DNA of 64,000 nt, taken from assembly GCF_020177055.1 (NCBI RefSeq), contig NZ_JAIQXT010000001.1, forward strand, positions 186,001 through 250,000. The letters run 5' to 3'. This DNA is from Sphingomonas sp. R647. Its GTDB lineage: Bacteria; Pseudomonadota; Alphaproteobacteria; Sphingomonadales; Sphingomonadaceae. This document shows positions 1 to 64,000 of this stretch, piece after piece. Within the stretch, counting starts at the first letter, position 1. Every line of letters starts with the position of its first letter. The notes under the pieces are model-generated. The model was not told the origin of the DNA. It did no database searches and was given only the letters and a program-made list of their open reading frames with translations. The translations under genes and the position numbers were made by a program.

Positions 1-603
1 CGCGTGACCATTGTCCAGAACCCGCTCACCTCGCTGGCGGATGATGTCGCGGCGACCCGCCGTGCCCTTGACCGACAGGATGGCCCGGCCGTGCTGGTCG
101 GGCATAGCTGGGGCGGGACGGTGATCACCGAAGCGGGCGTGCATCCAAAGGTCAGCGCGCTCGTCTATGTTTCCGCGCTGTCGCCCGATGCCGGGCAGAC
201 CACTGCGCAGCTCTACAAGGGCTATACCACGCCGCCCGAATTCGTGATCGACACGCACGCCGACGGGTTCGGTTTTATCAGGGCCGAGAATTTTCGCGCG
301 GGCTTCGCCGCCGATGCCTCCCCGGCGGATGCGGCCTTTTTGCGCGACTCGCAGGTGCCGATCAACATGGCGGCCTTTGGTACGGTGCTCAAACATGCCG
401 CCTGGCGCGCAAAGCCGAGCTGGGCGGTGATCGCAACTCACGATCGCGCATTCGATCCGCGCATGCTCCACGATATGGCCCGTCGCATCGGCGCCAAGGT
501 CACCCAAGTTCCTGCGAGCCATGCGGTCTTCATGACCCAGCCAAAGGTCGTCGCCGATGTCATCGACGACGCTGCCCGTCAGGTCTCGGCGGCAAGTACC
601 TAA
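1..603 (+). CDS. alpha/beta hydrolase, 5' end cut by window edge
   Basis: This is the C-terminal part of an alpha/beta-fold hydrolase of the small esterase type. The nucleophile elbow GHSWGG is visible at about residue 34 of the visible part, an aspartate follows in the stretch THDRAFDPRM, and a histidine in PASHAVFMTQP near the C-terminus, together a plausible Ser-Asp-His triad. Family members are usually about 230-270 residues, so 30-60 N-terminal residues including the first strands and oxyanion loop probably lie left of the window. The GTG at position 4 is therefore unlikely to be the real start. Substrate cannot be inferred. The next gene begins about 100 bases downstream on the same strand. 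Confidence 0.85.
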   Translation, partial: RVTIVQNPLTSLADDVAATRRALDRQDGPAVLVGHSWGGTVITEAGVHPKVSALVYVSALSPDAGQTTAQLYKGYTTPPEFVIDTHADGFGFIRAENFRAGFAADASPADAAFLRDSQVPINMAAFGTVLKHAAWRAKPSWAVIATHDRAFDPRMLHDMARRIGAKVTQVPASHAVFMTQPKVVADVIDDAARQVSAAST

Positions 604-704
604 CCACCCCGGTTTCAACCCCGACCCGGATTTCCGATGCGCGTGCGGTGGCGTTTCCACCAGTCGCGCAATGGCGGAGCCGTGTCCGATCGAAAGACAA
701 TCTC

Positions 705-2321
705 ATGACCAATCACGCCAGTCCTGCCCAAATCGCCGATTTCGAGCGCCGCGCACGCGAGAACCAGATGCGGCTCACCGCCAATCTGAAACCATCCTAT
801 GATTTCATCGTCTGCGGCGGCGGATCCTCCGGCTGCGTTATCGCCCGGCGCCTTGCCGAGAATGCCGACTGCCACGTGCTGCTGATCGAAGCAGGGGGCG
901 ATGATGCGGCCGAAAGCGTGCTCGACCCGGCGCTGTGGCCGACCAATCTGGGCAGCGCGCGCGACTGGGGCTTTCAGGCCGTGCCGAGCCCGCATCTCGA
1001 CGGCCGCGCGCTGTCGATGGCGATGGGCAAGGGGCTTGGCGGCGGATCGAGCGTCAACGTCATGGTCTGGGCGCATGGCCATCGCAGCGACTGGGACCAT
1101 TATGCCGCTGAATCCGGCGATCCGGCCTGGGGCGCCGATGCGGTCCAGGCGATCTATCGCCGGATCGAGAACTGGCAGGGTGTGCCTGACCCGGATCATC
1201 GCGGCAGCGGCGGCCCCGTCTGGGTGCAGCCTGCCGCCGATCCCAGCCCGCTTGCCGGCGCCCTGCTCGATGCCGCACAGGAACTCGGCATCCCGCGCTT
1301 CGACAGCCCCAATGGGCGGATGATGGCGGGCGCTGGCGGTGCCGCGATTTCCGACATGCTGGTGCGCGACGGGCGCCGCCACTCGCTCTACCGCGCCTAT
1401 CTGCGGCCCTTTGCCGACCGCCCCAACCTGACCATCCTCACCGATACGCTCGTCCGGCGCATCCTGTTCACCGGACGCCGCGCAACCGGTGTCGAGATCG
1501 AGCGGGCGGGCGAAATCCGGTCGATCGGCGTCGGCAGCGAGGTGATCGTGTCGACCGGCGCGATCAACACGCCCAGGCTGCTCATGCTGTCGGGTCTGGG
1601 CAAGCGCCGGGACCTCGCGCGCTTCGACATCCCGCTGGTCGAGCACATTACCGGCGTCGGCCAGAATCTGCAGGATCATGTCGCCTTTTGCTGCACCTGG
1701 GAATATCGCCAGCCGCTTGCCCCGCGCAACAACGGGAGCGAGGCGACGCTCTACTGGAAGTCGCGGCCCGAACTGACCGCGCCCGACCTGCTGTTGTGCC
1801 AGGTGGAATTCCCGGTGCCGAGCGAGCGCACTACCGCGCTCGGCGTGCCCGAGCATGGCTGGACGATGTTCGGCGGGCTTGCCCATCCGCAAAGCCGCGG
1901 CGATGTGCGGCTCGCATCGAGCGATCCGCATGCAGCGCCGGTGGTCGATCCCAGGATGCTGTCCGATCCGGCCGACGTCGCGGCGGCGCGGGCATGCGTC
2001 AACCTGTGCCGCGACCTGGGCGCAGCGGCATCCTTCACGCCGTTCGTGACGCGCGAGGTGATCCCCGGCGCGGGCAATCCGACCGACTATCGCTTTTTGC
2101 GCGATGCGGCGGTGACCTATTGGCACCAGAGCGGCACCGCACGCATGGGCCGCGATGACCTGGCGGTGGTCGACTCGACCCTCAAGGTGCGGGGCGTGGA
2201 AGGCCTGCGGGTCGCCGACGGATCGATCTTCCCGACCGTCCCCACTGGCAATATTCAGGCACCGTGCGCCATCGTCGGCGAGCGCGCCGCACAGATCATC
2301 CGCGATGCCTATCGCTTGTGA
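705..2321 (+). CDS. GMC family FAD-dependent oxidoreductase (alcohol/choline dehydrogenase type)
   Basis: A 538-residue GMC oxidoreductase, expected to oxidise an alcohol with FAD in the cytoplasm. The N-terminal Rossmann motif GGGSSG, in YDFIVCGGGSSGCVIARRL, binds the ADP part of FAD, followed by the acidic strand end LLIEAGG. The GMC signature region appears as GKGLGGGSSVN, and GVGQNLQDH is also typical. Near the C-terminus YWHQSGTARMG carries the catalytic histidine and GNIQAPCAIVGERAA the last FAD contact. The start at 705 (MTNHAS) is preferred to an upstream in-frame ATG at 648 because family homology starts there. The physiological alcohol is unknown, and no partner cytochrome is adjacent. 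Confidence 0.9.
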   Translation: MTNHASPAQIADFERRARENQMRLTANLKPSYDFIVCGGGSSGCVIARRLAENADCHVLLIEAGGDDAAESVLDPALWPTNLGSARDWGFQAVPSPHLDGRALSMAMGKGLGGGSSVNVMVWAHGHRSDWDHYAAESGDPAWGADAVQAIYRRIENWQGVPDPDHRGSGGPVWVQPAADPSPLAGALLDAAQELGIPRFDSPNGRMMAGAGGAAISDMLVRDGRRHSLYRAYLRPFADRPNLTILTDTLVRRILFTGRRATGVEIERAGEIRSIGVGSEVIVSTGAINTPRLLMLSGLGKRRDLARFDIPLVEHITGVGQNLQDHVAFCCTWEYRQPLAPRNNGSEATLYWKSRPELTAPDLLLCQVEFPVPSERTTALGVPEHGWTMFGGLAHPQSRGDVRLASSDPHAAPVVDPRMLSDPADVAAARACVNLCRDLGAAASFTPFVTREVIPGAGNPTDYRFLRDAAVTYWHQSGTARMGRDDLAVVDSTLKVRGVEGLRVADGSIFPTVPTGNIQAPCAIVGERAAQIIRDAYRL

Positions 2322-2797
2322 CGGCGGCGGCCGGTGCGCGACCGCCCTCACCGAGGTCGCCGCCGATCGCCAGGCTGTATCGCAACTGGGGCGATGTCGC
2401 TCCTGCGCGCTGCGCTCGGGGGTCTCGTTTGCGATTGAGCTTAATTACCGTTGCTGGCGGGAACGCCCGTCGCGTCGAGACGCGCGGCGGGAATGCCGTC
2501 GACCATTTGGTCGATCAGACTGCAGCGAGGCTCGGCCTTCACCGCGTGCCTTGTCCAGCTGAAGATGCCGGGCCGTGCCCATATGGGCTGCCTGCAGCGA
2601 ATCAGGCCCGATGTGTCTGTGAATTCGAGGCGCGCAGCAGGCAGGGGTTTGAAGGCGGCGAGGGTGGGCATCTATCCGCTTGTTTCCATTTCTGCGCTGC
2701 GCTTGGCTGAACGCCAATAGCTGTTGCAGCACGGGGATTTCCGCTTTTCTTGCTGTTCCCGACGCCGGGCTTCCGCCGCGGCGACGGGAGTTGGCAC
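2322..2797. other. intergenic region upstream of the hfa operon
   Basis: About 475 bases without a convincing gene; the open frames here have no family features. The end holds the hfaA ribosome binding site (GGGAG at 2786-2790). A promoter for the hfa operon should lie here, but no confident -35/-10 pair was recognised. Confidence 0.5.
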
Positions 2798-3364
2798 ATG
2801 GACAATCGCATCAAACTGGCGAGGCGGCGCAGGCTTCGTCGCGGCCTGATCGCTTCGGCACTGGGTCTCAGCATGGCTGTGTTTGCAGCCCATGCGCAGG
2901 ATGTCAGCGAGAACCGCAACTGGCAGTTTGCAACGCCCCAGGATCTTGCCGCGCGGACCGCCGCGCTCGACCTGATCATGAAGCAGCGTGCCGGCGTCTA
3001 TGCAGCGCCGGTCTACAATACGACCATCGATCGCCAGTATAATTGCTCTGTCGGCGCAACCGCCACCGGCAATCACGGCGCACAAAGCGCTCTGGCCAAT
3101 TCGCCGAGCGTTACCGGCACGAGCGCCAATGCGACCGGCAATCTGGCGACCAGCTCGGGCAGTGGCGATAGCGCGGGCGCCGATGTCGATGTCGATGTCG
3201 ATCAGCGCAATGGCGGTGCGGTCGGCGCTTTGGCCAGCGGGGATACCGGCGCTGTGGTGAATGGTCCTGCGTGGCAGGCATTGAATTCCGATCAGCGCAA
3301 TAGCGGCAACCAGAATGCGTCGGTCTCGGGCAGCACTGCCTGCGGCTTCGGGGCGCTCAACTGA
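2798..3364 (+). CDS. hfaA: HfaA-like holdfast anchoring protein (small secreted curlin-like protein)
   Basis: A 188-residue exported protein. Residues 1-35 form a signal peptide with a basic start (NRIKLARRRRLRRG), a hydrophobic core and a cleavage region around AAHAQD. The mature part is short, low-complexity and rich in Asn, Gly, Ser and Ala, with curlin-like stretches such as SDQRNSGNQNASVSGS near the end and two Cys residues. In Caulobacter, HfaA is a small amyloid-like outer-membrane-associated protein that helps fasten the polysaccharide holdfast to the cell. Assignment rests mainly on position: the stop overlaps the start of an unmistakable HfaB, and a large HfaD-like protein follows. 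A good GGGAG ribosome site supports the start at 2798. Confidence 0.75.
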   Translation: MDNRIKLARRRRLRRGLIASALGLSMAVFAAHAQDVSENRNWQFATPQDLAARTAALDLIMKQRAGVYAAPVYNTTIDRQYNCSVGATATGNHGAQSALANSPSVTGTSANATGNLATSSGSGDSAGADVDVDVDQRNGGAVGALASGDTGAVVNGPAWQALNSDQRNSGNQNASVSGSTACGFGALN

Positions 3365-4680
3365 TGCGTCGCGATGGATGGCGTCCGCTTGGGGTGCGCG
3401 GCGGCGCGCTGCTGGCGATCGGCCTTGCGCTTTCCGGCTGTGTCCGGCTGCAGGGCATCCGTGCCGCGCCGCTCGAGGTGCCGACCCTGGTCGGGCCGCC
3501 GGTGCGCGACAACCGCACTCCGCTGGACGGCGCCTTTGCCTGTTTTGCGTCGGACCTTGCCCGGTTGCCGTCGCGACGGCCGGTGATCGCGGTCGGCGAT
3601 GTGCGCGACTATACCGGCAAATATTCCGTCAACGAAGGCACGGCGATCACCCAGGGCGGGGCGCTCATGGTGGCCTCGGCACTTGGCAAGCTTGGCGGGG
3701 CCATCGTCATGGCCGAACGCTTCGATCCGACGATTGGCGAGCGCGAGCTTGGCTATGTCGAGCGCCGCCAGCTCGGCGACGGGCAGGTCCACTCGGTAGC
3801 GGGCGGGGAGGGCAGCAAGGTCGCCTGGCTGCCCTATTATGGCGGGTCGATCGCCGCCTCGGACTTCTACATTGTCGGCGGCATCACCGAGCTCAACTAC
3901 AATATCCGATCGGGCGGCGGGGAGTTTCGGATCGGGCAGACCGGGCCGAAGGCGCGCACCTATACCCAGTCGGTCGCGATCGACCTGCGCATCGTCGATA
4001 CCCGCTCGCTGCTGGTCGTCCATGCACTGAGCCTCACCAAGCAATTCTCGGGCTATGAGGTGGGCTTCAATATCTTCCGCTTCTTCGGCTCCGAGCTGTT
4101 CGACATCAATCTCGGCGCAAAGGCGCAGGAGCCCCTCCAGCTTGGCATCCGCACTGCGCTTGAGGAAGCGACGCTGCGGCTGGTCGGCGCGGCTACGACA
4201 CGCGATCCGGCACTGTGCCTGGCGACCGGTGTTGGCAGTGCCGCGCCGGCCGGTTGGGTTGGCGCGGGCCCCGCCATGTCCGCTGCCGCGCATTCAGCAG
4301 ACGGTGCGGTCAACGCACTGGCGCCGGCTGCGGCGCCGCCGCTTCCAATCCTCTTCGAGGCGCAGTCCGAGCGCTTCGTCGCGGCAGCAGGCGCGCTTGG
4401 CGCCCGGGTCAGCGCTGCACGTCGGCTGGGCCCGGTCGAGCTGCTGCTCACTGCCCGCGCGAGTGAACCCGCCGATCCCGCCCGGCGCCATGCGCTCGCC
4501 GATCGTCGCATTGCCGCAGTCGTCTCGCTGCTGCGCGGGATCGGCGTGGCGGACGACATGATCCGCCTGACCTGGCGTCCCGCTGCAAGCGACGCGCAGA
4601 TCTATCGCGAAGGCGCTGGCGACCAGCGCATCGCACGGCTGCGCGTCGCTGCAGCCGACCGCCAGTCTGAAGGGAGGTGA
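3364..4680 (+). CDS. hfaB: HfaB, CsgG-family outer-membrane secretion lipoprotein of the holdfast anchor
   Basis: A 438-residue lipoprotein related to the curli pore CsgG. A lipobox appears as ALSGC around residue 25. The CsgG domain spans about residues 40-280, with IAVGDVRDYTGKY, an open stretch ending in ASDFYIVGGITELNYNI, and the conserved end FRFFGSELFDINLGAKAQEPLQ split over the beta-barrel and helix. The C-terminal extension (about 290-438) is Ala/Pro-rich and then resembles an OmpA-like fold (ERFVAAAGALGARV, DRRIAAVVSLLRGIG). HfaB forms the pore that delivers HfaA and HfaD to the surface. Its ATG overlaps the hfaA stop by one base, indicating translational coupling. Confidence 0.92.
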   Translation: MRRDGWRPLGVRGGALLAIGLALSGCVRLQGIRAAPLEVPTLVGPPVRDNRTPLDGAFACFASDLARLPSRRPVIAVGDVRDYTGKYSVNEGTAITQGGALMVASALGKLGGAIVMAERFDPTIGERELGYVERRQLGDGQVHSVAGGEGSKVAWLPYYGGSIAASDFYIVGGITELNYNIRSGGGEFRIGQTGPKARTYTQSVAIDLRIVDTRSLLVVHALSLTKQFSGYEVGFNIFRFFGSELFDINLGAKAQEPLQLGIRTALEEATLRLVGAATTRDPALCLATGVGSAAPAGWVGAGPAMSAAAHSADGAVNALAPAAAPPLPILFEAQSERFVAAAGALGARVSAARRLGPVELLLTARASEPADPARRHALADRRIAAVVSLLRGIGVADDMIRLTWRPAASDAQIYREGAGDQRIARLRVAAADRQSEGR

Positions 4681-4732
4681 TCACGACCGCCGCTGCGCCT
4701 GATCTTTTCCCTCACATCACAGGAACACTCCC

Positions 4733-7675
4733 ATGCACCCAGTTTTTCGGTCTCGTCCCCGGCAGCGCCTTCTCGCCGGGATTCCAGCGCTCCTGATCGG
4801 GGCGAGCATGGTACCGGTCAGCGTGTCCGCCCAGTCGGGGCCGGTCACGACCGATACCGATCGCGTCAGCGCACATCGCCAGCTGAGCGCGCATTCCGAC
4901 ATCTCCAGTCAAACGCTGCCTTTAACCCCGGTACTTGCCGCCGACGCGCTGATTGGGGCCGATCTGCGCGTCCTGGGCATTGCTGCGCGGGCGCGCGCCA
5001 GCGCCAATGTGCTCGAAACACTGATCGATGACGAAGGGAATGCGCGCGAACCCCATTTCGCGCACGCCACGATCGGTTCGGGCGGGATCGACGCCGGGGG
5101 CGCTGTTGTCCTGTCCGGTTCGCAACGCGTGCGCGAGATTGAACTATTTGCGCGGGCGAACGCCGCGCCCACCGCGCTGCTCGGCCCGGTCGACGCCAGC
5201 ATTGTCGTTCTTGCCGACACAACCCAGCGTGCCGACGGGCAAGGCAATGATCATCGTGCACGTCTCGATGTGCACGGGTCCGGGGTGGTCGCCAGCCAGC
5301 AGGACAGCGATGCGGCAACCAGCGTCCGCGCGACGCTGACGCATGCGGTGTCGCTGATCGCCGATGATACCGTATCGAGCCGGCTCACACTCTCGGGCAA
5401 CGCGCAGGAGAGCGTGGCGACCACCAGTAGCGCCAGCCTCGCGCTCGCCGCATCGACAGGGGCCGACATGGCCGCTCCGGGCGCCGCGACGACGCGTCTT
5501 GATCCGCATGGAGCCGAGGCACGCGCGGGCGCTGCGATCGTGTCGAGCCAGCGATCTGAAGGCCTCGCCCTTGCGATGTCGGGTCAAGCGGGGCTTCCGG
5601 CGGGAACGCGGCTCCAGACCGGATCGCTGGCGCGAAGCGCGGCTGCGATCGGTCGCAATCGCCGCACCGCGCTCGGCACAGCCAATGATCTGCGCACCGC
5701 GCTGGACGTTGACGGAAAAGCGGCGTCTGCGGTGCTGAGTGCGCAGCAGTCGGACGGGCAGGTGCTGGCGAGCGTTGCGGGAGGCGAGCATGTTGGTTCG
5801 CTGGGGCGCGTCGACACATCGTCGGTCGCGGTTTTCGAAAATGATATCGCGGCGCGGTCGGCCGGCAATCTCGCCGAGATCGGGTTGCGCGTTTCTGGCG
5901 CAGCCGGGGCAGCTGCGCTCCATCCCGGCGCGGCTCCCGCTGCAGTCGCGCTGGTCGGGCAGGACGGCACCCACAGCACCAGCGCGCGCCATGCGATCCA
6001 GCTCGATCAACGCACCGGGCGTTCCAGTATCACCGCACGTGTCACTGACGCTGCGAGCCTGGTCGCGGTTGCCGACGGGCTCGACGCATCGCTGGTGACC
6101 ATGTCGGACAATCGCCAGACGTCCGAGGCGCTGGGCAATGCCGCAGCGGCGGAGGTTGCGGTCGATGCGGCGCGGTTCGAGGATGGCGCCGCCCTGCTCA
6201 GCGCCCAGGACAATGACGCAGATCTGCTCGCGACCAATGGCACGATCGCTGCGCCGGCCGGCGCGAGCGTCGCGATCGGTTCCTCGCTGCGCGACGCGCA
6301 GATCCGCTTGCGTGACAATGGGGTCGCGTCGCGTGCGACCGGCAACCGCGCCGACACCGCGCTCTTGCTCGTTGCGGGATCGGTGGGTGACGCGACCGCA
6401 TCTGATCGCGCACGCGCCGGCGCGCTGGACACCGGCTTTGGCGCCTCGGCCAGCCTTGCGCTGACCGCGGTGCAGCGGACCGGAAGCCCGGGCTATCGAC
6501 CGCTCGTCCAGAGCGACGCGACCGGCCGGTTCGCGGTCACGGTGGCGGGCGTTATCGAGCGCGCGGAAATCGAGATTGCCGACAACGCCCAGCAAGCGAC
6601 CGCAACGGCGAACAGCGCGGCCAATGCGCTGGGGCAGGCGGCAGCCGGCACTGCAACGAGCGCGCTCGCGGCTTCACAATATGGCGAAGCGACCGTGCTT
6701 GCGAATACGACGATGCGGTTGCTGGCGCCTGCCATGGCCATGGACTCGCGCGTTGCGATCAGCGGCAACCGCAACCAGGCAATCGCGACGATCAACACGC
6801 TCGACAACCGCCTGAGCGCAACCGGATCGGGAGCCGGCTCAGAAGCGTCCGCCGCGGTGGTGGATGCGGTCACGGATGCAGCGATTGCAGGCGATCATGT
6901 CCTTGCCAGCGCCCAGTTCGCGGCGGGAACCGCGATGGCGCGTGCGATCACGACGCTTGAGGGGGCATCGGGCGGCAATGCAACGCATCCGGGCGGTGCT
7001 GGCGCAAGCGTTCTGGTCGGCGGCAATGCGACCCTGTCCGAGGCGGCCGGAAACCGCGCGCTCAATGCGGTCGTGTTCGATGCGTCCGCTTCGGCCGGGC
7101 TGGTGTCGAGCCAGACCAATGCCGCCTCGGTCGGGGCCTATACGACCGCCAGCGCCTTGCTCGAAGTGCCGCAAACTGGTGTCGGGCTGGCCAATGCCAC
7201 GATGCGGTTCGAGGGCAATAGCGGCGCCGCGCTTGCGCGCGGCAATGTCGCCGACAACAGCATCGAAATCGACGGGGCAGGGCGCGCGACGCAGGGCCGC
7301 TCGGCACTGGTCAGCAACCAGGTCAACACGGGTTCGATCACCGCGTCTGTCAGTGGCTCAGGGCCGGTGGTCCTGCTCAATCATGCCGGCTCGGTCATGG
7401 CGGCGAGCTCTGCACGGATCGAGGGCAACAGCCTGACGGCGACCGCCTTTGGCAATGGCGCGGCCAATCGCGTCGCGCTGTCCCCGGCCAGCGCCGGCGC
7501 ATCGCTGGTCAGCCATCAGACCAATCACGGGCCCGTCCTTGCGCAGGTCACCGGCGCCGTCGGGGGCCTTGCTCCGGGCGCGGCCCACTCCGGCTCGGTC
7601 AGGATCAGCAATACCAGCCTCACCGCAACTGCAACCGGCAATGTCGCCTCCAGCGTCATGAGCGACATGCGCTAG
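4733..7675 (+). CDS. hfaD: HfaD-like holdfast anchor adhesin, large repetitive surface protein
   Basis: A 980-residue exported protein with an N-terminal signal (hydrophobic stretch about residues 13-33, ending near VSVSAQ). The remainder is built of degenerate repeats in which a strand with SSQ or SNQ (for example ALVSNQVNTGSITASVSG) alternates with a segment of the type IEGNSLTATAFGN followed by AANR or ADNS. At least ten such units can be followed, suggesting a beta-helix or curli-like stack. Position after hfaA-hfaB, size and repeat character fit HfaD, the larger surface-exposed holdfast anchor. It starts 52 bases after hfaB, behind an AGGAAC ribosome site, and probably belongs to the same transcript. 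Confidence 0.8.
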   Translation: MHPVFRSRPRQRLLAGIPALLIGASMVPVSVSAQSGPVTTDTDRVSAHRQLSAHSDISSQTLPLTPVLAADALIGADLRVLGIAARARASANVLETLIDDEGNAREPHFAHATIGSGGIDAGGAVVLSGSQRVREIELFARANAAPTALLGPVDASIVVLADTTQRADGQGNDHRARLDVHGSGVVASQQDSDAATSVRATLTHAVSLIADDTVSSRLTLSGNAQESVATTSSASLALAASTGADMAAPGAATTRLDPHGAEARAGAAIVSSQRSEGLALAMSGQAGLPAGTRLQTGSLARSAAAIGRNRRTALGTANDLRTALDVDGKAASAVLSAQQSDGQVLASVAGGEHVGSLGRVDTSSVAVFENDIAARSAGNLAEIGLRVSGAAGAAALHPGAAPAAVALVGQDGTHSTSARHAIQLDQRTGRSSITARVTDAASLVAVADGLDASLVTMSDNRQTSEALGNAAAAEVAVDAARFEDGAALLSAQDNDADLLATNGTIAAPAGASVAIGSSLRDAQIRLRDNGVASRATGNRADTALLLVAGSVGDATASDRARAGALDTGFGASASLALTAVQRTGSPGYRPLVQSDATGRFAVTVAGVIERAEIEIADNAQQATATANSAANALGQAAAGTATSALAASQYGEATVLANTTMRLLAPAMAMDSRVAISGNRNQAIATINTLDNRLSATGSGAGSEASAAVVDAVTDAAIAGDHVLASAQFAAGTAMARAITTLEGASGGNATHPGGAGASVLVGGNATLSEAAGNRALNAVVFDASASAGLVSSQTNAASVGAYTTASALLEVPQTGVGLANATMRFEGNSGAALARGNVADNSIEIDGAGRATQGRSALVSNQVNTGSITASVSGSGPVVLLNHAGSVMAASSARIEGNSLTATAFGNGAANRVALSPASAGASLVSHQTNHGPVLAQVTGAVGGLAPGAAHSGSVRISNTSLTATATGNVASSVMSDMR

Positions 7676-7684
7676 TTCCGTAGC

Positions 7685-7700
7685 GGGGGTCTGTACCCCC
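7685..7700 (+). terminator. small GC hairpin after hfaD
   Basis: A perfect 6-bp stem (GGGGGT/ACCCCC) with loop CTGT starts ten bases after the hfaD stop. No T-tract follows, so it is only a possible weak or Rho-assisted terminator. Confidence 0.35.
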
Positions 7701-7729
7701 TCCGGGCCACCCGCTGCGGGGGAAGGCCG

Positions 7730-8668
7730 TCACGCTCCCCCTCGCGTGGCGGCCTTTCTACCTGTCGTGACGATGACCGGCCGGTTCGGGCGATAGCGCT
7801 GCTCGATCAGCGCGAGGAACTGCGCCAGCGCCGGGTTGGGGTTGGCGCTGTGCCATTGCATGCACTGGTCGAGCCGGGTCGCACCGAACGCATCATGCAC
7901 CTCGCGCCACAGGATCTTTGGCGTCGCTGGCGCTGCGCCGGCGAGCACCGCGACACGGGTTTCGCCCGCAAGAATGGGCAGGTTGTCGCGGCTGACCGCC
8001 TGGATCGCGATCTTCGCGATTGTCCCGGGGCCGGTCATGCGCGCGGCGATCATCGCGGCGATGAGACTGCCTGGATCGGCCCTGGTCACAAGGAACGACA
8101 TGCCGCGAAAATCGGTCCAGTAGAGCCGCTCGCTGCTGGCGAGCCGATGACCGACCGGCAGCGCGATCATCAACGGCTCGCTCCACACCGTCAACGCGCA
8201 GCGCGCGCCCGGGTCGCCTTCCCCCGCGATGATCGCGAGGTCGAGCCGGTCGCGGTCGAGCGCGTCGAGCAGCTGCGCGCGCCCGTCCTCGATCGCCTCG
8301 AGCGCGACCTGCGGAAATGCCTCGCGATAGGCATCGAGAATGGCGCGCAGGTCACCCCCGGCGAGCGAGGCGTGAAAGCCGATCCTCAACGTCCCGCGTC
8401 TGCCGCACGCAAGCGCCTGTGACTCGCGCGCGAGGCGTTCAAGGTCATCGACGATCCCGCGGGCTTTTTGAAGAAAGTGAAGCCCCCCCGCGGTCGGGGC
8501 GACACCCTGGGTCGAGCGGGAAAAGAGCGCGATCCCGATGCGCTGCTCGAGATAGGCGATGCGCTTGCTCAGCGTCGATTGCTTGACGCAGAACCGCTCG
8601 GCAGCCTGGCTGAAGCTGCCGGTCTCCGCAGCCGCCAGCGCATAGCGCAGCAGATGAACCTCGATCAT
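7730..8668 (-). CDS. LysR-family transcriptional regulator
   Basis: A 312-residue LTTR. Residues 1-60 form the winged helix-turn-helix (LLRYALAAAETGSFSQAAERF, then KQSTLSKRIAYLEQRIG), and the rest is the periplasmic-binding-protein-like effector domain beginning around LRIGFHASLAGG. It is convergent with hfaD and divergent from the sigma-factor operon at 9.0 kb, about 380 bases away. LysR proteins usually control a divergent neighbour, so the FecI operon is one possible target, but no T-N11-A site was picked out with confidence. The effector is unknown. Confidence 0.9.
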   Translation of the reverse strand: MIEVHLLRYALAAAETGSFSQAAERFCVKQSTLSKRIAYLEQRIGIALFSRSTQGVAPTAGGLHFLQKARGIVDDLERLARESQALACGRRGTLRIGFHASLAGGDLRAILDAYREAFPQVALEAIEDGRAQLLDALDRDRLDLAIIAGEGDPGARCALTVWSEPLMIALPVGHRLASSERLYWTDFRGMSFLVTRADPGSLIAAMIAARMTGPGTIAKIAIQAVSRDNLPILAGETRVAVLAGAAPATPKILWREVHDAFGATRLDQCMQWHSANPNPALAQFLALIEQRYRPNRPVIVTTGRKAATRGGA

Positions 8669-9045
8669 GGCGCATCCCTGTCCGTCTTGCCCCGGTATGG
8701 CGGCGCGCAGCGGGCAGAGTGGAAAGGGAGGACAAAGCTTTCAACTACCAGAAATGGTGGGTCGCGCCTGCGCACCGAAGGTCGGACACGGCGTCCGATG
8801 CCTCCATTCCGGATCATCTTGGGTGCCCGGCCTTGCCTTGCGCTTTTGCGGGCGGCTAGACTTGCCCGGTGCCGTGACCATGGCACCGAGGCGTGAGAAC
8901 CTCGTGTGGGTGATCTTCACATGGCCTTGCGGCCGGGTGGCCAACGCGCATGTCCAGGCCTTGCGGCTAAAGGCGTCGGCGCATGTTCCCATACATGTTC
9001 TCAACACCCGGCCTGCCGCCGGATCCGTCTCGCTTGCGGAGACGG
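8669..9045. other. divergent intergenic region between LysR gene and FecI-type sigma gene
   Basis: About 375 bases. It must carry promoters in both directions. No convincing gene, operator or hairpin was recognised beyond the GGAGA ribosome site at 9038-9042. Confidence 0.45.
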
Positions 9046-9639
9046 ATGATGCGTGCGCGCGATGCCCGGGGCAGTCCCCACAGTGTCGATCCCGGGGACT
9101 CCGGGGTGCTCCCAGCTGGGCAGGGAATTCTTGGCGATGCCGAGCGCCACGGGCTGGATCTGCTCTATCGCGCGCAGCGTCCATCGCTGCTTGCGCTGTT
9201 CATGCGCGGTCGCAAGGATGCGGGCGATGCCGAGGATCTGGCACAGGAAACGTTCCTGCGCTTTGCGCGTGCGCGAACTGCAAGCGGTCCGGTCGAGCAG
9301 CCCGGCTCCTATCTTCGGCAGATCGGTCGCAACCTGATCCGCGACCGCGCCCGCGCGCCGGCAACCCGCCTGGTGACGGTCGACAGCGAGGTTACCGATC
9401 ATGCCGTTTCGGACGCAGATGAGCTTTGCCGCCTCGAGGCGCGCGATAGCCTGCGGCGGATCGAGGCCGCGATGCTGCAGCTCAAGCCCAAAACCCGCGA
9501 GATCTTTCTCGCGCACCGTCTCGATGGCATGAGCTATGCGCAGATCGCGCAGGCGACCGGATTGAGCGTGAAGGGTGTGGAAAAGCAGATGACGAGGGCG
9601 ATCGCCCAGATCCGGCGTGCAATGGATCGCGACGCATGA
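9046..9639 (+). CDS. ECF sigma factor, FecI type
   Basis: A 197-residue RNA polymerase sigma-70-family factor. Region 2 is visible as LLYRAQRPSLLALFMRGRKD followed by AEDLAQETFLRF; region 4 as LQLKPKTREIFLAHRLDG with the helix-turn-helix MSYAQIAQATGLSVKGVEKQM. FecI-type factors are released by a FecR partner when an outer-membrane receptor binds its ligand. The start at 9046 is chosen for the GGAGA ribosome site eight bases upstream; an in-frame ATG at 8983 would add an unrelated extension. The stop overlaps the FecR start (ATGA). Here it most likely switches on the receptor and isopeptidase genes downstream. Confidence 0.88.
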   Translation: MMRARDARGSPHSVDPGDSGVLPAGQGILGDAERHGLDLLYRAQRPSLLALFMRGRKDAGDAEDLAQETFLRFARARTASGPVEQPGSYLRQIGRNLIRDRARAPATRLVTVDSEVTDHAVSDADELCRLEARDSLRRIEAAMLQLKPKTREIFLAHRLDGMSYAQIAQATGLSVKGVEKQMTRAIAQIRRAMDRDA

Positions 9640-10607
9640 GCGGCGATGTGCGCGCGGCTGCGGCGGCCTGGTGGAGCGCGATGCGCGGCCCGGACGCCTC
9701 GGCGCGCCGCGCCGCGTTCGAAGCCTGGCTGGACGCCGATGCAGCGCACCGCCGCGAATATGCGCGCGTCGAACAGGCGTGGGAGGCCGCGGCGGCGCTT
9801 GGCGCGAGCGATCTCGGGCGCGCGCGCACGCTGAGGCGCCACCGGCCGCGCTGGATGCCGCAGGCGCCTGCGGTCGGGCTGGCTGCGACGGCGTGCGCGC
9901 TGCTTCTCGCCTTGTTCCTCTTGTGGCCGCAGGGCGCGCTGCAGCAAACAGGGACGGCGCAGCTGCTCACGCTGCGCTCGGCGGTGGGGGAGGTCCGCAC
10001 GCATCGCCTGCCCGATGGCTCGAGGATCACGCTCGACACCGACAGCGCGGTCGCGGTGCGCTTCGATGCGACCACGCGCCGCGTCGAACTGCTCAAGGGA
10101 CGGGCACGGTTCGAGGTGCGGCCCGATCCTGCGCGGAACTTCGTCGCTCAGGCGGCGGGCGTTGCGATCGGGGCCCGCGATGCGCAGTTCGATGCGCAGA
10201 TCCGTGCCGACGGGCTGTGCCTCACGAGCCTGCGCGGCGGCCTTGATGTGCGGCCCGTGGCCGGCGGCCCGGGGGGCGCGGCGTTCCAGCTGGCGTCGCA
10301 GCAGAGGGTGCTGGTCGGCCCGTCGGGCCAGCCGCGTGCCGCGCCGGTACCGGCCGGGAAGGGGAGCGCGCAATGGGTCGCGGGGATGCTGGTGTTCGAG
10401 CGCGCGCCGCTCGCGCAGGTGCTGGCGCAGACCAATCGCTATTCGCAGCGGCAGATCCTGCTCGATCAGCCCGCGCTCGGCGCGCTCGGGGTGACCGGAT
10501 CCTTCCGGCCGCTGCCGGTCGAGGGGCTTGCCCGCGCGCTCGCCGCCGCGTTCGACCTCGAGGTGCGGCAAGGAGAGGACGGTAACCTCATTCTCGCGCG
10601 TCCCTGA
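9636..10607 (+). CDS. FecR-family anti-sigma factor
   Basis: A 323-residue inner-membrane regulator. The N-terminal cytoplasmic part (about 1-70, AWWSAMRGPDASARRAAFEAWL, then AHRREYARVEQAWEAA) is the FecR_N/DUF4880 domain that holds the sigma factor. One membrane segment follows near residues 85-105 (AVGLAATACALLLALFLLW). The periplasmic FecR domain (about 115-215, TLRSAVGEVRTHRLPDGSRI) and an STN-like C-terminal part (VTGSFRPLPVEGLARALAAA) would touch the TonB receptor's signalling domain. It overlaps the sigma gene by four bases and precedes the receptor by 79 bases, a standard cell-surface signalling trio. Confidence 0.9.
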   Translation: MSGDVRAAAAAWWSAMRGPDASARRAAFEAWLDADAAHRREYARVEQAWEAAAALGASDLGRARTLRRHRPRWMPQAPAVGLAATACALLLALFLLWPQGALQQTGTAQLLTLRSAVGEVRTHRLPDGSRITLDTDSAVAVRFDATTRRVELLKGRARFEVRPDPARNFVAQAAGVAIGARDAQFDAQIRADGLCLTSLRGGLDVRPVAGGPGGAAFQLASQQRVLVGPSGQPRAAPVPAGKGSAQWVAGMLVFERAPLAQVLAQTNRYSQRQILLDQPALGALGVTGSFRPLPVEGLARALAAAFDLEVRQGEDGNLILARP

Positions 10608-10686
10608 ATTTTTTTCGGGGGGTGTTTTGCTCCTCGCTCGTCCTTCCCTCCCAACCGCGCCCGACGCGGCAATCCGGGAGGACGAC

Positions 10687-13599
10687 ATGAAGACACTCAA
10701 GTTCGCGCTGGTCTGCGCATCGACCATGCTCATTGCGCCAGACGCGCTGGCTCGGCAGGCGGACGCGCAGACCTATGATATCGCCGAGACCGATCTTGGC
10801 CGGGCGCTCAACCAGGTCGCGGCCCGGTCGGGACGGCAGATCCTTGTCGCGGACGATCTTGTCCAGGGTCTCCGGGCGCGCCGCCTCAAGGGGCGCTATG
10901 CCCCCGAGGCTGCGCTCGCCGCGCTGCTCGCGGGCACCGGGCTGCGCGCAGTGGTGGTCGGCGATACGCTGGTGATCCGGCGCGCCGACGCGCCGGACCA
11001 GGATATGGCGGGCGAGGAAGTCCTTGTGACGGGCACGCGTATCCGTGGCCATGGTCCGGTGGGTTCGGCAGTGGTGACGATCGATCGTGCGGCCATCGAT
11101 CAGGCGGGCTTTTCGACCACCCAGCAGATCGTTCAGTCGATCCCGCAGAATTTCGCAGGCGGCGCCAACGAGAATACCGCCGGGCTGCTGACCGCGGCGG
11201 GGAACGGCAATGCCGGGCGCGGATCGAGCGTCAATCTGCGCGGTCTTGGCCCGACCTCGACCCTGCTCCTCGTCAATGGCGATCGCCCCCCGCTCGGCGG
11301 CTTTGGCGGGACCTTTGCCGATCTGTCGGTCATCCCCGCCTCGGTCATCGAGCGCGTCGAGATTGTCGCCGATGGCTCCTCGGCAATCTATGGATCCGAC
11401 GCGGTCGCGGGGGTGGTCAATGTGATCACGCGCCGCGATTTCGATGGCGCCGAAAGCAACTTCCGCATCGGCACCGCCGATGGCGACGCGCAGGAATATC
11501 AGCTGAGCCAGCTGCTCGGCACACGCTGGGCAAGCGGGCATGCGGTGGTTGCCTATGAATTCTACCAGCGCGACGCGCTCGCCGCGGCCGACCGCGCTTA
11601 TGCGACCGACGATCTGCGCCGCTTTGGCGGACCCGACCGGCGCGGTCCTTATGCGGTCCCGGGTACGATCCATGCCGGCGGGACGAGCTTTGCCATTCCA
11701 GCCGGTCAGAACGGCGTCGGTCTCACCGCCGCGCAACTGACCGCGGGCACGGTCAATCTCGGGGACCGCTGGCTTGGCGCCGATCTGTTGCCCCAGCAAC
11801 GCCGCCATTCGGTGTTCGCAGCGATCAGCCAGAATGTGGGAGACACGCTCCGCATCTATGCCAATGGCCTCGCGACCTGGCGCAGCTTCACAAGCGCGGT
11901 GCAGCCGAGCGGGGACACGCGGCGGACGGTGCCGGTGACCAATCCCTTCTACGTCGATCCGATCGGCACCAACCAGCCGATCGGGGTCAATTACAGTTTC
12001 GTGCGCGACCTTGGACCCGAGCGCGACGCGGGCCAGGTCAATGCCTATGGGCTGACCGGCGGTGCCGAAGCGCGGCTCGGGCCATGGCGGGTCGATGCCC
12101 ATGCCACCTGGGGGCGGCAGGACGAGCGCTACGCCATCTTGAACCGGGTGAACTCGGCCAGGCTCGCGCTGGCGCTCGCCGATCCTGATCCCGCGACCGC
12201 CTATAATCTGCTCGGCGATGGCGCCACCACCAATCGCGCGACGATCGAGTCGGTGCGCGGCTATTCGAGGCGCAGCTTCTATGGCATGTCCTGGTCGGCG
12301 ACCTTGCGCGCCGATGGCCCGCTGTTCACGCTTCCGGCAGGCGCGGTGCGGCTCGCAGTGGGTGCCGAGTATCGCCGCGACCGCAATCGCGATGGCGAGA
12401 CCATCTCCTATACCGCGACGCTCGATCCGCGCGTGACCGCGCCAACCCCGCTGCCCGATGCGCGGATCGTCAAGGCGGCCTATGCCGAGCTGCTGATCCC
12501 GATCTTCGGGGAGGGAGCGCGCCTGCCAGGCTTCCGGCGGCTCGACCTGTCCGCGGCAATTCGCACCGAAGACTATTCGGATTTCGGAAGCACGCGAAAC
12601 CCAAAGATCGGCCTCGTCTGGGAAAGCCTGCCTGGCGTGCGCATCCGCAGCAGCTACGGGACCTCGTTCCGCGCGCCGCTGTTCAGCGAGATGCGCCAGG
12701 ACCCGAGCTCGATCGGCTATTTCGCATTTCCCGTCGCCGATCCCCAGTCGCCGACCGGCACGTCGAACCTGCTCGTCATCCGCGGCAATGATCCCAATCT
12801 GCGGCCCGAGCGCGCGACGAGCTGGACGCTCGGCGTTGATCTCACGCCACGCTTCGTGTCGGGTTTCCGGTTCAGCGCGACCTATTTCGATGTCGATTAT
12901 CGCGACCGCATCGCCAGCCCCGCGCCCAATCTCGCCAATTTCCTGGTCAACCGGAACATCTATGACCCGATCCTGACGCCCAATCCGACCCCGGCGCGGA
13001 TCGCGGAAGTCTATGCCTCGCCTTATTATCTCGACCTGTTCGGCATCCCGCAGACCGCCACCTTTGTCGCCGAGGCCGATGCGCGGCTGCAGAATCTGTC
13101 GGTGGTGAGGCAGTCCGGGCTCGACCTCGATATCGGCTATGCGTTCGGGATCGCCGGCGGGCAGGCCGAGATCGGGGCGGTTGCGACCCATATCTTCCAT
13201 ATCCGCCAGGCGCTCACCGCAACTGCAGCCGCGATCGATGTGGTCGACACGATCGGCAACCCGGTCGATCTGCGCGTCCGCGGTCGCGCCTCCTTCGAAA
13301 AATCAGGCTTTGGCGCGGCGCTGTTCGTCAATCATGTCGATGGCTATTGGAACCGCACGACCGCCGTGCCGCAGCGCGTCGCCTCCTGGACGACGTTCGA
13401 TCTCAATCTGAGCTATCGGTTCAGCGAGACCAGCGGCGCGCTGGCGGGTGTGCGTGTCGCGCTCAACGCCAGCAACCTGTTCGATCGCGACCCGCCCTAT
13501 GTGACCTATACGGTTGGAAGCTACACCAGCGGGTTCGACGCTGAAAATGCCAGCCCGCTGGGCCGCATGATCGCGCTCCAGGTCACCAGGACATGGTGA
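10687..13599 (+). CDS. TonB-dependent receptor with N-terminal signalling (STN) domain, probable lasso peptide importer
   Basis: A 970-residue outer-membrane receptor. After a signal peptide (LVCASTMLIAPDALA) comes an STN domain at about residues 30-95 (YDIAETDLGRALNQVAARSG), then a TonB box-like VLVTGTRI, a plug domain (VNLRGLGPTSTLLLVNGDRP, ERVEIVADGSSAIYGSDAVAGVVN) and a beta-barrel ending in aromatic VTRTW. The STN domain shows it signals through the FecR protein encoded just upstream. The start at 10687 sits behind GGGAGG. In astexin-type loci the equivalent receptor is thought to import the lasso peptide for cleavage by the isopeptidase. The isopeptidase gene overlaps this one by seven bases here, which supports that role. 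Confidence 0.9.
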   Translation: MKTLKFALVCASTMLIAPDALARQADAQTYDIAETDLGRALNQVAARSGRQILVADDLVQGLRARRLKGRYAPEAALAALLAGTGLRAVVVGDTLVIRRADAPDQDMAGEEVLVTGTRIRGHGPVGSAVVTIDRAAIDQAGFSTTQQIVQSIPQNFAGGANENTAGLLTAAGNGNAGRGSSVNLRGLGPTSTLLLVNGDRPPLGGFGGTFADLSVIPASVIERVEIVADGSSAIYGSDAVAGVVNVITRRDFDGAESNFRIGTADGDAQEYQLSQLLGTRWASGHAVVAYEFYQRDALAAADRAYATDDLRRFGGPDRRGPYAVPGTIHAGGTSFAIPAGQNGVGLTAAQLTAGTVNLGDRWLGADLLPQQRRHSVFAAISQNVGDTLRIYANGLATWRSFTSAVQPSGDTRRTVPVTNPFYVDPIGTNQPIGVNYSFVRDLGPERDAGQVNAYGLTGGAEARLGPWRVDAHATWGRQDERYAILNRVNSARLALALADPDPATAYNLLGDGATTNRATIESVRGYSRRSFYGMSWSATLRADGPLFTLPAGAVRLAVGAEYRRDRNRDGETISYTATLDPRVTAPTPLPDARIVKAAYAELLIPIFGEGARLPGFRRLDLSAAIRTEDYSDFGSTRNPKIGLVWESLPGVRIRSSYGTSFRAPLFSEMRQDPSSIGYFAFPVADPQSPTGTSNLLVIRGNDPNLRPERATSWTLGVDLTPRFVSGFRFSATYFDVDYRDRIASPAPNLANFLVNRNIYDPILTPNPTPARIAEVYASPYYLDLFGIPQTATFVAEADARLQNLSVVRQSGLDLDIGYAFGIAGGQAEIGAVATHIFHIRQALTATAAAIDVVDTIGNPVDLRVRGRASFEKSGFGAALFVNHVDGYWNRTTAVPQRVASWTTFDLNLSYRFSETSGALAGVRVALNASNLFDRDPPYVTYTVGSYTSGFDAENASPLGRMIALQVTRTW

Positions 13600-15701
13600 C
13601 CCGCCTGGGCCTTGCCGTGCTGGTTCTGCTGCTCATCGGCCCGGTCGCGTCTGCCCAAGCGGCGCCGGCCGGATGCCGGGAGCGCCTGTTGCCGCCCATC
13701 CCCGGGGCGGCAACAGGCCAGCGGCCGATTACCGGGCGCGACCTGATCGAACTGCGCGACTTCGGGCGGCTCGACACTGGCGCCGCGGGAGCGCCGGTTT
13801 TCTCGATCTCGCCCGATGGGCGCTTTGCGGCGATCGCGCTGCGGCGCGCCGAGGTTCGCACCAACCTTTATTGTTTCGGGATCGCCCTGGTGCGGCTGGA
13901 CGGGTCGGCTCCGGTCAGGCTGGTCGATGTTGGCGGCGCCTTCATTCCCTCGCTCAACGACATCCGCGGCGTGCCCGCGATTCCCAACGGGACGCCGGTC
14001 GCGCTCGCGCCGCTCTGGTCGCACGATGGTCGCGCGCTCTTCTACCTGCGGCGCGACCATGGGCTCACCCGGCTGTGGCGGGCCACGCCCGACGGCACAG
14101 CGGGGCGGGCGGTCACCGCGCTGTCCACCGACATCCTCTCGGTCGAGCAGGCGGGCGATGGCCGGACCCTGTTGCTGGCCACGCGCCCCAGTCTTGCGGC
14201 CGCGCGCGAAGCGATCGATCGTGAGGGGCGAAACGGCTTTCATTTCGATGCGCGCTTCTGGACCGTGTCCGAGGCAAGGCCGCGCCCGGCACTGCCGCTT
14301 CCGCTCACATTCAGTGCGTTCGACCCGGACCGCATGACAGTGCGGACGCTGTCGCCGGCGCAGGCCGAGGCGCTGCGGTCACGCGGGGCGCAGGACCGGC
14401 CGCGCGGCGCGGTGCTGTTCGCTTCGGGCGGGCAGGGCAGGGCATGGACCGTGCCCGATGACCCGCGCCGGTTCCTGTCACCCGCGCGGCTTCATGTCGA
14501 GGTCGGCGGGCGCGCGCTTGGCTGCCCCGATGCCCTTTGCGGGCGCGGCATCGGCGGCATCTGGTGGGTCGGCGACATGCTGATCATCCTGCGCGGTGGT
14601 GGCCCTGAAGATCAGGGACGGCTCAGCCTGTACAGCTGGCGGGTCGGCACCGAGCGAGCGCCGCAGCTGCGCTTCTCGAGCGATGCCGCGCTGCTTGGGT
14701 GCGCGCTGCAGGGTGCCGCCCTGCTCTGCGCGCGCGAGACCGCGACCGAGCCGCGTCATCTCGCCCGGATCGCGCTTGCCGACGGCCAGGTGACCAGGAT
14801 CTTCGACCCCAACCCCGAATTCGCACAGGTGGCGCTGGGATCGGTGGCACGGCTCGCCTGGACCGATGGTCGGGGGGCGCGGACCTATGGCGATCTGGTG
14901 CTGCCGCGGTTCCATCGGTCCGGCGAACGGCGCCCGCTGATTGTCGTCCAGTATCAAAGCAGGGGGTTCCTGCGCGGCGGGACGGGCGATGAATATCCGA
15001 TCCATCTTCTGGCCGAGCAGGGCTTTGCGGTGCTGAGCTTCCAGCAGCCCGCCCGGCTTGCGGCGACCGATGCCGCACCCGACCTCAACAGCCTGCAGAG
15101 GATCAACATTGCAGAATGGGCAGGGCGCCGCGCGATTCTCGCGGCGTTGCATGCCGGGATCGATGCCGCGATCGCGCGCGGCGCGGTCGATCCCGCCCGG
15201 ATCGGCCTGACCGGCATGAGCGACGGGGCCACCACGACCCAGTTCGCGCTCAACACCTCGCAGCGGTTCAGGGCGGCGGCGATCAGCTCGTGCTGCGACG
15301 AACCATCGGGGCTGTTCGCAATCGGACCTGCCTATCGCGACGCGCTGCTGGCCTGGGGCTATCCCCGCCAGTCGAGCGACGATGGTGAGTTCTGGAAACC
15401 CATGTCGCTCAGCCGCAATGCACCTGCAATGAGTACGCCGTTGCTGATCCAGGTGCCCGATGCCGAATATCGCGGCGCGCTCGAGGCGGTATCGGCGCTC
15501 GAGCAGCATGGCGCACCGGTCGAGATGTACGTGTTTCCCGACGAACATCATGTGAAGGCGCAGCCGGCGCATCGCAGCGCGATCTACCAGCGTGCGATCG
15601 ACTGGTTCGGCTTCTGGCTGATGGACCGGCGCCCGGCGCGCGGCACCCGCGACGCCGAGGTCGCGCGCTGGGAGCAGATGAAGGCCGCCGCCCGGCCGTG
15701 A
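13593..15701 (+). CDS. lasso peptide isopeptidase (S9 prolyl-oligopeptidase family, AtxE type)
   Basis: A 702-residue secreted serine hydrolase with a signal peptide (residues 1-23, LGLAVLVLLLIGPVASAQA). The first two thirds are WD/beta-propeller-like with repeats such as PVFSISPDGRFAAIA; the C-terminal alpha/beta-hydrolase domain holds the nucleophile in GMSDG (about residue 548), an Asp in QVPDAEYRG and the catalytic His in DEHHVKAQPAHR. AtxE-type enzymes open the macrolactam of the cognate lasso peptide. Translational overlap with a signalling TonB receptor and a lasso biosynthetic cassette next door make this the isopeptidase rather than a general dipeptidyl peptidase. It ends directly against the convergent cyclase gene, with no base between the stops. 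Confidence 0.88.
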   Translation: MVTRLGLAVLVLLLIGPVASAQAAPAGCRERLLPPIPGAATGQRPITGRDLIELRDFGRLDTGAAGAPVFSISPDGRFAAIALRRAEVRTNLYCFGIALVRLDGSAPVRLVDVGGAFIPSLNDIRGVPAIPNGTPVALAPLWSHDGRALFYLRRDHGLTRLWRATPDGTAGRAVTALSTDILSVEQAGDGRTLLLATRPSLAAAREAIDREGRNGFHFDARFWTVSEARPRPALPLPLTFSAFDPDRMTVRTLSPAQAEALRSRGAQDRPRGAVLFASGGQGRAWTVPDDPRRFLSPARLHVEVGGRALGCPDALCGRGIGGIWWVGDMLIILRGGGPEDQGRLSLYSWRVGTERAPQLRFSSDAALLGCALQGAALLCARETATEPRHLARIALADGQVTRIFDPNPEFAQVALGSVARLAWTDGRGARTYGDLVLPRFHRSGERRPLIVVQYQSRGFLRGGTGDEYPIHLLAEQGFAVLSFQQPARLAATDAAPDLNSLQRINIAEWAGRRAILAALHAGIDAAIARGAVDPARIGLTGMSDGATTTQFALNTSQRFRAAAISSCCDEPSGLFAIGPAYRDALLAWGYPRQSSDDGEFWKPMSLSRNAPAMSTPLLIQVPDAEYRGALEAVSALEQHGAPVEMYVFPDEHHVKAQPAHRSAIYQRAIDWFGFWLMDRRPARGTRDAEVARWEQMKAAARP

Positions 15702-17444
15702 TCAGCACTGCCATGCCCTGGCCCAGGCTTCGACGTCCGCCAGCGCCAGAAGGTCCGCCACCGCCTCACCATCGGGCATGGCCTGGGCGAGCGCGTCCGC
15801 GATGCGCGAGGCATCGGCGATGCCCTCCCGGACAAGCAGTCCGTCGAGCAACATGCCGCGCAGCGCAGCACTGTTGGACCGGATCACGCGCGCACCAAGG
15901 CTGTCAAAGGCCGCCTTGGTGCGCCGCTCGATCACCGCGCGCGGTAGCAGGTCGCGAAACGCCTCGCGGGCGATCGCCCGGTTCTCGCCGCGATCGAACC
16001 AGAGCCAGGTCGGTATGCGCAGACAGGTCTCGACGACGGGCTGCGCGAGCAGCGGCGAGCAGATCGGGCCAATCGCCTGACGTCCAAAGCCCTCCATATG
16101 GTTGAGAGTGCTGAGCAGCGCCCAGACATGCCGGCGTTTGCCGGGCAGGCTCGCGGGAACCGCTTCAAGCCATGGGTTGCCGACCGGCCAGGGCAGATCG
16201 GCAAGCGCGGCCCTGGCGAGGAACCGGTTGGTGCGGGGCTTTGGCAGCAGGCGGTCGCGTTCGAACCGTCGCCCGAATGCCGAGCGTGCGGCCTCCCAGA
16301 AGGTAATGTCCGCGATCTCTGCGACATCCATGGTCGTGTGCGCCGCATGCCTGCCAAGGCCATGCCGTCTGATCACATCCACGATCGGGAGCGCTGACTG
16401 GAGATGGCAGAAGACATTGTCGCCACCACCGCCACTGAAGAACATGTCGGCGCCGATCGCGCCGGCAAGGCGCTGCAGCGGCCGGTCGAGCGCCTGCGCG
16501 AAGGATCGTGCGCACGGCCAGGGCAGGGCTGCTGAATCCGACCGGGATATATCGACTGCGGCGACCGCGAGGTCGAGCTCTTCGAGCTCGAGGCCATGAT
16601 GGGTGGCGACCGCGCGCGCATAGCTGCGTTCGTCCGAGTCGCCAGGAAGCGGGACAAAGGTCGCGCAGGTCGGAGCGGCGCCGGCCTGGGCGAGGCTCGC
16701 GGTGACAATCGAGGAATCGAGCCCGCCGGAGAGCTCGACAATCGGTCGCGCGCAGGTGCGGCCCCAGGAACGCGTCGCCTGCAGCACGGCTTCGCGCACC
16801 GCCCGCGCCGCCTCGGCGCGGTCGACAAGCTCAAGCTCTGGACGGGTGAAGCACCAGGGCGACCAGATCTGCCGCGTCGCGGACGCGCCCTGACCAAGGC
16901 GCAGTGCCGTGCCCGGCGGCACTTCGCTGATCCCGCGCAGCGCGGTCCGCGCCGGGCGCAGATCGCGAAAGGCGAGCGCCTGGGTGAGGATGGTGAAGTC
17001 GATCGTCGGCGATACAAGGCCCATCGACACAAGTGCGGCCGGGGTCGAGGTGAGGATCTCGATGCCGTCGGCCTGCGCTGCATAAGCGGGCACCATTGCC
17101 GAGGGATCGCGCACGACCTCGACCGCATCGTCGCACGCGCGCAGCGCAAGATAGCCGCCCCAGAAGCGGGTGACGAACCGCTCGGCCGGCGCGTGCAGTT
17201 CGGGGTCGTGGCCAGACACGTCGAAGCTGGCGCTTCGTCGGTCGAACAGCCTGCCCCAGATGATCGCATTGCCGCCATTCGGGATGAGATGGGGGCTCGA
17301 CGGGCGGCCGAGGAAAACCAGGCGGGGTGTGTCGACCAGGACCGCGAGGCCCTGGCGGGACAGGTCTTCAAACGCTGCCGACAGCTGCGGGGCAAATGGC
17401 CTGCCGGGATCGCGGATGAACGCGAAATAGGGATCGATGATCAT
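15702..17444 (-). CDS. lasso peptide cyclase (asparagine-synthetase-like macrolactam synthetase, C protein)
   Basis: A 580-residue ATP-dependent enzyme that adenylates the side chain of the ring-forming Asp of the precursor and closes the macrolactam with the N-terminal Gly. The asparagine synthetase domain carries the PP-loop SGGLDSS at about residue 239 and the region FSGGGGDNVF. The N-terminal half resembles the amidotransferase fold but begins MIIDPYF and lacks a Cys at position 2, as usual for lasso C proteins. Its ATG overlaps the stop of the B protein by one base (TGATG). It is the last gene of the minus-strand lasso operon, after precursor and B protein. Confidence 0.9.
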   Translation of the reverse strand: MIIDPYFAFIRDPGRPFAPQLSAAFEDLSRQGLAVLVDTPRLVFLGRPSSPHLIPNGGNAIIWGRLFDRRSASFDVSGHDPELHAPAERFVTRFWGGYLALRACDDAVEVVRDPSAMVPAYAAQADGIEILTSTPAALVSMGLVSPTIDFTILTQALAFRDLRPARTALRGISEVPPGTALRLGQGASATRQIWSPWCFTRPELELVDRAEAARAVREAVLQATRSWGRTCARPIVELSGGLDSSIVTASLAQAGAAPTCATFVPLPGDSDERSYARAVATHHGLELEELDLAVAAVDISRSDSAALPWPCARSFAQALDRPLQRLAGAIGADMFFSGGGGDNVFCHLQSALPIVDVIRRHGLGRHAAHTTMDVAEIADITFWEAARSAFGRRFERDRLLPKPRTNRFLARAALADLPWPVGNPWLEAVPASLPGKRRHVWALLSTLNHMEGFGRQAIGPICSPLLAQPVVETCLRIPTWLWFDRGENRAIAREAFRDLLPRAVIERRTKAAFDSLGARVIRSNSAALRGMLLDGLLVREGIADASRIADALAQAMPDGEAVADLLALADVEAWARAWQC

Positions 17445-18097
17445 CAGACCACCAGGATCGGCGCATAGCGCCGGACATGGTCAGGATGATCGTTGAGCAG
17501 CAGGCCGTCTGTCTGCAGCCAGCAATGCGCAAGAAACGGCTCGGCGGTGACTCCAACGACAATCTTGCGGGGAGGGGCGGTGTCGCCAAGCCAGCGATCG
17601 AGCGCGAGCGAGTCGAGCAGGCAGTTCTTCGCGATCGGCACCAGCCGTCGTGCGCGGTGATAGGCCGCAAGCATCGCCGGAGCGAGGGCCGGGCCGGCCG
17701 GGAGTGCTGACCGCTGTGCGCGATGCGCACCGAGCAGGGTTTCGAGCCGACGGGTCCGCAGCGCCAGCCAGGTGCCAATTACCTCGCCTGCCAGACGCGC
17801 GGCGCCGAGGCGGGGCAGGGCGTGCGCCAACTCCTGATGGGGAACCGCATTGGGGATGGAGACCGGCGCGGCGCGCGCGCTGAGCTGCCTGAGATCGGAT
17901 CGCTCAACCAGCCTGCTGCGAACCAGGAACGCGGCGATTATGGCAGGTGCTGCCCCGCCGCCCTGAGCGAACCAGTCGCGCACGTGCGGGGCAAGACGCG
18001 CGGAGACCCGGAAATAGCGGTCGGCGCGAAGATCGAGCAGGATGACGGCCTCGCCGGCAAGGCAGGCGGTCAGATGGGGGAGGAGCGTCCAGATCAC
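17444..18097 (-). CDS. lasso peptide B protein, fused leader-binding (RRE) and transglutaminase-like leader protease
   Basis: A 217-residue maturation protease. The N-terminal 80 residues form a PqqD-like RiPP recognition element (VILLDLRADRYFRVSARLAPHVRDW) that binds the leader. The C-terminal B2 domain holds the cysteine protease triad: Cys in VPIAKNCLLDSLALDRWLG, His in PFLAHCWLQTDG and an Asp shortly after. The fused B1-B2 form is characteristic of proteobacterial lasso clusters. I chose the second of two adjacent GTG codons (18097) because the GAGGA ribosome site is then about six bases away; 18100 is possible. An ATG-started reading extending to 18196 would run into the precursor gene and is rejected. 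Confidence 0.88.
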   Translation of the reverse strand: MIWTLLPHLTACLAGEAVILLDLRADRYFRVSARLAPHVRDWFAQGGGAAPAIIAAFLVRSRLVERSDLRQLSARAAPVSIPNAVPHQELAHALPRLGAARLAGEVIGTWLALRTRRLETLLGAHRAQRSALPAGPALAPAMLAAYHRARRLVPIAKNCLLDSLALDRWLGDTAPPRKIVVGVTAEPFLAHCWLQTDGLLLNDHPDHVRRYAPILVV

Positions 18098-18118
18098 CAC
18101 AGGTCCTCGTGGCACCTT

Positions 18119-18144
18119 GTCGGCGCGGCCGGAGCCGCGCCGAC
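18119..18144 (-). promoter_or_regulatory. strong hairpin between lasso precursor and B gene
   Basis: A perfect 10-bp inverted repeat (GTCGGCGCGG/CCGCGCCGAC), extendable by one C-G pair to leave a four-base loop, lies between the precursor stop (18153) and the B start (18097). Such a hairpin could stabilise the short precursor transcript or partly terminate it, giving more precursor than enzyme. Role inferred, structure seen. Confidence 0.6.
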
Positions 18145-18152
18145 GCCGGCGC

Positions 18153-18290
18153 TCAGTTGTCCGAGAGACCGATGGGCACCTGATAGCCAAAGCCATCGAT
18201 CAGGCCCTCGTTGAGGCCCTGGGTCTCGACGCTGGCGGCGCCCAGGTCGATCAGCTCGACCGCGTCTTCATTGATGCGTTCCATCTTCAT
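18153..18290 (-). CDS. lasso peptide precursor (sphingonodin/syanodin-like, 45 aa)
   Basis: A 45-residue peptide gene directly upstream of the B and C genes. The leader is residues 1-24 and ends in VETQ, with the usual Thr at the penultimate position. The core begins at Gly25. Ring residues GLNEGLID place Asp at core position 8, so an eight-membered Gly1-Asp8 macrolactam is predicted. The tail GFGYQVPIGLSDN has 13 residues, with Phe and Tyr available as plugs. Ring size, core length of 21 and the GLSD ending resemble sphingonodin-type peptides. Two starts are possible: ATG at 18290, or ATG at 18284, which has the better distance (seven bases) from GGAG. Confidence 0.9.
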   Translation of the reverse strand: MKMERINEDAVELIDLGAASVETQGLNEGLIDGFGYQVPIGLSDN

Positions 18291-18367
18291 TCTCCGTGTT
18301 GCGTCGCACGACTCGCGACCACGGAAGACTCGGCCCGATCGCCGCCTATATGAATTTTATAATCGGC

Positions 18368-18961
18368 TTATTTGCGGTTCGTCCGCGCTTCGAGCAGCTT
18401 TGGCGCGGCACGCATGCGCGCGACATGGTAGCGCCGGATCGCGGCGCGCTGGTCAGGCCCGGGCGTGATGGCGGCCGCGATCTCGGCGGCGGGGAGCGGA
18501 AGGGCGATATGCTCGAGGCGGCGAAAGGCGTGAAGCCGGTCGCCGGCGTTGAGGATCGCAGTGCGCAGCTCGCGGTTGGCGGTGGTGTTGGCGAGCAGCT
18601 CAAAGCCCATCGCCGCGGCCTCGGCGTGCGACCGGGTGGCGAGGACCACGGCAAGATCATCGGGATCGGGCAGCGTGCGGGCAGTGCGGATCGCCAGCGT
18701 GACCAGCGCGGCATGCCATTCATAGAGATTGCGCAGCTCTGCCTCGCTGTAGCGGGGAACATGGAAGCCATCGCCCGCGCTCGCTTCGACCAGCTGCTCG
18801 CCGACCAGCCGGTTCAGGGCATCGCGAACCGGGGTCATGCTCACCCCGATCTCGTCGGCGAGGCGAACCGCCTCGAGCCGATGGCCAGGCGCAAGCCGCC
18901 CCTCCCGCAAGATCGTCTTGAGCGCGGCGTAGCTGCGCTCCATCGCCTGGAGCGGGCTCAT
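18368..18961 (-). CDS. GntR-family transcriptional regulator (FadR/FCD-like)
   Basis: A 197-residue regulator. The winged helix-turn-helix covers about residues 10-75 (RSYAALKTILREGRLAPGHRL, EAVRLADEIGVSMTPVRDALNRLVGEQLV), followed by an all-helical FCD-type ligand domain. The start at 18961 overlaps the PhyH stop by ATGA, so the two are translationally coupled; an extension to 19180 is rejected as out-of-family. It is the last gene before the lasso precursor (77 bases on), which makes it a candidate direct controller of the lasso operon and a possible link between acyl-homoserine lactone signalling and peptide production. The effector is unknown. Confidence 0.87.
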   Translation of the reverse strand: MSPLQAMERSYAALKTILREGRLAPGHRLEAVRLADEIGVSMTPVRDALNRLVGEQLVEASAGDGFHVPRYSEAELRNLYEWHAALVTLAIRTARTLPDPDDLAVVLATRSHAEAAAMGFELLANTTANRELRTAILNAGDRLHAFRRLEHIALPLPAAEIAAAITPGPDQRAAIRRYHVARMRAAPKLLEARTNRK

Positions 18962-19839
18962 CCAGTGGCTTGCGCTGCGAGATGTCCGGTAACCGCGATG
19001 GCCTGATCCGGTCGGAGCGCGTCGATTGCGCCAAGATGGGCCGGGACCATGTCCTGGAGCAGGACCGATGGGCAGACGCCTTCGAAGTTGCCGAGATTGG
19101 GCCGGTGCTGTCGATAGCCGACCAGGGCGGCAAGGTCGGCAGGGAAGGTCCGTGCGACGCTCGGTGGGTAGGCGAGCCACTGGTTTTCATAGGGTTTGAG
19201 CCAGCCAAGGCAGTAGCTCAGCACCACTGCCTTGCGCACCGTGTCGGTGCGATTGGCCCCGGCGCCATGGAGGGTCGAGCCGAGGAAGACAATCGCATCG
19301 CCAGGCTCGCATTCAGCGCAGATCGAGGCGTCAGCGATCGTGTCTTCGAGCGCGTTTCGGCGATGGGTGCCAGGATAGATCAGCGTGGCTCCGTTCCGGG
19401 CCGTGAACGGCGTGAGCGGCCACATGATGTTCACCAGATATTCGACCTCGCCCTTGACCCCCTGCCACATGTCCTGGTCGCGATGCGGAAACTGCGCCGG
19501 TGCGCCCGGGTAGAGAGCGATGGCCTGCCCGAGATTGAGCTGGATGTTGTCGCACCAGGGCAGCAGGAAATGCTCGACGATCTCCAGAATGTCAGGCGCG
19601 AGGACGAGCGGGCTGACATGGCCGGACCGGCGCAGCAGGCTCCCGAAACGCTTCGTGCGCGCGCCATAGAAGTCGCCCGTACAAAAGGGCGTCGCCTCGA
19701 ACACAGGCTCGAGGTCCGCCGCGAGGTCGCGCATGCCGCGCTGCGGGGCGAGCCCCCGCAGGATTGTCCAACCCTGTGCGTCCAACTGGTGGCACGCGTC
19801 GATCGCCCGGGATGATCTGCGGTGCGTGAGCCTCGTCAT
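18958..19839 (-). CDS. phytanoyl-CoA dioxygenase (PhyH) family 2-oxoglutarate/Fe(II) oxygenase
   Basis: A 293-residue non-haem iron oxygenase. Iron ligands are visible in the HxD motif of PHRDQDMWQG and the distal His in STLHGAGANRTDTVRKAV, the latter also carrying a 2-oxoglutarate-binding Arg. Length is typical for PhyH proteins. PhyH genes are known beside luxI in several Sphingomonadaceae, where their substrate is unsettled; modification of the acyl-homoserine lactone or of a secondary metabolite has been an obvious suggestion. It overlaps luxI upstream (ATGA) and the GntR gene downstream (ATGA), forming one coupled unit. The start at 19839 is set by that overlap; the frame is open to 19905. 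Confidence 0.88.
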   Translation of the reverse strand: MTRLTHRRSSRAIDACHQLDAQGWTILRGLAPQRGMRDLAADLEPVFEATPFCTGDFYGARTKRFGSLLRRSGHVSPLVLAPDILEIVEHFLLPWCDNIQLNLGQAIALYPGAPAQFPHRDQDMWQGVKGEVEYLVNIMWPLTPFTARNGATLIYPGTHRRNALEDTIADASICAECEPGDAIVFLGSTLHGAGANRTDTVRKAVVLSYCLGWLKPYENQWLAYPPSVARTFPADLAALVGYRQHRPNLGNFEGVCPSVLLQDMVPAHLGAIDALRPDQAIAVTGHLAAQATG

Positions 19840-20477
19840 GGTTGAACTCCAGCGATGCTGAAGTCTGTTGCCGCGTCGATGAGCAGGGGGGCGGCGGGTC
19901 GCCACATGCCGCTGCGCTCGAGGCGCATGGGCGTGTTGGCGTCGATATCGATACGCAGCGCCCCCAGGGTCGTGCCCCGGTCGGGCAGGGGCTGCCCGAG
20001 CCGTGTCGCGTTCCAGCCAAACCGCAGGACTTGTCCAAGCCAGCCCTGCTCGGCCACGCCGGTATAGGTTCGAATGCTGTTAGCAAGCGCATGCTGGGTC
20101 AGCGCGGTGACCAGCTGATCGCGAACGATCCGCCGGCGACTGGCTCCCAGCCTCCGGTCGAGGCAGAAGCGCGTGACTTCGAAGATCTCCGGCCCGCTCG
20201 GGACAGGACCTGCACATAAGGCGGGGAAGAGCGTGTCGAGGATATGCGGCCGCGTCGTTGGCAGCAGCCGCGCGGATCCAAGGTGCCTGTGGTCCGCGTC
20301 GGTCAGGACGAGGTAGCGCGCGTGCGCATCGTCAAACTGATCGACCTCATAATGCTCCTCGAGCACTGGAACATCCCATCCCAGCAGGTCGACAAAGACC
20401 GCCTTCCTCGCCTCGAACATCCGTTGCAGAACCAGCTCAGGGCCTTTCGAGACCCTGGTATCGACCAGCGCGATCAT
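19836..20477 (-). CDS. acyl-homoserine-lactone synthase, LuxI family
   Basis: A 213-residue autoinducer synthase that joins an acyl chain from acyl-ACP to S-adenosylmethionine. Conserved LuxI residues appear in order: Arg and Phe in MFEARKAVFVDLLGWDVP (with the conserved Trp), Asp residues in EVDQFDDAHARYLVL, GSARLLPT, and the EVTRFCL block with its Glu and Arg. The C-terminal region is somewhat longer than in the shortest family members. It follows the LuxR gene by 74 bases and is translationally coupled to PhyH. The ribosome site GGGAGG sits in an inverted repeat (see 20482-20503). Confidence 0.95.
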   Translation of the reverse strand: MIALVDTRVSKGPELVLQRMFEARKAVFVDLLGWDVPVLEEHYEVDQFDDAHARYLVLTDADHRHLGSARLLPTTRPHILDTLFPALCAGPVPSGPEIFEVTRFCLDRRLGASRRRIVRDQLVTALTQHALANSIRTYTGVAEQGWLGQVLRFGWNATRLGQPLPDRGTTLGALRIDIDANTPMRLERSGMWRPAAPLLIDAATDFSIAGVQP

Positions 20478-20481
20478 GGTG

Positions 20482-20503
20482 GCGCCTCCCTCGTGTGAGG
20501 CGC
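20482..20503 (-). promoter_or_regulatory. inverted repeat covering the luxI ribosome binding site
   Basis: Perfect 7-bp arms (GCGCCTC and GAGGCGC, read on the minus strand) flank an eight-base loop ACACGAGG. The second arm and loop end contain the GGGAGG Shine-Dalgarno sequence of luxI, so the structure could mask it in the mRNA. Effect on translation is inferred. Confidence 0.5.
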
Positions 20504-20551
20504 AAGGATCGGCGGATTACCGGTCGAGCGATATACCAACAAATGGGGGGG

Positions 20552-21298
20552 CTAGCGGATGAAGATGTCCGAAAAGCAGATCGATCCGTCAAACAGCGCC
20601 ATGACCGCCAGGTGCGCGCGCTTCTGGACGCCATATCGCTCGCGGGCATGTTTGAGATGCTGGATGACGGTCTCGTGACTGACCCCGAGGATCCGGGCGA
20701 TCTCCCAGTCGGTCTTGCCGCGCGCCGCCCACAGGACACAGTCGCGCTGCCGGTCGGTCAGGGGCGAGGTCGGGGTGGGCGCGCGGCTGGGCAGGGAGAG
20801 ACGCCGTGCGGTCTCGAACGCCAGCCCCCCGACCAGTTGCGCGATCAGGACATGGTGCTCGGGAAAATCATCACCGCTCGCCACAGCGAACGAGCAGGAT
20901 CCATTATACTCGCCCGGCACATGAGCGGGTATCGTGAAGCCCTCGCCGATCCCGAACCTGCGCGCTTCGCTCAGCACCTGCCGGTCCCCTGTCGTCATGC
21001 GGATAAGATTGGGAACCTGCGACCATTGAAATCCAACGCTTGCGACATGGCTTGCGCGGTGAATGGGATCGAACCTGCCAAGGTGTCGCGCATCGAACCA
21101 CGCCTCCCAACAGGCAGGATAATTGTGCAACCGGATCGCCAGATCGGGTGCGGTTGCAAAGTCGACATGATGGGCCACGGCGAAGTAACGAAAGCCCATG
21201 GCCGCGGTATATTCCTCGAGCGCGGAGAAAAGCTCTGGAAGCGCACCTGCCGAACTCAAAACTGTGCTGAAGGCTTCCGCCAGATGTAGCCTTGCCAT
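20552..21298 (-). CDS. LuxR-family quorum-sensing regulator with autoinducer-binding domain
   Basis: A 248-residue regulator. The N-terminal autoinducer-binding domain shows the conserved aromatic and acidic residues in YPACWEAWFDARHLGRFDPI, the Trp in VGFQWSQVP and Gly in GEGFTIPAHVPG. The C-terminal GerE helix-turn-helix is LTDRQRDCVLWAARGKTDWE followed by IARILGVSHETVIQHLKHA. It lies just upstream of luxI on the same strand and should respond to the product of that synthase. Start is uncertain: ATG at 21298 (MARLHLAEAF) is preferred to 21340, because the extra 14 residues are unlike the family; neither has a strong ribosome site. Confidence 0.93.
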   Translation of the reverse strand: MARLHLAEAFSTVLSSAGALPELFSALEEYTAAMGFRYFAVAHHVDFATAPDLAIRLHNYPACWEAWFDARHLGRFDPIHRASHVASVGFQWSQVPNLIRMTTGDRQVLSEARRFGIGEGFTIPAHVPGEYNGSCSFAVASGDDFPEHHVLIAQLVGGLAFETARRLSLPSRAPTPTSPLTDRQRDCVLWAARGKTDWEIARILGVSHETVIQHLKHARERYGVQKRAHLAVMALFDGSICFSDIFIR

Positions 21299-21570
21299 AC
21301 CGCATGACGCCGGTTGCGAGGGTGCCCCAACACACCGCAAACGCGTGGATATGATCAGATCTGCACGCGCTGCTTCTCACGGACGCGATGCGCAAATCGA
21401 GTTCTTCGTCCAACAATTTCAGATTTATGTCAAATTCTACACCGCTCTGCACGGGAATCGGAGGCGGCGGCGCGCTGCGTCCTGCGATCGCGCGCGCTTA
21501 ACGCGCTATGGGCCCGTCGACAACGACAGCCGAGCGCTGCCCACCCTGTGCCGCTCACCATGGCGTCGGG

Positions 21571-22482
21571 TTATGGCTTGATCCTGATCGACACCGGACA
21601 ATGGTCGGACGGGTGCCGGTCTTCAGGCTGATCATATCGATATTCTTCGAACGACCCTGGGAGCATCCGCGTCAACGCCTTCGATCCAAGCACGATATGA
21701 TCGATGAATTCGCGATAGCGCGCCTTGCAGCCGGCGGCTTGTCCCTCCGACGCGATCGACAGATCAGCACCGGCCGGCTCATTGTCGTCGATCTCGGCGT
21801 AGAAGACGTCGCCTCGCGCAGCGATCCGCCGGTTCCAGTCGCCAAGAACAAGAAACGTCTCTCCCGCGGCGGCGCGGCCGTCGATCCAGCGTTCAAGAAC
21901 GGGCAGCTGATCAAACAGCACCGGGCAGTCCGGATCGCTCTGGGAGCGCCCCGAATTGCAGCCGGACTTGAGGTGGACCGCCAGCAGCCGAACGGGCTGG
22001 CGTGACCCGATCGTCACATCGACGCCCCAGCGCAGGTCGGGATTACCGAGCGCAAGAGCGGACAGATCGTCATTGCGGGTCCAGCGAATGCCCTTGCGGA
22101 TCGCAAAGCCGACTGCCTGATGCCCTATCGTCTGGCCAGGCTTTCCATAGCAGACGCCGCCCCGGCGTCCCTTGGGACGCGCCGACATGACGACGTCATA
22201 GCGCGCCGGATCGAAGACCCGTTCGGCGGCAGCCTTGCTCTCGACTTCCTGGAGCGCGATCACATCGGCAGCCAGGGCATCGGCATGGCGCCGCAGGTCT
22301 GCGTAATCGGCATCGGTACGCGGTCGACAGCCTTCGCCGTTGCGCTCTGCGAGATGTTCGACATTCCAGCTGGTGATCTTGAGGGGCGCTGACGCTGGCG
22401 CTGGTTCCGTGGCCTGAGGCACATCGGCGCAACCGCTGACCATGGCCAAAAGAGCAAAAGCGGTGATCGACGTCTTGAGCAT
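21571..22482 (-). CDS. endonuclease/exonuclease/phosphatase family lipoprotein
   Basis: A 303-residue predicted lipoprotein: signal peptide MLKTSITAFALLAMVSGC with lipobox Cys at residue 18. The mature domain is an EEP-fold metal-dependent phosphodiesterase with ITSWNVEHLAE (metal/Asn), ALQEVES (metal Glu), AVHLKSGC, LVLGDWNRRI (Asp-Asn pair) and the final PSDHCPVSI His. Members hydrolyse nucleic acids, phospholipids or inositol phosphates; the substrate here is not evident. Start at 22482 is chosen for the signal peptide; the frame is open to 22515. It shares no operon with the quorum-sensing genes, being separated by about 270 bases. Confidence 0.85.
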   Translation of the reverse strand: MLKTSITAFALLAMVSGCADVPQATEPAPASAPLKITSWNVEHLAERNGEGCRPRTDADYADLRRHADALAADVIALQEVESKAAAERVFDPARYDVVMSARPKGRRGGVCYGKPGQTIGHQAVGFAIRKGIRWTRNDDLSALALGNPDLRWGVDVTIGSRQPVRLLAVHLKSGCNSGRSQSDPDCPVLFDQLPVLERWIDGRAAAGETFLVLGDWNRRIAARGDVFYAEIDDNEPAGADLSIASEGQAAGCKARYREFIDHIVLGSKALTRMLPGSFEEYRYDQPEDRHPSDHCPVSIRIKP

Positions 22483-22604
22483 GGCGCATAGTATCGCTCG
22501 GTGGCCGGACCGCAATCACCTTGATCGAGACTCATGGCTCATCCCGGCCGTGGTCAGCAACATTGTGTGGCGATCGATGCAGGACGTAACCTGCAAGTCG
22601 GACC

Positions 22605-23215
22605 CTATCCTTCAACCGCGAGCAGTTGGCTCGGAAACGCGCAGGCGAGGTGGAGCGCCTCGTCGAGCGGCGCGCGCAGCCAGCGGCCATGGTCTTCGTC
22701 ATGGAGAATGACGGGGACAGCCTTGGGGTGGATGGCCCCGACGATATGGTTGGCGGCAGCTTCAGGCGCATCGCCATAGCCGCAGGTGAGAAATGCGAAA
22801 ATCGGGCCTGTGTCGCTCGGGCGCCAGATCCCGGCAAATGCGGTGACGGGCCGGCTCGGTACATTGAACCAATGGGGTCGCTTCTTGCCTGTTACTGGAT
22901 CAGGCGCGGTGCTCCACTCCTGAAATTGTGAGAAGGGCACAAGGCAGCGCCGCGCAGGATTTTGCAGCGCCGAGCGCCAGAACGGGCTCTCATAGTTGCG
23001 CACATTGACGACCGGCTTTCCGCCGCGTGGATTGGGCCAGCCCCAATTCTGGCGGTCGAGCATCGGGCTGCCTTCATGCTCCCGGATGACCCAACCTTCC
23101 CGGCCGGGAGACACATAGTCTTTTCAAGCTCGACGGCCTCGAATGAGCGGTCATCCGCTCGAAAATGTGCAGCGATCTCGGCGCGGGAGGCTTTCAGACG
23201 ATAGAGGTTGCACAT
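22605..23215 (-). pseudogene. SRAP/YedK-like abasic-site processing protein, frameshifted
   Basis: The gene starts at 23215 with MCNLYRLKASRAEIAAHF, the normal beginning of SRAP (HMCES/YedK) proteins with catalytic Cys2, which links to abasic sites in single-stranded DNA. Homology in that frame ends near 23125 after VELEKT. It resumes in another frame with YVSPGREGWVIREHEG and then runs to the end with the family blocks NPRGGKPVVNVRNYESPFW, RRCLVPFSQFQEW, FAFLTCGYGDAPEAAANHI and HPKAVPVIL. Restoring one base near 23118-23128 would rejoin the frames, so the sequence as given encodes a truncated protein. Either a true inactivating deletion or a sequencing error. Confidence 0.8.
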
Positions 23216-23484
23216 GCGTGACGGCCCTCCCGCTTCGATTGGCCAGAAAAGGCGAGGATGACGCGCCGCGGCCCCTGGTGCAAGATCCGGGACGCTCCCC
23301 CATCGAAGCCTTAGCTCCGTCGGACGAATCCGACGCAACCCTGGCATCCGAAATCGGAACGCTACGCCAGAAATACCTTTGTGCACGCTATGGCAGTTTG
23401 CCATCCGGCTGGCCCTTGTCACCGAACACATCGCTCGCCCAGCTTGCGTCAGAAGCACCAAGATTGACCACATGATACGAGGTG

Positions 23485-23700
23485 ATGGCGATGCAGATCG
23501 AAACCCCGGACCGTATACTCCGACTGAAGACCGTCCTTGAGCGTACCGGCTTAAGCCGCTCGACGATGTACCGCAAAATGCAGGATGGCAGTTTTCCAAA
23601 GAATATTCAGATCAGCACGCGTTGCACGGGCTGGCGCGAGTCTGCAATTGACGCGTGGTTGCAAAGACCGATGTTCTACTCCGACAATTCAGACCAGTAA
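23485..23700 (+). CDS. AlpA-family phage-type transcriptional regulator
   Basis: A 71-residue MerR-like helix-turn-helix protein. The signature is RILRLKTVLERTGLSRSTMY followed by RKMQDGSFPKNIQIS and the WRESAIDAWL helix, as in AlpA/excisionase-like regulators carried by integrated prophages and islands. ATG at 23485 or 23491 can serve; a GAGG lies just upstream. No phage structural genes are next to it, so it looks like a leftover of a mobile element at the left side of the 24-31 kb operon. Confidence 0.85.
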   Translation: MAMQIETPDRILRLKTVLERTGLSRSTMYRKMQDGSFPKNIQISTRCTGWRESAIDAWLQRPMFYSDNSDQ

Positions 23701-24145
23701 CAGCTTTGAGCTGGATACCGCAGGATTGCTGCTCCGTGCGAGACCCGAGCGGGCAATATCAGATCGATCGCTCTGGGCTCTGCTCTCCTCAGCCTCCGCG
23801 CAGGTGGTTGTTGAAAGCGCGTGAAGATGGGGGAGATCATACCCACCAGCAGATCATTCGGGACATGTGCGTCGCAGCGAAAGTCGGTCCGTCGAATAGC
23901 AAGAAAAAGCCCAAAAGGTCCCACTGCAGCCGACCGATAAACCTGGAGATTTGCGGCCCAAGGCATCTCATAGCGGCCTTCTTGGGATAGATCGGCTGGG
24001 TCAGGGCGAATGAAGCAATGAGTGTCGGCGGCGCATTTTGAGGGCGCCGGAGAAGGGCGCAGGCTCACAAAAGTAGACCGGCAAAGAGCGCCCCGGCCGT
24101 TTCGCCGCTTTCCTCAATGCCGATAGCCGCCGCATTTTTGACGAT
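23701..24145. other. intergenic stretch before the MoxR operon
   Basis: About 445 bases of lower GC than the genes around it, without a convincing gene. It should contain the promoter of the MoxR operon, but none was identified. The mixed composition next to an orphan AlpA gene suggests degraded mobile DNA. Confidence 0.4.
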
Positions 24146-25807
24146 GTGGACAGAAATGGCTCGGTAGCACGGAATACGGGGCTGAGCCTTGGCAGGAGTT
24201 TCAAGACTGGATACCACCTCGACGTGGCCCGATTTCCTTTCTTCCAACGTGTTTCCGCTGCTCCAACGGCGCCGAAACCAGCTCCCGTTGCCCGTAACTT
24301 CGATATCGCCGATCTGTACGAAGGTCCGCTTGCCGCTGCCGTGCCGTCGGAGCCGGGCGAGGTCCGGCTCGACGAGAAGCTGCGCCAGGCCTATTTCTGG
24401 ATCGTCAATACCGCGATCATCAGCCCGCATTACGACATCGAGTATCAGAACGGCCCGTCGCCGGAATATCGCGTCGGCGATAGTCGGCAGCTGCTGACCT
24501 TGCCCTCGGCACAGAGCTACTCGAGCTATGTCCTGCTGCCGCTGCTGGCCTTTGCCACGCGCTCGAAATGCCTGTTCATCGGCGGGCCGGGGCGCGGCAA
24601 GACCGCCAGCGCGCTGCTGATGGGCGTGCTCGCCGGCTATCCGGTGCGCGAGGTACGCCGCGCGATGCAGCACGGCCATCCGCAGATGACGATCGCCGAC
24701 CTGCTCGGCAATCCGCTTCCCGCCGACCTCGTCGCCGCGCAAAGCGTGGACGCGATCCGCATCGCCTGGCGCCCGTGGCTCGGCATGCGCGTCAAGATCG
24801 TCGACGAGTATAACCGCATCCCGACCCGTACGCAGAGCGCTCTGCTGACGGTGATGGGGGACAATTATGCCGAAGTGCTCGGCCAGATCTACGAATGCCC
24901 GTCGGCCGCCTGGTACCTGACCGCCAATGACGATGCAGGTGGCGGCACCTATCAGGTGATCGAGGCGCTTCGCGATCGCATCGACGTCGTCGTCCAGGCG
25001 CTGTCGTTCAACCCCCGCTTCCTCGACGATCTGATCGTACGGATCGAGGAGAATGTCCGCCCCGAGGACGTGGTCCCCAGGGAGATCGTGTTCGACGAGG
25101 CCGAGGTCGATCAGCTCGTCGCCGCGGTGCGCGCGGTGCCGCTGCCGTCCGAGATCCGCCGCCGTATCGAGTTCTTCGCCAGCCAGTTCGAGCTGATGGA
25201 GCCGGCCGGCGCGATCTTCGAGCATATGAGCAAGGATACCGCGCGGCTCTCGGGTGTCGACTGGGTCCAGGTCACTGCGGTCGATGGTGGCCGCGACCGG
25301 CTGAAGGACATCGGCGCGCAGACCACCAACGGCCTGTCGGTGCGCAACCTGATGACGCTCATCGGCTTCGCCAAGGCGATGGCGTTCTTCCATGGCGGCG
25401 ACGTGGTGTCGCTCGACGATGTGCGGCAGGTGCTGCCGTTCGTGTTGCGCGACAAGCTGCATCCCGATCCCGACGCGCCGTTCTTCGGGCTTCCCGAGCA
25501 CGCCGCCTATCGGACCGATGCGATCGCCTGGCTCCGCCATTTGTTTGATCTGTCGTGCGAGGAATATGACCGGCTCGATCTCGATCGCGACGATCCCGTG
25601 CGCGCGCTGGCCGACGAGTTCGCCAGCGGGCTCGACGGGCTCGGCGAACGGGAAGTGCGTGCGCGGCTGACGCGGATCGAGCGGCTGGTCGGCGAGCGTG
25701 TGCAGGGCCGCAAGCTCTATGGCCCGCTCCACGACGAACTGCTCCACCTCAAATATCTCCACCAGCGTTACACCAATTACCTGGCCTGGCTCGGCGGCCG
25801 GCAATGA
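24146..25807 (+). CDS. MoxR-family AAA+ ATPase
   Basis: A protein of up to 553 residues. Walker A is GGPGRGKTAS (about residue 150) and Walker B VKIVDEYNRI (about 220); LTANDDAGGGTYQVIEALRDR is sensor 1 and the arginine-finger region typical of MoxR. A helical extension of about 200 residues follows (VRNLMTLIGFAKAMAFFHGG; C-terminal helices). MoxR ATPases act as chaperone-like partners of VWA proteins, often inserting metal or cofactors; a VWA gene follows two genes on. The start is uncertain: GTG 24146 has no good ribosome site and the first 25-30 residues look non-conserved; GTG 24224 is an alternative. Its stop overlaps the next start by four bases. Confidence 0.9.
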   Translation: MDRNGSVARNTGLSLGRSFKTGYHLDVARFPFFQRVSAAPTAPKPAPVARNFDIADLYEGPLAAAVPSEPGEVRLDEKLRQAYFWIVNTAIISPHYDIEYQNGPSPEYRVGDSRQLLTLPSAQSYSSYVLLPLLAFATRSKCLFIGGPGRGKTASALLMGVLAGYPVREVRRAMQHGHPQMTIADLLGNPLPADLVAAQSVDAIRIAWRPWLGMRVKIVDEYNRIPTRTQSALLTVMGDNYAEVLGQIYECPSAAWYLTANDDAGGGTYQVIEALRDRIDVVVQALSFNPRFLDDLIVRIEENVRPEDVVPREIVFDEAEVDQLVAAVRAVPLPSEIRRRIEFFASQFELMEPAGAIFEHMSKDTARLSGVDWVQVTAVDGGRDRLKDIGAQTTNGLSVRNLMTLIGFAKAMAFFHGGDVVSLDDVRQVLPFVLRDKLHPDPDAPFFGLPEHAAYRTDAIAWLRHLFDLSCEEYDRLDLDRDDPVRALADEFASGLDGLGEREVRARLTRIERLVGERVQGRKLYGPLHDELLHLKYLHQRYTNYLAWLGGRQ

Positions 25808-26739
25808 CGCTGTCGGGGGTGCTCGTCCGCGAACTCGCGGCGGCGCGGCCGCGCTTCAACGCCCTTGTGGCGACGGCGCGGCGCGCACGCAGCGGTTTCG
25901 ATACTGCGGCGCTCGCCGATGCGGTTTCTACACGGCTCGATCCGCTGGCGGTGGCGGTGGAGGCAATCGCCCCCGATCGCACCGCATTGGTGGTCGACGC
26001 GGGCTTCGCGCTGTCCGTCACGCTCGTCGATCATGCACTTTCGGGCGAGCGCCGGCTGCTGGTCGACCGGGTCTGGCGTGAGGTAGCGGTGCCGCTCGCG
26101 GCAGTGGTGGCCGAGCGACCCGAACCAGCACTCGCGATGCTCACCAACGCCGCGCTCAAGCTGGCCGCTACCTCGGGCGCGCGCGTTGATGAATGGATGG
26201 CGCTGATGGCGGGGCTCGCGCCGCTGGTCGATGCCGAGACGCTCGCGGGGGCGGGGCAGGTCGTCGCTTGGCGCGCGGGCATGGCGCATTACCGCGACGG
26301 CGCGCTGGCTGCCGCCGATGCGCTGCCTGAAGCGCTCGCGCTCGCCGCGATCGGCGTTGAGGGCAGCTGGGCTCAGGTACGCGCCGCGCTTGCCGCCGAT
26401 CGCTGGTGGACGCCGCAAGGCAGCGTAGCAGGGACGCGGTTTGGCGGCTTCACCGGGTTCGGTGGCCCGTTCGCCACGCCCCCCGAAATTCGCGCTGGGG
26501 CCGAGGGTGTGGTCGTTCGCTCTGGCACGCGCATCGGGCTGCTCGTGGCCGACGCGTGGGGCGCGACGCTGCACCCGGCGGGTGTTGCGGAGTTCGACGC
26601 CGCACGTGCCGCGTCCCGCGCTCCGGCCGTACCGACCGGCCTGCCTGCGGACGACCTGCGTGCGGCGATCACCGCCGACACGATCGTCTTCGCCTCACCG
26701 CGCAGCCATTTTGTCGAGATCCAGCCATGGCGCAGCTGA
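25804..26739 (+). CDS. unrecognised protein encoded between MoxR ATPase and zincin-VWA protein
   Basis: A 311-residue, Ala-rich soluble protein with no motif I recognise and no signal peptide or membrane segment. It appears mostly helical up to about residue 210, followed by a Gly/Phe-rich turn (GTRFGGFTGFGGPFATPPE) and a more beta-like end. It begins by ATGA overlap with the MoxR gene, and the zincin-VWA gene starts 13 bases inside its 3' end, so it is clearly part of the same operon. By position it may be the adaptor or substrate protein of the MoxR-VWA pair; this is inference. Confidence 0.8.
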   Translation: MTLSGVLVRELAAARPRFNALVATARRARSGFDTAALADAVSTRLDPLAVAVEAIAPDRTALVVDAGFALSVTLVDHALSGERRLLVDRVWREVAVPLAAVVAERPEPALAMLTNAALKLAATSGARVDEWMALMAGLAPLVDAETLAGAGQVVAWRAGMAHYRDGALAAADALPEALALAAIGVEGSWAQVRAALAADRWWTPQGSVAGTRFGGFTGFGGPFATPPEIRAGAEGVVVRSGTRIGLLVADAWGATLHPAGVAEFDAARAASRAPAVPTGLPADDLRAAITADTIVFASPRSHFVEIQPWRS

Positions 26740-28508
26740 GCCCCGCCGAGCGCGTCCCCTTGTGGCAAGCCGCCTGGCCCGAGGCGCTCGCCGCGTGGAG
26801 CCGCTTCATCCGTCTCCATGATCCGCAGCTGTGCGAGAGCAGCGTGGCGGCCGCGTCGGAAGGGCTGCAGGGCGCGTTCGCGATGATCCGCCTGGTCGAC
26901 AAGCGTGTGGTGATCGATCTCGAAGCGATCGCCCGGCTCGAACTCGACGATCACGCCGCGGTGATCCTCGCGCACGAGATCGGCCACCATGTGCTCGCGC
27001 CGGCCAGCGCCACCGACAGTTTCCGGCTGATCGCCCGGCTTCGCCCCGCGCTGCCGACCTTCGAACGACATGCGCCGATGATCGCCAATCTCTACACCGA
27101 TCTGCTGATCAACGATCGGCTCCAGCGCCAGGCCGGCCTCGACATCGCCGGGGTGTACGACCGGATGAACGCGCGCGAGCCGGGCGAGCGCAGCCGGCTG
27201 TGGACGCTCTATATGGGCATGTACGAGTCGCTCTGGGGGCTCGAGAAGGGCAGCCTGGGTGGTCCTTCGGGCGATCCGGCGATGGAAGGCGACGCATGGC
27301 TCGGCGCGCGACTGATCCGCGTCTACGCGCGCGACTGGATGTACGCCGCGGGCCGCTTCGCTGCGCTCGTCCTGCCCTATCTCGCTGAAGATGCCGAGAA
27401 GGACGCCGCGCTGCGCCGGCTGCACGACACGCGCGACGCCGCTGCCGGCGCGCAACCCAGTGGTGCGCAGACGATCGAGGCCGACGAGGCCGACGGCGTC
27501 CTCCACCCTTCACGCGACCCGCTGGTGACCGGCGAGGAGCCGGAGACGGACGCGGCGCCCGTCAAGCCCGATGCCGCGCCCGGCCGTCCCGGCGCCGGCC
27601 AGGCGCGCGAGCCGTTCGAATATGGAGAGATCCTCCGCGCCGCCGGGCTGAAGCTGAGCGACGAGGAGATCGCGATCCGCTATTATCGCGAGCGCGCGCT
27701 GCCCTTGCTCGTGCCGTTCCCGGTGCAGCAGGCACCTGCATCGGAAGAGCCGCAGCTCGAAGGGCTCGAACCCTGGGCGCTCGGCGACTCGCTCGACGAG
27801 ATCGACTGGCTGCAGACCGTCGCGCAGTCGCCGGTCGTGATTCCCGGCGTCACCACGGTGCGTCGCGTCTATGGTCGTGAGCCCGGCGCCGCGCGCAAGT
27901 CCGGGCCGATCGACCTTGATCTCTATGTAGACAGCTCCGGGTCGATGCCCGATCCGCGCCGCTTCACGTCGTTCCTGACGCTGGCCGGCGCAGTGATCGC
28001 GCTCTCGGCGCTCAAGGCCGGCGCGCGGGTGCAGGCGACCTTGTGGAGCGGCAAGCAGCAATGGATGGCGACGCCGGGTTTCGTCCGCGACGAAACCGCA
28101 ATCCTCGGCATCCTCGTCGGCTATTATGGCGGCGCCACCGCCTTTCCGATCCACCAATTGCGCGACACCTTTGCCAAGCGCACCCCGCGCGACCGGCCGG
28201 TGCATATCCTGATGATCTCGGACGACGGCATCACCACGATGTTCGACCAGGACGAGCGCGGCAACAGCGGCTGGGACGTCTCCGCCACCGCGCTCGCCAA
28301 GGGACGCGCCGGCGGCACGATGGCGCTCAACCTGGGCAGCTGGTTCCGCTCGGACAGCGCGATCGGCCAGCAACTGACCCGCGCGCGCGACGAGCTAGGC
28401 TGGGATATCCATTCGATCGCCGAGATGCCGGATCTCGTCGCCTTCGCACAGGCATTCAGCCGGCGGCGCTATGGCGGCGCGGCGGCGGTACGGGAGCGCG
28501 CGGCATGA
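26727..28508 (+). CDS. zincin metallopeptidase-like and VWA domain fusion protein
   Basis: A 593-residue protein in two parts. The N-terminal half holds a zinc-protease motif HEIGHH (in AVILAHEIGHHVLAP, about residues 85-100). The C-terminal third is a VWA domain with an intact MIDAS DxSxS in LDLYVDSSGSMPDPRRF (about residue 400), and Thr and Asp residues further on (GGATAFP, ISDDGITTMF). Between them is an acidic, Pro/Ala-rich linker (about 240-300). The layout resembles putative metallopeptidase/VWA-like (DUF2201-type) proteins that accompany MoxR ATPases. It likely docks on the AAA+ ring through the VWA domain. The start at 26727 is set by homology to the peptidase part; the open frame extends to 26406. 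Confidence 0.87.
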   Translation: MAQLSPAERVPLWQAAWPEALAAWSRFIRLHDPQLCESSVAAASEGLQGAFAMIRLVDKRVVIDLEAIARLELDDHAAVILAHEIGHHVLAPASATDSFRLIARLRPALPTFERHAPMIANLYTDLLINDRLQRQAGLDIAGVYDRMNAREPGERSRLWTLYMGMYESLWGLEKGSLGGPSGDPAMEGDAWLGARLIRVYARDWMYAAGRFAALVLPYLAEDAEKDAALRRLHDTRDAAAGAQPSGAQTIEADEADGVLHPSRDPLVTGEEPETDAAPVKPDAAPGRPGAGQAREPFEYGEILRAAGLKLSDEEIAIRYYRERALPLLVPFPVQQAPASEEPQLEGLEPWALGDSLDEIDWLQTVAQSPVVIPGVTTVRRVYGREPGAARKSGPIDLDLYVDSSGSMPDPRRFTSFLTLAGAVIALSALKAGARVQATLWSGKQQWMATPGFVRDETAILGILVGYYGGATAFPIHQLRDTFAKRTPRDRPVHILMISDDGITTMFDQDERGNSGWDVSATALAKGRAGGTMALNLGSWFRSDSAIGQQLTRARDELGWDIHSIAEMPDLVAFAQAFSRRRYGGAAAVRERAA

Positions 28509-29464
28509 TCGTCCTTTGGCGCACCACCACGCGATGCAACTACGCCTGCGGCTTCTGCGCCTATGATCGTAGGCTCGATATCGCGCGCGACGAAGTTGGC
28601 GCGAACGAGGCGTTTCGGTTCGGCGAGCTGCTGGCTGACCGGTCGCGCGCACGGGCGACTCCGGTGATGCTCAGCTGGCTCGGCGGCGAACCTTTGCTGT
28701 GGCGGCCGATATGGGCGCTCTCCGCCGCGCTCGCCGGGCAAGGGCTGGCGATCAGCGCCACCACCAACGGCAGCACGCTGCATCGGCCTGCGGTACGCGC
28801 CGACATCGTCACGCACTTCGCCGAGCTGACCGTGAGCATCGACGGTCGTGCGCCGGTGCACGATCGACTGCGCGGCCGGGCAGGGGCGTGGGACAAGGTG
28901 CGCGACGGGTTGCGCGCGCTCGCCGCCGAGCGCGGGAATACGCCGCTCAAGCTGCGCGCGAACATCGTGCTGATGCGCGACACGATCGCGCATTTCGCCG
29001 ATCTGTGCACGGCGCTCGCCGAGTGGGGTGTGGACGAGATCACCTTCAACCAATTGGGCGGACGCGATCGACCGGCTTTCTTCCCTGCGCAACGGCTACG
29101 CGCCGAGGACATAACGGCGCTCGCCACGCTCGTCCCGGCGCTGCGCCAGCGCCTTGCGGCGCGCGGCGTCACGCTGTGCGGTGATGCGCGCTATCTCGAC
29201 CGGCTGCGCGCCAGCGCATCGGGCGAGGCGCTGGCGGTCGACGATTGCCGCCCCGGCCGCAATTTCCTGTTCATCGACGAGCATGGCGTCGCCGCGCCGT
29301 GCAGCTTCAGCGGCGCGGCCTATGGCGTACCGCTCGCTGCGCTCCGCACGGTCGCCGACCTCGACGCGCTGCCCGCCCGCTTCGCCGCCGCGCGCGCCGC
29401 ACAGCGACTGGCGACGTGCGACGATTGCCCTTCGACTCAGACCTTTGCAAAGTTCGCCGCATGA
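28505..29464 (+). CDS. radical SAM protein with SPASM-like C-terminal cysteines
   Basis: A 319-residue radical SAM enzyme. The iron-sulfur motif CNYACGFC (CX3CX2C) is at residues 11-18, the GGEPLL SAM-binding motif at about residue 60, and NGSTLHRP and LTVSIDGR are typical barrel strands. The C-terminus has further cysteines in DDCRPGRNFLF, AAPCSFSG and ATCDDCP, suggesting an auxiliary cluster as in SPASM or twitch enzymes that modify peptides or maturate enzymes. It overlaps the zincin-VWA gene by ATGA. No small precursor peptide was found beside it, so the substrate may be one of the operon's own proteins. Confidence 0.9.
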   Translation: MIVLWRTTTRCNYACGFCAYDRRLDIARDEVGANEAFRFGELLADRSRARATPVMLSWLGGEPLLWRPIWALSAALAGQGLAISATTNGSTLHRPAVRADIVTHFAELTVSIDGRAPVHDRLRGRAGAWDKVRDGLRALAAERGNTPLKLRANIVLMRDTIAHFADLCTALAEWGVDEITFNQLGGRDRPAFFPAQRLRAEDITALATLVPALRQRLAARGVTLCGDARYLDRLRASASGEALAVDDCRPGRNFLFIDEHGVAAPCSFSGAAYGVPLAALRTVADLDALPARFAAARAAQRLATCDDCPSTQTFAKFAA

Positions 29465-30021
29465 CGTCCGGCCCGCCCCTCGAGCGCGTCATGCGCCGGC
29501 TCGCCGAGACGCCCGACGATTTTCTCGCCGAGCCGCGCATCGGGGAGGCCGGCGAACTGGTCACCGCCGCCTTGGTCGGCGATCTGTTCCACGCGCTTGG
29601 CCATGCCCCGGCCGATGCCCCGCTGGTCGGACACGATCGCAACCGGCTGCAACTGACCGCAGTGGCGGTGTGGCTTCTCGCCGACGAGTGGGTCGCGGCG
29701 GCGGCGCCCGATCGCGCGACGCTCGCCGCATTGCTGAGTGAGCGGATCGGCGATCTCTCTGCCTCTGGCCGTGTCGATCAGTTCGTCGGGGATGTCGAAC
29801 GGCGCGAGGAACTGGCGCGCACGCTGATCGCCGCGCTCGGGCTGGTGCCCGCGGGCGAGAGCGAGGCGCAGGCCGCCGACCGCCTCTCGGCGGTCAGCGT
29901 GGTCGAGCGCCGCCGCCTGCTCCGCGCCAGCCAGGAGGCCGAGGAGCGCGCACGCGCAGTCCGCGAGGCGCTGATCCGCAAGGCGGCCGAGGAATCGGCC
30001 GACAAATATACCCGCGAATGA
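29461..30021 (+). CDS. unrecognised helical protein between radical SAM and AMP-ligase genes
   Basis: A 186-residue protein with no known motif. It appears fully helical; the last 45 residues are strongly charged and coiled-coil-like (VVERRRLLRASQEAEERARA, followed by more Arg/Ala/Glu). The central part contains HALGHAPADAPLVGHDRNRL. It is bound into the operon by ATGA overlaps at both ends. It could be a carrier, adaptor or substrate of the flanking enzymes; no function can be assigned. Confidence 0.75.
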   Translation: MTSGPPLERVMRRLAETPDDFLAEPRIGEAGELVTAALVGDLFHALGHAPADAPLVGHDRNRLQLTAVAVWLLADEWVAAAAPDRATLAALLSERIGDLSASGRVDQFVGDVERREELARTLIAALGLVPAGESEAQAADRLSAVSVVERRRLLRASQEAEERARAVREALIRKAAEESADKYTRE

Positions 30022-31367
30022 CCGAGCCAACCGACGCCGATCGCTACCCGACGCTGAGCGACGCGGGCCGCGCGATGCTGACCCGGATGACCGAGCATCC
30101 GGCTGCGCCCGCCTATCGCAACCGCAGCGGTAATCGCCTGCTCGCAGGGGATCTGCCCGAGCTCGCCGCGTTCGAGGCCGAGACGCTGGTGGCGCCGATC
30201 GGCTGGCGTCCCGGTACGCCGCCCGACTGGATCGCGCCGTTCCTCGCCGAGACCTATGCCAAGGTGCCGCACTTCCGCGCACGCGGGGCGCCGCCGCGCG
30301 ACCTTGCCGATGTGCCGACCACCGCGCGCGGTGATCTCGCGCACGATATCGCAGCGTTCGTGCCCGATGACGTGCCGGTCGATCGGTTGATCAACTTCCG
30401 CACCACGGGCACCACCGGCCATCCGCTGCTGATCGCCTCGCATCCGGTGGTGGCCGCGCGCTATCTCGCTTTCCACAAGCGTGCGCTGGCGCGGTTCGGG
30501 ATCACGCTGCGCGCGGGCGCCGGCGATGTCGGCGTCGTGCTGCTCGGGCACCAGAAACGCTGCTTCACCTATGTCTCGGTCACCCCGACGATGGGGGAGG
30601 CGGGGCTCGCCAAGATCAACCTCCATCCCGACGACTGGCGTGATCCCGACGATCGCGGGCGTTATCTCGATGATCTCGATCCCGAAGTGATCGCCGGCGA
30701 TCCGATCTCGTTCGCCAGCCTGCTAGCTCTGCCGGTGACGATCCGGCCGCGCGCATTGCTGTCGGTGGCGATGATGCTCACCGATGGCCTGCGCGATCGG
30801 CTCGAGGCACGGTTTTGCTGTCCGGTGCTCGATCTCTATTCGATGAACGAGGTCGGGCCGATCGCGGTCGCCGATCGCACCGCGGGCGGCCGGGTGTTGC
30901 TCCAGCCGCGCCTGTACGTTGAGGTCGTCGATTCCGCCGGCCGCGCGCTGCCGCCGGGCGAACGCGGCGAAGTATGCGTCACCGGAGGGTTCAACTTCTG
31001 TCTGCCCCTCGTTCGCTATCGCACAGGCGACACCGCGCGGCTGGCGATGGCGGGCGACGTGCCGATGCTCGTCGACTTCAGCGGCCGTCGCGCGATCCGT
31101 TTCCGCACCGCACAGGGGACCTGGGTCAACAATATCGATGTCAGCCACGCGCTCGCCGGTCTGTCCGCTGCGCAATTCGCGTTGCGCCAGGGTGCGGACG
31201 GCGCGGTTACGCTCGCGCTGTCGCCTGAGGCACTCGACGACGCCCCGGTGGCACTGGCCGCGGTGACGGGACTGCTCGGCGACGTCCCGATCCGCGTCGA
31301 GCCGATCGCGAACGATGACAAGGTTTTGCAGTATAGTTCGGACCTGGCGGGCAGCGCCGTCGAATGA
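30018..31367 (+). CDS. PaaK-like AMP-forming ligase (phenylacetate-CoA ligase superfamily)
   Basis: A 449-residue adenylate-forming enzyme. The AMP-binding loop is INFRTTGTTGHPLLIAS (about residue 130). Further family motifs are LDLYSMNEVGPIA (the Y-x-x-x-E block), the hinge region PLVRYRTGDTARLAM and the C-terminal domain with DDKVLQY, where the Lys is the likely catalytic residue. The fold is closest to phenylacetate-CoA ligase/CapK proteins. It would activate a carboxylic acid as adenylate and pass it to CoA, a carrier or an amine. It is the last gene of the six-gene operon, overlapping its neighbour by ATGA. Confidence 0.88.
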   Translation: MTEPTDADRYPTLSDAGRAMLTRMTEHPAAPAYRNRSGNRLLAGDLPELAAFEAETLVAPIGWRPGTPPDWIAPFLAETYAKVPHFRARGAPPRDLADVPTTARGDLAHDIAAFVPDDVPVDRLINFRTTGTTGHPLLIASHPVVAARYLAFHKRALARFGITLRAGAGDVGVVLLGHQKRCFTYVSVTPTMGEAGLAKINLHPDDWRDPDDRGRYLDDLDPEVIAGDPISFASLLALPVTIRPRALLSVAMMLTDGLRDRLEARFCCPVLDLYSMNEVGPIAVADRTAGGRVLLQPRLYVEVVDSAGRALPPGERGEVCVTGGFNFCLPLVRYRTGDTARLAMAGDVPMLVDFSGRRAIRFRTAQGTWVNNIDVSHALAGLSAAQFALRQGADGAVTLALSPEALDDAPVALAAVTGLLGDVPIRVEPIANDDKVLQYSSDLAGSAVE

Positions 31368-32007
31368 CCACGCTGGAATTTGTTGCCAACGGGTTCGCCA
31401 CCGTCTCGATCGTGCTCGCCTGACGGTTTTCCCTTCGTTCAGGATGGGATGCTCCAGGACGACGCATTTCGAGCCCTCCAGAATGACTGGCATCGCAATC
31501 GGCTCGATCGCGTCGAATTCTCTTATCTGATCCTTCAGGGGCCGCCACTTGTGCGGGCCGAGACCGCTTTGCGCTATATTGGGAGCGATCGCTTCGAACG
31601 GGATTAGCGGTCCTGATGCGCATGCTGCCCAGAACAGCGGCTCGATCGGGATGACGGGACAGTGCCTTGAGTGGCCATCAGGACGGTGAAATGATCACGG
31701 TTTGTAAGCCTGGCGTAGTTTTGGAACGCCCTGTCGAATTTCGCAAATATCCCGCAAAATGCCACTGCAGCCCACGTCAAAAGTGGTTCTTTTCTTGGTA
31801 GGCCAACGCCCGTGATGTAAGAAATTGCTGAACCTTCAATTGCTTAGGGGACGGATGGCGATCGTGTCTCCCCGACCACTTTATCGCGAAAGCGACGGAT
31901 TTCGGCCACTTTGCGCGGTCCGATATTCCGGGTTGGACACACGGCACGTACACACGAGCCGTACACAAAACCCGGATCGGATCCCGCTGGAAAGGTGAAG
32001 TCCGATC
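31368..32007. other. long intergenic stretch after the AMP-ligase gene
   Basis: About 640 bases with lower GC than the operon before it. A fragment around 31430-31607 reads as a plausible protein tail (ALQNDWHRNRLDRVEFSYL, then ETALRYIGSDRFERD) without a start, perhaps a decayed gene. Otherwise nothing recognisable. It leads into the truncated recombinase. Confidence 0.35.
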
Positions 32008-32601
32008 ATGTGCTCCATCCCCCATGCCCAGCGTATTTCCGGCCCATATGTGTACCGGCGCCGCGTGCATTTCCGGCATATTATCTCAAAGCCCCTAACC
32101 ATCGCGTTGCGGACCGCCGATCCCGCTGCGGTTCGCCAGCGTGCTGCGATGCTCTCGGCCCAGTTCGTGACGGTGAACATCAGGGTCAACGCGATGATGC
32201 AACAGGGCGACCCGCTGACGGGAGAGCAGATCGAGGAAATTTTCCGGCGGGCGCTGGAAGAGGAGCTCAGTCGTCTGCTCAATGACGCCTATTCCAACGA
32301 AAGCTGGTCGGATCCGGTGCCGGACGTTGCCGCCGATATCGCTGAGGTCTGCAGAACCTGGCGTCGGCCGAATCGGCCCATGAGCCCCCGGGCTTCCCGG
32401 CGTGACGAACCGCCAATCGGCGGAAACAGTCATCTCGATGGGCCCAAGTTCTATGCTGCGCAATTCCTGCCCAATCTCGCCGACGAGCAGGTCGCGGCGC
32501 TCCTGAAGGCGCTAGGCATATTCGTGCATCCGGGCCTTATCGGCCCGGGCGCGGCAGCTTTTGGGCCGGTTGCTGAATGGCAGGTCCTAGCCAGGGCCTG
32601 A
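32008..32601 (+). pseudogene. tyrosine recombinase N-terminal remnant
   Basis: A 197-residue reading frame whose beginning matches the N-terminal part of DUF6538-type site-specific integrases: YVYRRRVHFRHIISKP followed by IALRTADPAAVRQRAAMLSA and a helical region (GEQIEEIFRRALEEELSRLL). The catalytic domain with its Arg-His-Arg-Tyr residues is absent, so it cannot recombine DNA. It marks the right side of the 23.5-32 kb region, opposite the AlpA gene, as former mobile DNA. Confidence 0.6.
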
Positions 32602-32663
32602 CATAGCGGCAGGTCCGCTTTCGGGAGCCCCCGGGACGGCGTCTGGCGGCGGAGACTGGGTGG

Positions 32664-33092
32664 TTAGGTGCCGTTAGCCGGATGAGGTGGCCTTGCGGTC
32701 ATGATCCAAACGATGGCTGCAGCATGAAACAGCAGGGTGAGAAAGAGCAGCGATACGGAGGCGACCATCGCAAATCCCGCTGGCAGATTTTCACCTCCAG
32801 TGTCCGTCATTGCGAAAAACAGCCAAGCGCCCATTCCGTAGACGAATATCGCACAGGGAACGAATGCAGCGTGGGCTAACAGACGCCCCCTGATGCGCCG
32901 ACGCGCTAGAATGGCGAACGACAGAAGTGGTGCAAAAAAGGTCGCAGCAGACCACCCGGCAACTATCAGCAGAACAGCACTTAGCGGAAGGCCCTCAAGA
33001 ACATGTCTCAATGATATTAAGGCAGTTTGCGCGAGAAGGAGGGCGGCTATCGCGGTGATGCCTGCATAGATGGGAATTACGATCCGTCTCAT
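32664..33092 (-). CDS. small multi-pass membrane protein of unknown function
   Basis: A 142-residue protein with about four membrane segments (IYAGITAIAALLLAQTALI; AVLLIVAGWSAATFFAPLLS; AAFVPCAIFVYGMGAWLFFA; ASVSLLFLTLLFHAAAIVWI). An RRR loop follows the second segment on the expected cytoplasmic side. No family recognised. It stands alone between the recombinase remnant and the next small gene. Confidence 0.65.
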   Translation of the reverse strand: MRRIVIPIYAGITAIAALLLAQTALISLRHVLEGLPLSAVLLIVAGWSAATFFAPLLSFAILARRRIRGRLLAHAAFVPCAIFVYGMGAWLFFAMTDTGGENLPAGFAMVASVSLLFLTLLFHAAAIVWIMTARPPHPANGT

Positions 33093-33242
33093 GGGGGCAT
33101 AGCGCCATGAAAGTCAGATGACCGCAATGGGGTCGTTTGCGGACCGTCCGCGTTCGGGATGGCGGTAACAGCGCCGCAACGGCGGAAACTGGGTGGAAAG
33201 CGGTCGTTGCGGTGACCGGTCCACGCGAGCTACACCAGTCCC

Positions 33243-33587
33243 ATGAACGCCGCTTCCGAACTACCTTTGTCCGACTGGAATTGGGCGGAGCTTATGCTCC
33301 ATCAGGCGTTGGTCGGCGCGATCAGTCCGAATTTCAGGTTGGTCGAGTTAGGCTTTGAGAGTGGGTGTTGGAGCATCGTAGTAACGCTCACAGAGGACCG
33401 TTCCGATGACCGCGAAATGGTCGAAGAGGTCTGCGACGATATGTCATGCTATCTTATGGATTTGCAGGGTCGAATTAGCCGGGCAGCGGAGGCGAATTGC
33501 GCTGCGACGGTTGTTGTTTCTCGAGAGCCAATCATCGTGGACCCTGCATCGTCCCGACGGCGGGTATTCATGATGCGTCAAAACTGA
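33243..33587 (+). CDS. small acidic hypothetical protein
   Basis: A 114-residue soluble protein rich in Asp/Glu in its middle (LTEDRSDDREMVEEVCDDMS) with an alternating strand-helix pattern. No motif or family recognised. Both small size and acidity would fit an immunity-like protein, but no toxin lies beside it. Confidence 0.5.
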   Translation: MNAASELPLSDWNWAELMLHQALVGAISPNFRLVELGFESGCWSIVVTLTEDRSDDREMVEEVCDDMSCYLMDLQGRISRAAEANCAATVVVSREPIIVDPASSRRRVFMMRQN

Positions 33588-33705
33588 CCCGGCCACGTCC
33601 CCTTGGGGTCGTTTGTAGCCCGTCCGCTGATGGGAGGGCGTCACGAGCGCGGAAACGTCGAATGATGGGTGGTGTTCGGACTGTCAGATTTTGGCGAAGA
33701 AGCGC

Positions 33706-34626
33706 CTAAGGTTGGTGCCGCGAACATGGTGGGCCGATTTCGTTTCGTTCGCGCGACCTTGGAAGCATCAGCATGACCAGGCTCGCCACAGTCAACAGGG
33801 CAAGCGTAAACACACTCCCTTCCGGTCCCTCCCCGGCACCATTGAGCCAGGCCGGCCCGACAGGCACCAGTTTCACCACCAGTGCGGGCAGACCGGTGTC
33901 CAAACCCGTAATCGGCACAGCAAAACCGGTGCCCCCAAACCAGTTCCAGCCGACGTGCCAGCCCATCACCCCCCAAATCGAATTCGAACGACGCACCCAA
34001 GCGCAGGCGAAAATCGCGAAGATGAAGGTCATGACCAAATCCGGCACCGTTGCTCTAGGCGAAAGGTGAGCAAAGGTGAAAGCGGCGGACGACAATATGA
34101 AGGCAGCAGTCATGTTCCAACGCCGCATGATGGTTGAGAACAGCCAGCCGCGAAAAACATACTCCTCCACGCTCGCTTGCACGGCAAAGCCGGCGAGCAA
34201 CAGCGCGATCCAGCCAAGCGCAGCAGGGGTGGCAAAGGCGGGGGCCAGATCAGCGACACGGTACCCGCCGGAAATGGCTATCGCCGTCACGATCGCGCCC
34301 ATCATCGCTACGCCAACGGCCAGTCCGGTCAGGAACTTTTTGAGCCCCCCTTCGCCGCAAAGTCCGGCACTTGCGAGGCTTCTCTTTTCAACCCAGCGAA
34401 CCCAACCAGATACCGCAAGCCCCAAGGCGCTGAACGAAACCAACATCAGGAAAAAGCCGAAGGGCCCGCGCGGGGGGCCCATCGGCTCAGTAAAGCCGAG
34501 ATATGCGAGTCCGAGATCACCCGGCAACATGCTGATGACAAGAAGGAAAATGCAGATAAAGGGTGCGGCGATACTCGGCGCAATCCAGCCCTTGGCCGGC
34601 TCATCGGAAAAGACCATCTGTGTCAT
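33706..34626 (-). CDS. CPBP family intramembrane metalloprotease (Abi/CAAX protease type)
   Basis: A 306-residue membrane protein with about eight helices. The CPBP motifs are all present: VEEYVFRGW (EExxxR), FTFAHLSP (FxxxH) and GWHVGWNWF (HxxxN/B), together forming the metal site. Bacterial members range from prenyl-protein processing to bacteriocin self-immunity and signalling; the role here is open. The start at 34626 (MTQMVFS) is preferred, since the open frame to 34959 adds an unrelated hydrophilic stretch overlapping the AraC gene. It lies 31 bases after the AraC-type regulator on the same strand and may be its target. Confidence 0.87.
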   Translation of the reverse strand: MTQMVFSDEPAKGWIAPSIAAPFICIFLLVISMLPGDLGLAYLGFTEPMGPPRGPFGFFLMLVSFSALGLAVSGWVRWVEKRSLASAGLCGEGGLKKFLTGLAVGVAMMGAIVTAIAISGGYRVADLAPAFATPAALGWIALLLAGFAVQASVEEYVFRGWLFSTIMRRWNMTAAFILSSAAFTFAHLSPRATVPDLVMTFIFAIFACAWVRRSNSIWGVMGWHVGWNWFGGTGFAVPITGLDTGLPALVVKLVPVGPAWLNGAGEGPEGSVFTLALLTVASLVMLMLPRSRERNEIGPPCSRHQP

Positions 34627-34657
34627 GCCGGCTGAGTTACCCGCTGGCAGCGGACGA

Positions 34658-35482
34658 CTATAGAACGATCGTGCGGAACAGGTCCGAGCGAAGCCACTCT
34701 TTTGGCGTGAGACCAACTGTCTTGCGGAATGTGCGACCAAAGTGGCTCTGATCCGCAAAGCCAGCACCATGGGCAGCCTCAGCCAGCTTCGCGCCTTCGC
34801 GTAACAGCCGCTTGGCAAGCTCGACTCGCCGATACTGCAAATAGCGATAGGGGCTGGTGCCAAGCAACGCCCTGAAATCGCGTGAAAGCTGCCAACGGTC
34901 GCAGCCAGAAACTTGTTCAAGTTCATCAAGTCGCGTGCCGACAACGACGGCGGTTTCAAGAAATTCGCGCGCCCGCATCACAGCTGTTCGGTTGGCGATC
35001 CTCACAGTTGCCACCCTGGCAGCCGCATTGTTCATGGCATGGGCCAGATCGTAAAGCGCGTCTTCATAGGCACCCGGATCCTCGACACCCGCGCAGTCGA
35101 CAACCAGGTTGAAGGCTGCCGCGATCAAGGCGGGATCTGTCGAGACGCCATTAGCGACAAACGGCAGTTCCGCGCCTCCAAGCACTGCCTGGACATGAGT
35201 TGGCGGAACATAGGCCGCTCGATAGCTGAATCCGGCCTCATCATGGCAATGTCCATCATGCAATTCGTCGGGGTGAAGAATCAGCACCTGACCCGCCAAC
35301 GAATACCGTATCTCCCTGCGATAGTTGAACGTCTGCACCCCAGCCATAGTCACAGCGACGGTGTAAGTGTCGTGCCGATGCGGCGAAAACGCTGCCCCGA
35401 CCAGCCGATTTGTGACTCGTTCAATCGGCTCGAACGAGCCGGCCCAATCCGATGGGTTCGAGGAGCGCGCTGCGGAATTCAT
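34658..35482 (-). CDS. AraC-family transcriptional regulator
   Basis: A 274-residue regulator. The N-terminal cupin-like effector domain contains FSPHRHDTYTVAVTMAG and ILHPDELHDGHCHDE. The C-terminal two helix-turn-helix units are LDELEQVSGCDRWQLSRDF and AEAAHGAGFADQSHFGRTF, with the final family stretch VGLTPKEW. The start at 35482 (MNSAARS) removes a non-homologous extension. The CPBP protease gene follows 31 bases on, suggesting co-transcription or direct control. Confidence 0.9.
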   Translation of the reverse strand: MNSAARSSNPSDWAGSFEPIERVTNRLVGAAFSPHRHDTYTVAVTMAGVQTFNYRREIRYSLAGQVLILHPDELHDGHCHDEAGFSYRAAYVPPTHVQAVLGGAELPFVANGVSTDPALIAAAFNLVVDCAGVEDPGAYEDALYDLAHAMNNAAARVATVRIANRTAVMRAREFLETAVVVGTRLDELEQVSGCDRWQLSRDFRALLGTSPYRYLQYRRVELAKRLLREGAKLAEAAHGAGFADQSHFGRTFRKTVGLTPKEWLRSDLFRTIVL

Positions 35483-35884
35483 CGATTGTATATTGGCCGT
35501 AAGGAGCAACAAGGCAAACCTTGCGAGTTCGAATAGGGATGTCAAATCGCTTGCATAACTTTCAGGCCTATACTTTCTTTTCCTGCAAAAGTGGTCTCCC
35601 TTCACACTTGGAAGTCCGTCGGACTGGCCTCTTCCAGGTCTGCAAGCTACAACAACCTGCCGTTGGCGCTTCCCCTGATTGGATGACAGCTTTCAACAAC
35701 ACTGGCCGGGGCCACGAACGACCGCTTCGGGGTCGTGGGTAGACTGGCCGGTTCTGGATTTCACAGCAAAGAAAGCCGCCATTCGGAGCGCGGCCTTAAA
35801 CTAAGCGCAACGCCCCGTCAGCTAGTGCATCTAATAACTTCTATAAAAAAAGCACGGATACGAGCAGACGCTCGCGGATCGTGC
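35483..35884. other. intergenic region between AraC gene and histidine kinase gene
   Basis: About 400 bases. It holds the AraC promoter region and, at about 35720-35739, one copy of the short GACCGCTT-GGGGTCGT intergenic motif seen elsewhere in the window. No gene recognised. Confidence 0.4.
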
Positions 35885-37252
35885 TCATACTTCGGCGTGA
35901 GGGATAGACAACTCCGCTTCGAGGCCACCGCCCATTCGATTGCGCAATTTGAGGTCCCCCCCATGCGCGCGCGCGATGCTGCGGGAGGTCGCTAGTCCCA
36001 ATCCGATACCGCCAGTAGTGCGGCTTCGCGAAGGCTCAAGCCGGTAAAAGGGCTCGAAGACACGATCGAGATCTTGCGCCGCAATCCCGGGTCCCTTGTC
36101 GCGAACAAGGATCAGCGCTTCGCCCGCGTGTGAGCCGAATTCGACATCGACCTGACCGGCATAGATGGCTGCGTTTTCGATCAAATTGTCGATCGCTCGG
36201 CTGAGCGCGAGGGGCTCGCCCATCACCGGCAGCGAGTCGCTTCCAGACAAGGTCACGCGATGGTTTCGCTCGCGTGCGTCGGCGACACAGAGGCCGACAA
36301 TTTCGGCTAGGTCAACGCGCTCGAACGGCTCGACCTCGTTGCCGCGCCGCGCGAAAGCGAGCGACTGAGCGATCATCGCTTCCATCCGGCGGATGTCGGC
36401 CGCCATGCGGTCGCGCTGCTTTGCGGGCAGCGCCTCGACGCTGAGGCGCAGTCCGGTCAGGGGCGTACGCAGATCGTGCGCTATCGCCGTGGCCATCGCG
36501 ATGCGGTCACGAATATGGTGGCGTAAGCGATCCTGCATCCGGTTGATCGATCGTGCCGCAGTGACGATTTCAGCGGGGCCGGAGGGCGTGAGCGGCGTGG
36601 CGCCTGAATCGATGCCGATGCGCTCCGCTGCCTGCGCGAAAAGTCGAACGGGACGGGTAAGGGCGCGTGCGCTCCACCAGCCGATCGGCGCGGTCAGGAG
36701 CAGGCTCAGCGCAAATGCCGTCAGCACGCGCACCCGCCAGGCAGTGAGTGGCCCCTCGGATGGTTGAAGAGTGATCCACTCTCCGTTCGTTTGCCGCACG
36801 CTCACCGCGAACGCGGGAAAGGTGACAGCATGCAACCGTAGCAGGGCTCGATAGCGGGCCGAAGCGGCGGGATCATCCATGCGCGCGCCTGTCGCGCGCA
36901 CCGGCACGATCGTGACCTTGGCGGGCCCGGTTGCCCGGTCAAGTGTGCGGACCACGACCGCGTTGGGCGCAAGGCGGAGCGCTTCGGCGATGCTCTCCGC
37001 GATGAGCCGATCCGACCCGCTGGAAGAACCGTCTTTCACGAACGGCTGCGCGCTGCGTTCGCGGACGAAGCCAGCCTCGGCTAGCCGCGTGTCGGGTACC
37101 GACAGTGCAGCGATCGCATCGACAATCGCCATTCGTCGCGCTTCTGGCGGCGGAGACAGGAACAACAGGCAGATCGCGATCGCCTGAGCCGCGAGCGCAC
37201 CGCCGGCGATCACTAGTGCGACTTGTAGCCGGATCGAAGGAACGTAGCTCAC
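35885..37252 (-). CDS. two-component sensor histidine kinase
   Basis: A 455-residue membrane kinase. Two membrane segments (about residues 8-31, LQVALVIAGGALAAQAIAIC, and about 178-198) enclose a periplasmic sensor of roughly 145 residues. A HAMP domain follows (ALTRPVRLFAQAAERI), then the phosphoacceptor His in AIAHDLRTPLTGLRLSVEAL and the ATPase boxes DNLIENAAIY, VRDKGPGI and TTGGIGLGLATS. It overlaps the response regulator gene by ATGA. The pair faces away from the secreted zincin-like gene at 38.06 kb, which may be regulated by it. Signal unknown. Confidence 0.93.
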   Translation of the reverse strand: MSYVPSIRLQVALVIAGGALAAQAIAICLLFLSPPPEARRMAIVDAIAALSVPDTRLAEAGFVRERSAQPFVKDGSSSGSDRLIAESIAEALRLAPNAVVVRTLDRATGPAKVTIVPVRATGARMDDPAASARYRALLRLHAVTFPAFAVSVRQTNGEWITLQPSEGPLTAWRVRVLTAFALSLLLTAPIGWWSARALTRPVRLFAQAAERIGIDSGATPLTPSGPAEIVTAARSINRMQDRLRHHIRDRIAMATAIAHDLRTPLTGLRLSVEALPAKQRDRMAADIRRMEAMIAQSLAFARRGNEVEPFERVDLAEIVGLCVADARERNHRVTLSGSDSLPVMGEPLALSRAIDNLIENAAIYAGQVDVEFGSHAGEALILVRDKGPGIAAQDLDRVFEPFYRLEPSRSRTTGGIGLGLATSRSIARAHGGDLKLRNRMGGGLEAELSIPHAEV

Positions 37253-37950
37253 TCGCGGTGTGCCGGCACGGTGAAGATATAGCCCTCACCGCGGACCGTC
37301 TCGATCAGGGTCTCGCCCCCGCCCGGCGCAAGCTTGCGGCGCAGGCGGCTGACCTGTAGGTCGATCGCGCGGTCGTAGATATCACTGTTGATCCCGCGCG
37401 CGGCGTCGATCAATTGGTTACGACTGAGGACCTGGCGCGGCCGTTCGAGAAAGGCGCGCAACAGTGCCATCTCGCCGCTGGTGAGGATCACATTGGTCCC
37501 AGTCGGATCGGTGAGCCGGCTGGTCGCCATGTCGAGCCTCCAGCCCGCGAATTGCCGCGCTGATCCACCGGCATTCGGATTCTCCCTTCGCCGCAGCAGT
37601 GCCCGGATGCGAGCGAGCAGTTCGCGGGGTTCGAACGGCTTGGCAAGATAGTCGTCGGCGCCCATTTCCAGCCCGACGATTCGGTCCGTCGTCTCGCCCA
37701 GTGCGCTGAGCATGAGCACCGGCGTGCCGCCCGATCGCAAGCGACGGCAGATCGACAGGCCGTCTTCACCAGGCATCATCACGTCGAGAACGATTAAATC
37801 GATGGGGCCTGCGCCGAACGCCCGATCCATCTCAGCGCCGTTGGCGGCCAGCCCGACTGCAAAGCCATGGGCCGACAGATAGTCGCAAAGGCCCTGGCGA
37901 ATGCTGGCGTCGTCGTCGACAACAAGAAGCTTAACTGCGTCGCTCACCAC
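37249..37950 (-). CDS. OmpR-family response regulator
   Basis: A 233-residue regulator. The receiver domain begins LLVVDDDASIRQGL with the phosphorylated Asp in DLIVLDVMMPGEDG (about residue 56) and the Lys in DYLAKPFEPREL. The C-terminal winged helix contains LTSGEMALLRAFLERPRQVL and DLQVSRLRRKL. It is transcribed first and translationally coupled to the kinase. It starts 107 bases from the divergent gene at 38058, so the shared region is a likely binding site. Confidence 0.94.
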   Translation of the reverse strand: MVSDAVKLLVVDDDASIRQGLCDYLSAHGFAVGLAANGAEMDRAFGAGPIDLIVLDVMMPGEDGLSICRRLRSGGTPVLMLSALGETTDRIVGLEMGADDYLAKPFEPRELLARIRALLRRRENPNAGGSARQFAGWRLDMATSRLTDPTGTNVILTSGEMALLRAFLERPRQVLSRNQLIDAARGINSDIYDRAIDLQVSRLRRKLAPGGGETLIETVRGEGYIFTVPAHRE

Positions 37951-38057
37951 GTCCTTTTCGTCGTGCTTGATGTCAGGATTTTGTCAGGCCGGACAAGAAG
38001 CTGAACATGTCCCGACACGGAACGCCCCCATCACCCTTTGCGGACAAGGAGGCGAAT

Positions 38058-39179
38058 ATGCGCATGACGATGAGAAAATCTGCCGCGACGTTGGCGTTGA
38101 TGGTGCCAGCAATCGGGCCAAGCCACGCCGATGCGGGACGGCACGAGTCCCGGCAGCACATAGCGCATTGCGCACTCGCCGCGACCGTGGTTGCCGATAA
38201 GCCGTGCCGGGAGACTCGTTATGGCGCGGTGATCGGCGAAAGCGATGCGGAAGCTGGCCGTCTCGCCGCGTTGGTCGCTGAGGGCGAAATTCGGTTCGAG
38301 CGGCATTTCGGCCGCCCCCCGCCGCGGCATCTGCTGGGCCAGGGCATCACACCGGACCAGCGTCGCGCGCTGACGGCAGCGGGCTTTGTCCGAACCTTGC
38401 CATGGCTGACTGCCGGCGAACTCGAGGAACAGTCGCTGTCGTCGATCCGGCGGGGCATCGAGGGGCGGCCGGGCGGTTTGCCGGCTGGGCCGGAGAGATT
38501 GGCAGCAGTCGAAAAGGCACAGCAGGCCTGGCGCGCGTCGAGCACGCTGGAAAAGCGACATGCCCAGGACGCCGGCGTCGTGCCACACGAAATGGCACAT
38601 GGTTGGTACGTCAGCAGCTTTTGGCCCGGCGTCGGGCTTGATCGGGGAGGACATTATGGCGGGCCGGGGCCTGACTGGCTCGACGAGACGGCCGCGGTGC
38701 TAGCAGAAGGCGATGCGTTCACCGACACGCGCCGCCAAGGCTTCGCGAAGGTCTATCAAGGCAAGCAACCCGCCAATACGCCGATGGCGGCGATCACTGT
38801 CTCGGAGTTGCTCGACCTCGATCGCTTCCTGCATCAGGAGCATCCGATGAATGGCCTCCAGCAACCGCTGATCAAGAGCGCCGCTACGCGTGGCGGTCAA
38901 ACCGTGGTGGCGCTAACTGGCGAGGAAGCGCAACGTGCGGCCAGAGGTGGAATCGTCTTTTACATGCAAAGCCGGCTGTTTGCCGACTTTCTGATTGAAC
39001 GCACCGGCGACCTGGCCGTGTTCGGAAGCATCGCCGAGGCCTTCTCGCGTGGCGAGACGATCGAGCAGTGGCTTGCCGCCAATGGGAAGGCCAAACGTCT
39101 CGGCGCCACCGTGCCCCTGCTACAGTCGCAGTGGCTGGCCTGGCTTGCAGCACGTTACGGACCGCAAGCCGAGGGATGA
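38058..39179 (+). CDS. secreted zincin-like protein of unknown function
   Basis: A 373-residue exported protein: a signal peptide (MRKSAATLALMVPAIGPSHA) and, in the middle, HEMAHG (HExxH, in VVPHEMAHGWYVSSFW) followed about 33 residues later by WLDETAAVLAE, whose Glu is a candidate third zinc ligand. Overall it resembles gluzincin-like peptidases, but I do not recognise a named family. The start at 38058 has AAGGAGG upstream; the frame is open to 38007. It is divergent from the two-component system and may be part of its regulon, for example in envelope proteolysis; this is inferred from position. Confidence 0.75.
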   Translation: MRMTMRKSAATLALMVPAIGPSHADAGRHESRQHIAHCALAATVVADKPCRETRYGAVIGESDAEAGRLAALVAEGEIRFERHFGRPPPRHLLGQGITPDQRRALTAAGFVRTLPWLTAGELEEQSLSSIRRGIEGRPGGLPAGPERLAAVEKAQQAWRASSTLEKRHAQDAGVVPHEMAHGWYVSSFWPGVGLDRGGHYGGPGPDWLDETAAVLAEGDAFTDTRRQGFAKVYQGKQPANTPMAAITVSELLDLDRFLHQEHPMNGLQQPLIKSAATRGGQTVVALTGEEAQRAARGGIVFYMQSRLFADFLIERTGDLAVFGSIAEAFSRGETIEQWLAANGKAKRLGATVPLLQSQWLAWLAARYGPQAEG

Positions 39180-39603
39180 GGTCTGTCGCCCTAGCGGGGG
39201 CGAGCGGCTGACCAGCGCGCCGGCGATGGCCGGCGGCTTCAGGGAGTGCCACAAGTAGCAGGAAAACAACTCCTGCCTCGAAGCTGTCGCAAGTCGGCTA
39301 AACGAACGGGACTTTCGGAACGCGGGTTGATCGACGCGAACAAACAAGATGGGGCGCCTTCGCGACTAGCAGCTCTCGCCGAAGCCAGACAGGCCGCTCA
39401 CGGGCCGTGTGCAGCCTGGCAGATTTCAGATAGTTGGCACGAGAAAGCCGCTGTTACAGCCCGTCGTCGCCATCGGCTTCTGGCGACCCAGAATAGTTGG
39501 TCTGCGCCGCATGTTGGTGTCCCGAAAACAGTCTTTCTGGCCAGTTACCGCGTAAGACTGCGCGGCTCGATCAGGGCGACGGCTTCAACAATGCCGCCGA
39601 AGC
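39180..39603. other. intergenic region between zincin-like gene and convergent DJ-1/PfpI gene
   Basis: About 425 bases between two convergent genes. No gene recognised. A sequence around 39416 (CTGGCAGATTT) resembles intergenic copies near 33680 and 45549. Confidence 0.4.
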
Positions 39604-40308
39604 TCAGGCGCTCGCAGGCGGACTAGATTCGCCGCCTAGGGCCCGAAGAAGCGCATGAGCAGTGCCCTCGCTCGATGCCGGGTTCTGGCCGGTAATCACC
39701 AACCCATCGGACACGATATTGGGTTGGAACGGGCTGCCGTTTGAGAATTCGGCACCCTGGGCGCGCAACTTGTCCTCCAGGAGGTAGGGAACGATGTCGG
39801 TCAGGCCGACCGCTTCCTCTTCTGCGTTGGTGAAGCCGGTGACGTTGCGCCCCTTTACGATCGGCGCGCCGTCGGGAGCGGTAACCGACTTGAGAACAGC
39901 TGGCGCATGACAGACCAGTCCGACCGGCTTTCCGGATGCAAGCGCGGCTTCGATCAGTTCCTTGGACGTCCGACTTTCGGCGAGATCCCAGAGCGGGCCG
40001 TGACCGCCGGGATAGAAGACACCGTCGAACGCGGCGACGTCGATATCGGCAAGCTGCAGCGTTGACGCGAGTTGTGCCTGGGCTTCGGCATCCTGCTTGA
40101 ACCGTTCGGTCGCTGCGGTTTGCGCGTCCGGTTCGTCGGACTTGGGGTCGAGCGGCGGCTGGCCGCCGGCCGGGCTGGCGAGCGTTATGTCGTGGCCGGC
40201 GTCCTTGAGCACATAATAGGGGGCGGCGAATTCCTCGAGCCAGAAGCCTGTCTTCTTGCCAGTGTCGCCGAGCTGGCCATGGCTGGTCAGGATCATCAGG
40301 ATCTTCAT
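39604..40308 (-). CDS. DJ-1/PfpI family protein (Hsp31/glyoxalase III-like, type 1 glutamine amidotransferase fold)
   Basis: A 234-residue cytoplasmic protein. The nucleophilic Cys sits in GLVCHAPAVLK at the elbow, with an upstream acidic site in GVFYPGGHGPLWDLAES. The N-terminus ILMILTSHGQLGDTGKKTGF and FWLEEFAAPYYVLKDAG are typical of the Hsp31-like branch, whose members act as holding chaperones, deglycases or glutathione-independent glyoxalases. It probably protects against carbonyl or electrophile stress. It is divergent from the TetR-efflux operon, and the shared 250-base region may be regulated by that TetR protein. Confidence 0.9.
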   Translation of the reverse strand: MKILMILTSHGQLGDTGKKTGFWLEEFAAPYYVLKDAGHDITLASPAGGQPPLDPKSDEPDAQTAATERFKQDAEAQAQLASTLQLADIDVAAFDGVFYPGGHGPLWDLAESRTSKELIEAALASGKPVGLVCHAPAVLKSVTAPDGAPIVKGRNVTGFTNAEEEAVGLTDIVPYLLEDKLRAQGAEFSNGSPFQPNIVSDGLVITGQNPASSEGTAHALLRALGGESSPPASA

Positions 40309-40498
40309 GCGGATCGTCCTTTACGCGTTGGGGCAGGGCACGACTGTGTCGGCGCGTCTGGGCGTGGGAACCCGTCAGCGCGCAATGAGTTTCGCGACCG
40401 GAACGTTTTTCCTCGACGGTTTGAGATCGTGCGCGGACAGCGCGTGTGCAAGGCGCGCTTTCGTCTTGCCGCCGCCAGAAGCGCGCAATTGCGAATTT

Positions 40499-40516
40499 AT
40501 TCAACGGATATTGAAT
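40499..40516. promoter_or_regulatory. candidate TetR operator (ATTCAA-N6-TTGAAT)
   Basis: A perfect six-base inverted repeat with a six-base spacer, 43 bases before the TetR start and inside the AT-rich part of the divergent promoter region. Position and symmetry suggest the operator of the adjacent efflux repressor. Confidence 0.4.
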
Positions 40517-40558
40517 TAAGGTCGCAGGACACCGATCTGGTCGCGCAAGGAGCAGTGG

Positions 40559-41185
40559 ATGAGCGAGCGACGTGGCCGCGGACGGCCGAAGGAAACCGAT
40601 ACCGATACCAGCGCGCTGATCGCGCGGTCGGCGCTGCTGCGCTTTGCGGCGCAGGGTTACGACGCGACGAGCCTGCGCGAGATCGCGGGCGATGCGGGGG
40701 TCGATGTGGCGCTGGTCGCCTATCGCTTTGGTGGCAAGGAGGGCCTCTGGAAGGCGATCGTGTCGCAGGCGGCGCGCGATCTGCACGCGGCGCTGCAGGC
40801 GGCTGAGGCGGACCGGGCCCCGGTCGAACGGTTGCGGCATGCCATGCGGACCCTCATCGCCTATCTGCTCGAGCGGCCCGAGGTGCCGCGCCTGTTGCTG
40901 CGCGACATCACGATCGACAGCGCTCGGTCACGCTGGCTGCTGGATGAGCTGTCCTCGCCGCTGCATTCCCATTTCTACGATCTTGCCGTCGCGGCGGCGG
41001 GCAATGGCGTAGGCAGAGCTCCCGATCACCTGCAGTTTCGGGTTGCCAACTTTATCTACGCCGCAGCCAGCGCGGTCGCGCGTCGCGAACGGCTGACGCT
41101 GCTGGTCGACGGAATCGCCGACGATGCGGCGTTCGCGGCGGCGCTGGAGGCGACGCTGGTCGAAGGGGCGCTGCGTTGTGAGTGA
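40559..41185 (+). CDS. TetR-family repressor of an efflux operon
   Basis: A 208-residue regulator. The N-terminal helix-turn-helix is ARSALLRFAAQGYDATSLRE followed by IAGDAGVDVALVAYRFGGKEGLW. The C-terminal helical domain (about 80-208) would bind inducer. It is the first gene of an operon with MFS, HlyD and NodT-type components and overlaps the MFS start by eight bases, so it likely represses its own operon and is released by an exported compound. Confidence 0.92.
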   Translation: MSERRGRGRPKETDTDTSALIARSALLRFAAQGYDATSLREIAGDAGVDVALVAYRFGGKEGLWKAIVSQAARDLHAALQAAEADRAPVERLRHAMRTLIAYLLERPEVPRLLLRDITIDSARSRWLLDELSSPLHSHFYDLAVAAAGNGVGRAPDHLQFRVANFIYAAASAVARRERLTLLVDGIADDAAFAAALEATLVEGALRCE

Positions 41186-42863
41186 ACGTCCCGTCCTGAT
41201 CGATGATGCGGCCGGTTACAGGTTCAAGCCGCACGAGATGCCGATCTTGCCCGGGTCGCCCGCCAATCCGGATCACCCGCGCGGGCGGCGCATCGCCTAT
41301 CTTGGCATCGGGATCTTCATGGGCCTGCTTGGCGGCGCGCAGAACGGGTTTCTGCTGGCCAATGCCGGTGCGCTGCAGGCGCAACTGGCACTGACCCCGT
41401 CAGAGGCAGGATGGCTGACAGTCGCCTTCTACTCGACCTATGCGACCATGAGCATGATGCTTTTCCGAGTCCGGCAGGAATTCGGCATCCAGATGTTCGT
41501 GCGCTGGGCAATGGTCGGCCTGGTCGCGGCCAATTTCGTGCAGATGATCCAGCCCGGCTATTATCCCGAGCTTGCCGGCCGGGCGGTTGCCGGGATTACC
41601 GCGAGCGGCCTGTCGGCGCTGGCGATCTATTATCTGATGCAGGGGCTGCCCGCGGCGGTGCGCGTCGGAGGGCTGGTCATTTCGCTGGGGCTTACGCAGG
41701 TCGCGTTTCCGCTGACCCGCGCGCTCTCCCCCGCTTTGCTGGTCGATGGCGACATGAGCCGCGTGTTCCAGTTCCAGTTTGCGCTGTCGCTACTGGGTCT
41801 GGGGCTGGTCACGTTGCTGCGGCTGCCGCCGGGTATCCGCAAGAAGACGTTCGAACCGCTCGACATCCCCAGTATTGCGCTGTTCGTGATCGGCGTTTCG
41901 GCGCTGTGCGCCTTTCTGATCCAGGGGCGCATCGAGTGGTGGGACACGCCCTGGCTCGGCTATGCGCTCGCCCTGTCGATCCTTGGCATCGGCGGCTGCC
42001 TGTTGATCGAAGCCAATCGCAAAAGCCCGATGCTCGACCTGAGCTGGTTGTCGAGCCGGGCGATCCTGGGGCTGGCACTGATCGGCGCGACCGTGCGCAT
42101 TCTGGTGGCCGAGCAGGGTTTTGGCGCGAGCGGCATGTTTGCCGCGCTGGGGTTCGGCAATGACCAGCTGGTCGGTTACTTCTGGGTGCTGACCGGCGCG
42201 ACCTTTGGCGGGATGATGGTGTCGGTAGCGCGGCTCGACCCGCGCGACTTGACCCGGCCGGTGCTGGTGGCGGTTGCGCTGATCTGCTTTGCCGCATTCG
42301 CCGATACCCGCACCGGCGTGATGAGCCGACCACAGGACTTGTATCTGACGCAGGCCGCCATCGCTTTCGCCGCCGTCTTCGCGATGGGGCCGCTGCTGAT
42401 GGAAGGCATGCTGCGTGCGCTGGCGGCGGGACAAAATTATGTGGTCAGCTTCATCGCGATCTTTTCGCTGTCACAGTCGTTGGGCGGGCTTGCGGGGATC
42501 TCGCTGCTGTCCGCCTATCATACGATCCGGCTCAAGACCCATCTGATCGATGCCGGCAACACGCTTACGCTGGGCAATGCACCATTGGCGCAGGCGCTGA
42601 GCAACGCCGCGCAGCGGGTTGCACCCGTGCAGCTCGATCCGGCGCTGCGGCAGCAGGCGGCGTCGGCGAGCATTTCGGCTGAGGTGGGTCGCGAAGCCGC
42701 CGTGCTCGCGTTCAACGACGTGTTTTTCGTGATCGGTACGCTGTCCGCGCTGACCTTCGTCGCGCTGCTGGTGCCGTGGCTCATCAACAAGATTCGCGGG
42801 CGCAATCCGCTCGCCAAGGAACTGGCCTTCATGGAGGCCATGCGCACAGGGACGAAGCAATGA
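41178..42863 (+). CDS. MFS drug:proton antiporter (EmrB/DHA2 type)
   Basis: A 561-residue inner-membrane transporter with about 14 predicted helices, starting near residue 38 (RIAYLGIGIFMGLLGGAQNG) and ending before a basic tail (INKIRGRNPLAKELAFMEA). The long loop near the C-terminus (about residues 445-510) is typical of the EmrB branch. It starts with GTG at 41178, inside the end of the TetR gene, and overlaps the HlyD gene by ATGA. With the next two genes it forms a tripartite pump from cytoplasm to outside. Confidence 0.88.
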   Translation: MSERPVLIDDAAGYRFKPHEMPILPGSPANPDHPRGRRIAYLGIGIFMGLLGGAQNGFLLANAGALQAQLALTPSEAGWLTVAFYSTYATMSMMLFRVRQEFGIQMFVRWAMVGLVAANFVQMIQPGYYPELAGRAVAGITASGLSALAIYYLMQGLPAAVRVGGLVISLGLTQVAFPLTRALSPALLVDGDMSRVFQFQFALSLLGLGLVTLLRLPPGIRKKTFEPLDIPSIALFVIGVSALCAFLIQGRIEWWDTPWLGYALALSILGIGGCLLIEANRKSPMLDLSWLSSRAILGLALIGATVRILVAEQGFGASGMFAALGFGNDQLVGYFWVLTGATFGGMMVSVARLDPRDLTRPVLVAVALICFAAFADTRTGVMSRPQDLYLTQAAIAFAAVFAMGPLLMEGMLRALAAGQNYVVSFIAIFSLSQSLGGLAGISLLSAYHTIRLKTHLIDAGNTLTLGNAPLAQALSNAAQRVAPVQLDPALRQQAASASISAEVGREAAVLAFNDVFFVIGTLSALTFVALLVPWLINKIRGRNPLAKELAFMEAMRTGTKQ

Positions 42864-43975
42864 CGAAAGAAGCTGAAAGCGGACCCGAAGCCGTCGTCCG
42901 TGAGGACGAAGCGCCCGCGGTCGAGCAACAGACGGGGTGGGCGCCAGGCCGGTCGCGCCGCAACATTGCAATCGCGGTGGTCGCGATCGTCATCGGCGCG
43001 CTGGTGGCGCTCTTTGCCTGGGGGCTGCCGCCGTTCGACGGCGCAAACCAGACGACGAACAACGCCTATGTCCGGGGGCGGACGACCATCGTCAGCCCGC
43101 AGGTCGGCGGTTATCTGGTCGACGTGCCCGTGACCGACTTTCAGCGTGTCGAGAAGGGCGATCTGCTCGCCCGGATCGACGACACGCCGTTCCGCGAGAA
43201 GGTGCAGCAGGGCGCGGCCAACACCGCCGCGCAGCGCGCGACGCTTGCCAACAGTGCGCAGAGCCTGCGCTCGGCACAGGCGCAACTTGACCTTCAGGAT
43301 GCGGCGGTCGCGGCGGCGCGTGCCGGACTGCAGAAGGCGCAGGCGGACATGTACCGGATCGCGGAACTGGTCGACGAAGGATCGGTCTCGCTGCGCGAAC
43401 GCGATCAGGCGCGTGCAGCGCTGCAACAGGCACAGGCGGGCGTGCGACAGGCGCAGGCGCAGCGCGCAATCGCGGCGCAGAATGTGCGATCGGTGACCGT
43501 GGGGCGCGGCGCGCTCGAAGCACAGGTGGCCGGGGCACAGGCAACCAAGGGACTTGCCGATTTCGAACTGTCGCGCACCGAAATCCGGGCCGCGCGCTCG
43601 GGTCGGCTCAGTGAAGTCACCGCGCGCGTCGGTCAGCTCGTCACGCCCGGAAGCCAGCTGATGTACATCGTGCCGGACGATTTATGGGTGGTCGCCAATT
43701 TCAAGGAAACGCAGACCGCGAAAATGGCGGTCGGCCAGCGCGCGACGCTGGAGATCGACGCGCTGGGCGGGATCCGCCTCACCGGACGCGTCCAGAGCAT
43801 CGCGCCGGCCGCGAGCAGCGAGTTCAGCTTGGTCAAGCCCGACACCGGCGCGGGGAATTTCGTGAAGGTGCCCCAGCGGATCGCGGTGCGCATCATCCTC
43901 GACAAGGGCCAGGACGCGGCGCGTCGGCTCGGGCCGGGGATGTCCGTCGTCGCCACGGTTCACACGAAGGGATGA
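42860..43975 (+). CDS. HlyD/EmrA-family membrane fusion protein
   Basis: A 371-residue periplasmic adaptor. One membrane helix at about residues 35-55 (NIAIAVVAIVIGALVALFAW). Then a split lipoyl domain (TTIVSPQVGGYLVDVPVTDF ... GRLSEVTARVGQLVTPGSQL) around a long coiled-coil hairpin rich in Ala, Gln and Arg, and a beta-barrel part (WVVANFKETQTAKMAVGQRA). It links the MFS pump to the outer-membrane channel. ATGA overlap with the MFS gene; its own stop region abuts the channel gene. Confidence 0.92.
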   Translation: MTKEAESGPEAVVREDEAPAVEQQTGWAPGRSRRNIAIAVVAIVIGALVALFAWGLPPFDGANQTTNNAYVRGRTTIVSPQVGGYLVDVPVTDFQRVEKGDLLARIDDTPFREKVQQGAANTAAQRATLANSAQSLRSAQAQLDLQDAAVAAARAGLQKAQADMYRIAELVDEGSVSLRERDQARAALQQAQAGVRQAQAQRAIAAQNVRSVTVGRGALEAQVAGAQATKGLADFELSRTEIRAARSGRLSEVTARVGQLVTPGSQLMYIVPDDLWVVANFKETQTAKMAVGQRATLEIDALGGIRLTGRVQSIAPAASSEFSLVKPDTGAGNFVKVPQRIAVRIILDKGQDAARRLGPGMSVVATVHTKG

Positions 43976-43980
43976 GGATC

Positions 43981-45345
43981 ATGCGCAAGTCCATGACATT
44001 GGCGGCATTGTCCGTCCTCGCCCTGTCCGCCTGCGCGCCGGCCTTGCAGCAGGTGCCGCCGGGCAGCGCCGTCGTTCCCCCGACCGAGTGGCGCACTACG
44101 CTTGGCGTGACGGCGCCCGTCGAGGCGGATTGGTGGAACGGGTTCGGTGATCCGCAGCTCACCCGGCTGGTCGAGCAGGCGCGGCTGAACAATGCCGATG
44201 TCCAGATCGCCGCCGCGCGCGTCGATGAGGCTCGCGCGACCGAGCTCGGATCGCGTGGTTATCTGCTGCCATCGGTGGGGGCGGGCCTCGACGGCGGGGT
44301 GCGGCGCGAGGTTTCGCCTTTCGGGCGGGCGCAGGAGTCGGTTGTGGCGCAGCCGACCTTTCGCGCTTCGTACGAGCTTGACCTGTTCGGCAAGAACGCC
44401 GCGCGGGTCGACGCCGCCAAGGCCGGCGTTGCGGCGAGTGCGGCAAGCGCGGAAGCGGCCAGGCTGTCGGTGACCGCCGCGACTGCGACAGGCTACATCA
44501 TCCTGCTCGCGCTCGACAAGCGTCTCGAGGTGCTGGAAGCGACGCGCGACGCGCGGGCGCGGGCGCTCAAGTTCGCGCGCGACCGGGCGGAGGTCGGCTA
44601 CACCTCGCAGCTCGAATTGCGTCAGGCAGAGGCGGAGTATCAGGCGACGGTGCAACTGCTCCCGCAGCTGAAGGCACAGATTGCGCGACAGGAAAATGCG
44701 CTATCCGTTCTGACCGGCGCGGTGCCCGGCGCGATTGAGCGCGGCGGGACGCTGGACCAGCTGCGCCAGCCGGCGCCGCCGGCGACGCTGCCGTCGCAGC
44801 TGCTGCGGCGTCGCCCCGACATCGCCGCTGCGGAATATGCCATCGCCGCCGCCGACGCTCGCATGCGCGTGGCGCGCGCCGAGTTCATGCCGTCGATCAA
44901 CCTCGGGGTGAGCTCCGGGGTGGCGCTATCCGACCTGCTCGCCAATCCGATCGGCGTCTGGTCGCTGGGCGGCAGTGTGCTTGCCCCAATCTTTCAGGGC
45001 GGCAGGTTGCAGGCGCAGCTCGACGGGCTGACGGCGCAGCGCGATCAGGCCGCTTGGAACTATCGCTCGGCGGTGCTCAACGCCTTTCGCGAGGTCGAAG
45101 ATCGGATGGCTGTAATGACAAATCTGCGCGAACAGGAGGTGGCGCTTATGGCGCAGCAAAAGGCGGTCGCGGACGCCTTGCGCCACGCGCAGAACCGGTA
45201 CCGTGCCGGCTACACGCCTCACATCGAACAGATCGATGCGCAGCGCGCACTGCTCGGGGTGGAACTTTCGCTCGTTCAGGCGCGTGCGGACAAACTGACG
45301 GCAATGGTTGGGCTGTTTCAGGCAGTGGGGGGCGCGCCCGAATAG
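43981..45345 (+). CDS. NodT-type outer-membrane efflux lipoprotein
   Basis: A 454-residue TolC-fold channel protein. A lipoprotein signal is clear: MRKSMTLAALSVLALSACAP with lipobox Cys18. Two OEP repeats follow (first around QIAAARVDEARATELGSRGY, second around EYAIAAADARMRVARAEFMP), with NPIGVWSLGGSVLAPIFQGG between. It completes the tripartite pump. The start at 43981 is chosen for the signal peptide; an ATG nine bases earlier overlaps the previous stop. Confidence 0.93.
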   Translation: MRKSMTLAALSVLALSACAPALQQVPPGSAVVPPTEWRTTLGVTAPVEADWWNGFGDPQLTRLVEQARLNNADVQIAAARVDEARATELGSRGYLLPSVGAGLDGGVRREVSPFGRAQESVVAQPTFRASYELDLFGKNAARVDAAKAGVAASAASAEAARLSVTAATATGYIILLALDKRLEVLEATRDARARALKFARDRAEVGYTSQLELRQAEAEYQATVQLLPQLKAQIARQENALSVLTGAVPGAIERGGTLDQLRQPAPPATLPSQLLRRRPDIAAAEYAIAAADARMRVARAEFMPSINLGVSSGVALSDLLANPIGVWSLGGSVLAPIFQGGRLQAQLDGLTAQRDQAAWNYRSAVLNAFREVEDRMAVMTNLREQEVALMAQQKAVADALRHAQNRYRAGYTPHIEQIDAQRALLGVELSLVQARADKLTAMVGLFQAVGGAPE

Positions 45346-45349
45346 GGTT

Positions 45350-45374
45350 CGGGTCGCCCGCGCAGGACGACCCG
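45350..45374 (+). terminator. hairpin after efflux operon
   Basis: A perfect 7-bp stem (CGGGTCG/CGACCCG) with an 11-base loop begins four bases after the NodT stop. Only a short mixed T stretch follows, so it is a weak candidate terminator. Confidence 0.35.
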
Positions 45375-45694
45375 GCTTAAGTTACGGGAGGCAGGCTTTC
45401 GTCAGACGGGCCTCTAACATCGCCCGAGGGGACGGTTGGCCCATGACCGCTTTCGGGATCGTCATTATCATGATTGAATGACCGGTCATGGGCCGCTTTG
45501 CTGTCCCGCGGCTTGTGGCACAGCAGCCTGACTGCTTGTCGGCCGCATGCGGACTGGCAGATTTTGGGCGGCTGGCGTGCCTAAGCGGACATAAACGATT
45601 TCATCGCGCGCACGGCTGATAATGGGCCGAGAAAGGAATGGCAGGTTTTGTCGGTGGTCGCATGAAAGCGGACCACTCTGCGCCTTGGACCAGC
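45375..45694. other. intergenic stretch between efflux operon and convergent kdpD
   Basis: About 320 bases with no gene. It carries copies of two short intergenic motifs, TGACCGCTTTCGGGATCG at 45444 and ACTGGCAGATTTTGGG near 45549, that have relatives in other intergenic regions of the window. Confidence 0.4.
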
Positions 45695-48361
45695 TTATAC
45701 GTTGCTGACGGGCGAAGCGCTCTCAAGAAGATGATTCGGAAAGTGCAGCGTGAATGCAGCACCTCCCTGCTCATGGTTCGCGGCCGATGCCCGGATGCCC
45801 ATCGCGTCGGCAAAGCCCTTCACGATGGCAAGCCCAAGACCGCTGCCGCCATGGCGGTCGCTGCCACGGCCCTGCGCAAAGGTTTCGAATATCCGCGCTT
45901 CCTGACCAATCGGAAGGCCGGGTCCCTCATCCCGAATCGATAGTTCGACGGCATCAGGGGTCCGGCGCCCAAGGATCGTGATCGTTCCGCGCTCGCTGCC
46001 ATGCTGCGCCGCGTTGGCCAGCAGGTTGATCAATATGTGGTGAAGCAACGTCGGGTCGGCGCTGACGAAGGGTAGATTTGCGGGCACCTTGAGATCGATA
46101 TGCCGACCGCGGAACAGATCCTTGAGGGCATGGACCGCACCGCCGATCGCGTCGGTCAGGTCGATCGGCTCGGGGCGCAGCGCGAGCGTGCCGGAATCGA
46201 TGCGGACCATCTCGATCAGATTGTCGAGGAAGCGCCGCAGCCGAGCGACCTCCATGCGTGCGATCGGTAGGCTCGGCGTGCCAGGATGGTCGATGGCGAT
46301 CGCCTCGATCGCGGTCGCGACCGACGTTAATGGCGTGCGCAGGTCGTGACCGATCGATGACAGCAGCGCCGCGCGGAGCCGGTCGCGCTCTTTGAGGAGG
46401 CTGACCTCGCGCACCTCGTCTTCCAGCTTCAACCGTTCGTGCGCCAGCGCCGCCTGACCAAGCAGGGTCTGGAGCAGCACCGCGCGGTCGGCGCGCACCG
46501 GATCGCGACCGTCCGGCCGTGCGATGCCGATGACGGCGAGCACGCCGAGCGCGGTCTTGAGCGGGTGAAACTGCCAGTCGGCTGCATTGAGGGTGGCGGT
46601 TCCCACACCCGACGCTTCGGCGCGGTCCCAGGCCCAGTCGGCGGCCGCGCGGTTCACCGGCCCCAGCTCGCCGCGTGCCGCCGGGCAGCTTGCGACGATC
46701 GAAAGCTCATCGACGCGCCGATTGAGCAGGATGACGTTGAGGTCGAGCAATCGCGATACCTCGTCACAGATGATCGTGCTGGTCGTTTCCCAATCCGATG
46801 CGCGCGCGAGCGCCTGACCGAACGCGGCGATCGCGGCATTCTCCTGCGCACCGCGTGCACCCAAAGTCGCGCGCGCCTTAAGCTTGCCCGCAAGGTTGGC
46901 GGTGAACGCGGCGATCCCGATCAGCACGAACATCGTCAGCAGGCTCTGCGGGTCGGCAATGGTGAACGTGTGGATCGGAGGCAGGAAAAAGAAGTTATAG
47001 GCCAGCCCGGCAAGCAGTCCGGTGGCCAGCCCCGGTCGCAATCCAAAGCGCCCGGAAGCGAGAATTACCGGCAGCAGAAAGATCAGATCGACGCCGCCCA
47101 GCCCGATCCACGGCTCCGCCAGCTTTCCGGCACCGATCGTCGCACCAATCATTGTTGCGATCACCGTGTAGACGCCCGGATCTCCCCATAAATCGTGCCC
47201 AGCCGCCTTGGCAGAGCGCATTGATCCGGTTTCTCCGGTCGCTGGGATGACATGCACCGCCAGCCCGTTTCCGGCGCGCAGCATCGCGTTCACGACCGAT
47301 CCATGACGTAGTTCGAACCACCAGCTGCGCACCGACTTGCCGATCACGAGCTGGGTCGCACGCATCCCGGTAACGTGGGTGGTCAGCCCCTCGATGACAT
47401 TGGCAGCGGGGACGGTCGCGATGGTCGCCCCAAGGCTCGCGGCAAGGCTGAGCGTATTGGCGATGCGGCGACGTTCCTCTTCGCCGAAGCGTTCGGCGCG
47501 CGGGGTCTCGATATAGACTGCCTGCCACGGCGCGCGCAGCGCATCGGCGAGCCGCTTGGCCGCCCGCACCAGCGCGTCCGACCCGGCCAGCTCGCTGATC
47601 GCGACCAGCACGCGCTCACCCCCGGCAAAGGTGCCGGGCAAAGCGCTGGCGTCGAGATGTTCGAGCAGCGCCTGATCGACGCTCAGCGCGGCGCGGCGCA
47701 GCGCCATCTCGCGCAGCGCCGACAGGTTAGGCTTGGAGAAGAAATGGCCGAGCGCGCGGGAGGCTTCGGCGGGGACATAGACCTTGCCGTCCTTAAGCCG
47801 CTCGATCAGCTCGTCGGGGGGCAGATCAACGACCTCAATCTCGGCACCGTCGAACACGCTGTCGGGCACCGTCTCGCGCACGCGCACCTTCGTGAAGCTC
47901 GCGACGACGTCGTTGAGGCTTTCGACATGCTGGACGTTGAGCGTCGTGTAGACATGGATGCCCGCGTCGAGCAGTTCCATCACGTCCTGCCAGCGCTTGG
48001 GATGGCGGCTGCCCTCGACATTGGTGTGCGCAAATTCGTCCACCAAAGCGAGCTGCGGGCGACGCGCCAGCACCGCGTCGAGGTCCATCTCTTCCAGCTC
48101 ATGCCCGCGATAGGGCAGGGCGCGGCGGGCGATTACCTCGAACGGCGCGGCCAGCGCCTGCGTTTCCGCACGGCCATGGGTTTCGACCACCGCGACGACG
48201 ACATCGGTGCCGGCGCGCAGCCGCTCTGCGCCCTCGCGCAGCATTTCGAACGTCTTGCCGACGCCGGGGGCAGCGCCGAGGAAGATTTTGAGGCGCCCGC
48301 GTTGCTCGCGCTTTGCGGCACGCAACAGGGCGTCGGGGGAGGGGCGTGTCGAGTCCGTCAT
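45695..48361 (-). CDS. kdpD: KdpD, potassium/osmotic sensor histidine kinase
   Basis: An 888-residue kinase of normal KdpD length. The N-terminal KdpD domain has Walker A GAAPGVGKT (about residues 28-36) and DEFAHTN; a universal-stress-protein-like part follows (about 250-370). Four closely spaced membrane helices lie at about 400-500, then a GAF-like domain. The phosphoacceptor His is in SSIGHDLRTPLTSVATAIEA and ATPase boxes include HHILINLLANAAQH and GSGLGLAIVKG. The start at 48361 is selected by family homology; the frame extends to 48487 through a repeat. The gene points away from kdpFABC, while kdpE lies after kdpC, so sensor and regulator are separately transcribed. Confidence 0.95.
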   Translation of the reverse strand: MTDSTRPSPDALLRAAKREQRGRLKIFLGAAPGVGKTFEMLREGAERLRAGTDVVVAVVETHGRAETQALAAPFEVIARRALPYRGHELEEMDLDAVLARRPQLALVDEFAHTNVEGSRHPKRWQDVMELLDAGIHVYTTLNVQHVESLNDVVASFTKVRVRETVPDSVFDGAEIEVVDLPPDELIERLKDGKVYVPAEASRALGHFFSKPNLSALREMALRRAALSVDQALLEHLDASALPGTFAGGERVLVAISELAGSDALVRAAKRLADALRAPWQAVYIETPRAERFGEEERRRIANTLSLAASLGATIATVPAANVIEGLTTHVTGMRATQLVIGKSVRSWWFELRHGSVVNAMLRAGNGLAVHVIPATGETGSMRSAKAAGHDLWGDPGVYTVIATMIGATIGAGKLAEPWIGLGGVDLIFLLPVILASGRFGLRPGLATGLLAGLAYNFFFLPPIHTFTIADPQSLLTMFVLIGIAAFTANLAGKLKARATLGARGAQENAAIAAFGQALARASDWETTSTIICDEVSRLLDLNVILLNRRVDELSIVASCPAARGELGPVNRAAADWAWDRAEASGVGTATLNAADWQFHPLKTALGVLAVIGIARPDGRDPVRADRAVLLQTLLGQAALAHERLKLEDEVREVSLLKERDRLRAALLSSIGHDLRTPLTSVATAIEAIAIDHPGTPSLPIARMEVARLRRFLDNLIEMVRIDSGTLALRPEPIDLTDAIGGAVHALKDLFRGRHIDLKVPANLPFVSADPTLLHHILINLLANAAQHGSERGTITILGRRTPDAVELSIRDEGPGLPIGQEARIFETFAQGRGSDRHGGSGLGLAIVKGFADAMGIRASAANHEQGGAAFTLHFPNHLLESASPVSNV

Positions 48362-48376
48362 CGTCAACCAGATCGT

Positions 48377-48453
48377 CCGTTTGGGCTGATCCTGTCGAAG
48401 CCCCGTCCCACACAGCGCGTGGAACAGCCCTTCGATAGGCTCAGGGCAAACGG
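48377..48453. repeat. REP-like imperfect palindrome in the kdpD-kdpF promoter region
   Basis: Two 26-base arms (48377-48402 and 48428-48453) are imperfect inverted copies of each other, with the core CTGTCGAAG opposite CTTCGATAG. They match the GCTCAGG-TTCGAAGG style of dispersed palindromes common between sphingomonad genes. It lies only 16 bases from the kdpD start. Confidence 0.6.
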
Positions 48454-48592
48454 GTTGGGGAAGCCGGACCGAAAGTCCAGCGACCATCGCGATCTATATG
48501 CATTCTTAATGCCCCGCGCCTGCATTCACCGGCGAACCTTAATGCGTTCAGCGCCTAATTGACCCTCCGAAACCATTCGGAGTCCGCCCCCC

Positions 48593-48676
48593 ATGCCTGA
48601 TGTCATCTGGCTCGCCGTGCTCGGCGGCCTGTTCCTTGCGACGCTCGCCTATTTGCGCCTGTGTGACGAGGCCTGA
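48593..48676 (+). CDS. 27-residue single-helix membrane peptide upstream of kdpF
   Basis: A tiny gene reading MPDVIWLAVLGGLFLATL and ending AYLRLCDEA, one hydrophobic helix with an acidic tail. It ends one base before the kdpF start. Similar one-helix peptides occur before kdpF in other genomes; function is unknown, perhaps Kdp complex stabilisation. Seen directly in the sequence. Confidence 0.6.
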   Translation: MPDVIWLAVLGGLFLATLAYLRLCDEA

Positions 48677-48677
48677 G

Positions 48678-48767
48678 ATGAGCCTTCACCTGACGCTCGC
48701 CGGCATCACCGCGCTCGCCTTGCTCATCTACCTCGCCGCCGTGCTCGTCCGGCCCGAGAAGTTCTGA
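48678..48767 (+). CDS. kdpF: KdpF, small subunit of the potassium-transporting ATPase
   Basis: A 29-residue membrane peptide with the KdpF pattern: a hydrophobic helix ([20 protein letters not shown]) ending in RPEKF, the family's characteristic RPE-F end. KdpF sits between KdpA and KdpB and stabilises the complex. It is followed 13 bases later by kdpA. Confidence 0.88.
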
Positions 48768-48780
48768 AAGTCCAGATCCT

Positions 48781-50484
48781 ATGACCGTCCAGGGATGGGG
48801 GTTGATCCTCCTTTTCGTCGCGCTGGTCGCGGCGCTCGCCAAGCCGATGGGGCTGTGGCTGTTCGCATTGTATGAAGGCCGCCGCACGCCGCTGCACGCG
48901 GTGCTGGGTCCGATCGAGCGCGGCTTCTACAAGCTCGCAGGGATCGATCCGACCGTCGAGCAGAGCTGGCGCCGCTACGCGCTGCACCTGCTGATCTTCA
49001 ACCTCGCGCTGCTGCTGTTCACCTATGCGGTGCTGCGGCTTCAGGGCGTGCTGCCGATGAACCCGCGCGGGTTGGCCGGGCTCACCGCCGATGGCGCGAT
49101 GAACACCGCGATCAGCTTCACCACCAACACCAACTGGCAATGGTATTCGGGCGAGGTCGCGCTGTCGAACCTCAGCCAGATGCTGGGGCTGACGATCCAT
49201 AACTTCCTGTCGGCGGCGACCGGCATCGCCATCGCCTTTGCGCTGTTCCGCGGCTTTGCGCGGCGGCAAGTGAGCGGGCTCGGCAATTTCTGGGCCGATC
49301 TCACCCGCGTGACGCTCTACCTGCTGCTGCCGCTGTGCATCGTCTATGCGCTGTTCCTCGTTGCCAATGGCGTGCCGCAGACCTTTGCCAGCCTGGTCGA
49401 TGCGACCGGCCTTGAGGGCGTCAAACAGTCGATCGCGCTCGGCCCGGTTGCCTCGCAGGAGGCGATCAAGATGCTCGGCACCAATGGCGGCGGATTCTTC
49501 AACGCCAACAGCGCGCATCCGTTCGAGAACCCCAATGCGCTGACCAATCTCGTCCAGATGCTGTCGATCTTCGCGATCGGCGCGGGGCTGACCTGGACCT
49601 TTGGCAAGGCGGTCGGCAACACGCGTCAGGGCTGGGCGATCCTCACCGCGATGCTGATCCTGTTCACGGTTGGCGCAGGCGTCACCTATTGGGCCGAAGC
49701 CGCCGGTAACCCCCATTTCCACGCGCTTGGCGTTCCCGGCGGCAATATGGAGGGCAAGGAAGTCCGCTTCGGCATCGCCGCGAGCGCGCTGTTCTCGGTC
49801 GTCACGACTGCGGCTTCGTGCGGCGCGGTCAATGCGATGCACGACAGCTTCACCCCGCTCGGCGGCATGATCCCGTTGTTCAACATGCAGCTGGGTGAAG
49901 TCGTAATCGGCGGCGTCGGCGCGGGTATCTATGGCTTCCTGCTCTTCGCGATCCTCGCCGTGTTCGTTGCGGGGCTGATGGTCGGGCGCACGCCGGAATA
50001 TGTCGGCAAGAAGATCGAAAGCCGGGAGGTCAAGCTCGCGGTGCTCGCCATCGCGATCCTGCCGCTGTCGATCCTTGGCTTCTCCGCCCTCGCCGCCGTG
50101 CTGCCCGACGGGCTGGCCGGGCCGCTCAACAAGGGACCGCATGGCTTTACGGAGATCGTCTACGCCTTCACCTCCGCGACCGGAAACAACGGCTCCGCCT
50201 TTGCCGGGATCACCTCGGGCACGCCCTTCTATAACGCGCTGCTCGGGGTCGCGATGTGGCTTGGCCGGTTCTTCGTGATCGTGCCGGTGCTCGCCATCGC
50301 GGGCAGCCTCGCTTCCAAGAAATACACGCCGGAAACCGCGGGCTCGTTCCCGACCACCGGTGCGCTGTGGGTTGGCCTGCTTGTCGGGATCATCCTGATC
50401 CTGGGCGGCTTGACCTTCCTCCCCTCGCTCGCGCTTGGACCCATCGCCGATCATATCGCGATGGTCCACGGCCAGCTGTTCTGA
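48781..50484 (+). CDS. kdpA: KdpA, potassium-binding channel-like subunit
   Basis: A 567-residue membrane protein of standard length with ten or so helices. Selectivity-filter-like loops of the KtrB/TrkH superfamily are visible: [46 protein letters not shown] and [13 protein letters not shown]. It takes up potassium with high affinity, and KdpB supplies the energy. Part of kdpFABC. Confidence 0.97.
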
Positions 50485-50494
50485 GTGCCGAACG

Positions 50495-52522
50495 ATGACT
50501 ACCAAATCCATGTTCACCGCTGACCTGATCCTCCCTGCGATCGGCGATGCATTCAAGAAGCTCGATCCGCGCGAGCTGATCCGCAACCCGGTGATGTTCG
50601 TCACCGCAGTCGTGGCGCTGCTCCTGACCGTGCTGCTCGGGATCGGTGGCGAAAACCTCGCCATCCCTTTCCAGATCCAGCTGATCGTGTGGCTGTGGCT
50701 GACCGTGTTGTTCGGCACCTTTGCCGAGGCACTGGCTGAGGGGCGTGGCCGTGCGCAGGCAGCCTCGCTGCGCGCGACCAAGGCCGAGCTTCAGGCCAAG
50801 CGCCTGATCGGTGTCGGTGACGCCTGGGGGCTGGTCGGCGCGTCGCTGCTCGCCAAGGGCGATCTGGTGCTGGTCGAGATGGGCGACCTGATCCCCGCCG
50901 ATGGCGAAGTGGTGGAGGGCGTCGCGTCGGTCAACGAAAGTGCGATCACCGGCGAGAGCGCGCCGGTGATCCGCGAGGCGGGCGGCGATCGTTCGGCGGT
51001 GACGGCGGGCACGCGCGTCATCTCTGACCGCATCAAGGTGCGGGTCACTCAGGAGCCTGGTCAGGGCTTTCTCGATCGCATGATCGCGCTGGTCGAGGGC
51101 GCGGAGCGGCAGAAGACGCCGAACGAGATCGCGTTGACGATCCTGCTGGTCGGACTGACCATCATCTTCCTGATCGCGGTTGCGACGATTCCGGGCTTTG
51201 CCAGCTATGCCGGCGGGAGCATCCCGGTCGCGATCCTCGCGGCGCTGCTGATTACCCTGATCCCGACGACCATCGCGGCGCTGCTGTCGGCGATCGGCAT
51301 TGCCGGCATGGACCGGCTGGTGCGGTTCAATGTGCTCGCCAAATCGGGGCGTGCGGTCGAGGCGGCGGGCGATATCGACGTGCTGCTGCTCGACAAGACC
51401 GGGACGATCACCATCGGCGATCGTCAGGCGAGCGAGTTCCGTCCACTGAGCGGCGTTGCGGTCGAGGATCTCGCTCACGCTGCTCTGCTCGCCAGCCTCG
51501 CCGACGAGACGCCCGAGGGCCGATCGGTCGTGGTCCTGGCGCGCGAGAAGTTCGGCGTGTCGGTGCCCAGCCTGCCCGCCGAAGCCGAGGTCATCCCGTT
51601 CACCGCGCAGACCCGCATTTCGGGCGTGAAGATCGCCGAAGGCCTGATCCAGAAGGGGGCGGTGGATTCGGTGCTGCGCGCCAATCCCGGCCTTGGCGAC
51701 ACGCCTGCTGCGGCAGAGCTGCGCAAGGCGACCGACGAGATCGCCCGCGCCGGCATGACCCCGCTCGCGGTCGCAAGGAATGGCAGGCTACTTGGTGCGG
51801 TCGCGCTCAAGGACGTGATCAAGGCCGGGGTGCGAGAACGCTTCGCCGAACTGCGCCGCATGGGCATCCGCACGGTGATGATCACCGGCGACAACCCGCT
51901 CACCGCCGCAGCAATCGCCGCCGAAGCCGGGGTCGACGACTTCCTCGCCGAGGCGACGCCGGAGGACAAGCTGGCGCTGATCCGCAAGGAACAGGCGGGA
52001 GGCAAGCTGGTCGCGATGTGTGGCGATGGGACCAACGACGCGCCCGCGCTCGCGCAGAGCGATGTCGGCGTGGCGATGAATACCGGGACACAGGCCGCGC
52101 GCGAGGCGGGCAATATGGTCGATCTCGACAGCGATCCGACCAAGCTGATTGAGATTGTCGGCTTGGGCAAACAGCTGCTGATGACCCGCGGTGCGCTGAC
52201 GACGTTTTCGGTCGCCAACGATGTCGCGAAATATTTCGCGATCATTCCGGCGATGTTCGTCGCGCTCTATCCGGGACTTGGCGTGCTCAACGTGATGGGG
52301 CTCGGCTCGCCCGAAAGCGCGATTCTGTCGGCGATCATCTTCAACGCGCTGATCATCCCCTGCCTCGTTCCACTGGCGCTCAAGGGCGTCACCTACACGC
52401 CGATGGCCGCGGGTCCACTGCTCGGGCGCAATCTCGCCATTTACGGCCTGGGCGGTCTCGTCGCGCCGTTCATCGGCATCAAGCTCATCGACATGGCCGT
52501 CACCGGCCTCAACCTCGCCTGA
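50495..52522 (+). CDS. kdpB: KdpB, P-type ATPase subunit
   Basis: A 675-residue P-type ATPase. The phosphorylated Asp is in [13 protein letters not shown], the actuator loop contains [12 protein letters not shown], and the hinge has [21 protein letters not shown]. The SerThr-rich and TPTTIAALL-like segment ([20 protein letters not shown]) is typical of KdpB. ATP hydrolysis here drives potassium passing through KdpA. The start at 50495 ([10 protein letters not shown]) is chosen over an earlier in-frame codon inside kdpA. Confidence 0.97.
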
Positions 52523-52532
52523 GGATCTCCCT

Positions 52533-53144
52533 ATGCTCACCGACCTCAAAACCGCTCTGCGCCCCGCATTCGTGCTTACCGCACTGTTCGCGCTCCTGCT
52601 CGGCCTCGCCTATCCCGCGCTGATCACCGGAATTGCTCAGATGGCCTTCCCACACCAGGCCAATGGCAGCCTGATCCGCGAAGGCGATCGGGTGATTGGC
52701 TCCGAACTGCTCGGCCAGAAGTTCACCGGCGACGGCTATTTCCACGGCCGCCCCTCTGCCGCCGGTGCCGATGGCTATGACGCCGCCGCCTCGGCCGGCT
52801 CGAACCTTGGCCCCACGTCGCAGGCTTTGGTCGATCGCGTGAAGGCCGATGCCGACGCCCACCGGACTTCACCAGGACAATCGGTCCCTGCCGATCTGGT
52901 GACGACCTCCGCTTCGGGGCTCGACCCCCATATCAGCCCCGAAGCGGCATTGTCCCAAGTCGTTCGCGTCGCCGCCGCGCGCAGCATCAAGCGCGCGACG
53001 GTCGAGGCGCTGGTCCGCCGTCACATCGAAGCGCCGATGTTCGGCTTGCTCGGGGAGAACCGGATCAATGTCCTCGCGCTCAATCGCGCGCTCGACGCGG
53101 TTCCCCGGGTAACGGCTCTCGACCGGACCGCGCCTCGGCCGTAA
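52533..53144 (+). CDS. kdpC: KdpC, potassium-transporting ATPase subunit C
   Basis: A 203-residue protein with one N-terminal membrane helix (FVLTALFALLLGLAYPALITG) and a periplasmic domain holding the family stretches GQKFTGDGYFHGRPSAAG, SASGLDPHISPEAAL and FGLLGENRINVLALN. It stabilises the complex and raises nucleotide affinity of KdpB. Ten bases after kdpB, eight bases before kdpE. Confidence 0.96.
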   Translation: MLTDLKTALRPAFVLTALFALLLGLAYPALITGIAQMAFPHQANGSLIREGDRVIGSELLGQKFTGDGYFHGRPSAAGADGYDAAASAGSNLGPTSQALVDRVKADADAHRTSPGQSVPADLVTTSASGLDPHISPEAALSQVVRVAAARSIKRATVEALVRRHIEAPMFGLLGENRINVLALNRALDAVPRVTALDRTAPRP

Positions 53145-53152
53145 CAGGAACC

Positions 53153-53848
53153 ATGTCGCTATCGACCAAGGTTCTCGTCATCGAGGATGACGTCCATATC
53201 CGCCGCCTGCTCCGCGCCGCCCTCCAGCGCGCGGGGCATGTGGCGGTAGAGGCGAGCACCGCGCGAGAGGGGCTGTCTCTTCTCGACATCGAAAAGCCCG
53301 ACGCGGTGTTGCTCGACCTCGGGCTGCCCGACCGCGACGGGATCGAACTCATCCAGCCGATCAAGGCGCGCTCGACCGCCACGCTGCTGGTTGTCTCCGC
53401 GCGCGAAGATGTAACTGAAAAGGTCGCCGCGCTCGACCTGGGTGCCGACGATTACCTGACCAAGCCATTCGACACAGAGGAGCTGCTCGCGCGTATCCGC
53501 ACCGCGCTGCGCCATCGCCTTGCAAGCAGCGCCGACCGTGAGCTGGTAGCCATCGGCGAGATCGAGATCGATCTGGCGCACCGCCGCGTTCGACGCGCCG
53601 GCGAGGAAGTGCATCTGTCGCCCAAGGAATATGAACTTCTCGCCGAACTTGCGCGTCGTCCCGACCGCGTGATTAGCCACACACAGTTGTTGCAAACAGT
53701 TTGGGGTCCGGCACATGCGACGCGGGTCGATTATCTGCGGATTGTCGTCCGCAACCTCCGGCAGAAGCTGGAGGCCGACCCGGCAAGACCCGTGCTAATT
53801 CAGAACGAACCGGGAATTGGATACAGGCTCAAGACAACCTTTCGCTAG
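53153..53848 (+). CDS. kdpE: KdpE, response regulator of the kdp operon
   Basis: A 231-residue OmpR-type regulator. The receiver domain starts VLVIEDDVHIRRLLRAAL and has the phospho-Asp in AVLLDLGLPDRDG and Lys in DYLTKPFDTEELL; the winged helix contains LSPKEYELLAELARRPDRV and DYLRIVVRNLRQKL. It is phosphorylated by KdpD and activates kdp transcription under low potassium. It follows kdpC closely, so it is likely co-transcribed with the pump rather than with kdpD. Confidence 0.95.
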   Translation: MSLSTKVLVIEDDVHIRRLLRAALQRAGHVAVEASTAREGLSLLDIEKPDAVLLDLGLPDRDGIELIQPIKARSTATLLVVSAREDVTEKVAALDLGADDYLTKPFDTEELLARIRTALRHRLASSADRELVAIGEIEIDLAHRRVRRAGEEVHLSPKEYELLAELARRPDRVISHTQLLQTVWGPAHATRVDYLRIVVRNLRQKLEADPARPVLIQNEPGIGYRLKTTFR

Positions 53849-53968
53849 TGACCGCTTTCGAGCTGATCAAGTAGCCGGCCCAATGACTGCAATTGGGGCG
53901 CGAATCGGTCGCTTCCAGATCGCACTGGACACTTACACAAAACCGATTCTCAAGAGCCATGTGATCCC

Positions 53969-54034
53969 GCGAAACCCGCAGAAATCCGTGGGTTGAGGAG
54001 GCAGGTATTTCGGGTTCGAATCCTGTCTCTCCGA
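53969..54034 (+). pseudogene. tRNA 3'-half-like fragment (tRNA-Ser-like), possible integration scar
   Basis: The sequence TCGGGTTCGAATCCTGTC followed by TCTCCGAC has the T-arm and 3' acceptor strand of a tRNA, best like tRNA-Ser. No matching 5' acceptor strand or D-arm was found upstream, so this is a fragment. Such ends are typical attachment-site remnants. It lies between kdpE and the second RiPP-like cluster. Confidence 0.45.
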
Positions 54035-54168
54035 CGATTGCCATTCCCGAGGGTGTTCCAAGGCCCCTCAAAACGCCTTTGTCTGCCAAAACAAGGAAAA
54101 TTTACAACCACTTGACGGCCGTCCCGGATCCCAGGGCTGGCCTGCAGTGCACCGCGATTACTGCCAAT

Positions 54169-54243
54169 TTGTTGGTTCAAAAACGACTGAACCAACAAGA
54201 AGCCAGCACTGACCCACGACATCTGGTCAGTGCGGGAGTTTGG
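54169..54243. repeat. two adjacent perfect inverted repeats
   Basis: First: 54169-54198, an 11-bp stem (arms TTGTTGGTTCA and TGAACCAACAA) with an eight-base loop. Second: 54206-54243, a 9-bp stem (GCACTGACC/GGTCAGTGC) with a 20-base loop. Neither is followed by a T-tract, and kdpE ends more than 300 bases before, so simple termination is unlikely. Confidence 0.55.
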
Positions 54244-54304
54244 CAAAATGCTGTCCGATATCGCGCCAAGAATCCCCAAACCCGAGCGAAAGACCGGCAA
54301 GCGG

Positions 54305-54643
54305 TCAGATGCCCGGTGCATTTAAGCCGCCGTTGCGCCGCTCATCCCGGCGGTTGAGCATCTTGAGCCGCCCAGTGATTTCAGCGCGCTGATCGTCGAC
54401 CGGTTCGGCCGCTACCACAGCGCGCCGGAAGCGTTCGGAATTGCGGGCATCGAGGCCGATCCGCCCGGCGAGCGCGAGATTGGCATAGAGAATCCGGGTC
54501 GCAAGCTCGCGCCGCTCGCATTCCGTCGTGAGCACAGCCGCCCTGGCTACGAAAAAGCGACCGCCGCGAAGGGCGGCACGAGCAAGGACAGAGCGGTCCG
54601 GTCGCCTTCGCCTCTCGCCACGTTCATTTTTCCAGTCGATCAT
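54305..54643 (-). CDS. possible hypothetical protein, weakly supported
   Basis: A 112-residue frame beginning MIDWKNERGERRRRPDRS, Arg/Ala-rich, with an apparently helical end. Codon third positions are only moderately GC-rich and no family is recognised, so it may be chance. It is listed because nothing else occupies this stretch upstream of the first PqqD-like gene. Confidence 0.25.
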   Translation of the reverse strand: MIDWKNERGERRRRPDRSVLARAALRGGRFFVARAAVLTTECERRELATRILYANLALAGRIGLDARNSERFRRAVVAAEPVDDQRAEITGRLKMLNRRDERRNGGLNAPGI

Positions 54644-54697
54644 AGCTGTGACACAGCCTGCCCATTGCCGGTCGCACTTGAAGGTGGAGGCGAACTC

Positions 54698-54970
54698 GTG
54701 CGACCACGCGCCATGATCCGCCCCGCCCTGGAACTCTACTGGCCGCCCGTTCCCGGCGAACTGGCCATTTATGACACGCGGGATGGGCGATATCATGTCT
54801 TGAACCCTTCGGCGGCTGTGATCTGGTCGGCGATCGCTGCAGAAACGCCGGTCGCCCGGATAGCGGCAGACCTCGCCGCGCGGTTCGGCATCGCGGTGGA
54901 TGTGATGCAGGCTGATGTCGATGCATTCGTCGCCAACGCGCTCCAGCTCGGGCTGCTGGTCGATGCGTAA
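54698..54970 (+). CDS. PqqD-like RiPP recognition protein (first copy)
   Basis: A 90-residue protein of the PqqD/RRE family, which binds the leader of a ribosomal peptide and presents it to the modifying enzymes. The fold is visible as three strands and helices: YDTRDGRYHVLNPSAAVIWS, ARIAADLAARFGIAVDVMQA and the end VANALQLGLL. Start: GTG at 54698 has GGAGG seven bases before it; ATG 54713 is possible. It lies nine bases before the cyclase-like gene, and a second PqqD-like gene follows that one. Confidence 0.85.
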   Translation: MRPRAMIRPALELYWPPVPGELAIYDTRDGRYHVLNPSAAVIWSAIAAETPVARIAADLAARFGIAVDVMQADVDAFVANALQLGLLVDA

Positions 54971-54979
54971 GCTTGCGGC

Positions 54980-56884
54980 ATGAGCGGGATTGCAGGTGCG
55001 ATCTTTACCGACGCGCGGCCGATCGGGCCGGAACTGCTCGACCGCGTCGCCGGATCGACCTTCAGCCGCGGCTTTGACGGGGTCCAGACCTGGCATGACG
55101 ACCGCGCGGGCTTTGTCCGATTTGCGCATGCGACGACCCCGCAAGCGCGCGGTGAGACCCAGCCCTTTACCGGCGCGGAGTCACAGATCGCACTGCTGCT
55201 CGACGGGCGGCTCGACAATCGCAGCGCGTTGCTCGCGCTGCTGGGTACGGACGGCGCTCGGCTGGCCGACGCACCCGACGGGTTGATCGCGCTCAAGCTG
55301 TTCGAGCTGGAGGGGCGTGAGTTCGTTCATCGGCTGGTCGGCGACTATGCGATTGCCGCGTGGCAGCCGCGCAAGCGCCGGCTCGATCTGTTCCGCTCGC
55401 CGATGGGGTGGCGGCCGTTTTTGTGGGCGTATGACGGCATTACCTTTGGCTTCGCGACCGAGCCGCGCGCGCTGATCCTGGGGCTGGGGTTCGAGCGCAA
55501 ACTCAACGAGGGCGCGATCGGCGAGTATCTGTCTGCGCGCTTTGTATCGGAAACCGATACCTTGTGGGCCGGGATCGAGCGCGTGCCGCAGGGGGGCGCG
55601 ATCGCCTTTGAGAATGGCCGCGTGTCGCGCTGGAACTGGCATGGCGGGCCATTCGAGGATCTCTCGAACCGGTCGCTCGAGGAGCATGTCGAGCGGCTCA
55701 ATCACCTGCTCGACCAATCGCTTGTCGCGACCAGCCGCAGCGTCGGGCCGGTAACGGCCCAGCTATCCGGCGGGCTTGATTCCTCATCAATCGTCTGCCG
55801 CTCGACCGAGTTATTCCGCGCGGGCAAGCTCGATCATCCTGTCGGCGCGATCTCCGCGCGCTTTCCCGGCGAGCCGCATGACGAGACCGAATGGAGCAGC
55901 GCGGTCGAGGCGCATCTTGGCATCGCCGCCGAGGTGGTCGGCGCGCGGCGCTTTGATCCCGACGTTGCACGGCAATGGTGCGCCGACTCCTACCAGCTGC
56001 CGGTGCGGCCCAATGTGCTCGACTCGATGGGCGGGGTGCTCAAGGCGCTCAAGGCCGATGGGCGGCGCGTGCTGTGGACCGGCGAGGGCGGCGACGACTG
56101 GCTCAACGGTTCGCTGGCGCACTGGCCTGATCGCTTCATGGCCGGGCGCTGGGGAAAGCTGTTCCGCCATGGTGCGGAGCTGTGGCCCAACTCGCCCTGG
56201 CATGTGCAGGCGCGACGCACGCTGCACAGCACGGTGCTGCCACTCGCCAGCCGCAAGCATCGCGAGGCGTTGCTGACCCCGCATCTCGACTTCCGCCTCG
56301 ACCGGCCCGACTGGGTCCGGCCCGAATGGATGGAGCGGATCGGGCTGGTCGATCGCTGGCAGCAGAAGATCGAACGCACCGGCTTGCGCGGTATGGACCA
56401 GCAGTCGCGCTACAGCGTCTTCTCGCTTGGACGGCGCTACACGATGGTCGACAGTGTCCTCGCCTTTGCCGAAAATCACGGGGTCGAGGTGCGCCACCCG
56501 CTGCACGACCGGCGGCTCACCAGCTTTTTCATGGGCGCAGGCGGCGAGCATTTGCGCAAGTTCAATACGCGCAAATTCCTGCTGCGCGAGGCAATGAAGG
56601 GCACGCTGCCCGAGAAGATTCGCCAGCGCCGAACCAAATCCTATTTCGTGTCGCATCAGGTCGACGCGATCGGCGCGTTGTTGCGGCAGAAGCCGGTACA
56701 TGAGTTGACGGCGGTCAAGCTCGGCTGGGTGGTGCCGGAAAAGATCGCGGCGATGCACGCGCCGTTCGAGGCGTGGCGGCAAGCCGGTGGGCAGGGGCCG
56801 ATCCCCGAAACCGCATGGGGCCCCGTCTGGTTCACGCTTGCCACCGACATGTGGCTGGAGCATGCCTTCGGGCTCAAAGGGTAA
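54980..56884 (+). CDS. asparagine-synthetase-like ligase, probable lasso-type cyclase of the second RiPP cluster
   Basis: A 634-residue protein with a full-length N-terminal amidotransferase-like domain and an AsnB domain with PP-loop AQLSGGLDSSSIV (about residue 260) and TGEGGDDWL. Residue 2 is Ser, not the catalytic Cys of glutamine-using asparagine synthetases (MSGIAGAIF), so glutaminase activity is unlikely. That and two flanking PqqD-like genes point to a RiPP macrolactam or amide synthetase. It is much longer than the cyclase at 15.7 kb and is not a close copy of it. It starts nine bases after PqqD copy one. Confidence 0.85.
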   Translation: MSGIAGAIFTDARPIGPELLDRVAGSTFSRGFDGVQTWHDDRAGFVRFAHATTPQARGETQPFTGAESQIALLLDGRLDNRSALLALLGTDGARLADAPDGLIALKLFELEGREFVHRLVGDYAIAAWQPRKRRLDLFRSPMGWRPFLWAYDGITFGFATEPRALILGLGFERKLNEGAIGEYLSARFVSETDTLWAGIERVPQGGAIAFENGRVSRWNWHGGPFEDLSNRSLEEHVERLNHLLDQSLVATSRSVGPVTAQLSGGLDSSSIVCRSTELFRAGKLDHPVGAISARFPGEPHDETEWSSAVEAHLGIAAEVVGARRFDPDVARQWCADSYQLPVRPNVLDSMGGVLKALKADGRRVLWTGEGGDDWLNGSLAHWPDRFMAGRWGKLFRHGAELWPNSPWHVQARRTLHSTVLPLASRKHREALLTPHLDFRLDRPDWVRPEWMERIGLVDRWQQKIERTGLRGMDQQSRYSVFSLGRRYTMVDSVLAFAENHGVEVRHPLHDRRLTSFFMGAGGEHLRKFNTRKFLLREAMKGTLPEKIRQRRTKSYFVSHQVDAIGALLRQKPVHELTAVKLGWVVPEKIAAMHAPFEAWRQAGGQGPIPETAWGPVWFTLATDMWLEHAFGLKG

Positions 56885-56890
56885 GCGATA

Positions 56891-57181
56891 ATGGTGCAGC
56901 CGGTAGCGATCAACGAGACGACGATGCTGCGTCGCAAGGCTGCGGTAGTCGGCGCCGACGTGGCCGACGACGCGATCCTGCTCGACATCGATTCGGGCTA
57001 TTTCTTCCAGCTCAACCGCACCGGTGCGAAGATCTGGGCATTCGTTGAGGAGCCGCAGACGCTGGGCGCGCTGACCGATCGCATGGCGGCCAGCTACAAG
57101 GTTGATGTCGACACCTGCCGCAGCGACGTGACCGAGTTTGTTGCCGATCTGATCGAGCGCGGTGTGCTCGAAGCCGAATAG
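56891..57181 (+). CDS. PqqD-like RiPP recognition protein (second copy)
   Basis: A 96-residue PqqD/RRE-type protein, clearest in DDAILLDIDSGYFFQLNRTG and AKIWAFVEEPQTLGALTDRM, with C-terminal helix VTEFVADLIERGVLEAE. It begins six bases after the cyclase-like gene. Two different PqqD-like proteins around a single cyclase could serve two precursors or two enzymes (for example the cyclase and a tailoring enzyme). It ends ten bases before the convergent oxygenase gene. Confidence 0.9.
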   Translation: MVQPVAINETTMLRRKAAVVGADVADDAILLDIDSGYFFQLNRTGAKIWAFVEEPQTLGALTDRMAASYKVDVDTCRSDVTEFVADLIERGVLEAE

Positions 57182-57190
57182 GATCGAGCT

Positions 57191-57790
57191 TCAGCTTCTC
57201 GCGCGGTAGATCCAGCAATTCACCGCGAAACGGGAATCCGCGAACGCGCCGGACGCGCACTTGACTGGCATCACCTCATGCGGACCCCATGACGGGAAAA
57301 CCACCAGGCTGTTGTCGTCTGGCGCGAGGTCGAGCCCGGCATCGCCGGGTGCCGCGCCGAGGCGATGGAGCCGCAGGGCGCCGCCCTCAAACCCCTTCGG
57401 CTGGCGGTGGAAATAATAGACTGCGCTCAACATCCGGTCACCCCGCGCGATTTCGCTGCTGGCATAGGTATCGGTATGGAGCGTGAAGTGAGCGCCGTCG
57501 TTGTGCGCTGCCAACTCCAGCTCGACTTCGCTGATGGCGAACGCGGTGGAGCGGAGCGCGGCGATCCAGCGCGGTGCTTGTTCGCGCAGCCGGGCGTCGA
57601 GCGCCGCCGCAAGCGGGCCAAGGTCGCGTAGCGTCAGCGCGCGCCGGAGTTCGGGATTGACTGTGCCGCCGTTCAGGCGGGCGGGCGTAAACCGTGCTTC
57701 ATTTGCGAGCGCCCAGTCGAGCAGCGCGGCATGCGTGAGGACGTCAAGAAAGTCGACGATGCGTAGGTGCGGCAGGGTCGGCGCGGTCAT
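57191..57790 (-). CDS. 2-oxoglutarate/Fe(II)-dependent oxygenase (prolyl 4-hydroxylase/SM-20-like)
   Basis: A 199-residue non-haem iron oxygenase. The HxD motif is HFTLHTDTYASSEIARGDRM, the distal His is in WGPHEVMPV, and the 2-oxoglutarate Arg in DSRFAVNCWIYR. It would hydroxylate a side chain, for example of the cluster's peptide. Its ATG overlaps the stop of the sulfotransferase gene, so the two are coupled. It is the last gene of the minus-strand series. Confidence 0.88.
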   Translation of the reverse strand: MTAPTLPHLRIVDFLDVLTHAALLDWALANEARFTPARLNGGTVNPELRRALTLRDLGPLAAALDARLREQAPRWIAALRSTAFAISEVELELAAHNDGAHFTLHTDTYASSEIARGDRMLSAVYYFHRQPKGFEGGALRLHRLGAAPGDAGLDLAPDDNSLVVFPSWGPHEVMPVKCASGAFADSRFAVNCWIYRARS

Positions 57791-58638
57791 CCCGTCGACC
57801 GCACCGGCATCGCGCGCTCGCGCAAATAGCGTAGCACCATCGCCTCACTCGCGCCATCCGCCTGGCGTCGCATCCGAGGCGTCTGCGGCTCCGCATCGCT
57901 GCCCAGATGGCGCAACACCGCGCAGACCGTGGCGGCATAATCGGCGGTCAGCGCCTCATAGGTCAGGCTGAGCGGGCGCACAGCCATCGCCGCGAACAGG
58001 TTGCGGAAATGGCCGTGACAGAAATCCGAATAGCTCATGATGCGTTCGATCCGTTCGATATCGAACGGCGCAGCGGCGGGCGCGTCATCCTGCGTCGCAC
58101 CGGGGATCGATCGCCAGCGCCCGGTCTCAATCGCGAGCACCGCTGACACCGCCTGGCGCAACTTGTCTTCCCGCCACAGATGGACGAACGCGGGGTTCGG
58201 AAACAGCCGCGCGACATGGCCCGCCAGCACGCCATAATAATCTGCTGGAACATCAGATGGCGGCACATTGGCGAAGCGCTCAAGCTCGGGGTCCGCGTCG
58301 CGCGCGATCTCCTCGATGTCGCGCCAGAACAGCTTCACCCCCAGCGTCCCGTCGGGCGCGGTGCGATGGCGGCGGATTGCTGCGCTCAAGCTGTCGAAGT
58401 CGGGAGCATCCCACCGCCGTGCGAACGACGGGCGAAACCCGGCATGGAAATATTCGAGCGGGCAGCCCAGCCCGCCGGCAAAATAGAGAGCTTCGCCGAG
58501 GAGGGTGCTGCCCGATCGCGGATGGGTGCACAGCAGGACGGTGCGCAGGGGCGGCCCGTCCCAATCGGGATAATCATGGGCTGCCGATGCCAGATCATAG
58601 GGCGCAACGGCGGAAGCGCGATCGGAGATTTGCGTCAT
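57787..58638 (-). CDS. Stf0-type sulfotransferase
   Basis: A 283-residue sulfotransferase. The PAPS 5'-phosphosulfate loop is LLCTHPRSGSTLLGEALYFA, and the region VHLWREDKLRQAVSAVLA is typical of the Stf0 branch (3'-phosphate site and substrate cap). It would transfer sulfate to a hydroxyl group of a sugar, lipid or Tyr/Ser/Thr side chain. Inside a RiPP-like cluster, directly after a precursor candidate with Tyr, Ser and Thr in its end, peptide sulfation is the simplest guess. Start at 58638; 62 bases after the precursor. Confidence 0.87.
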   Translation of the reverse strand: MTQISDRASAVAPYDLASAAHDYPDWDGPPLRTVLLCTHPRSGSTLLGEALYFAGGLGCPLEYFHAGFRPSFARRWDAPDFDSLSAAIRRHRTAPDGTLGVKLFWRDIEEIARDADPELERFANVPPSDVPADYYGVLAGHVARLFPNPAFVHLWREDKLRQAVSAVLAIETGRWRSIPGATQDDAPAAAPFDIERIERIMSYSDFCHGHFRNLFAAMAVRPLSLTYEALTADYAATVCAVLRHLGSDAEPQTPRMRRQADGASEAMVLRYLRERAMPVRSTG

Positions 58639-58700
58639 CCCGCGGTGCAGCCAGTCAACTTCCCTTTACGCCGCGTTATATCCGCGCGGGGCGGCATCAA

Positions 58701-58850
58701 TCAGGGCGTCAGATTGCTCATGCCGTCGGTCGGGCGATAGGAAACACCCTCCGCCGCCTTGGCAGGGAGGAAGCTGGCAATCTCGGGCTTCACCCACTCT
58801 TCGGCCTCTGCCGGAGCGACGGTCTGCTCGTTCTGCGGAAGCTGTTCCAT
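58701..58850 (-). CDS. candidate RiPP precursor peptide (49 aa)
   Basis: A 49-residue gene with a good AAGGTGG ribosome site upstream, inside the tailoring-gene series. Its middle, EWVKPEIASFLPAKAAE, matches the lasso leader pattern Y/W-x-x-P-x-L/I that PqqD-like proteins bind. After it comes a Gly, and the end GVSYRPTDGMSNLTP has an Asp eight residues from that Gly, so an eight-membered Gly-Asp ring with a short tail is possible. Against lasso: the leader's penultimate residue would be Ala rather than Thr, and the tail is only seven residues. The reading is seen in the sequence; the precursor role is inferred. Confidence 0.75.
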   Translation of the reverse strand: MEQLPQNEQTVAPAEAEEWVKPEIASFLPAKAAEGVSYRPTDGMSNLTP

Positions 58851-58902
58851 GAATACCCACCTTTTGATGAAGCTATTCGTTTACCACCGAACCATGATCG
58901 GT

Positions 58903-59958
58903 TCAATTCGCTGCCCATAAGCGTACGCGGTCTCGCTCATGCGCGCCGCCGACCTTGACCAGTTCACCCGCCTGCGTCTCCAGCGGCTCAGGGAACCGCC
59001 ACAGTAGCGCGCCCCAACAAGACGCAGTTCCCGATTCCGGGCGATTCTCGTACCGCCCGACCCGATCCATCTCGAGCGCGATCCATTGGACGAGCCCATC
59101 GACCTGCCCACCCTGCGACGCGATGTCGAATTCGCGTCGCTCGGGCTTGCGTGGAACGGCAGTGGCGAAGTCGAAGCTGAACAAATCGACCGGGTCGCTG
59201 CACAGCGCCACCTGATCCATGCCGACGCGGATCATCTCATAGGGCGCGGCGAGGCGGTTGAACGCGCCGAGATCGAACCCGCTCACTTCGCCGAGGCGCG
59301 GCGCGCGGTCGCGCAGGTCGCGGGCGAGTGCAACGCGGATCGTGCCGCGCAGGGGAATGACCACGCCATTGGGGGCAAGCAACCGTGCGACCGCATGCTC
59401 ATGGGCAGCGAGTACGCCTTCGCTCAACAGGTCGTTGCTGACGATCTCCGACACCAGAATGTCGGCCAGCCCGCCCATGTCGCGGGTCGGATCGAGGTCG
59501 GTCGAATGCTTGTTCACCACTGTTATACGGTCGGCGTAGCCGTTCGCCGCAACCACGTCGCGCGCCGCCGAGGCGATGGTCGGATCGGCCTCGCAGGTCA
59601 CCACCGTCGCGCCCGCACGCGCCGCCATCATCGCGAGCAGGCCAGTGCCGGTGCCGATTTCCAGCACCCGGCAACCGGGTCTGATCGCGCGAAGCAGCGC
59701 CTGTTCATAGGCGTCGTTGCGTTGGCGATCGCGCGGGATCAGGAAGTGCCAGCTGAACACGCCATCGCTAAGGATCTCGGCGGCGGTGATGCCCGCCTCT
59801 CCACGACCGCCGGTCATCGCATGAACCTGTTCCGCCAGTGCGATTGCGCGGACCCGGTCGCCTGCCGCGATCATATGACGGGCGATCGCGATGAGTGCTC
59901 GGGGGTTGTCCGATGCCTTGGGCAACAGGGCAGAAAGCGCGGCTATGCGATCAGTCAT
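58903..59958 (-). CDS. PRMT-like SAM-dependent methyltransferase
   Basis: A 351-residue protein. Residues 1-60 look helical and TPR-like (RALIAIARHMIAAGDRVRAI). The SAM-binding domain has VLEIGTGTGLLAMMAARAGA and VVTCEADPTIA, and the double-E-like loop LVSEIVSNDLLSEG of arginine methyltransferases is present. The C-terminus is a beta-barrel like that of PRMTs. The candidate precursor contains one Arg just after the presumed Gly (VSYRP), which could be the target; otherwise carboxyl or N-terminal methylation is possible. It lies between the HprK-like gene and the precursor gene. Confidence 0.85.
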   Translation of the reverse strand: MTDRIAALSALLPKASDNPRALIAIARHMIAAGDRVRAIALAEQVHAMTGGRGEAGITAAEILSDGVFSWHFLIPRDRQRNDAYEQALLRAIRPGCRVLEIGTGTGLLAMMAARAGATVVTCEADPTIASAARDVVAANGYADRITVVNKHSTDLDPTRDMGGLADILVSEIVSNDLLSEGVLAAHEHAVARLLAPNGVVIPLRGTIRVALARDLRDRAPRLGEVSGFDLGAFNRLAAPYEMIRVGMDQVALCSDPVDLFSFDFATAVPRKPERREFDIASQGGQVDGLVQWIALEMDRVGRYENRPESGTASCWGALLWRFPEPLETQAGELVKVGGAHERDRVRLWAAN

Positions 59959-59967
59959 CGTCCACGG

Positions 59968-60930
59968 TTAGCTGACTACGGCCGTCGCGCAACCATCGTC
60001 TGTCAGCAGCGGGCGGAGCAGCGCCTCGACGTTTGGCAATGCGGCATAGTCGCTGGGATAGACCAGCCGCCAGGCGGGACGGTTCTGTATCACGTCGCGT
60101 AGCCCCAATACTGCGTGAATACGTTCCTGAACGCTCGTGCCGCTCGGATTGAAGTGGATAATCTGCGGAACAATCAGCGTCATCGCCTCTGCAACATCCA
60201 GACGTTCGAGGCGTGGTTCGGACACCTCCGCACGCCGGTCAAGGAACACAAGTGCGCGCAGCGGCACCAATGGCGGCGGATCGCTTGCTGCGACCGGCGA
60301 GCGCCCCTTGCCGGTGGCGCTGGCGAGCGGGACGCTATCGTCGGACGATAGCGCCAGTCCATCGCGTGATTCCGGCCACAGGCACACGGTTTTGGCCCCC
60401 GCGCCCAGCATCGGTTTGGCCGGGGTCCACAGCAAGGCCGTATCGTCGCCCAGGATCTGCCAGCCGCTCTGAACCGTCAGCGCGGCGCAAAGCGTCGACT
60501 TGCCCGCACCCGACTGCCCCACCAGCAGCATCCCGCCGCCGTCCTGCATCAGTGATGCGGCATGGACCGCGATCGCGCCTTGCAGCATCGGCACGCGCGT
60601 AAGGACGCGCCGGAGCAGTACTTCGATTGCCGCCGGATCGGGCGGCATCGCGTCCACGACTAGGGTCATCACGCGCCCGTCGCGGTCGATCAGGAAGCTG
60701 CCGTCGAAGCGCGAGCGGATCAGCCAGCGGCCGTCTTTCTCGCCGATCCGCATGCGATAGCCGTTGCGCCATTCGTAGCTGACGACGTCATGTTCCACGG
60801 GCATGCCGACCTCGACGCGCAGGTCGAGGTCACCGGCCCAGCCGCCATCCGCTGCCTCGGCGGGAACCAGGCTGGGCAACACGATCGAGGATCGGACCAG
60901 AAGGCCACCAAAGCTGTAGAAATGGGTCAC
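59968..60930 (-). CDS. HPr kinase-like protein, probable peptide-modifying kinase
   Basis: A 320-residue protein with an HprK-type P-loop GQSGAGKSTLCAAL and the acidic pair in ILGDDTALLW, preceded by AIAVHAASLMQDGGGMLLV. No HPr or PTS genes lie nearby. HprK-like kinases are known in paeninodin-type lasso clusters, where they phosphorylate a C-terminal Ser of the peptide; the same cluster types carry nucleotidyltransferases and sulfotransferases, as here. It is separated by 9-16 bases from its neighbours, so it is in one operon. Confidence 0.87.
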   Translation of the reverse strand: MTHFYSFGGLLVRSSIVLPSLVPAEAADGGWAGDLDLRVEVGMPVEHDVVSYEWRNGYRMRIGEKDGRWLIRSRFDGSFLIDRDGRVMTLVVDAMPPDPAAIEVLLRRVLTRVPMLQGAIAVHAASLMQDGGGMLLVGQSGAGKSTLCAALTVQSGWQILGDDTALLWTPAKPMLGAGAKTVCLWPESRDGLALSSDDSVPLASATGKGRSPVAASDPPPLVPLRALVFLDRRAEVSEPRLERLDVAEAMTLIVPQIIHFNPSGTSVQERIHAVLGLRDVIQNRPAWRLVYPSDYAALPNVEALLRPLLTDDGCATAVVS

Positions 60931-60946
60931 GTTTCTCTGTCTGGGC

Positions 60947-62167
60947 TCACGATCGCAGGCGGCGGATCGCCCAGCCGAACGGGCGGATCAGCGGATACAT
61001 CCAGTCGAGCCGAGCGGGTAGCGCGAATGCGGCACGATCCTGCGGTGAACTGAGGTCGAAGGCAAGCTGACGGCCCCAGAAGGCGCGCGTTGGCTTCATC
61101 ACATAAGTGATCGCCCGGCTCCACACGCTTCCGGCGATGAAGCGGCGCACAGAATTGCGTGGTTGTGCCTCATACCATTGCGGTCCGTCATGGAAGCGCG
61201 CGACGAGCCGGTTAAGCAGCCGCACGTCGATGCGTCGCCGTGCGCGCGCCAGCACCTCGGGGGGCACCGGTCGCGCCAGCCAATGGTGCAGTGCCCAGGC
61301 GACATGGAGCATCGTCCCATCCAGCCCGAGCGGGGCCGCATCATCGAGGACGTCGTCCCACGCTGCGTGGTGGTCGAGCACCGCCGCCAGATCTACCAGC
61401 CACAACAGTCGCTGCCACCCATGTCGGATACCGTGGACCGCGAGATAGACCGGCAGCCGTCGCCGGGCCATTGTCGGCACCGCTATCCCGGCGATCATCA
61501 CCGTCTCACGCTCCGCCCAGAGCATCTCGAAGTCCCACGGCAGGAGCGTGTGATTGTCGCACAGCCGATCATGCAGCTCAACCAGGATGCGGCTCTCGCG
61601 ATGCACCCAGCCGCTTTCCTTCGGGGGCTCGGTCGCGTTCGGATCGGCGGGCGACGCATGGATCGGCAGTTCATAGCCCAGCTCGCGCAAAATCCCTTCG
61701 GCATCTCTCGTCCGCGCCCGCTCGATCAGCACGTCGATGTCCCGCCCGCCGCGCGCGAGCGGGTCGCCATGGAGCTGAACCGACAGCGCAATGCCCTTGA
61801 TGAAAAGGTGCCGGATGCCCGCGACATCCAGCGCCTGATTGATCCGCACCAACTCGCGTAGCCTTTGCATTACCCCCACCACATGCGCAGCATGCTCCGT
61901 ATGGAGGGTTGCGAGGACGGGGGAGGGAAGGGCCCCGGTTCGCAGCAGCGCGGGAACGGCCAGGCCGATCAGACCGTGATGTGCGATGCCGCGATGCACG
62001 ATGTCCCAGTGACGAACTTGTGCCCCAGCACGTTGCAACTGCGTCCTCGCAATGTCGCCCATTCCCACGATCCGCGCCGCTGCGAAGACGAAGCGCAACT
62101 CTGGCGAGAATTTCGGTAGGGGAGCTTCTTCAGCTTCTCGAGGCCGAGCCGCGAACACAAACATCAT
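60947..62167 (-). CDS. nucleotidyltransferase family protein
   Basis: A 406-residue protein. The nucleotidyltransferase core is GIRHLFIKGIALSVQLHGDP followed by the two-Asp motif in GGRDIDVLIERARTRD; the rest is mostly helical (LHHWLARPVPPEVLARARRR). Members of this family are common in lasso and other RiPP clusters and may transfer NMP to the product or partner with the kinase. It is first in the minus-strand series. The start at 62167 follows MMF; nearby alternatives exist. Confidence 0.85.
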   Translation of the reverse strand: MMFVFAARPREAEEAPLPKFSPELRFVFAAARIVGMGDIARTQLQRAGAQVRHWDIVHRGIAHHGLIGLAVPALLRTGALPSPVLATLHTEHAAHVVGVMQRLRELVRINQALDVAGIRHLFIKGIALSVQLHGDPLARGGRDIDVLIERARTRDAEGILRELGYELPIHASPADPNATEPPKESGWVHRESRILVELHDRLCDNHTLLPWDFEMLWAERETVMIAGIAVPTMARRRLPVYLAVHGIRHGWQRLLWLVDLAAVLDHHAAWDDVLDDAAPLGLDGTMLHVAWALHHWLARPVPPEVLARARRRIDVRLLNRLVARFHDGPQWYEAQPRNSVRRFIAGSVWSRAITYVMKPTRAFWGRQLAFDLSSPQDRAAFALPARLDWMYPLIRPFGWAIRRLRS

Positions 62168-62692
62168 TTGCCCCTGTGACGGCCGCTAACTACCCGTCCT
62201 TTTGCAGCCTAGCGCGCGTGTGAGCTCGGCGCCACTCAGTGGCTCACCGCGGGCAAGTCATGACAGCCCCGACCGACGTCCTAACGCCGCGGTGCGACCG
62301 CATTTGTGCTTTTGAACTTGAAAAGCGGCCCGTCCGATAGTCGGCCCAAAATCTGTCGAGCTGGGTTGGGTATCAGCTGCCGATCAGAGCATCCTCAAAT
62401 CGGCCATTGAAATTCGTTTTTCCACATCTTCTTATCTGCGGACCGTCAACCAACTGGCGTTGAATGCCCGTGATGGATCACCGGTTCAGCGCCGCCTTTT
62501 GCCATCAGAATCCCAGACTTCGACTGGCCCGAGGTCGAGGGCGCGAACCCCGGTCTCGATCTTCGCGCCCTAAAGCCAGTCATCCGGCCGGAGGATCGGC
62601 GACCCAGGAGTGGATTTCCCTCATGATGAAGGCTTCGATGATCCGCGGCGTGCGCAGTGCTAACTTGGAACAACGGTAGTGCCGCTGGTGCG
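62168..62692. other. intergenic region between RiPP-like cluster and TetR gene
   Basis: About 525 bases upstream of the nucleotidyltransferase gene and downstream of the TetR gene. It must hold the cluster promoter, but no convincing promoter, operator or gene was recognised. Confidence 0.4.
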
Positions 62693-63328
62693 TTAGCCCC
62701 CCCGCGCAGTGCCATAAGCGCGGCAGAACGTATCGACTGCCGCCGCGATCCGACTCTGATTGCGGACCGTATCATTCTCGCAGCCAAAGTGGCGCTCGAG
62801 GTCGCCCAGCCCCTTGCACATTGCGACGAACTGTTCCGCAGCCATCTCCGGGTCTTCCACGGTAATTTCGCCAGCATCGCGTAGCGCACACAAAAGGGCA
62901 GTGAAGGCACGCAGCATCTGGCGCGGCCCTGCCTCTAAAAACGCCGCTCCGATCGCGGGGTTCAGCTCCGTTTCGGCGGCGATGCGGCGATCAAACTGGA
63001 CCATCTCGGGACGCGACATGAAGTCCATCATCGCCTTGCCGATCGCTTCGAGGCGGTCGCGCAGCGCCAGGCCCGGCATTGGCGCTATGCTGAAATGCTC
63101 CCCCATCCGGGCGCATTCGCGCTCCACTGCGGCCGCAAACAGGCCGCGTTTGTCCCCGAACTGATTGTAGATCGTGACCTTCGACACATGCGCCGCGACC
63201 GCGATCTGCTCGATCGCAGTCGCAGCAAAGCCGTGCGCGAAAAAGGATCGGGTGGCGGCGTCGAGGATTGCCTGTCGCTTGACGGGATCGATCGAGCGTT
63301 GCGCACGCGTAAGGGTTTTGCTTGACAG
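62693..63328 (-). CDS. TetR/AcrR-family transcriptional regulator, start codon unclear
   Basis: A regulator of about 200 residues. The helix-turn-helix is AILDAATRSFFAHGFAATAI followed by EQIAVAAHVSKVTIYNQFGD; the C-terminal ligand domain is helical (MAAEQFVAMCKGLGDLERHF). No ATG, GTG or TTG exists between the stop codon in frame at 63346-63344 and the helix-turn-helix; the first internal GTG (63187) would delete half of it. CTG at 63328 is the only near-start codon, so I use it tentatively. It is divergent from the ABC permease, whose promoter holds two matching operators, so it likely represses that transporter. Confidence 0.75.
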   Translation of the reverse strand: MSSKTLTRAQRSIDPVKRQAILDAATRSFFAHGFAATAIEQIAVAAHVSKVTIYNQFGDKRGLFAAAVERECARMGEHFSIAPMPGLALRDRLEAIGKAMMDFMSRPEMVQFDRRIAAETELNPAIGAAFLEAGPRQMLRAFTALLCALRDAGEITVEDPEMAAEQFVAMCKGLGDLERHFGCENDTVRNQSRIAAAVDTFCRAYGTARGG

Positions 63329-63330
63329 AG

Positions 63331-63364
63331 TGAACGGTCCCGTTCATTTGAACGCCAACGTTCA
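63331..63364. promoter_or_regulatory. tandem TetR-type operators upstream of ABC permease gene
   Basis: Two palindromes with identical half-sites TGAACG-N4-CGTTCA lie at 63331-63346 and 63349-63364, centres 18 bp apart. A consensus -35 TTGACA (63322-63327) for the plus-strand permease gene overlaps the left one's edge. Strong candidate binding sites for the adjacent TetR protein. Confidence 0.75.
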
Positions 63365-63411
63365 ACGTAACCCGTTTCCGCGCCAGAGCGCAAGCATGGG
63401 GGCCGCGTCGC

Positions 63412-64000
63412 ATGATCTGGATTGCCATCCGCATGCTCACCGGCGACGCGCAGAAATTCTATGGGCTGGTGTTCGGCATCGCCTTTTCGACCCTGCTGAT
63501 CACGCAGCAGCTGACGATCTTCGTCAACTTGCTCGAACGCGGGGCGAGCGCGGTGTTCAACGTGCCGGCTGCCGATATCTGGGTGATGGACCGCGTCAGC
63601 CGCACCACCGACGTCGCCTATCCGATGCCCAGCACCGCGCTCGACAAGGTCCGCTCGGTCCCCGGGGTCGAATGGGCGGCGCCGCATCTGCGCGCGACCG
63701 CGTCGGTGCGCACCGGCGACGGCGACCTTGAGGGGGTGGCGATCGTCGGGGTCGATGATGCGACGCTGATCGGCCTGCCGCGCCGGATGGCGGAAGGGAG
63801 CATCGATGTGCTGTCGCGCCCCGATACGGTGATCATCGACGATGTCGGCACGACCAACATGTTCGAGGATGGCCGCAGCCCAATCGGCGAGCGGCTGGAG
63901 CTGAACGACCAGCGCGCGGTGATCCGAGGCATCGCCGACGCCGTGCCGAGCTTTACCAGCCAGGTCACGCTCTACAGCAAGTACAGCCAGGCGCTGCGCT
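63412..64000 (+). CDS. ABC transporter permease (DevC/MacB-like), 3' end cut by window edge
   Basis: 196 codons are visible. The N-terminus MIWIAIRMLTGDAQKFYGLV is followed by a membrane helix (VFGIAFSTLLITQQLTIFVN). Then comes a periplasmic domain of the FtsX/MacB_PCD kind, with VWVMDRVSRTTDVAYP-like sequence around residues 60-75 and VEWAAPHLRATASV. More helices should lie beyond 64000. It is divergent from a TetR regulator, as in exporters of the DevBCA type; an ATPase and a HlyD-type protein would be expected downstream. Confidence 0.8.
   Translation, partial: MIWIAIRMLTGDAQKFYGLVFGIAFSTLLITQQLTIFVNLLERGASAVFNVPAADIWVMDRVSRTTDVAYPMPSTALDKVRSVPGVEWAAPHLRATASVRTGDGDLEGVAIVGVDDATLIGLPRRMAEGSIDVLSRPDTVIIDDVGTTNMFEDGRSPIGERLELNDQRAVIRGIADAVPSFTSQVTLYSKYSQALR

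Follow-up and report, generated by a model that had tools for sequence, protein, structure and literature searches.

A conserved, probable lasso-type RiPP locus of Sphingomonas with no B2 protease gene beside it

Nine genes at 54.7–62.2 kb of the DNA stretch analyzed here (64,000 nucleotides of Sphingomonas sp. R647, hereafter the window) probably constitute a conserved lasso-type RiPP locus of Sphingomonas, whose product is probably a small peptide with a knotted fold, modified by enzymes of several types; the RiPP-like character originally claimed for the cluster is supported. No gene for the protease that should release the peptide lies next to the cluster, and this enzyme may be supplied from elsewhere in the genome. 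We favor, at a probability of roughly 55%, a lasso-type RiPP pathway whose leader peptidase would be supplied in trans. Observed in the sequences are the gene set, its conservation, the core alignment, the distribution of B2 and the co-variation of cores with enzymes. The genes are as follows.

54713..54970, + strand: PqqD1, a discrete RiPP recognition element (RRE); PF05402 56.7 bits (cut-off 23.4), TIGR04353 36.1 bits (cut-off 35)
54980..56884, + strand: AsnB-like macrolactam cyclase (lasso C), Cys2 absent, SGGLDSS present; PF00733 (Asn_synthase) and GATase_7
56891..57181, + strand: PqqD2, a discrete RRE (lasso B1-like); PF05402 65.6 bits (cut-off 23.4), NF033536 lasso PqqD 57.4 bits, below its cut-off of 80
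57191..57790, - strand: 2OG-Fe(II) oxygenase, weakly prolyl-hydroxylase-like; 2OG-FeII_Oxy_3, PF13640 64 bits
57787..58638, - strand: Stf0-type sulfotransferase; PF09037 104 bits, PDB 1tex E 1e-11
58701..58850, - strand: precursor peptide, 49 aa, predicted core GVSYRPTDGMSNLTP (Gly1-Asp8 ring), from the precursor alignment
58903..59958, - strand: PRMT7-like protein arginine methyltransferase; generic methyltransferase models, PDB best match PRMT7 (4c4a), E 2e-34
59968..60930, - strand: HprK-like kinase; TIGR04352 HprK_rel_A partial, 47.3 bits, below its cut-off of 200; GQSGAGKST and GDD
60947..62167, - strand: nucleotidyltransferase (NTase, NTP_transf_5); PF14907 154 bits

All nine genes of the original prediction are present, with open frames and tight spacing. 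They are arranged as PqqD-AsnB-PqqD convergent with NTase-HprK-PRMT-peptide-Stf0-2OG, and no B2 lies among them. The most likely start of PqqD1 is the ATG at 54713, a correction to an earlier gene call. With the HPr-rel-A models, PqqD1 scores over its cut-off (TIGR04353) and the kinase under its own (TIGR04352). ARAGORN found no tRNA genes in the window.

The nine genes recur in identical arrangement in a second, complete copy in the same genome (L034, 75–88% identical gene by gene) and in L028, L029 and L030, the first PqqD of the last being cut by a contig end. The same set occurs in S. pruni, S. caeni and one Sphingomonas MAG, and it is kept in Sphingomonas sp. ERG5, but there the NTase gene is turned round, a radical-SAM gene is inserted and PqqD1 was not detected. 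Against S. pruni, all 8 codon changes in the leader of the precursor are synonymous, as are 3 of the 5 in its core. Because nine genes recur in the same arrangement and these changes are largely synonymous, the set appears to be more than a chance assembly; among farther relatives, synonymous changes do not predominate in the precursor (5 of 12 in the L097 leader, for example). The possibility, raised beforehand, that these genes would not be found together in other genomes thus does not hold. The cyclase has no tblastn match at E≤1e-80 in the plasmid collection. The PRMT was tried as a marker of the wider family and rejected: it has a match in 22 of 298 family genomes, yet no cyclase match lies in 16 of the 19 PRMT stretches examined, so PRMT alone is not diagnostic. 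One such stretch, L040, has a weak HprK-like match.

A cobalamin radical-SAM methyltransferase is part of the wider conserved set, of which the window holds fragments only.

54326..54538 (54326-54451 on the + strand, 54437-54538 on the - strand): scrambled remnants of a cobalamin radical-SAM C-methyltransferase gene; tblastn with the intact L034 protein, E 1e-5 and 0.002

The intact L034 protein is TIGR03975 (524 bits against a cut-off of 282); in G538, the nearest relative of R647, the gene is broken. (L111 was scored as positive for radical-SAM despite a broken adjoining copy.) The remnants, the broken gene in G538 and the complete second copy, with its radical-SAM gene intact, would fit a window copy that is a decaying duplicate, yielding no product or a simpler one than its paralogue, but all nine remaining frames are open and the precursor differs from near relatives mainly by synonymous changes in the leader, and we consider decay very improbable.

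The N-terminus of the cyclase, MSGIAG, lacks Cys2. Its best NCBIfam model is the lasso cyclase NF033535 (219 bits, under the cut-off of 525), ahead of asparagine synthase TIGR01536 (158 bits; cut-off 267), and in a tree its family forms its own clade (8 rows, support 100/100), separate from the genome's asparagine synthetases L190 and L191, a third, L192, having been filtered out. The model ranking and the separate clade rule out a true asparagine synthetase, a grouping that would have told against the original prediction. Nor does the clade join the genome's two other lasso-type cyclases, which lie on long branches.

Fourteen precursors from 12 clusters, window included, were aligned with W-x-K-P as the anchor. 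All 14 have the leader motif W-x-K-P-x-[ILV], Gly1 and Asp8, a single spacing from leader Trp to core, and Ala at leader position -2, the usual lasso residue Thr(-2) being absent. The motif and the Gly1/Asp8 pair fit the lasso pattern of a YxxP-type leader motif and a core with Asp or Glu at position 7–9. The alignment points to GVSYRPTDGMSNLTP as the core, its ring being formed by Gly1 and Asp8; this core has Val2, Met10 and Pro as its last residue. Computed masses of the unmodified macrolactams are 1575.735 Da for the window core and 1571.794 Da for that of S. pruni, GISYRPTDGLSNLTP. In more distant clusters Asp stands at core position 8 or 9 (counted by hand). It is conceivable that the AsnB-like enzyme makes some other bond (an amide, a macrolactam without threading or a connection to a different molecule) in a new RiPP class that resembles lasso peptides. 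Its NF033535 score below cut-off, its separation from the genome's other two lasso-type cyclases, and a core that hardly varies and has only 6–7 residues after Asp8 all point that way, but where the rest of the core diverges Asp 8 or 9 is retained along with Gly, Ala, Ser or Asn at residue 1, B1-type RREs occur throughout and five related clusters have B2; we regard this alternative as quite unlikely.

The cores co-vary with the tailoring enzymes. Outside L032 (cyclase truncated, no precursor found) and L099 (no precursor found), the core contains Arg in 11/11 PRMT-positive versus 0/12 PRMT-negative clusters, and Pro6 in 10/10 clusters with the 2OG (prolyl-hydroxylase-like) enzyme versus 3/13 without it. 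We therefore predict methylation of Arg5 by the PRMT and hydroxylation of Pro6 by the prolyl-hydroxylase-like enzyme. The PRMT contains SEIVSNDLLSE, read by eye, which we take to be the double-E loop of a PRMT7-like enzyme. The best PDB match of the 2OG oxygenase is prolyl 4-hydroxylase 6t8m, at E 6e-4 over 58 residues only; 4iw3, presumably also a prolyl hydroxylase, matches at E 1.4e-3. L096, the only relative of the window core type without Stf0, has Phe4 instead of Tyr4, but Stf0 is also present with Tyr-free cores, so that Tyr is no more than a possible target of Stf0. L096 and L097, the clusters of this core type without HprK, carry Ser at the position of Thr14 in the others, a difference uninformative about the kinase target. 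The unusually decorated product of the original prediction is made specific by this co-variation, the decoration itself staying at the level of prediction.

Profile searches of 53.8–62.2 kb with PF13471 and with a purpose-built, sensitive B2 profile found no B2, as had been claimed, nor any copy hidden as an unannotated or broken gene in the cluster. PF13471 matches only two genes in the genome, one on contig C9:31330 and one in another lasso cluster of the window (match at 17453-17764).

17444..18196, - strand: long B2-type protein (250 aa) of the window's other lasso cluster; PF13471 59.8 bits, no PqqD part detected

Long B2 proteins were considered as PqqD-B2 fusions and rejected, the PqqD profile matching only one below E 0.01. 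Among 24 related clusters, 5 have a local B2 and 19 do not, a set that leaves out L032 (no local B2), counts the identical pairs L028/L111, L029/L112, L031/L095 and L039/L110 once each, and includes L100, L102 and L030, where contig ends make a lack of B2 or radical-SAM less certain. Because five of these clusters have a local B2, the pathway appears compatible with B2; because 11 cyclase-PqqD cassettes of the R647 genome lack B2, against two B2 genes, its absence is not peculiar to this locus.

PF13471 is present somewhere in the genome in 15 of 15 cyclase-positive genus genomes versus 115 of 280 others (p 3e-6, shared ancestry ignored). One stand-alone B2 type (E≤1e-60) occurs in 13/15 cyclase-positive versus 12/280 other genus genomes (p 3e-14, again ignoring shared ancestry), with a profile biased in that its 12 rows come from 12 of the 13 positive genomes counted and a threshold picked after inspecting the list, which leaves G323 (1.6e-60) outside and uncounted. 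This type is an isolated gene in 8 of 14 genus genomes having a B2-less cluster; the 14 include G155, which is scored through L109 (cyclase with internal stop) and carries a local B2 in its second cluster. The stand-alone type falls together with the B2s found inside clusters L107/L108 (support 87/74). G529 and G535, neither of which gave a cyclase match, carry isolated B2 genes too. At E≤1e-20 the stand-alone type is absent from R647 and G538, whose candidate B2s (L001, L062) lie in another cassette with predicted precursors having Thr(-2), not Ala(-2). The proposal that a protease acts in trans thus gains statistical support from the B2 distribution and is weakened by the lack of the stand-alone type in R647 itself.

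Alternatively, B2 might have become dispensable in this branch: an unrelated protease, housekeeping or exported, would take off the leader, or the leader would still be attached at cyclization. We think this unlikely, although the 19 clusters and 11 cassettes without B2, the missing stand-alone type and Ala(-2) in place of Thr(-2) all favor it; none of the 15 cyclase-positive genus genomes is free of PF13471, and Ala(-2) also occurs in the local-B2 clusters L038, L107, L108 and L110, which rules it out as a mark of B2 loss. Lasso precursors with Ile, Val or Ala at -2 are already reported or predicted, and in one published system Ala at -2 prevented the cognate B2 from cutting (PMC10368454). 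The original suggestion that the peptide is not leader-cleaved in the classical way, likewise unlikely, found no positive evidence, and relatives with the same core and Ala(-2) carry an in-cluster B2.

In the favored pathway, with its leader peptidase in trans, each reaction with its target residue, the succession of steps and cleavage in trans are all proposed from sequence. PqqD1 and PqqD2 would bind the leader motif W-x-K-P-x-I of the 49-aa precursor and present the peptide to the modifying enzymes. While the peptide is still linear, Arg5 would be methylated by the PRMT7-like enzyme and Pro6 hydroxylated by the prolyl-hydroxylase-like one, the HprK-like kinase would act on Ser/Thr with the NTase elaborating the phosphate, and Stf0 would add sulfate. 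The leader would then be cut after AAE by an unlinked stand-alone B2, with help from an RRE of the cluster, and the AsnB-like cyclase lacking Cys2 would link Gly1 to the side chain of Asp8. The likeliest B2 of R647 would be that at contig C9:31330. More tentatively, one stand-alone B2 might be shared by about a dozen B2-less cassettes, each with its own RRE giving specificity, the window product being a lasso peptide with N-methyl-arginine, hydroxyproline and sulfate; as a similarly tentative part of this shared-B2 proposal, products of relatives of the window cassette might additionally be C-methylated. If B2 does act in trans, genome searches that take a neighboring B2 as a condition for a lasso cluster would overlook most such loci in the group, many cores might be served by one protease, and the locus would show in nature the separation of a class-defining RiPP enzyme from its cluster. 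Moreover, because Arg is paired with PRMT and Pro6 with the 2OG enzyme, target residues can be named beforehand, so that several modifications that the literature search did not turn up for lasso peptides could be tested directly with one precursor. A literature search, mostly of papers outside subscription, found no report of a lasso peptide combining N-methyl-arginine, hydroxyproline and sulfate.

The locus resembles several known systems. Phosphorylated lasso clusters of the paeninodin/SyanA/pseudomycoidin type likewise combine a discrete RRE, an AsnB-like cyclase and an HprK-like kinase, and some have an NTase or sulfotransferase gene (PMC8498205). However, paeninodin, SyanA and pseudomycoidin have B2 (PMC10368454), whereas the window cluster has no local one; their kinases act on a C-terminal Ser, whereas the window core ends in Pro; and the PRMT, the prolyl-hydroxylase-like enzyme and two RREs set the window cluster apart. 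The Bsf cluster of Bradymonas sediminis shares the kinase, NTase, RRE and cyclase, a YxxPxL-type leader motif, a Gly1/Asp8 ring, a non-Thr residue at -2 and Ser3 in the core, the residue phosphorylated by BsfK, but as described it encodes B2 and D itself and has Ile(-2) rather than Ala(-2), a motif-to-core distance one residue longer and none of the other tailoring genes (PMC10368454). Canucin A (CanE), lassomycin/StspM and lihuanodin also have a 2OG hydroxylase or methyltransferase in a lasso pathway; CanE, however, hydroxylates Asp, whereas the window enzyme goes with Pro6, and StspM and LihM are O-methyltransferases, whereas the PRMT7-like enzyme goes with Arg (PMC8498205, PMC9266682). Finally, some lanthipeptide clusters have a leader protease encoded elsewhere, inferred from genome-wide correlation (PMC8960859). 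These belong to another RiPP class and use other protease families; in the window case it is the class-defining B2 itself that would be unlinked.

The locus, first noted from sequence alone, is real, conserved and unusual. It lies within positions 186001-250000 of contig C1 of the Sphingomonas sp. R647 genome and comprises two opposed gene rows, one on each strand, that converge and meet end to end. The original prediction of a PqqD/AsnB-like/PqqD row facing nucleotidyltransferase, HprK-like kinase, PRMT-like methyltransferase, peptide, Stf0 sulfotransferase and 2OG oxygenase genes held throughout: all are present, and the assignments are consistent with family scans and, for the methyltransferase, the sulfotransferase and (weakly) the oxygenase, with their nearest PDB matches.

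Genes of the window cluster (window coordinates, strand, assignment and its source)
54713-54970, +, PqqD1 (family scan)
54980-56884, +, AsnB-like protein, the cyclase (family scan)
56891-57181, +, PqqD2 (family scan)
57790-57191, -, 2OG oxygenase (weak PDB match to prolyl 4-hydroxylase, E 6e-4)
58638-57787, -, Stf0 sulfotransferase (nearest in PDB, Stf0)
58850-58701, -, 49-aa peptide, the precursor
59958-58903, -, PRMT-like methyltransferase (nearest in PDB, PRMT7, E 2e-34)
60930-59968, -, HprK-like kinase (family scan)
62167-60947, -, nucleotidyltransferase, NTP_transf_5 (family scan)

The same set is conserved as a unit in other sphingomonads. All nine genes recur at a second R647 locus (L034), where each gene is 75-88% identical to its window counterpart. 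They recur likewise in Sphingomonas pruni (L030), S. caeni (L029, also L112) and a Sphingomonas MAG, G538 (L028, also L111), whose cluster includes two genes for the precursor. In Sphingomonas sp. ERG5 (L031, also L095) and genome G311 (L094) the set is present with the nucleotidyltransferase reversed, and PqqD1 was not detected in either cluster. In genome samples that share members, the window cyclase was found in 15 of 295 genus genomes (E<=1e-100), 4 of 397 family genomes (E<=1e-120) and 5 of 296 order genomes (E<=1e-110).

A cobalamin radical-SAM C-methyltransferase belongs to the conserved set as an additional member. The two proteins scanned match TIGR03975 at 524 and 526 bits (cut-off 282), and tblastn places the gene beside or inside 7 of the 12 clusters of the window core type (L034, L111, L112, L094, L095, L096 and L097). 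In L034 (C1:61000-77000) the gene is intact and divergent from PqqD1, and the window holds only two scrambled fragments at that position (54326-54538); the window copy has therefore lost a tailoring gene that its paralogue still keeps. In G538 the cluster-adjacent gene is split in two pieces (L111, 11866-14965), and a second, different radical-SAM gene lies on the opposite strand next to the broken copy.

Fourteen precursors from 12 clusters, the window included, align without gaps from the leader Trp. They share the leader motif W-x-K-P-x-[ILV], followed by the core G-I-S-Y-R-P-T-D-G-L-S-N-L-T; with the cut placed after residue 16, Gly is residue 1 and Asp residue 8 in 14/14. Position -2 is Ala in 14/14 and Thr in none. 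Distant clusters with other cores, counted by hand, keep the 16-residue distance, with Asp at 8 or 9; one such precursor, AATINPGDALSSNS, has Thr(-2). Against the nearest relatives, leader codon changes in the window precursor are mainly synonymous: 7/8 against L034 (core 9/12), 6/6 and 6/6 against the two L111 copies (core 4/7 and 1/3), 8/8 against L030 (core 3/5) and 4/6 against L112 (core 4/6), a pattern suggestive of selection acting on the encoded peptide. Against farther relatives they are not mainly synonymous (e.g. 5/12 in the L097 leader and 4/11 in that of L096).

Core residues vary together with the tailoring genes. A single core Arg occurs in 11/11 PRMT-positive versus 0/12 PRMT-negative clusters (p 7e-7, ancestry ignored), and Pro6 in 10/10 clusters with the window type of 2OG gene versus 3/13 without it (p 4e-4, ancestry ignored). 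L096, which has no PRMT, Stf0, HprK or nucleotidyltransferase match, has the core GISFKPND, with Phe4 and Lys5, and retains both Pro6 and the 2OG gene. L098 and L110 lack the 2OG gene and Pro6, and L038, the sister of L098 (100/99), has both. From this co-variation we predict methylation of Arg5 and hydroxylation of Pro6. The kinase may act on Ser3, as BsfK does (PMC10368454, excerpts), or on Thr14; the pseudomycoidin nucleotidyltransferase attaches hexoses to the phosphate (PMC8498205, excerpts). PRMT-like relatives also occur in neighbourhoods with no cyclase match (L035 and L036 on R647 C9 and C12, and L040-L053), possibly the source stock of the cluster's enzyme; in L040 an HprK-like gene lies ~2 kb from the PRMT-like gene.

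We describe the pathway as lasso-type. The cyclase lacks Cys2, and its best NCBIfam model is a lasso cyclase (score under the cut-off). In a tree, eight rows of its family form a clade with 100/100 support, separate, as anticipated, from two R647 asparagine synthetases (L190, L191) but also from the two other, long-branched lasso-type cyclases of R647. A profile that included the L038 and L110 B2s among its rows found a local B2, the leader peptidase of lasso pathways, in 5 of 24 related clusters (L038, L107, L108, L110 and L116). Full class membership is provisional, because the cluster has neither Thr(-2) nor a clustered B2.

The leader peptidase is most probably encoded at another site in the genome. 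Of the 295 genomes of the genus, 130 contain PF13471, comprising 15/15 cyclase-positive versus 115/280 others (Fisher p 3e-6, phylogeny ignored). In a tree, 42 B2 proteins fall into a group of 19 long ones and a group of 23 that are mostly short and stand alone (99/95). With a 12-row profile of the latter, drawn entirely from cyclase-positive genomes and thus biased towards them, this type was found in 13/15 cyclase-positive versus 12/280 other genomes at E<=1e-60 (p 3e-14) and 13/15 versus 36/280 at E<=1e-20 (p 1e-9), phylogeny ignored in both. Among 14 genus genomes having a B2-less cluster, it is isolated in eight (G155, G315, G321, G357, G376, G404, G476 and G531), the flanking sequence (up to ~9 kb on either side, shorter at three contig ends) giving no match to cyclase, PqqD or kinase, and within a different cassette in the remaining six. 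Support is modest (87/74) for the grouping of the isolated B2s with the resident B2s of L107 and L108. G529 and G535 have an isolated B2 and no cyclase match.

Three further B2 loci may be described. In G302 an isolated B2 (L117, C6:150001-170000) has as neighbours what by eye are sulfate activation genes of the CysD/CysN type and an ABC transporter. About 32 kb away is L032, a degenerate cluster related to that of the window, with a truncated cyclase and no precursor found. L180 (G537 C66) and L181 (G531 C204) each combine nucleotidyltransferase, B2, HprK and PqqD genes, in that order, and neither showed a match to the cyclase.

For the protease question, R647 itself is both the most difficult genome and the most informative one. 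The predicted lack of a local B2 was borne out, PF13471 matching this genome at two other places only, window 17.4-18.2 kb and C9:31330. At E<=1e-10 the genome gives 18 AsnB-like matches, of which three exceed the asparagine synthase cut-off. Nine further cassettes with AsnB, PqqD and HprK-like genes (two in L202 and one each in L203-L208 and L210) all lack a B2; with the window cluster and L034, 11 cyclase-PqqD cassettes are thus without one. By eye, some of the nine carry another sulfotransferase. The C9 B2 would be the likeliest helper, because in the tree it groups with the resident B2 of cluster L116 and the B2 of G538. We infer this role with reserve, since the predicted precursor of its own cassette has Thr(-2) and Ala(-2) stopped cleavage by another system's B2 in vitro (PMC10368454, excerpts). 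That cassette (L037, C9:23000-40000), conserved in G538 (L182), holds AsnB, two HprK-like proteins, PqqD, a probable TPR-2OG protein, the stand-alone B2 and a 50-aa precursor candidate with ETA before GFPGRGLD. The other B2 belongs to a separate lasso-like cluster (window 15702-18290, -), near which an oxygenase and an acyl-homoserine-lactone-synthase-like gene were seen by eye.

Genes of the other lasso-like cluster (window coordinates, strand, assignment)
15702-17444, -, AsnB-like protein
17444-18196, -, B2-type protein, 250 aa (PF13471)
18156-18290, -, precursor candidate, 45 aa, ETQ before GLNEGLID

By title and abstract, no lasso peptide paper in the searched, largely non-subscription literature describes this gene set. 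The accessible portion of a 2026 review of interlocked peptides makes no lasso-related mention of sulfotransferase, sulfat-, hydroxyproline, arginine methyl- or radical SAM, and the accessible parts of some further lasso papers include no sulfated or arginine-side-chain-methylated lasso peptide. Compared with known systems, the window cluster is a novel variant of the kinase-bearing lasso pathways, with extra tailoring genes, two RREs and a leader peptidase that most probably comes from outside the cluster.
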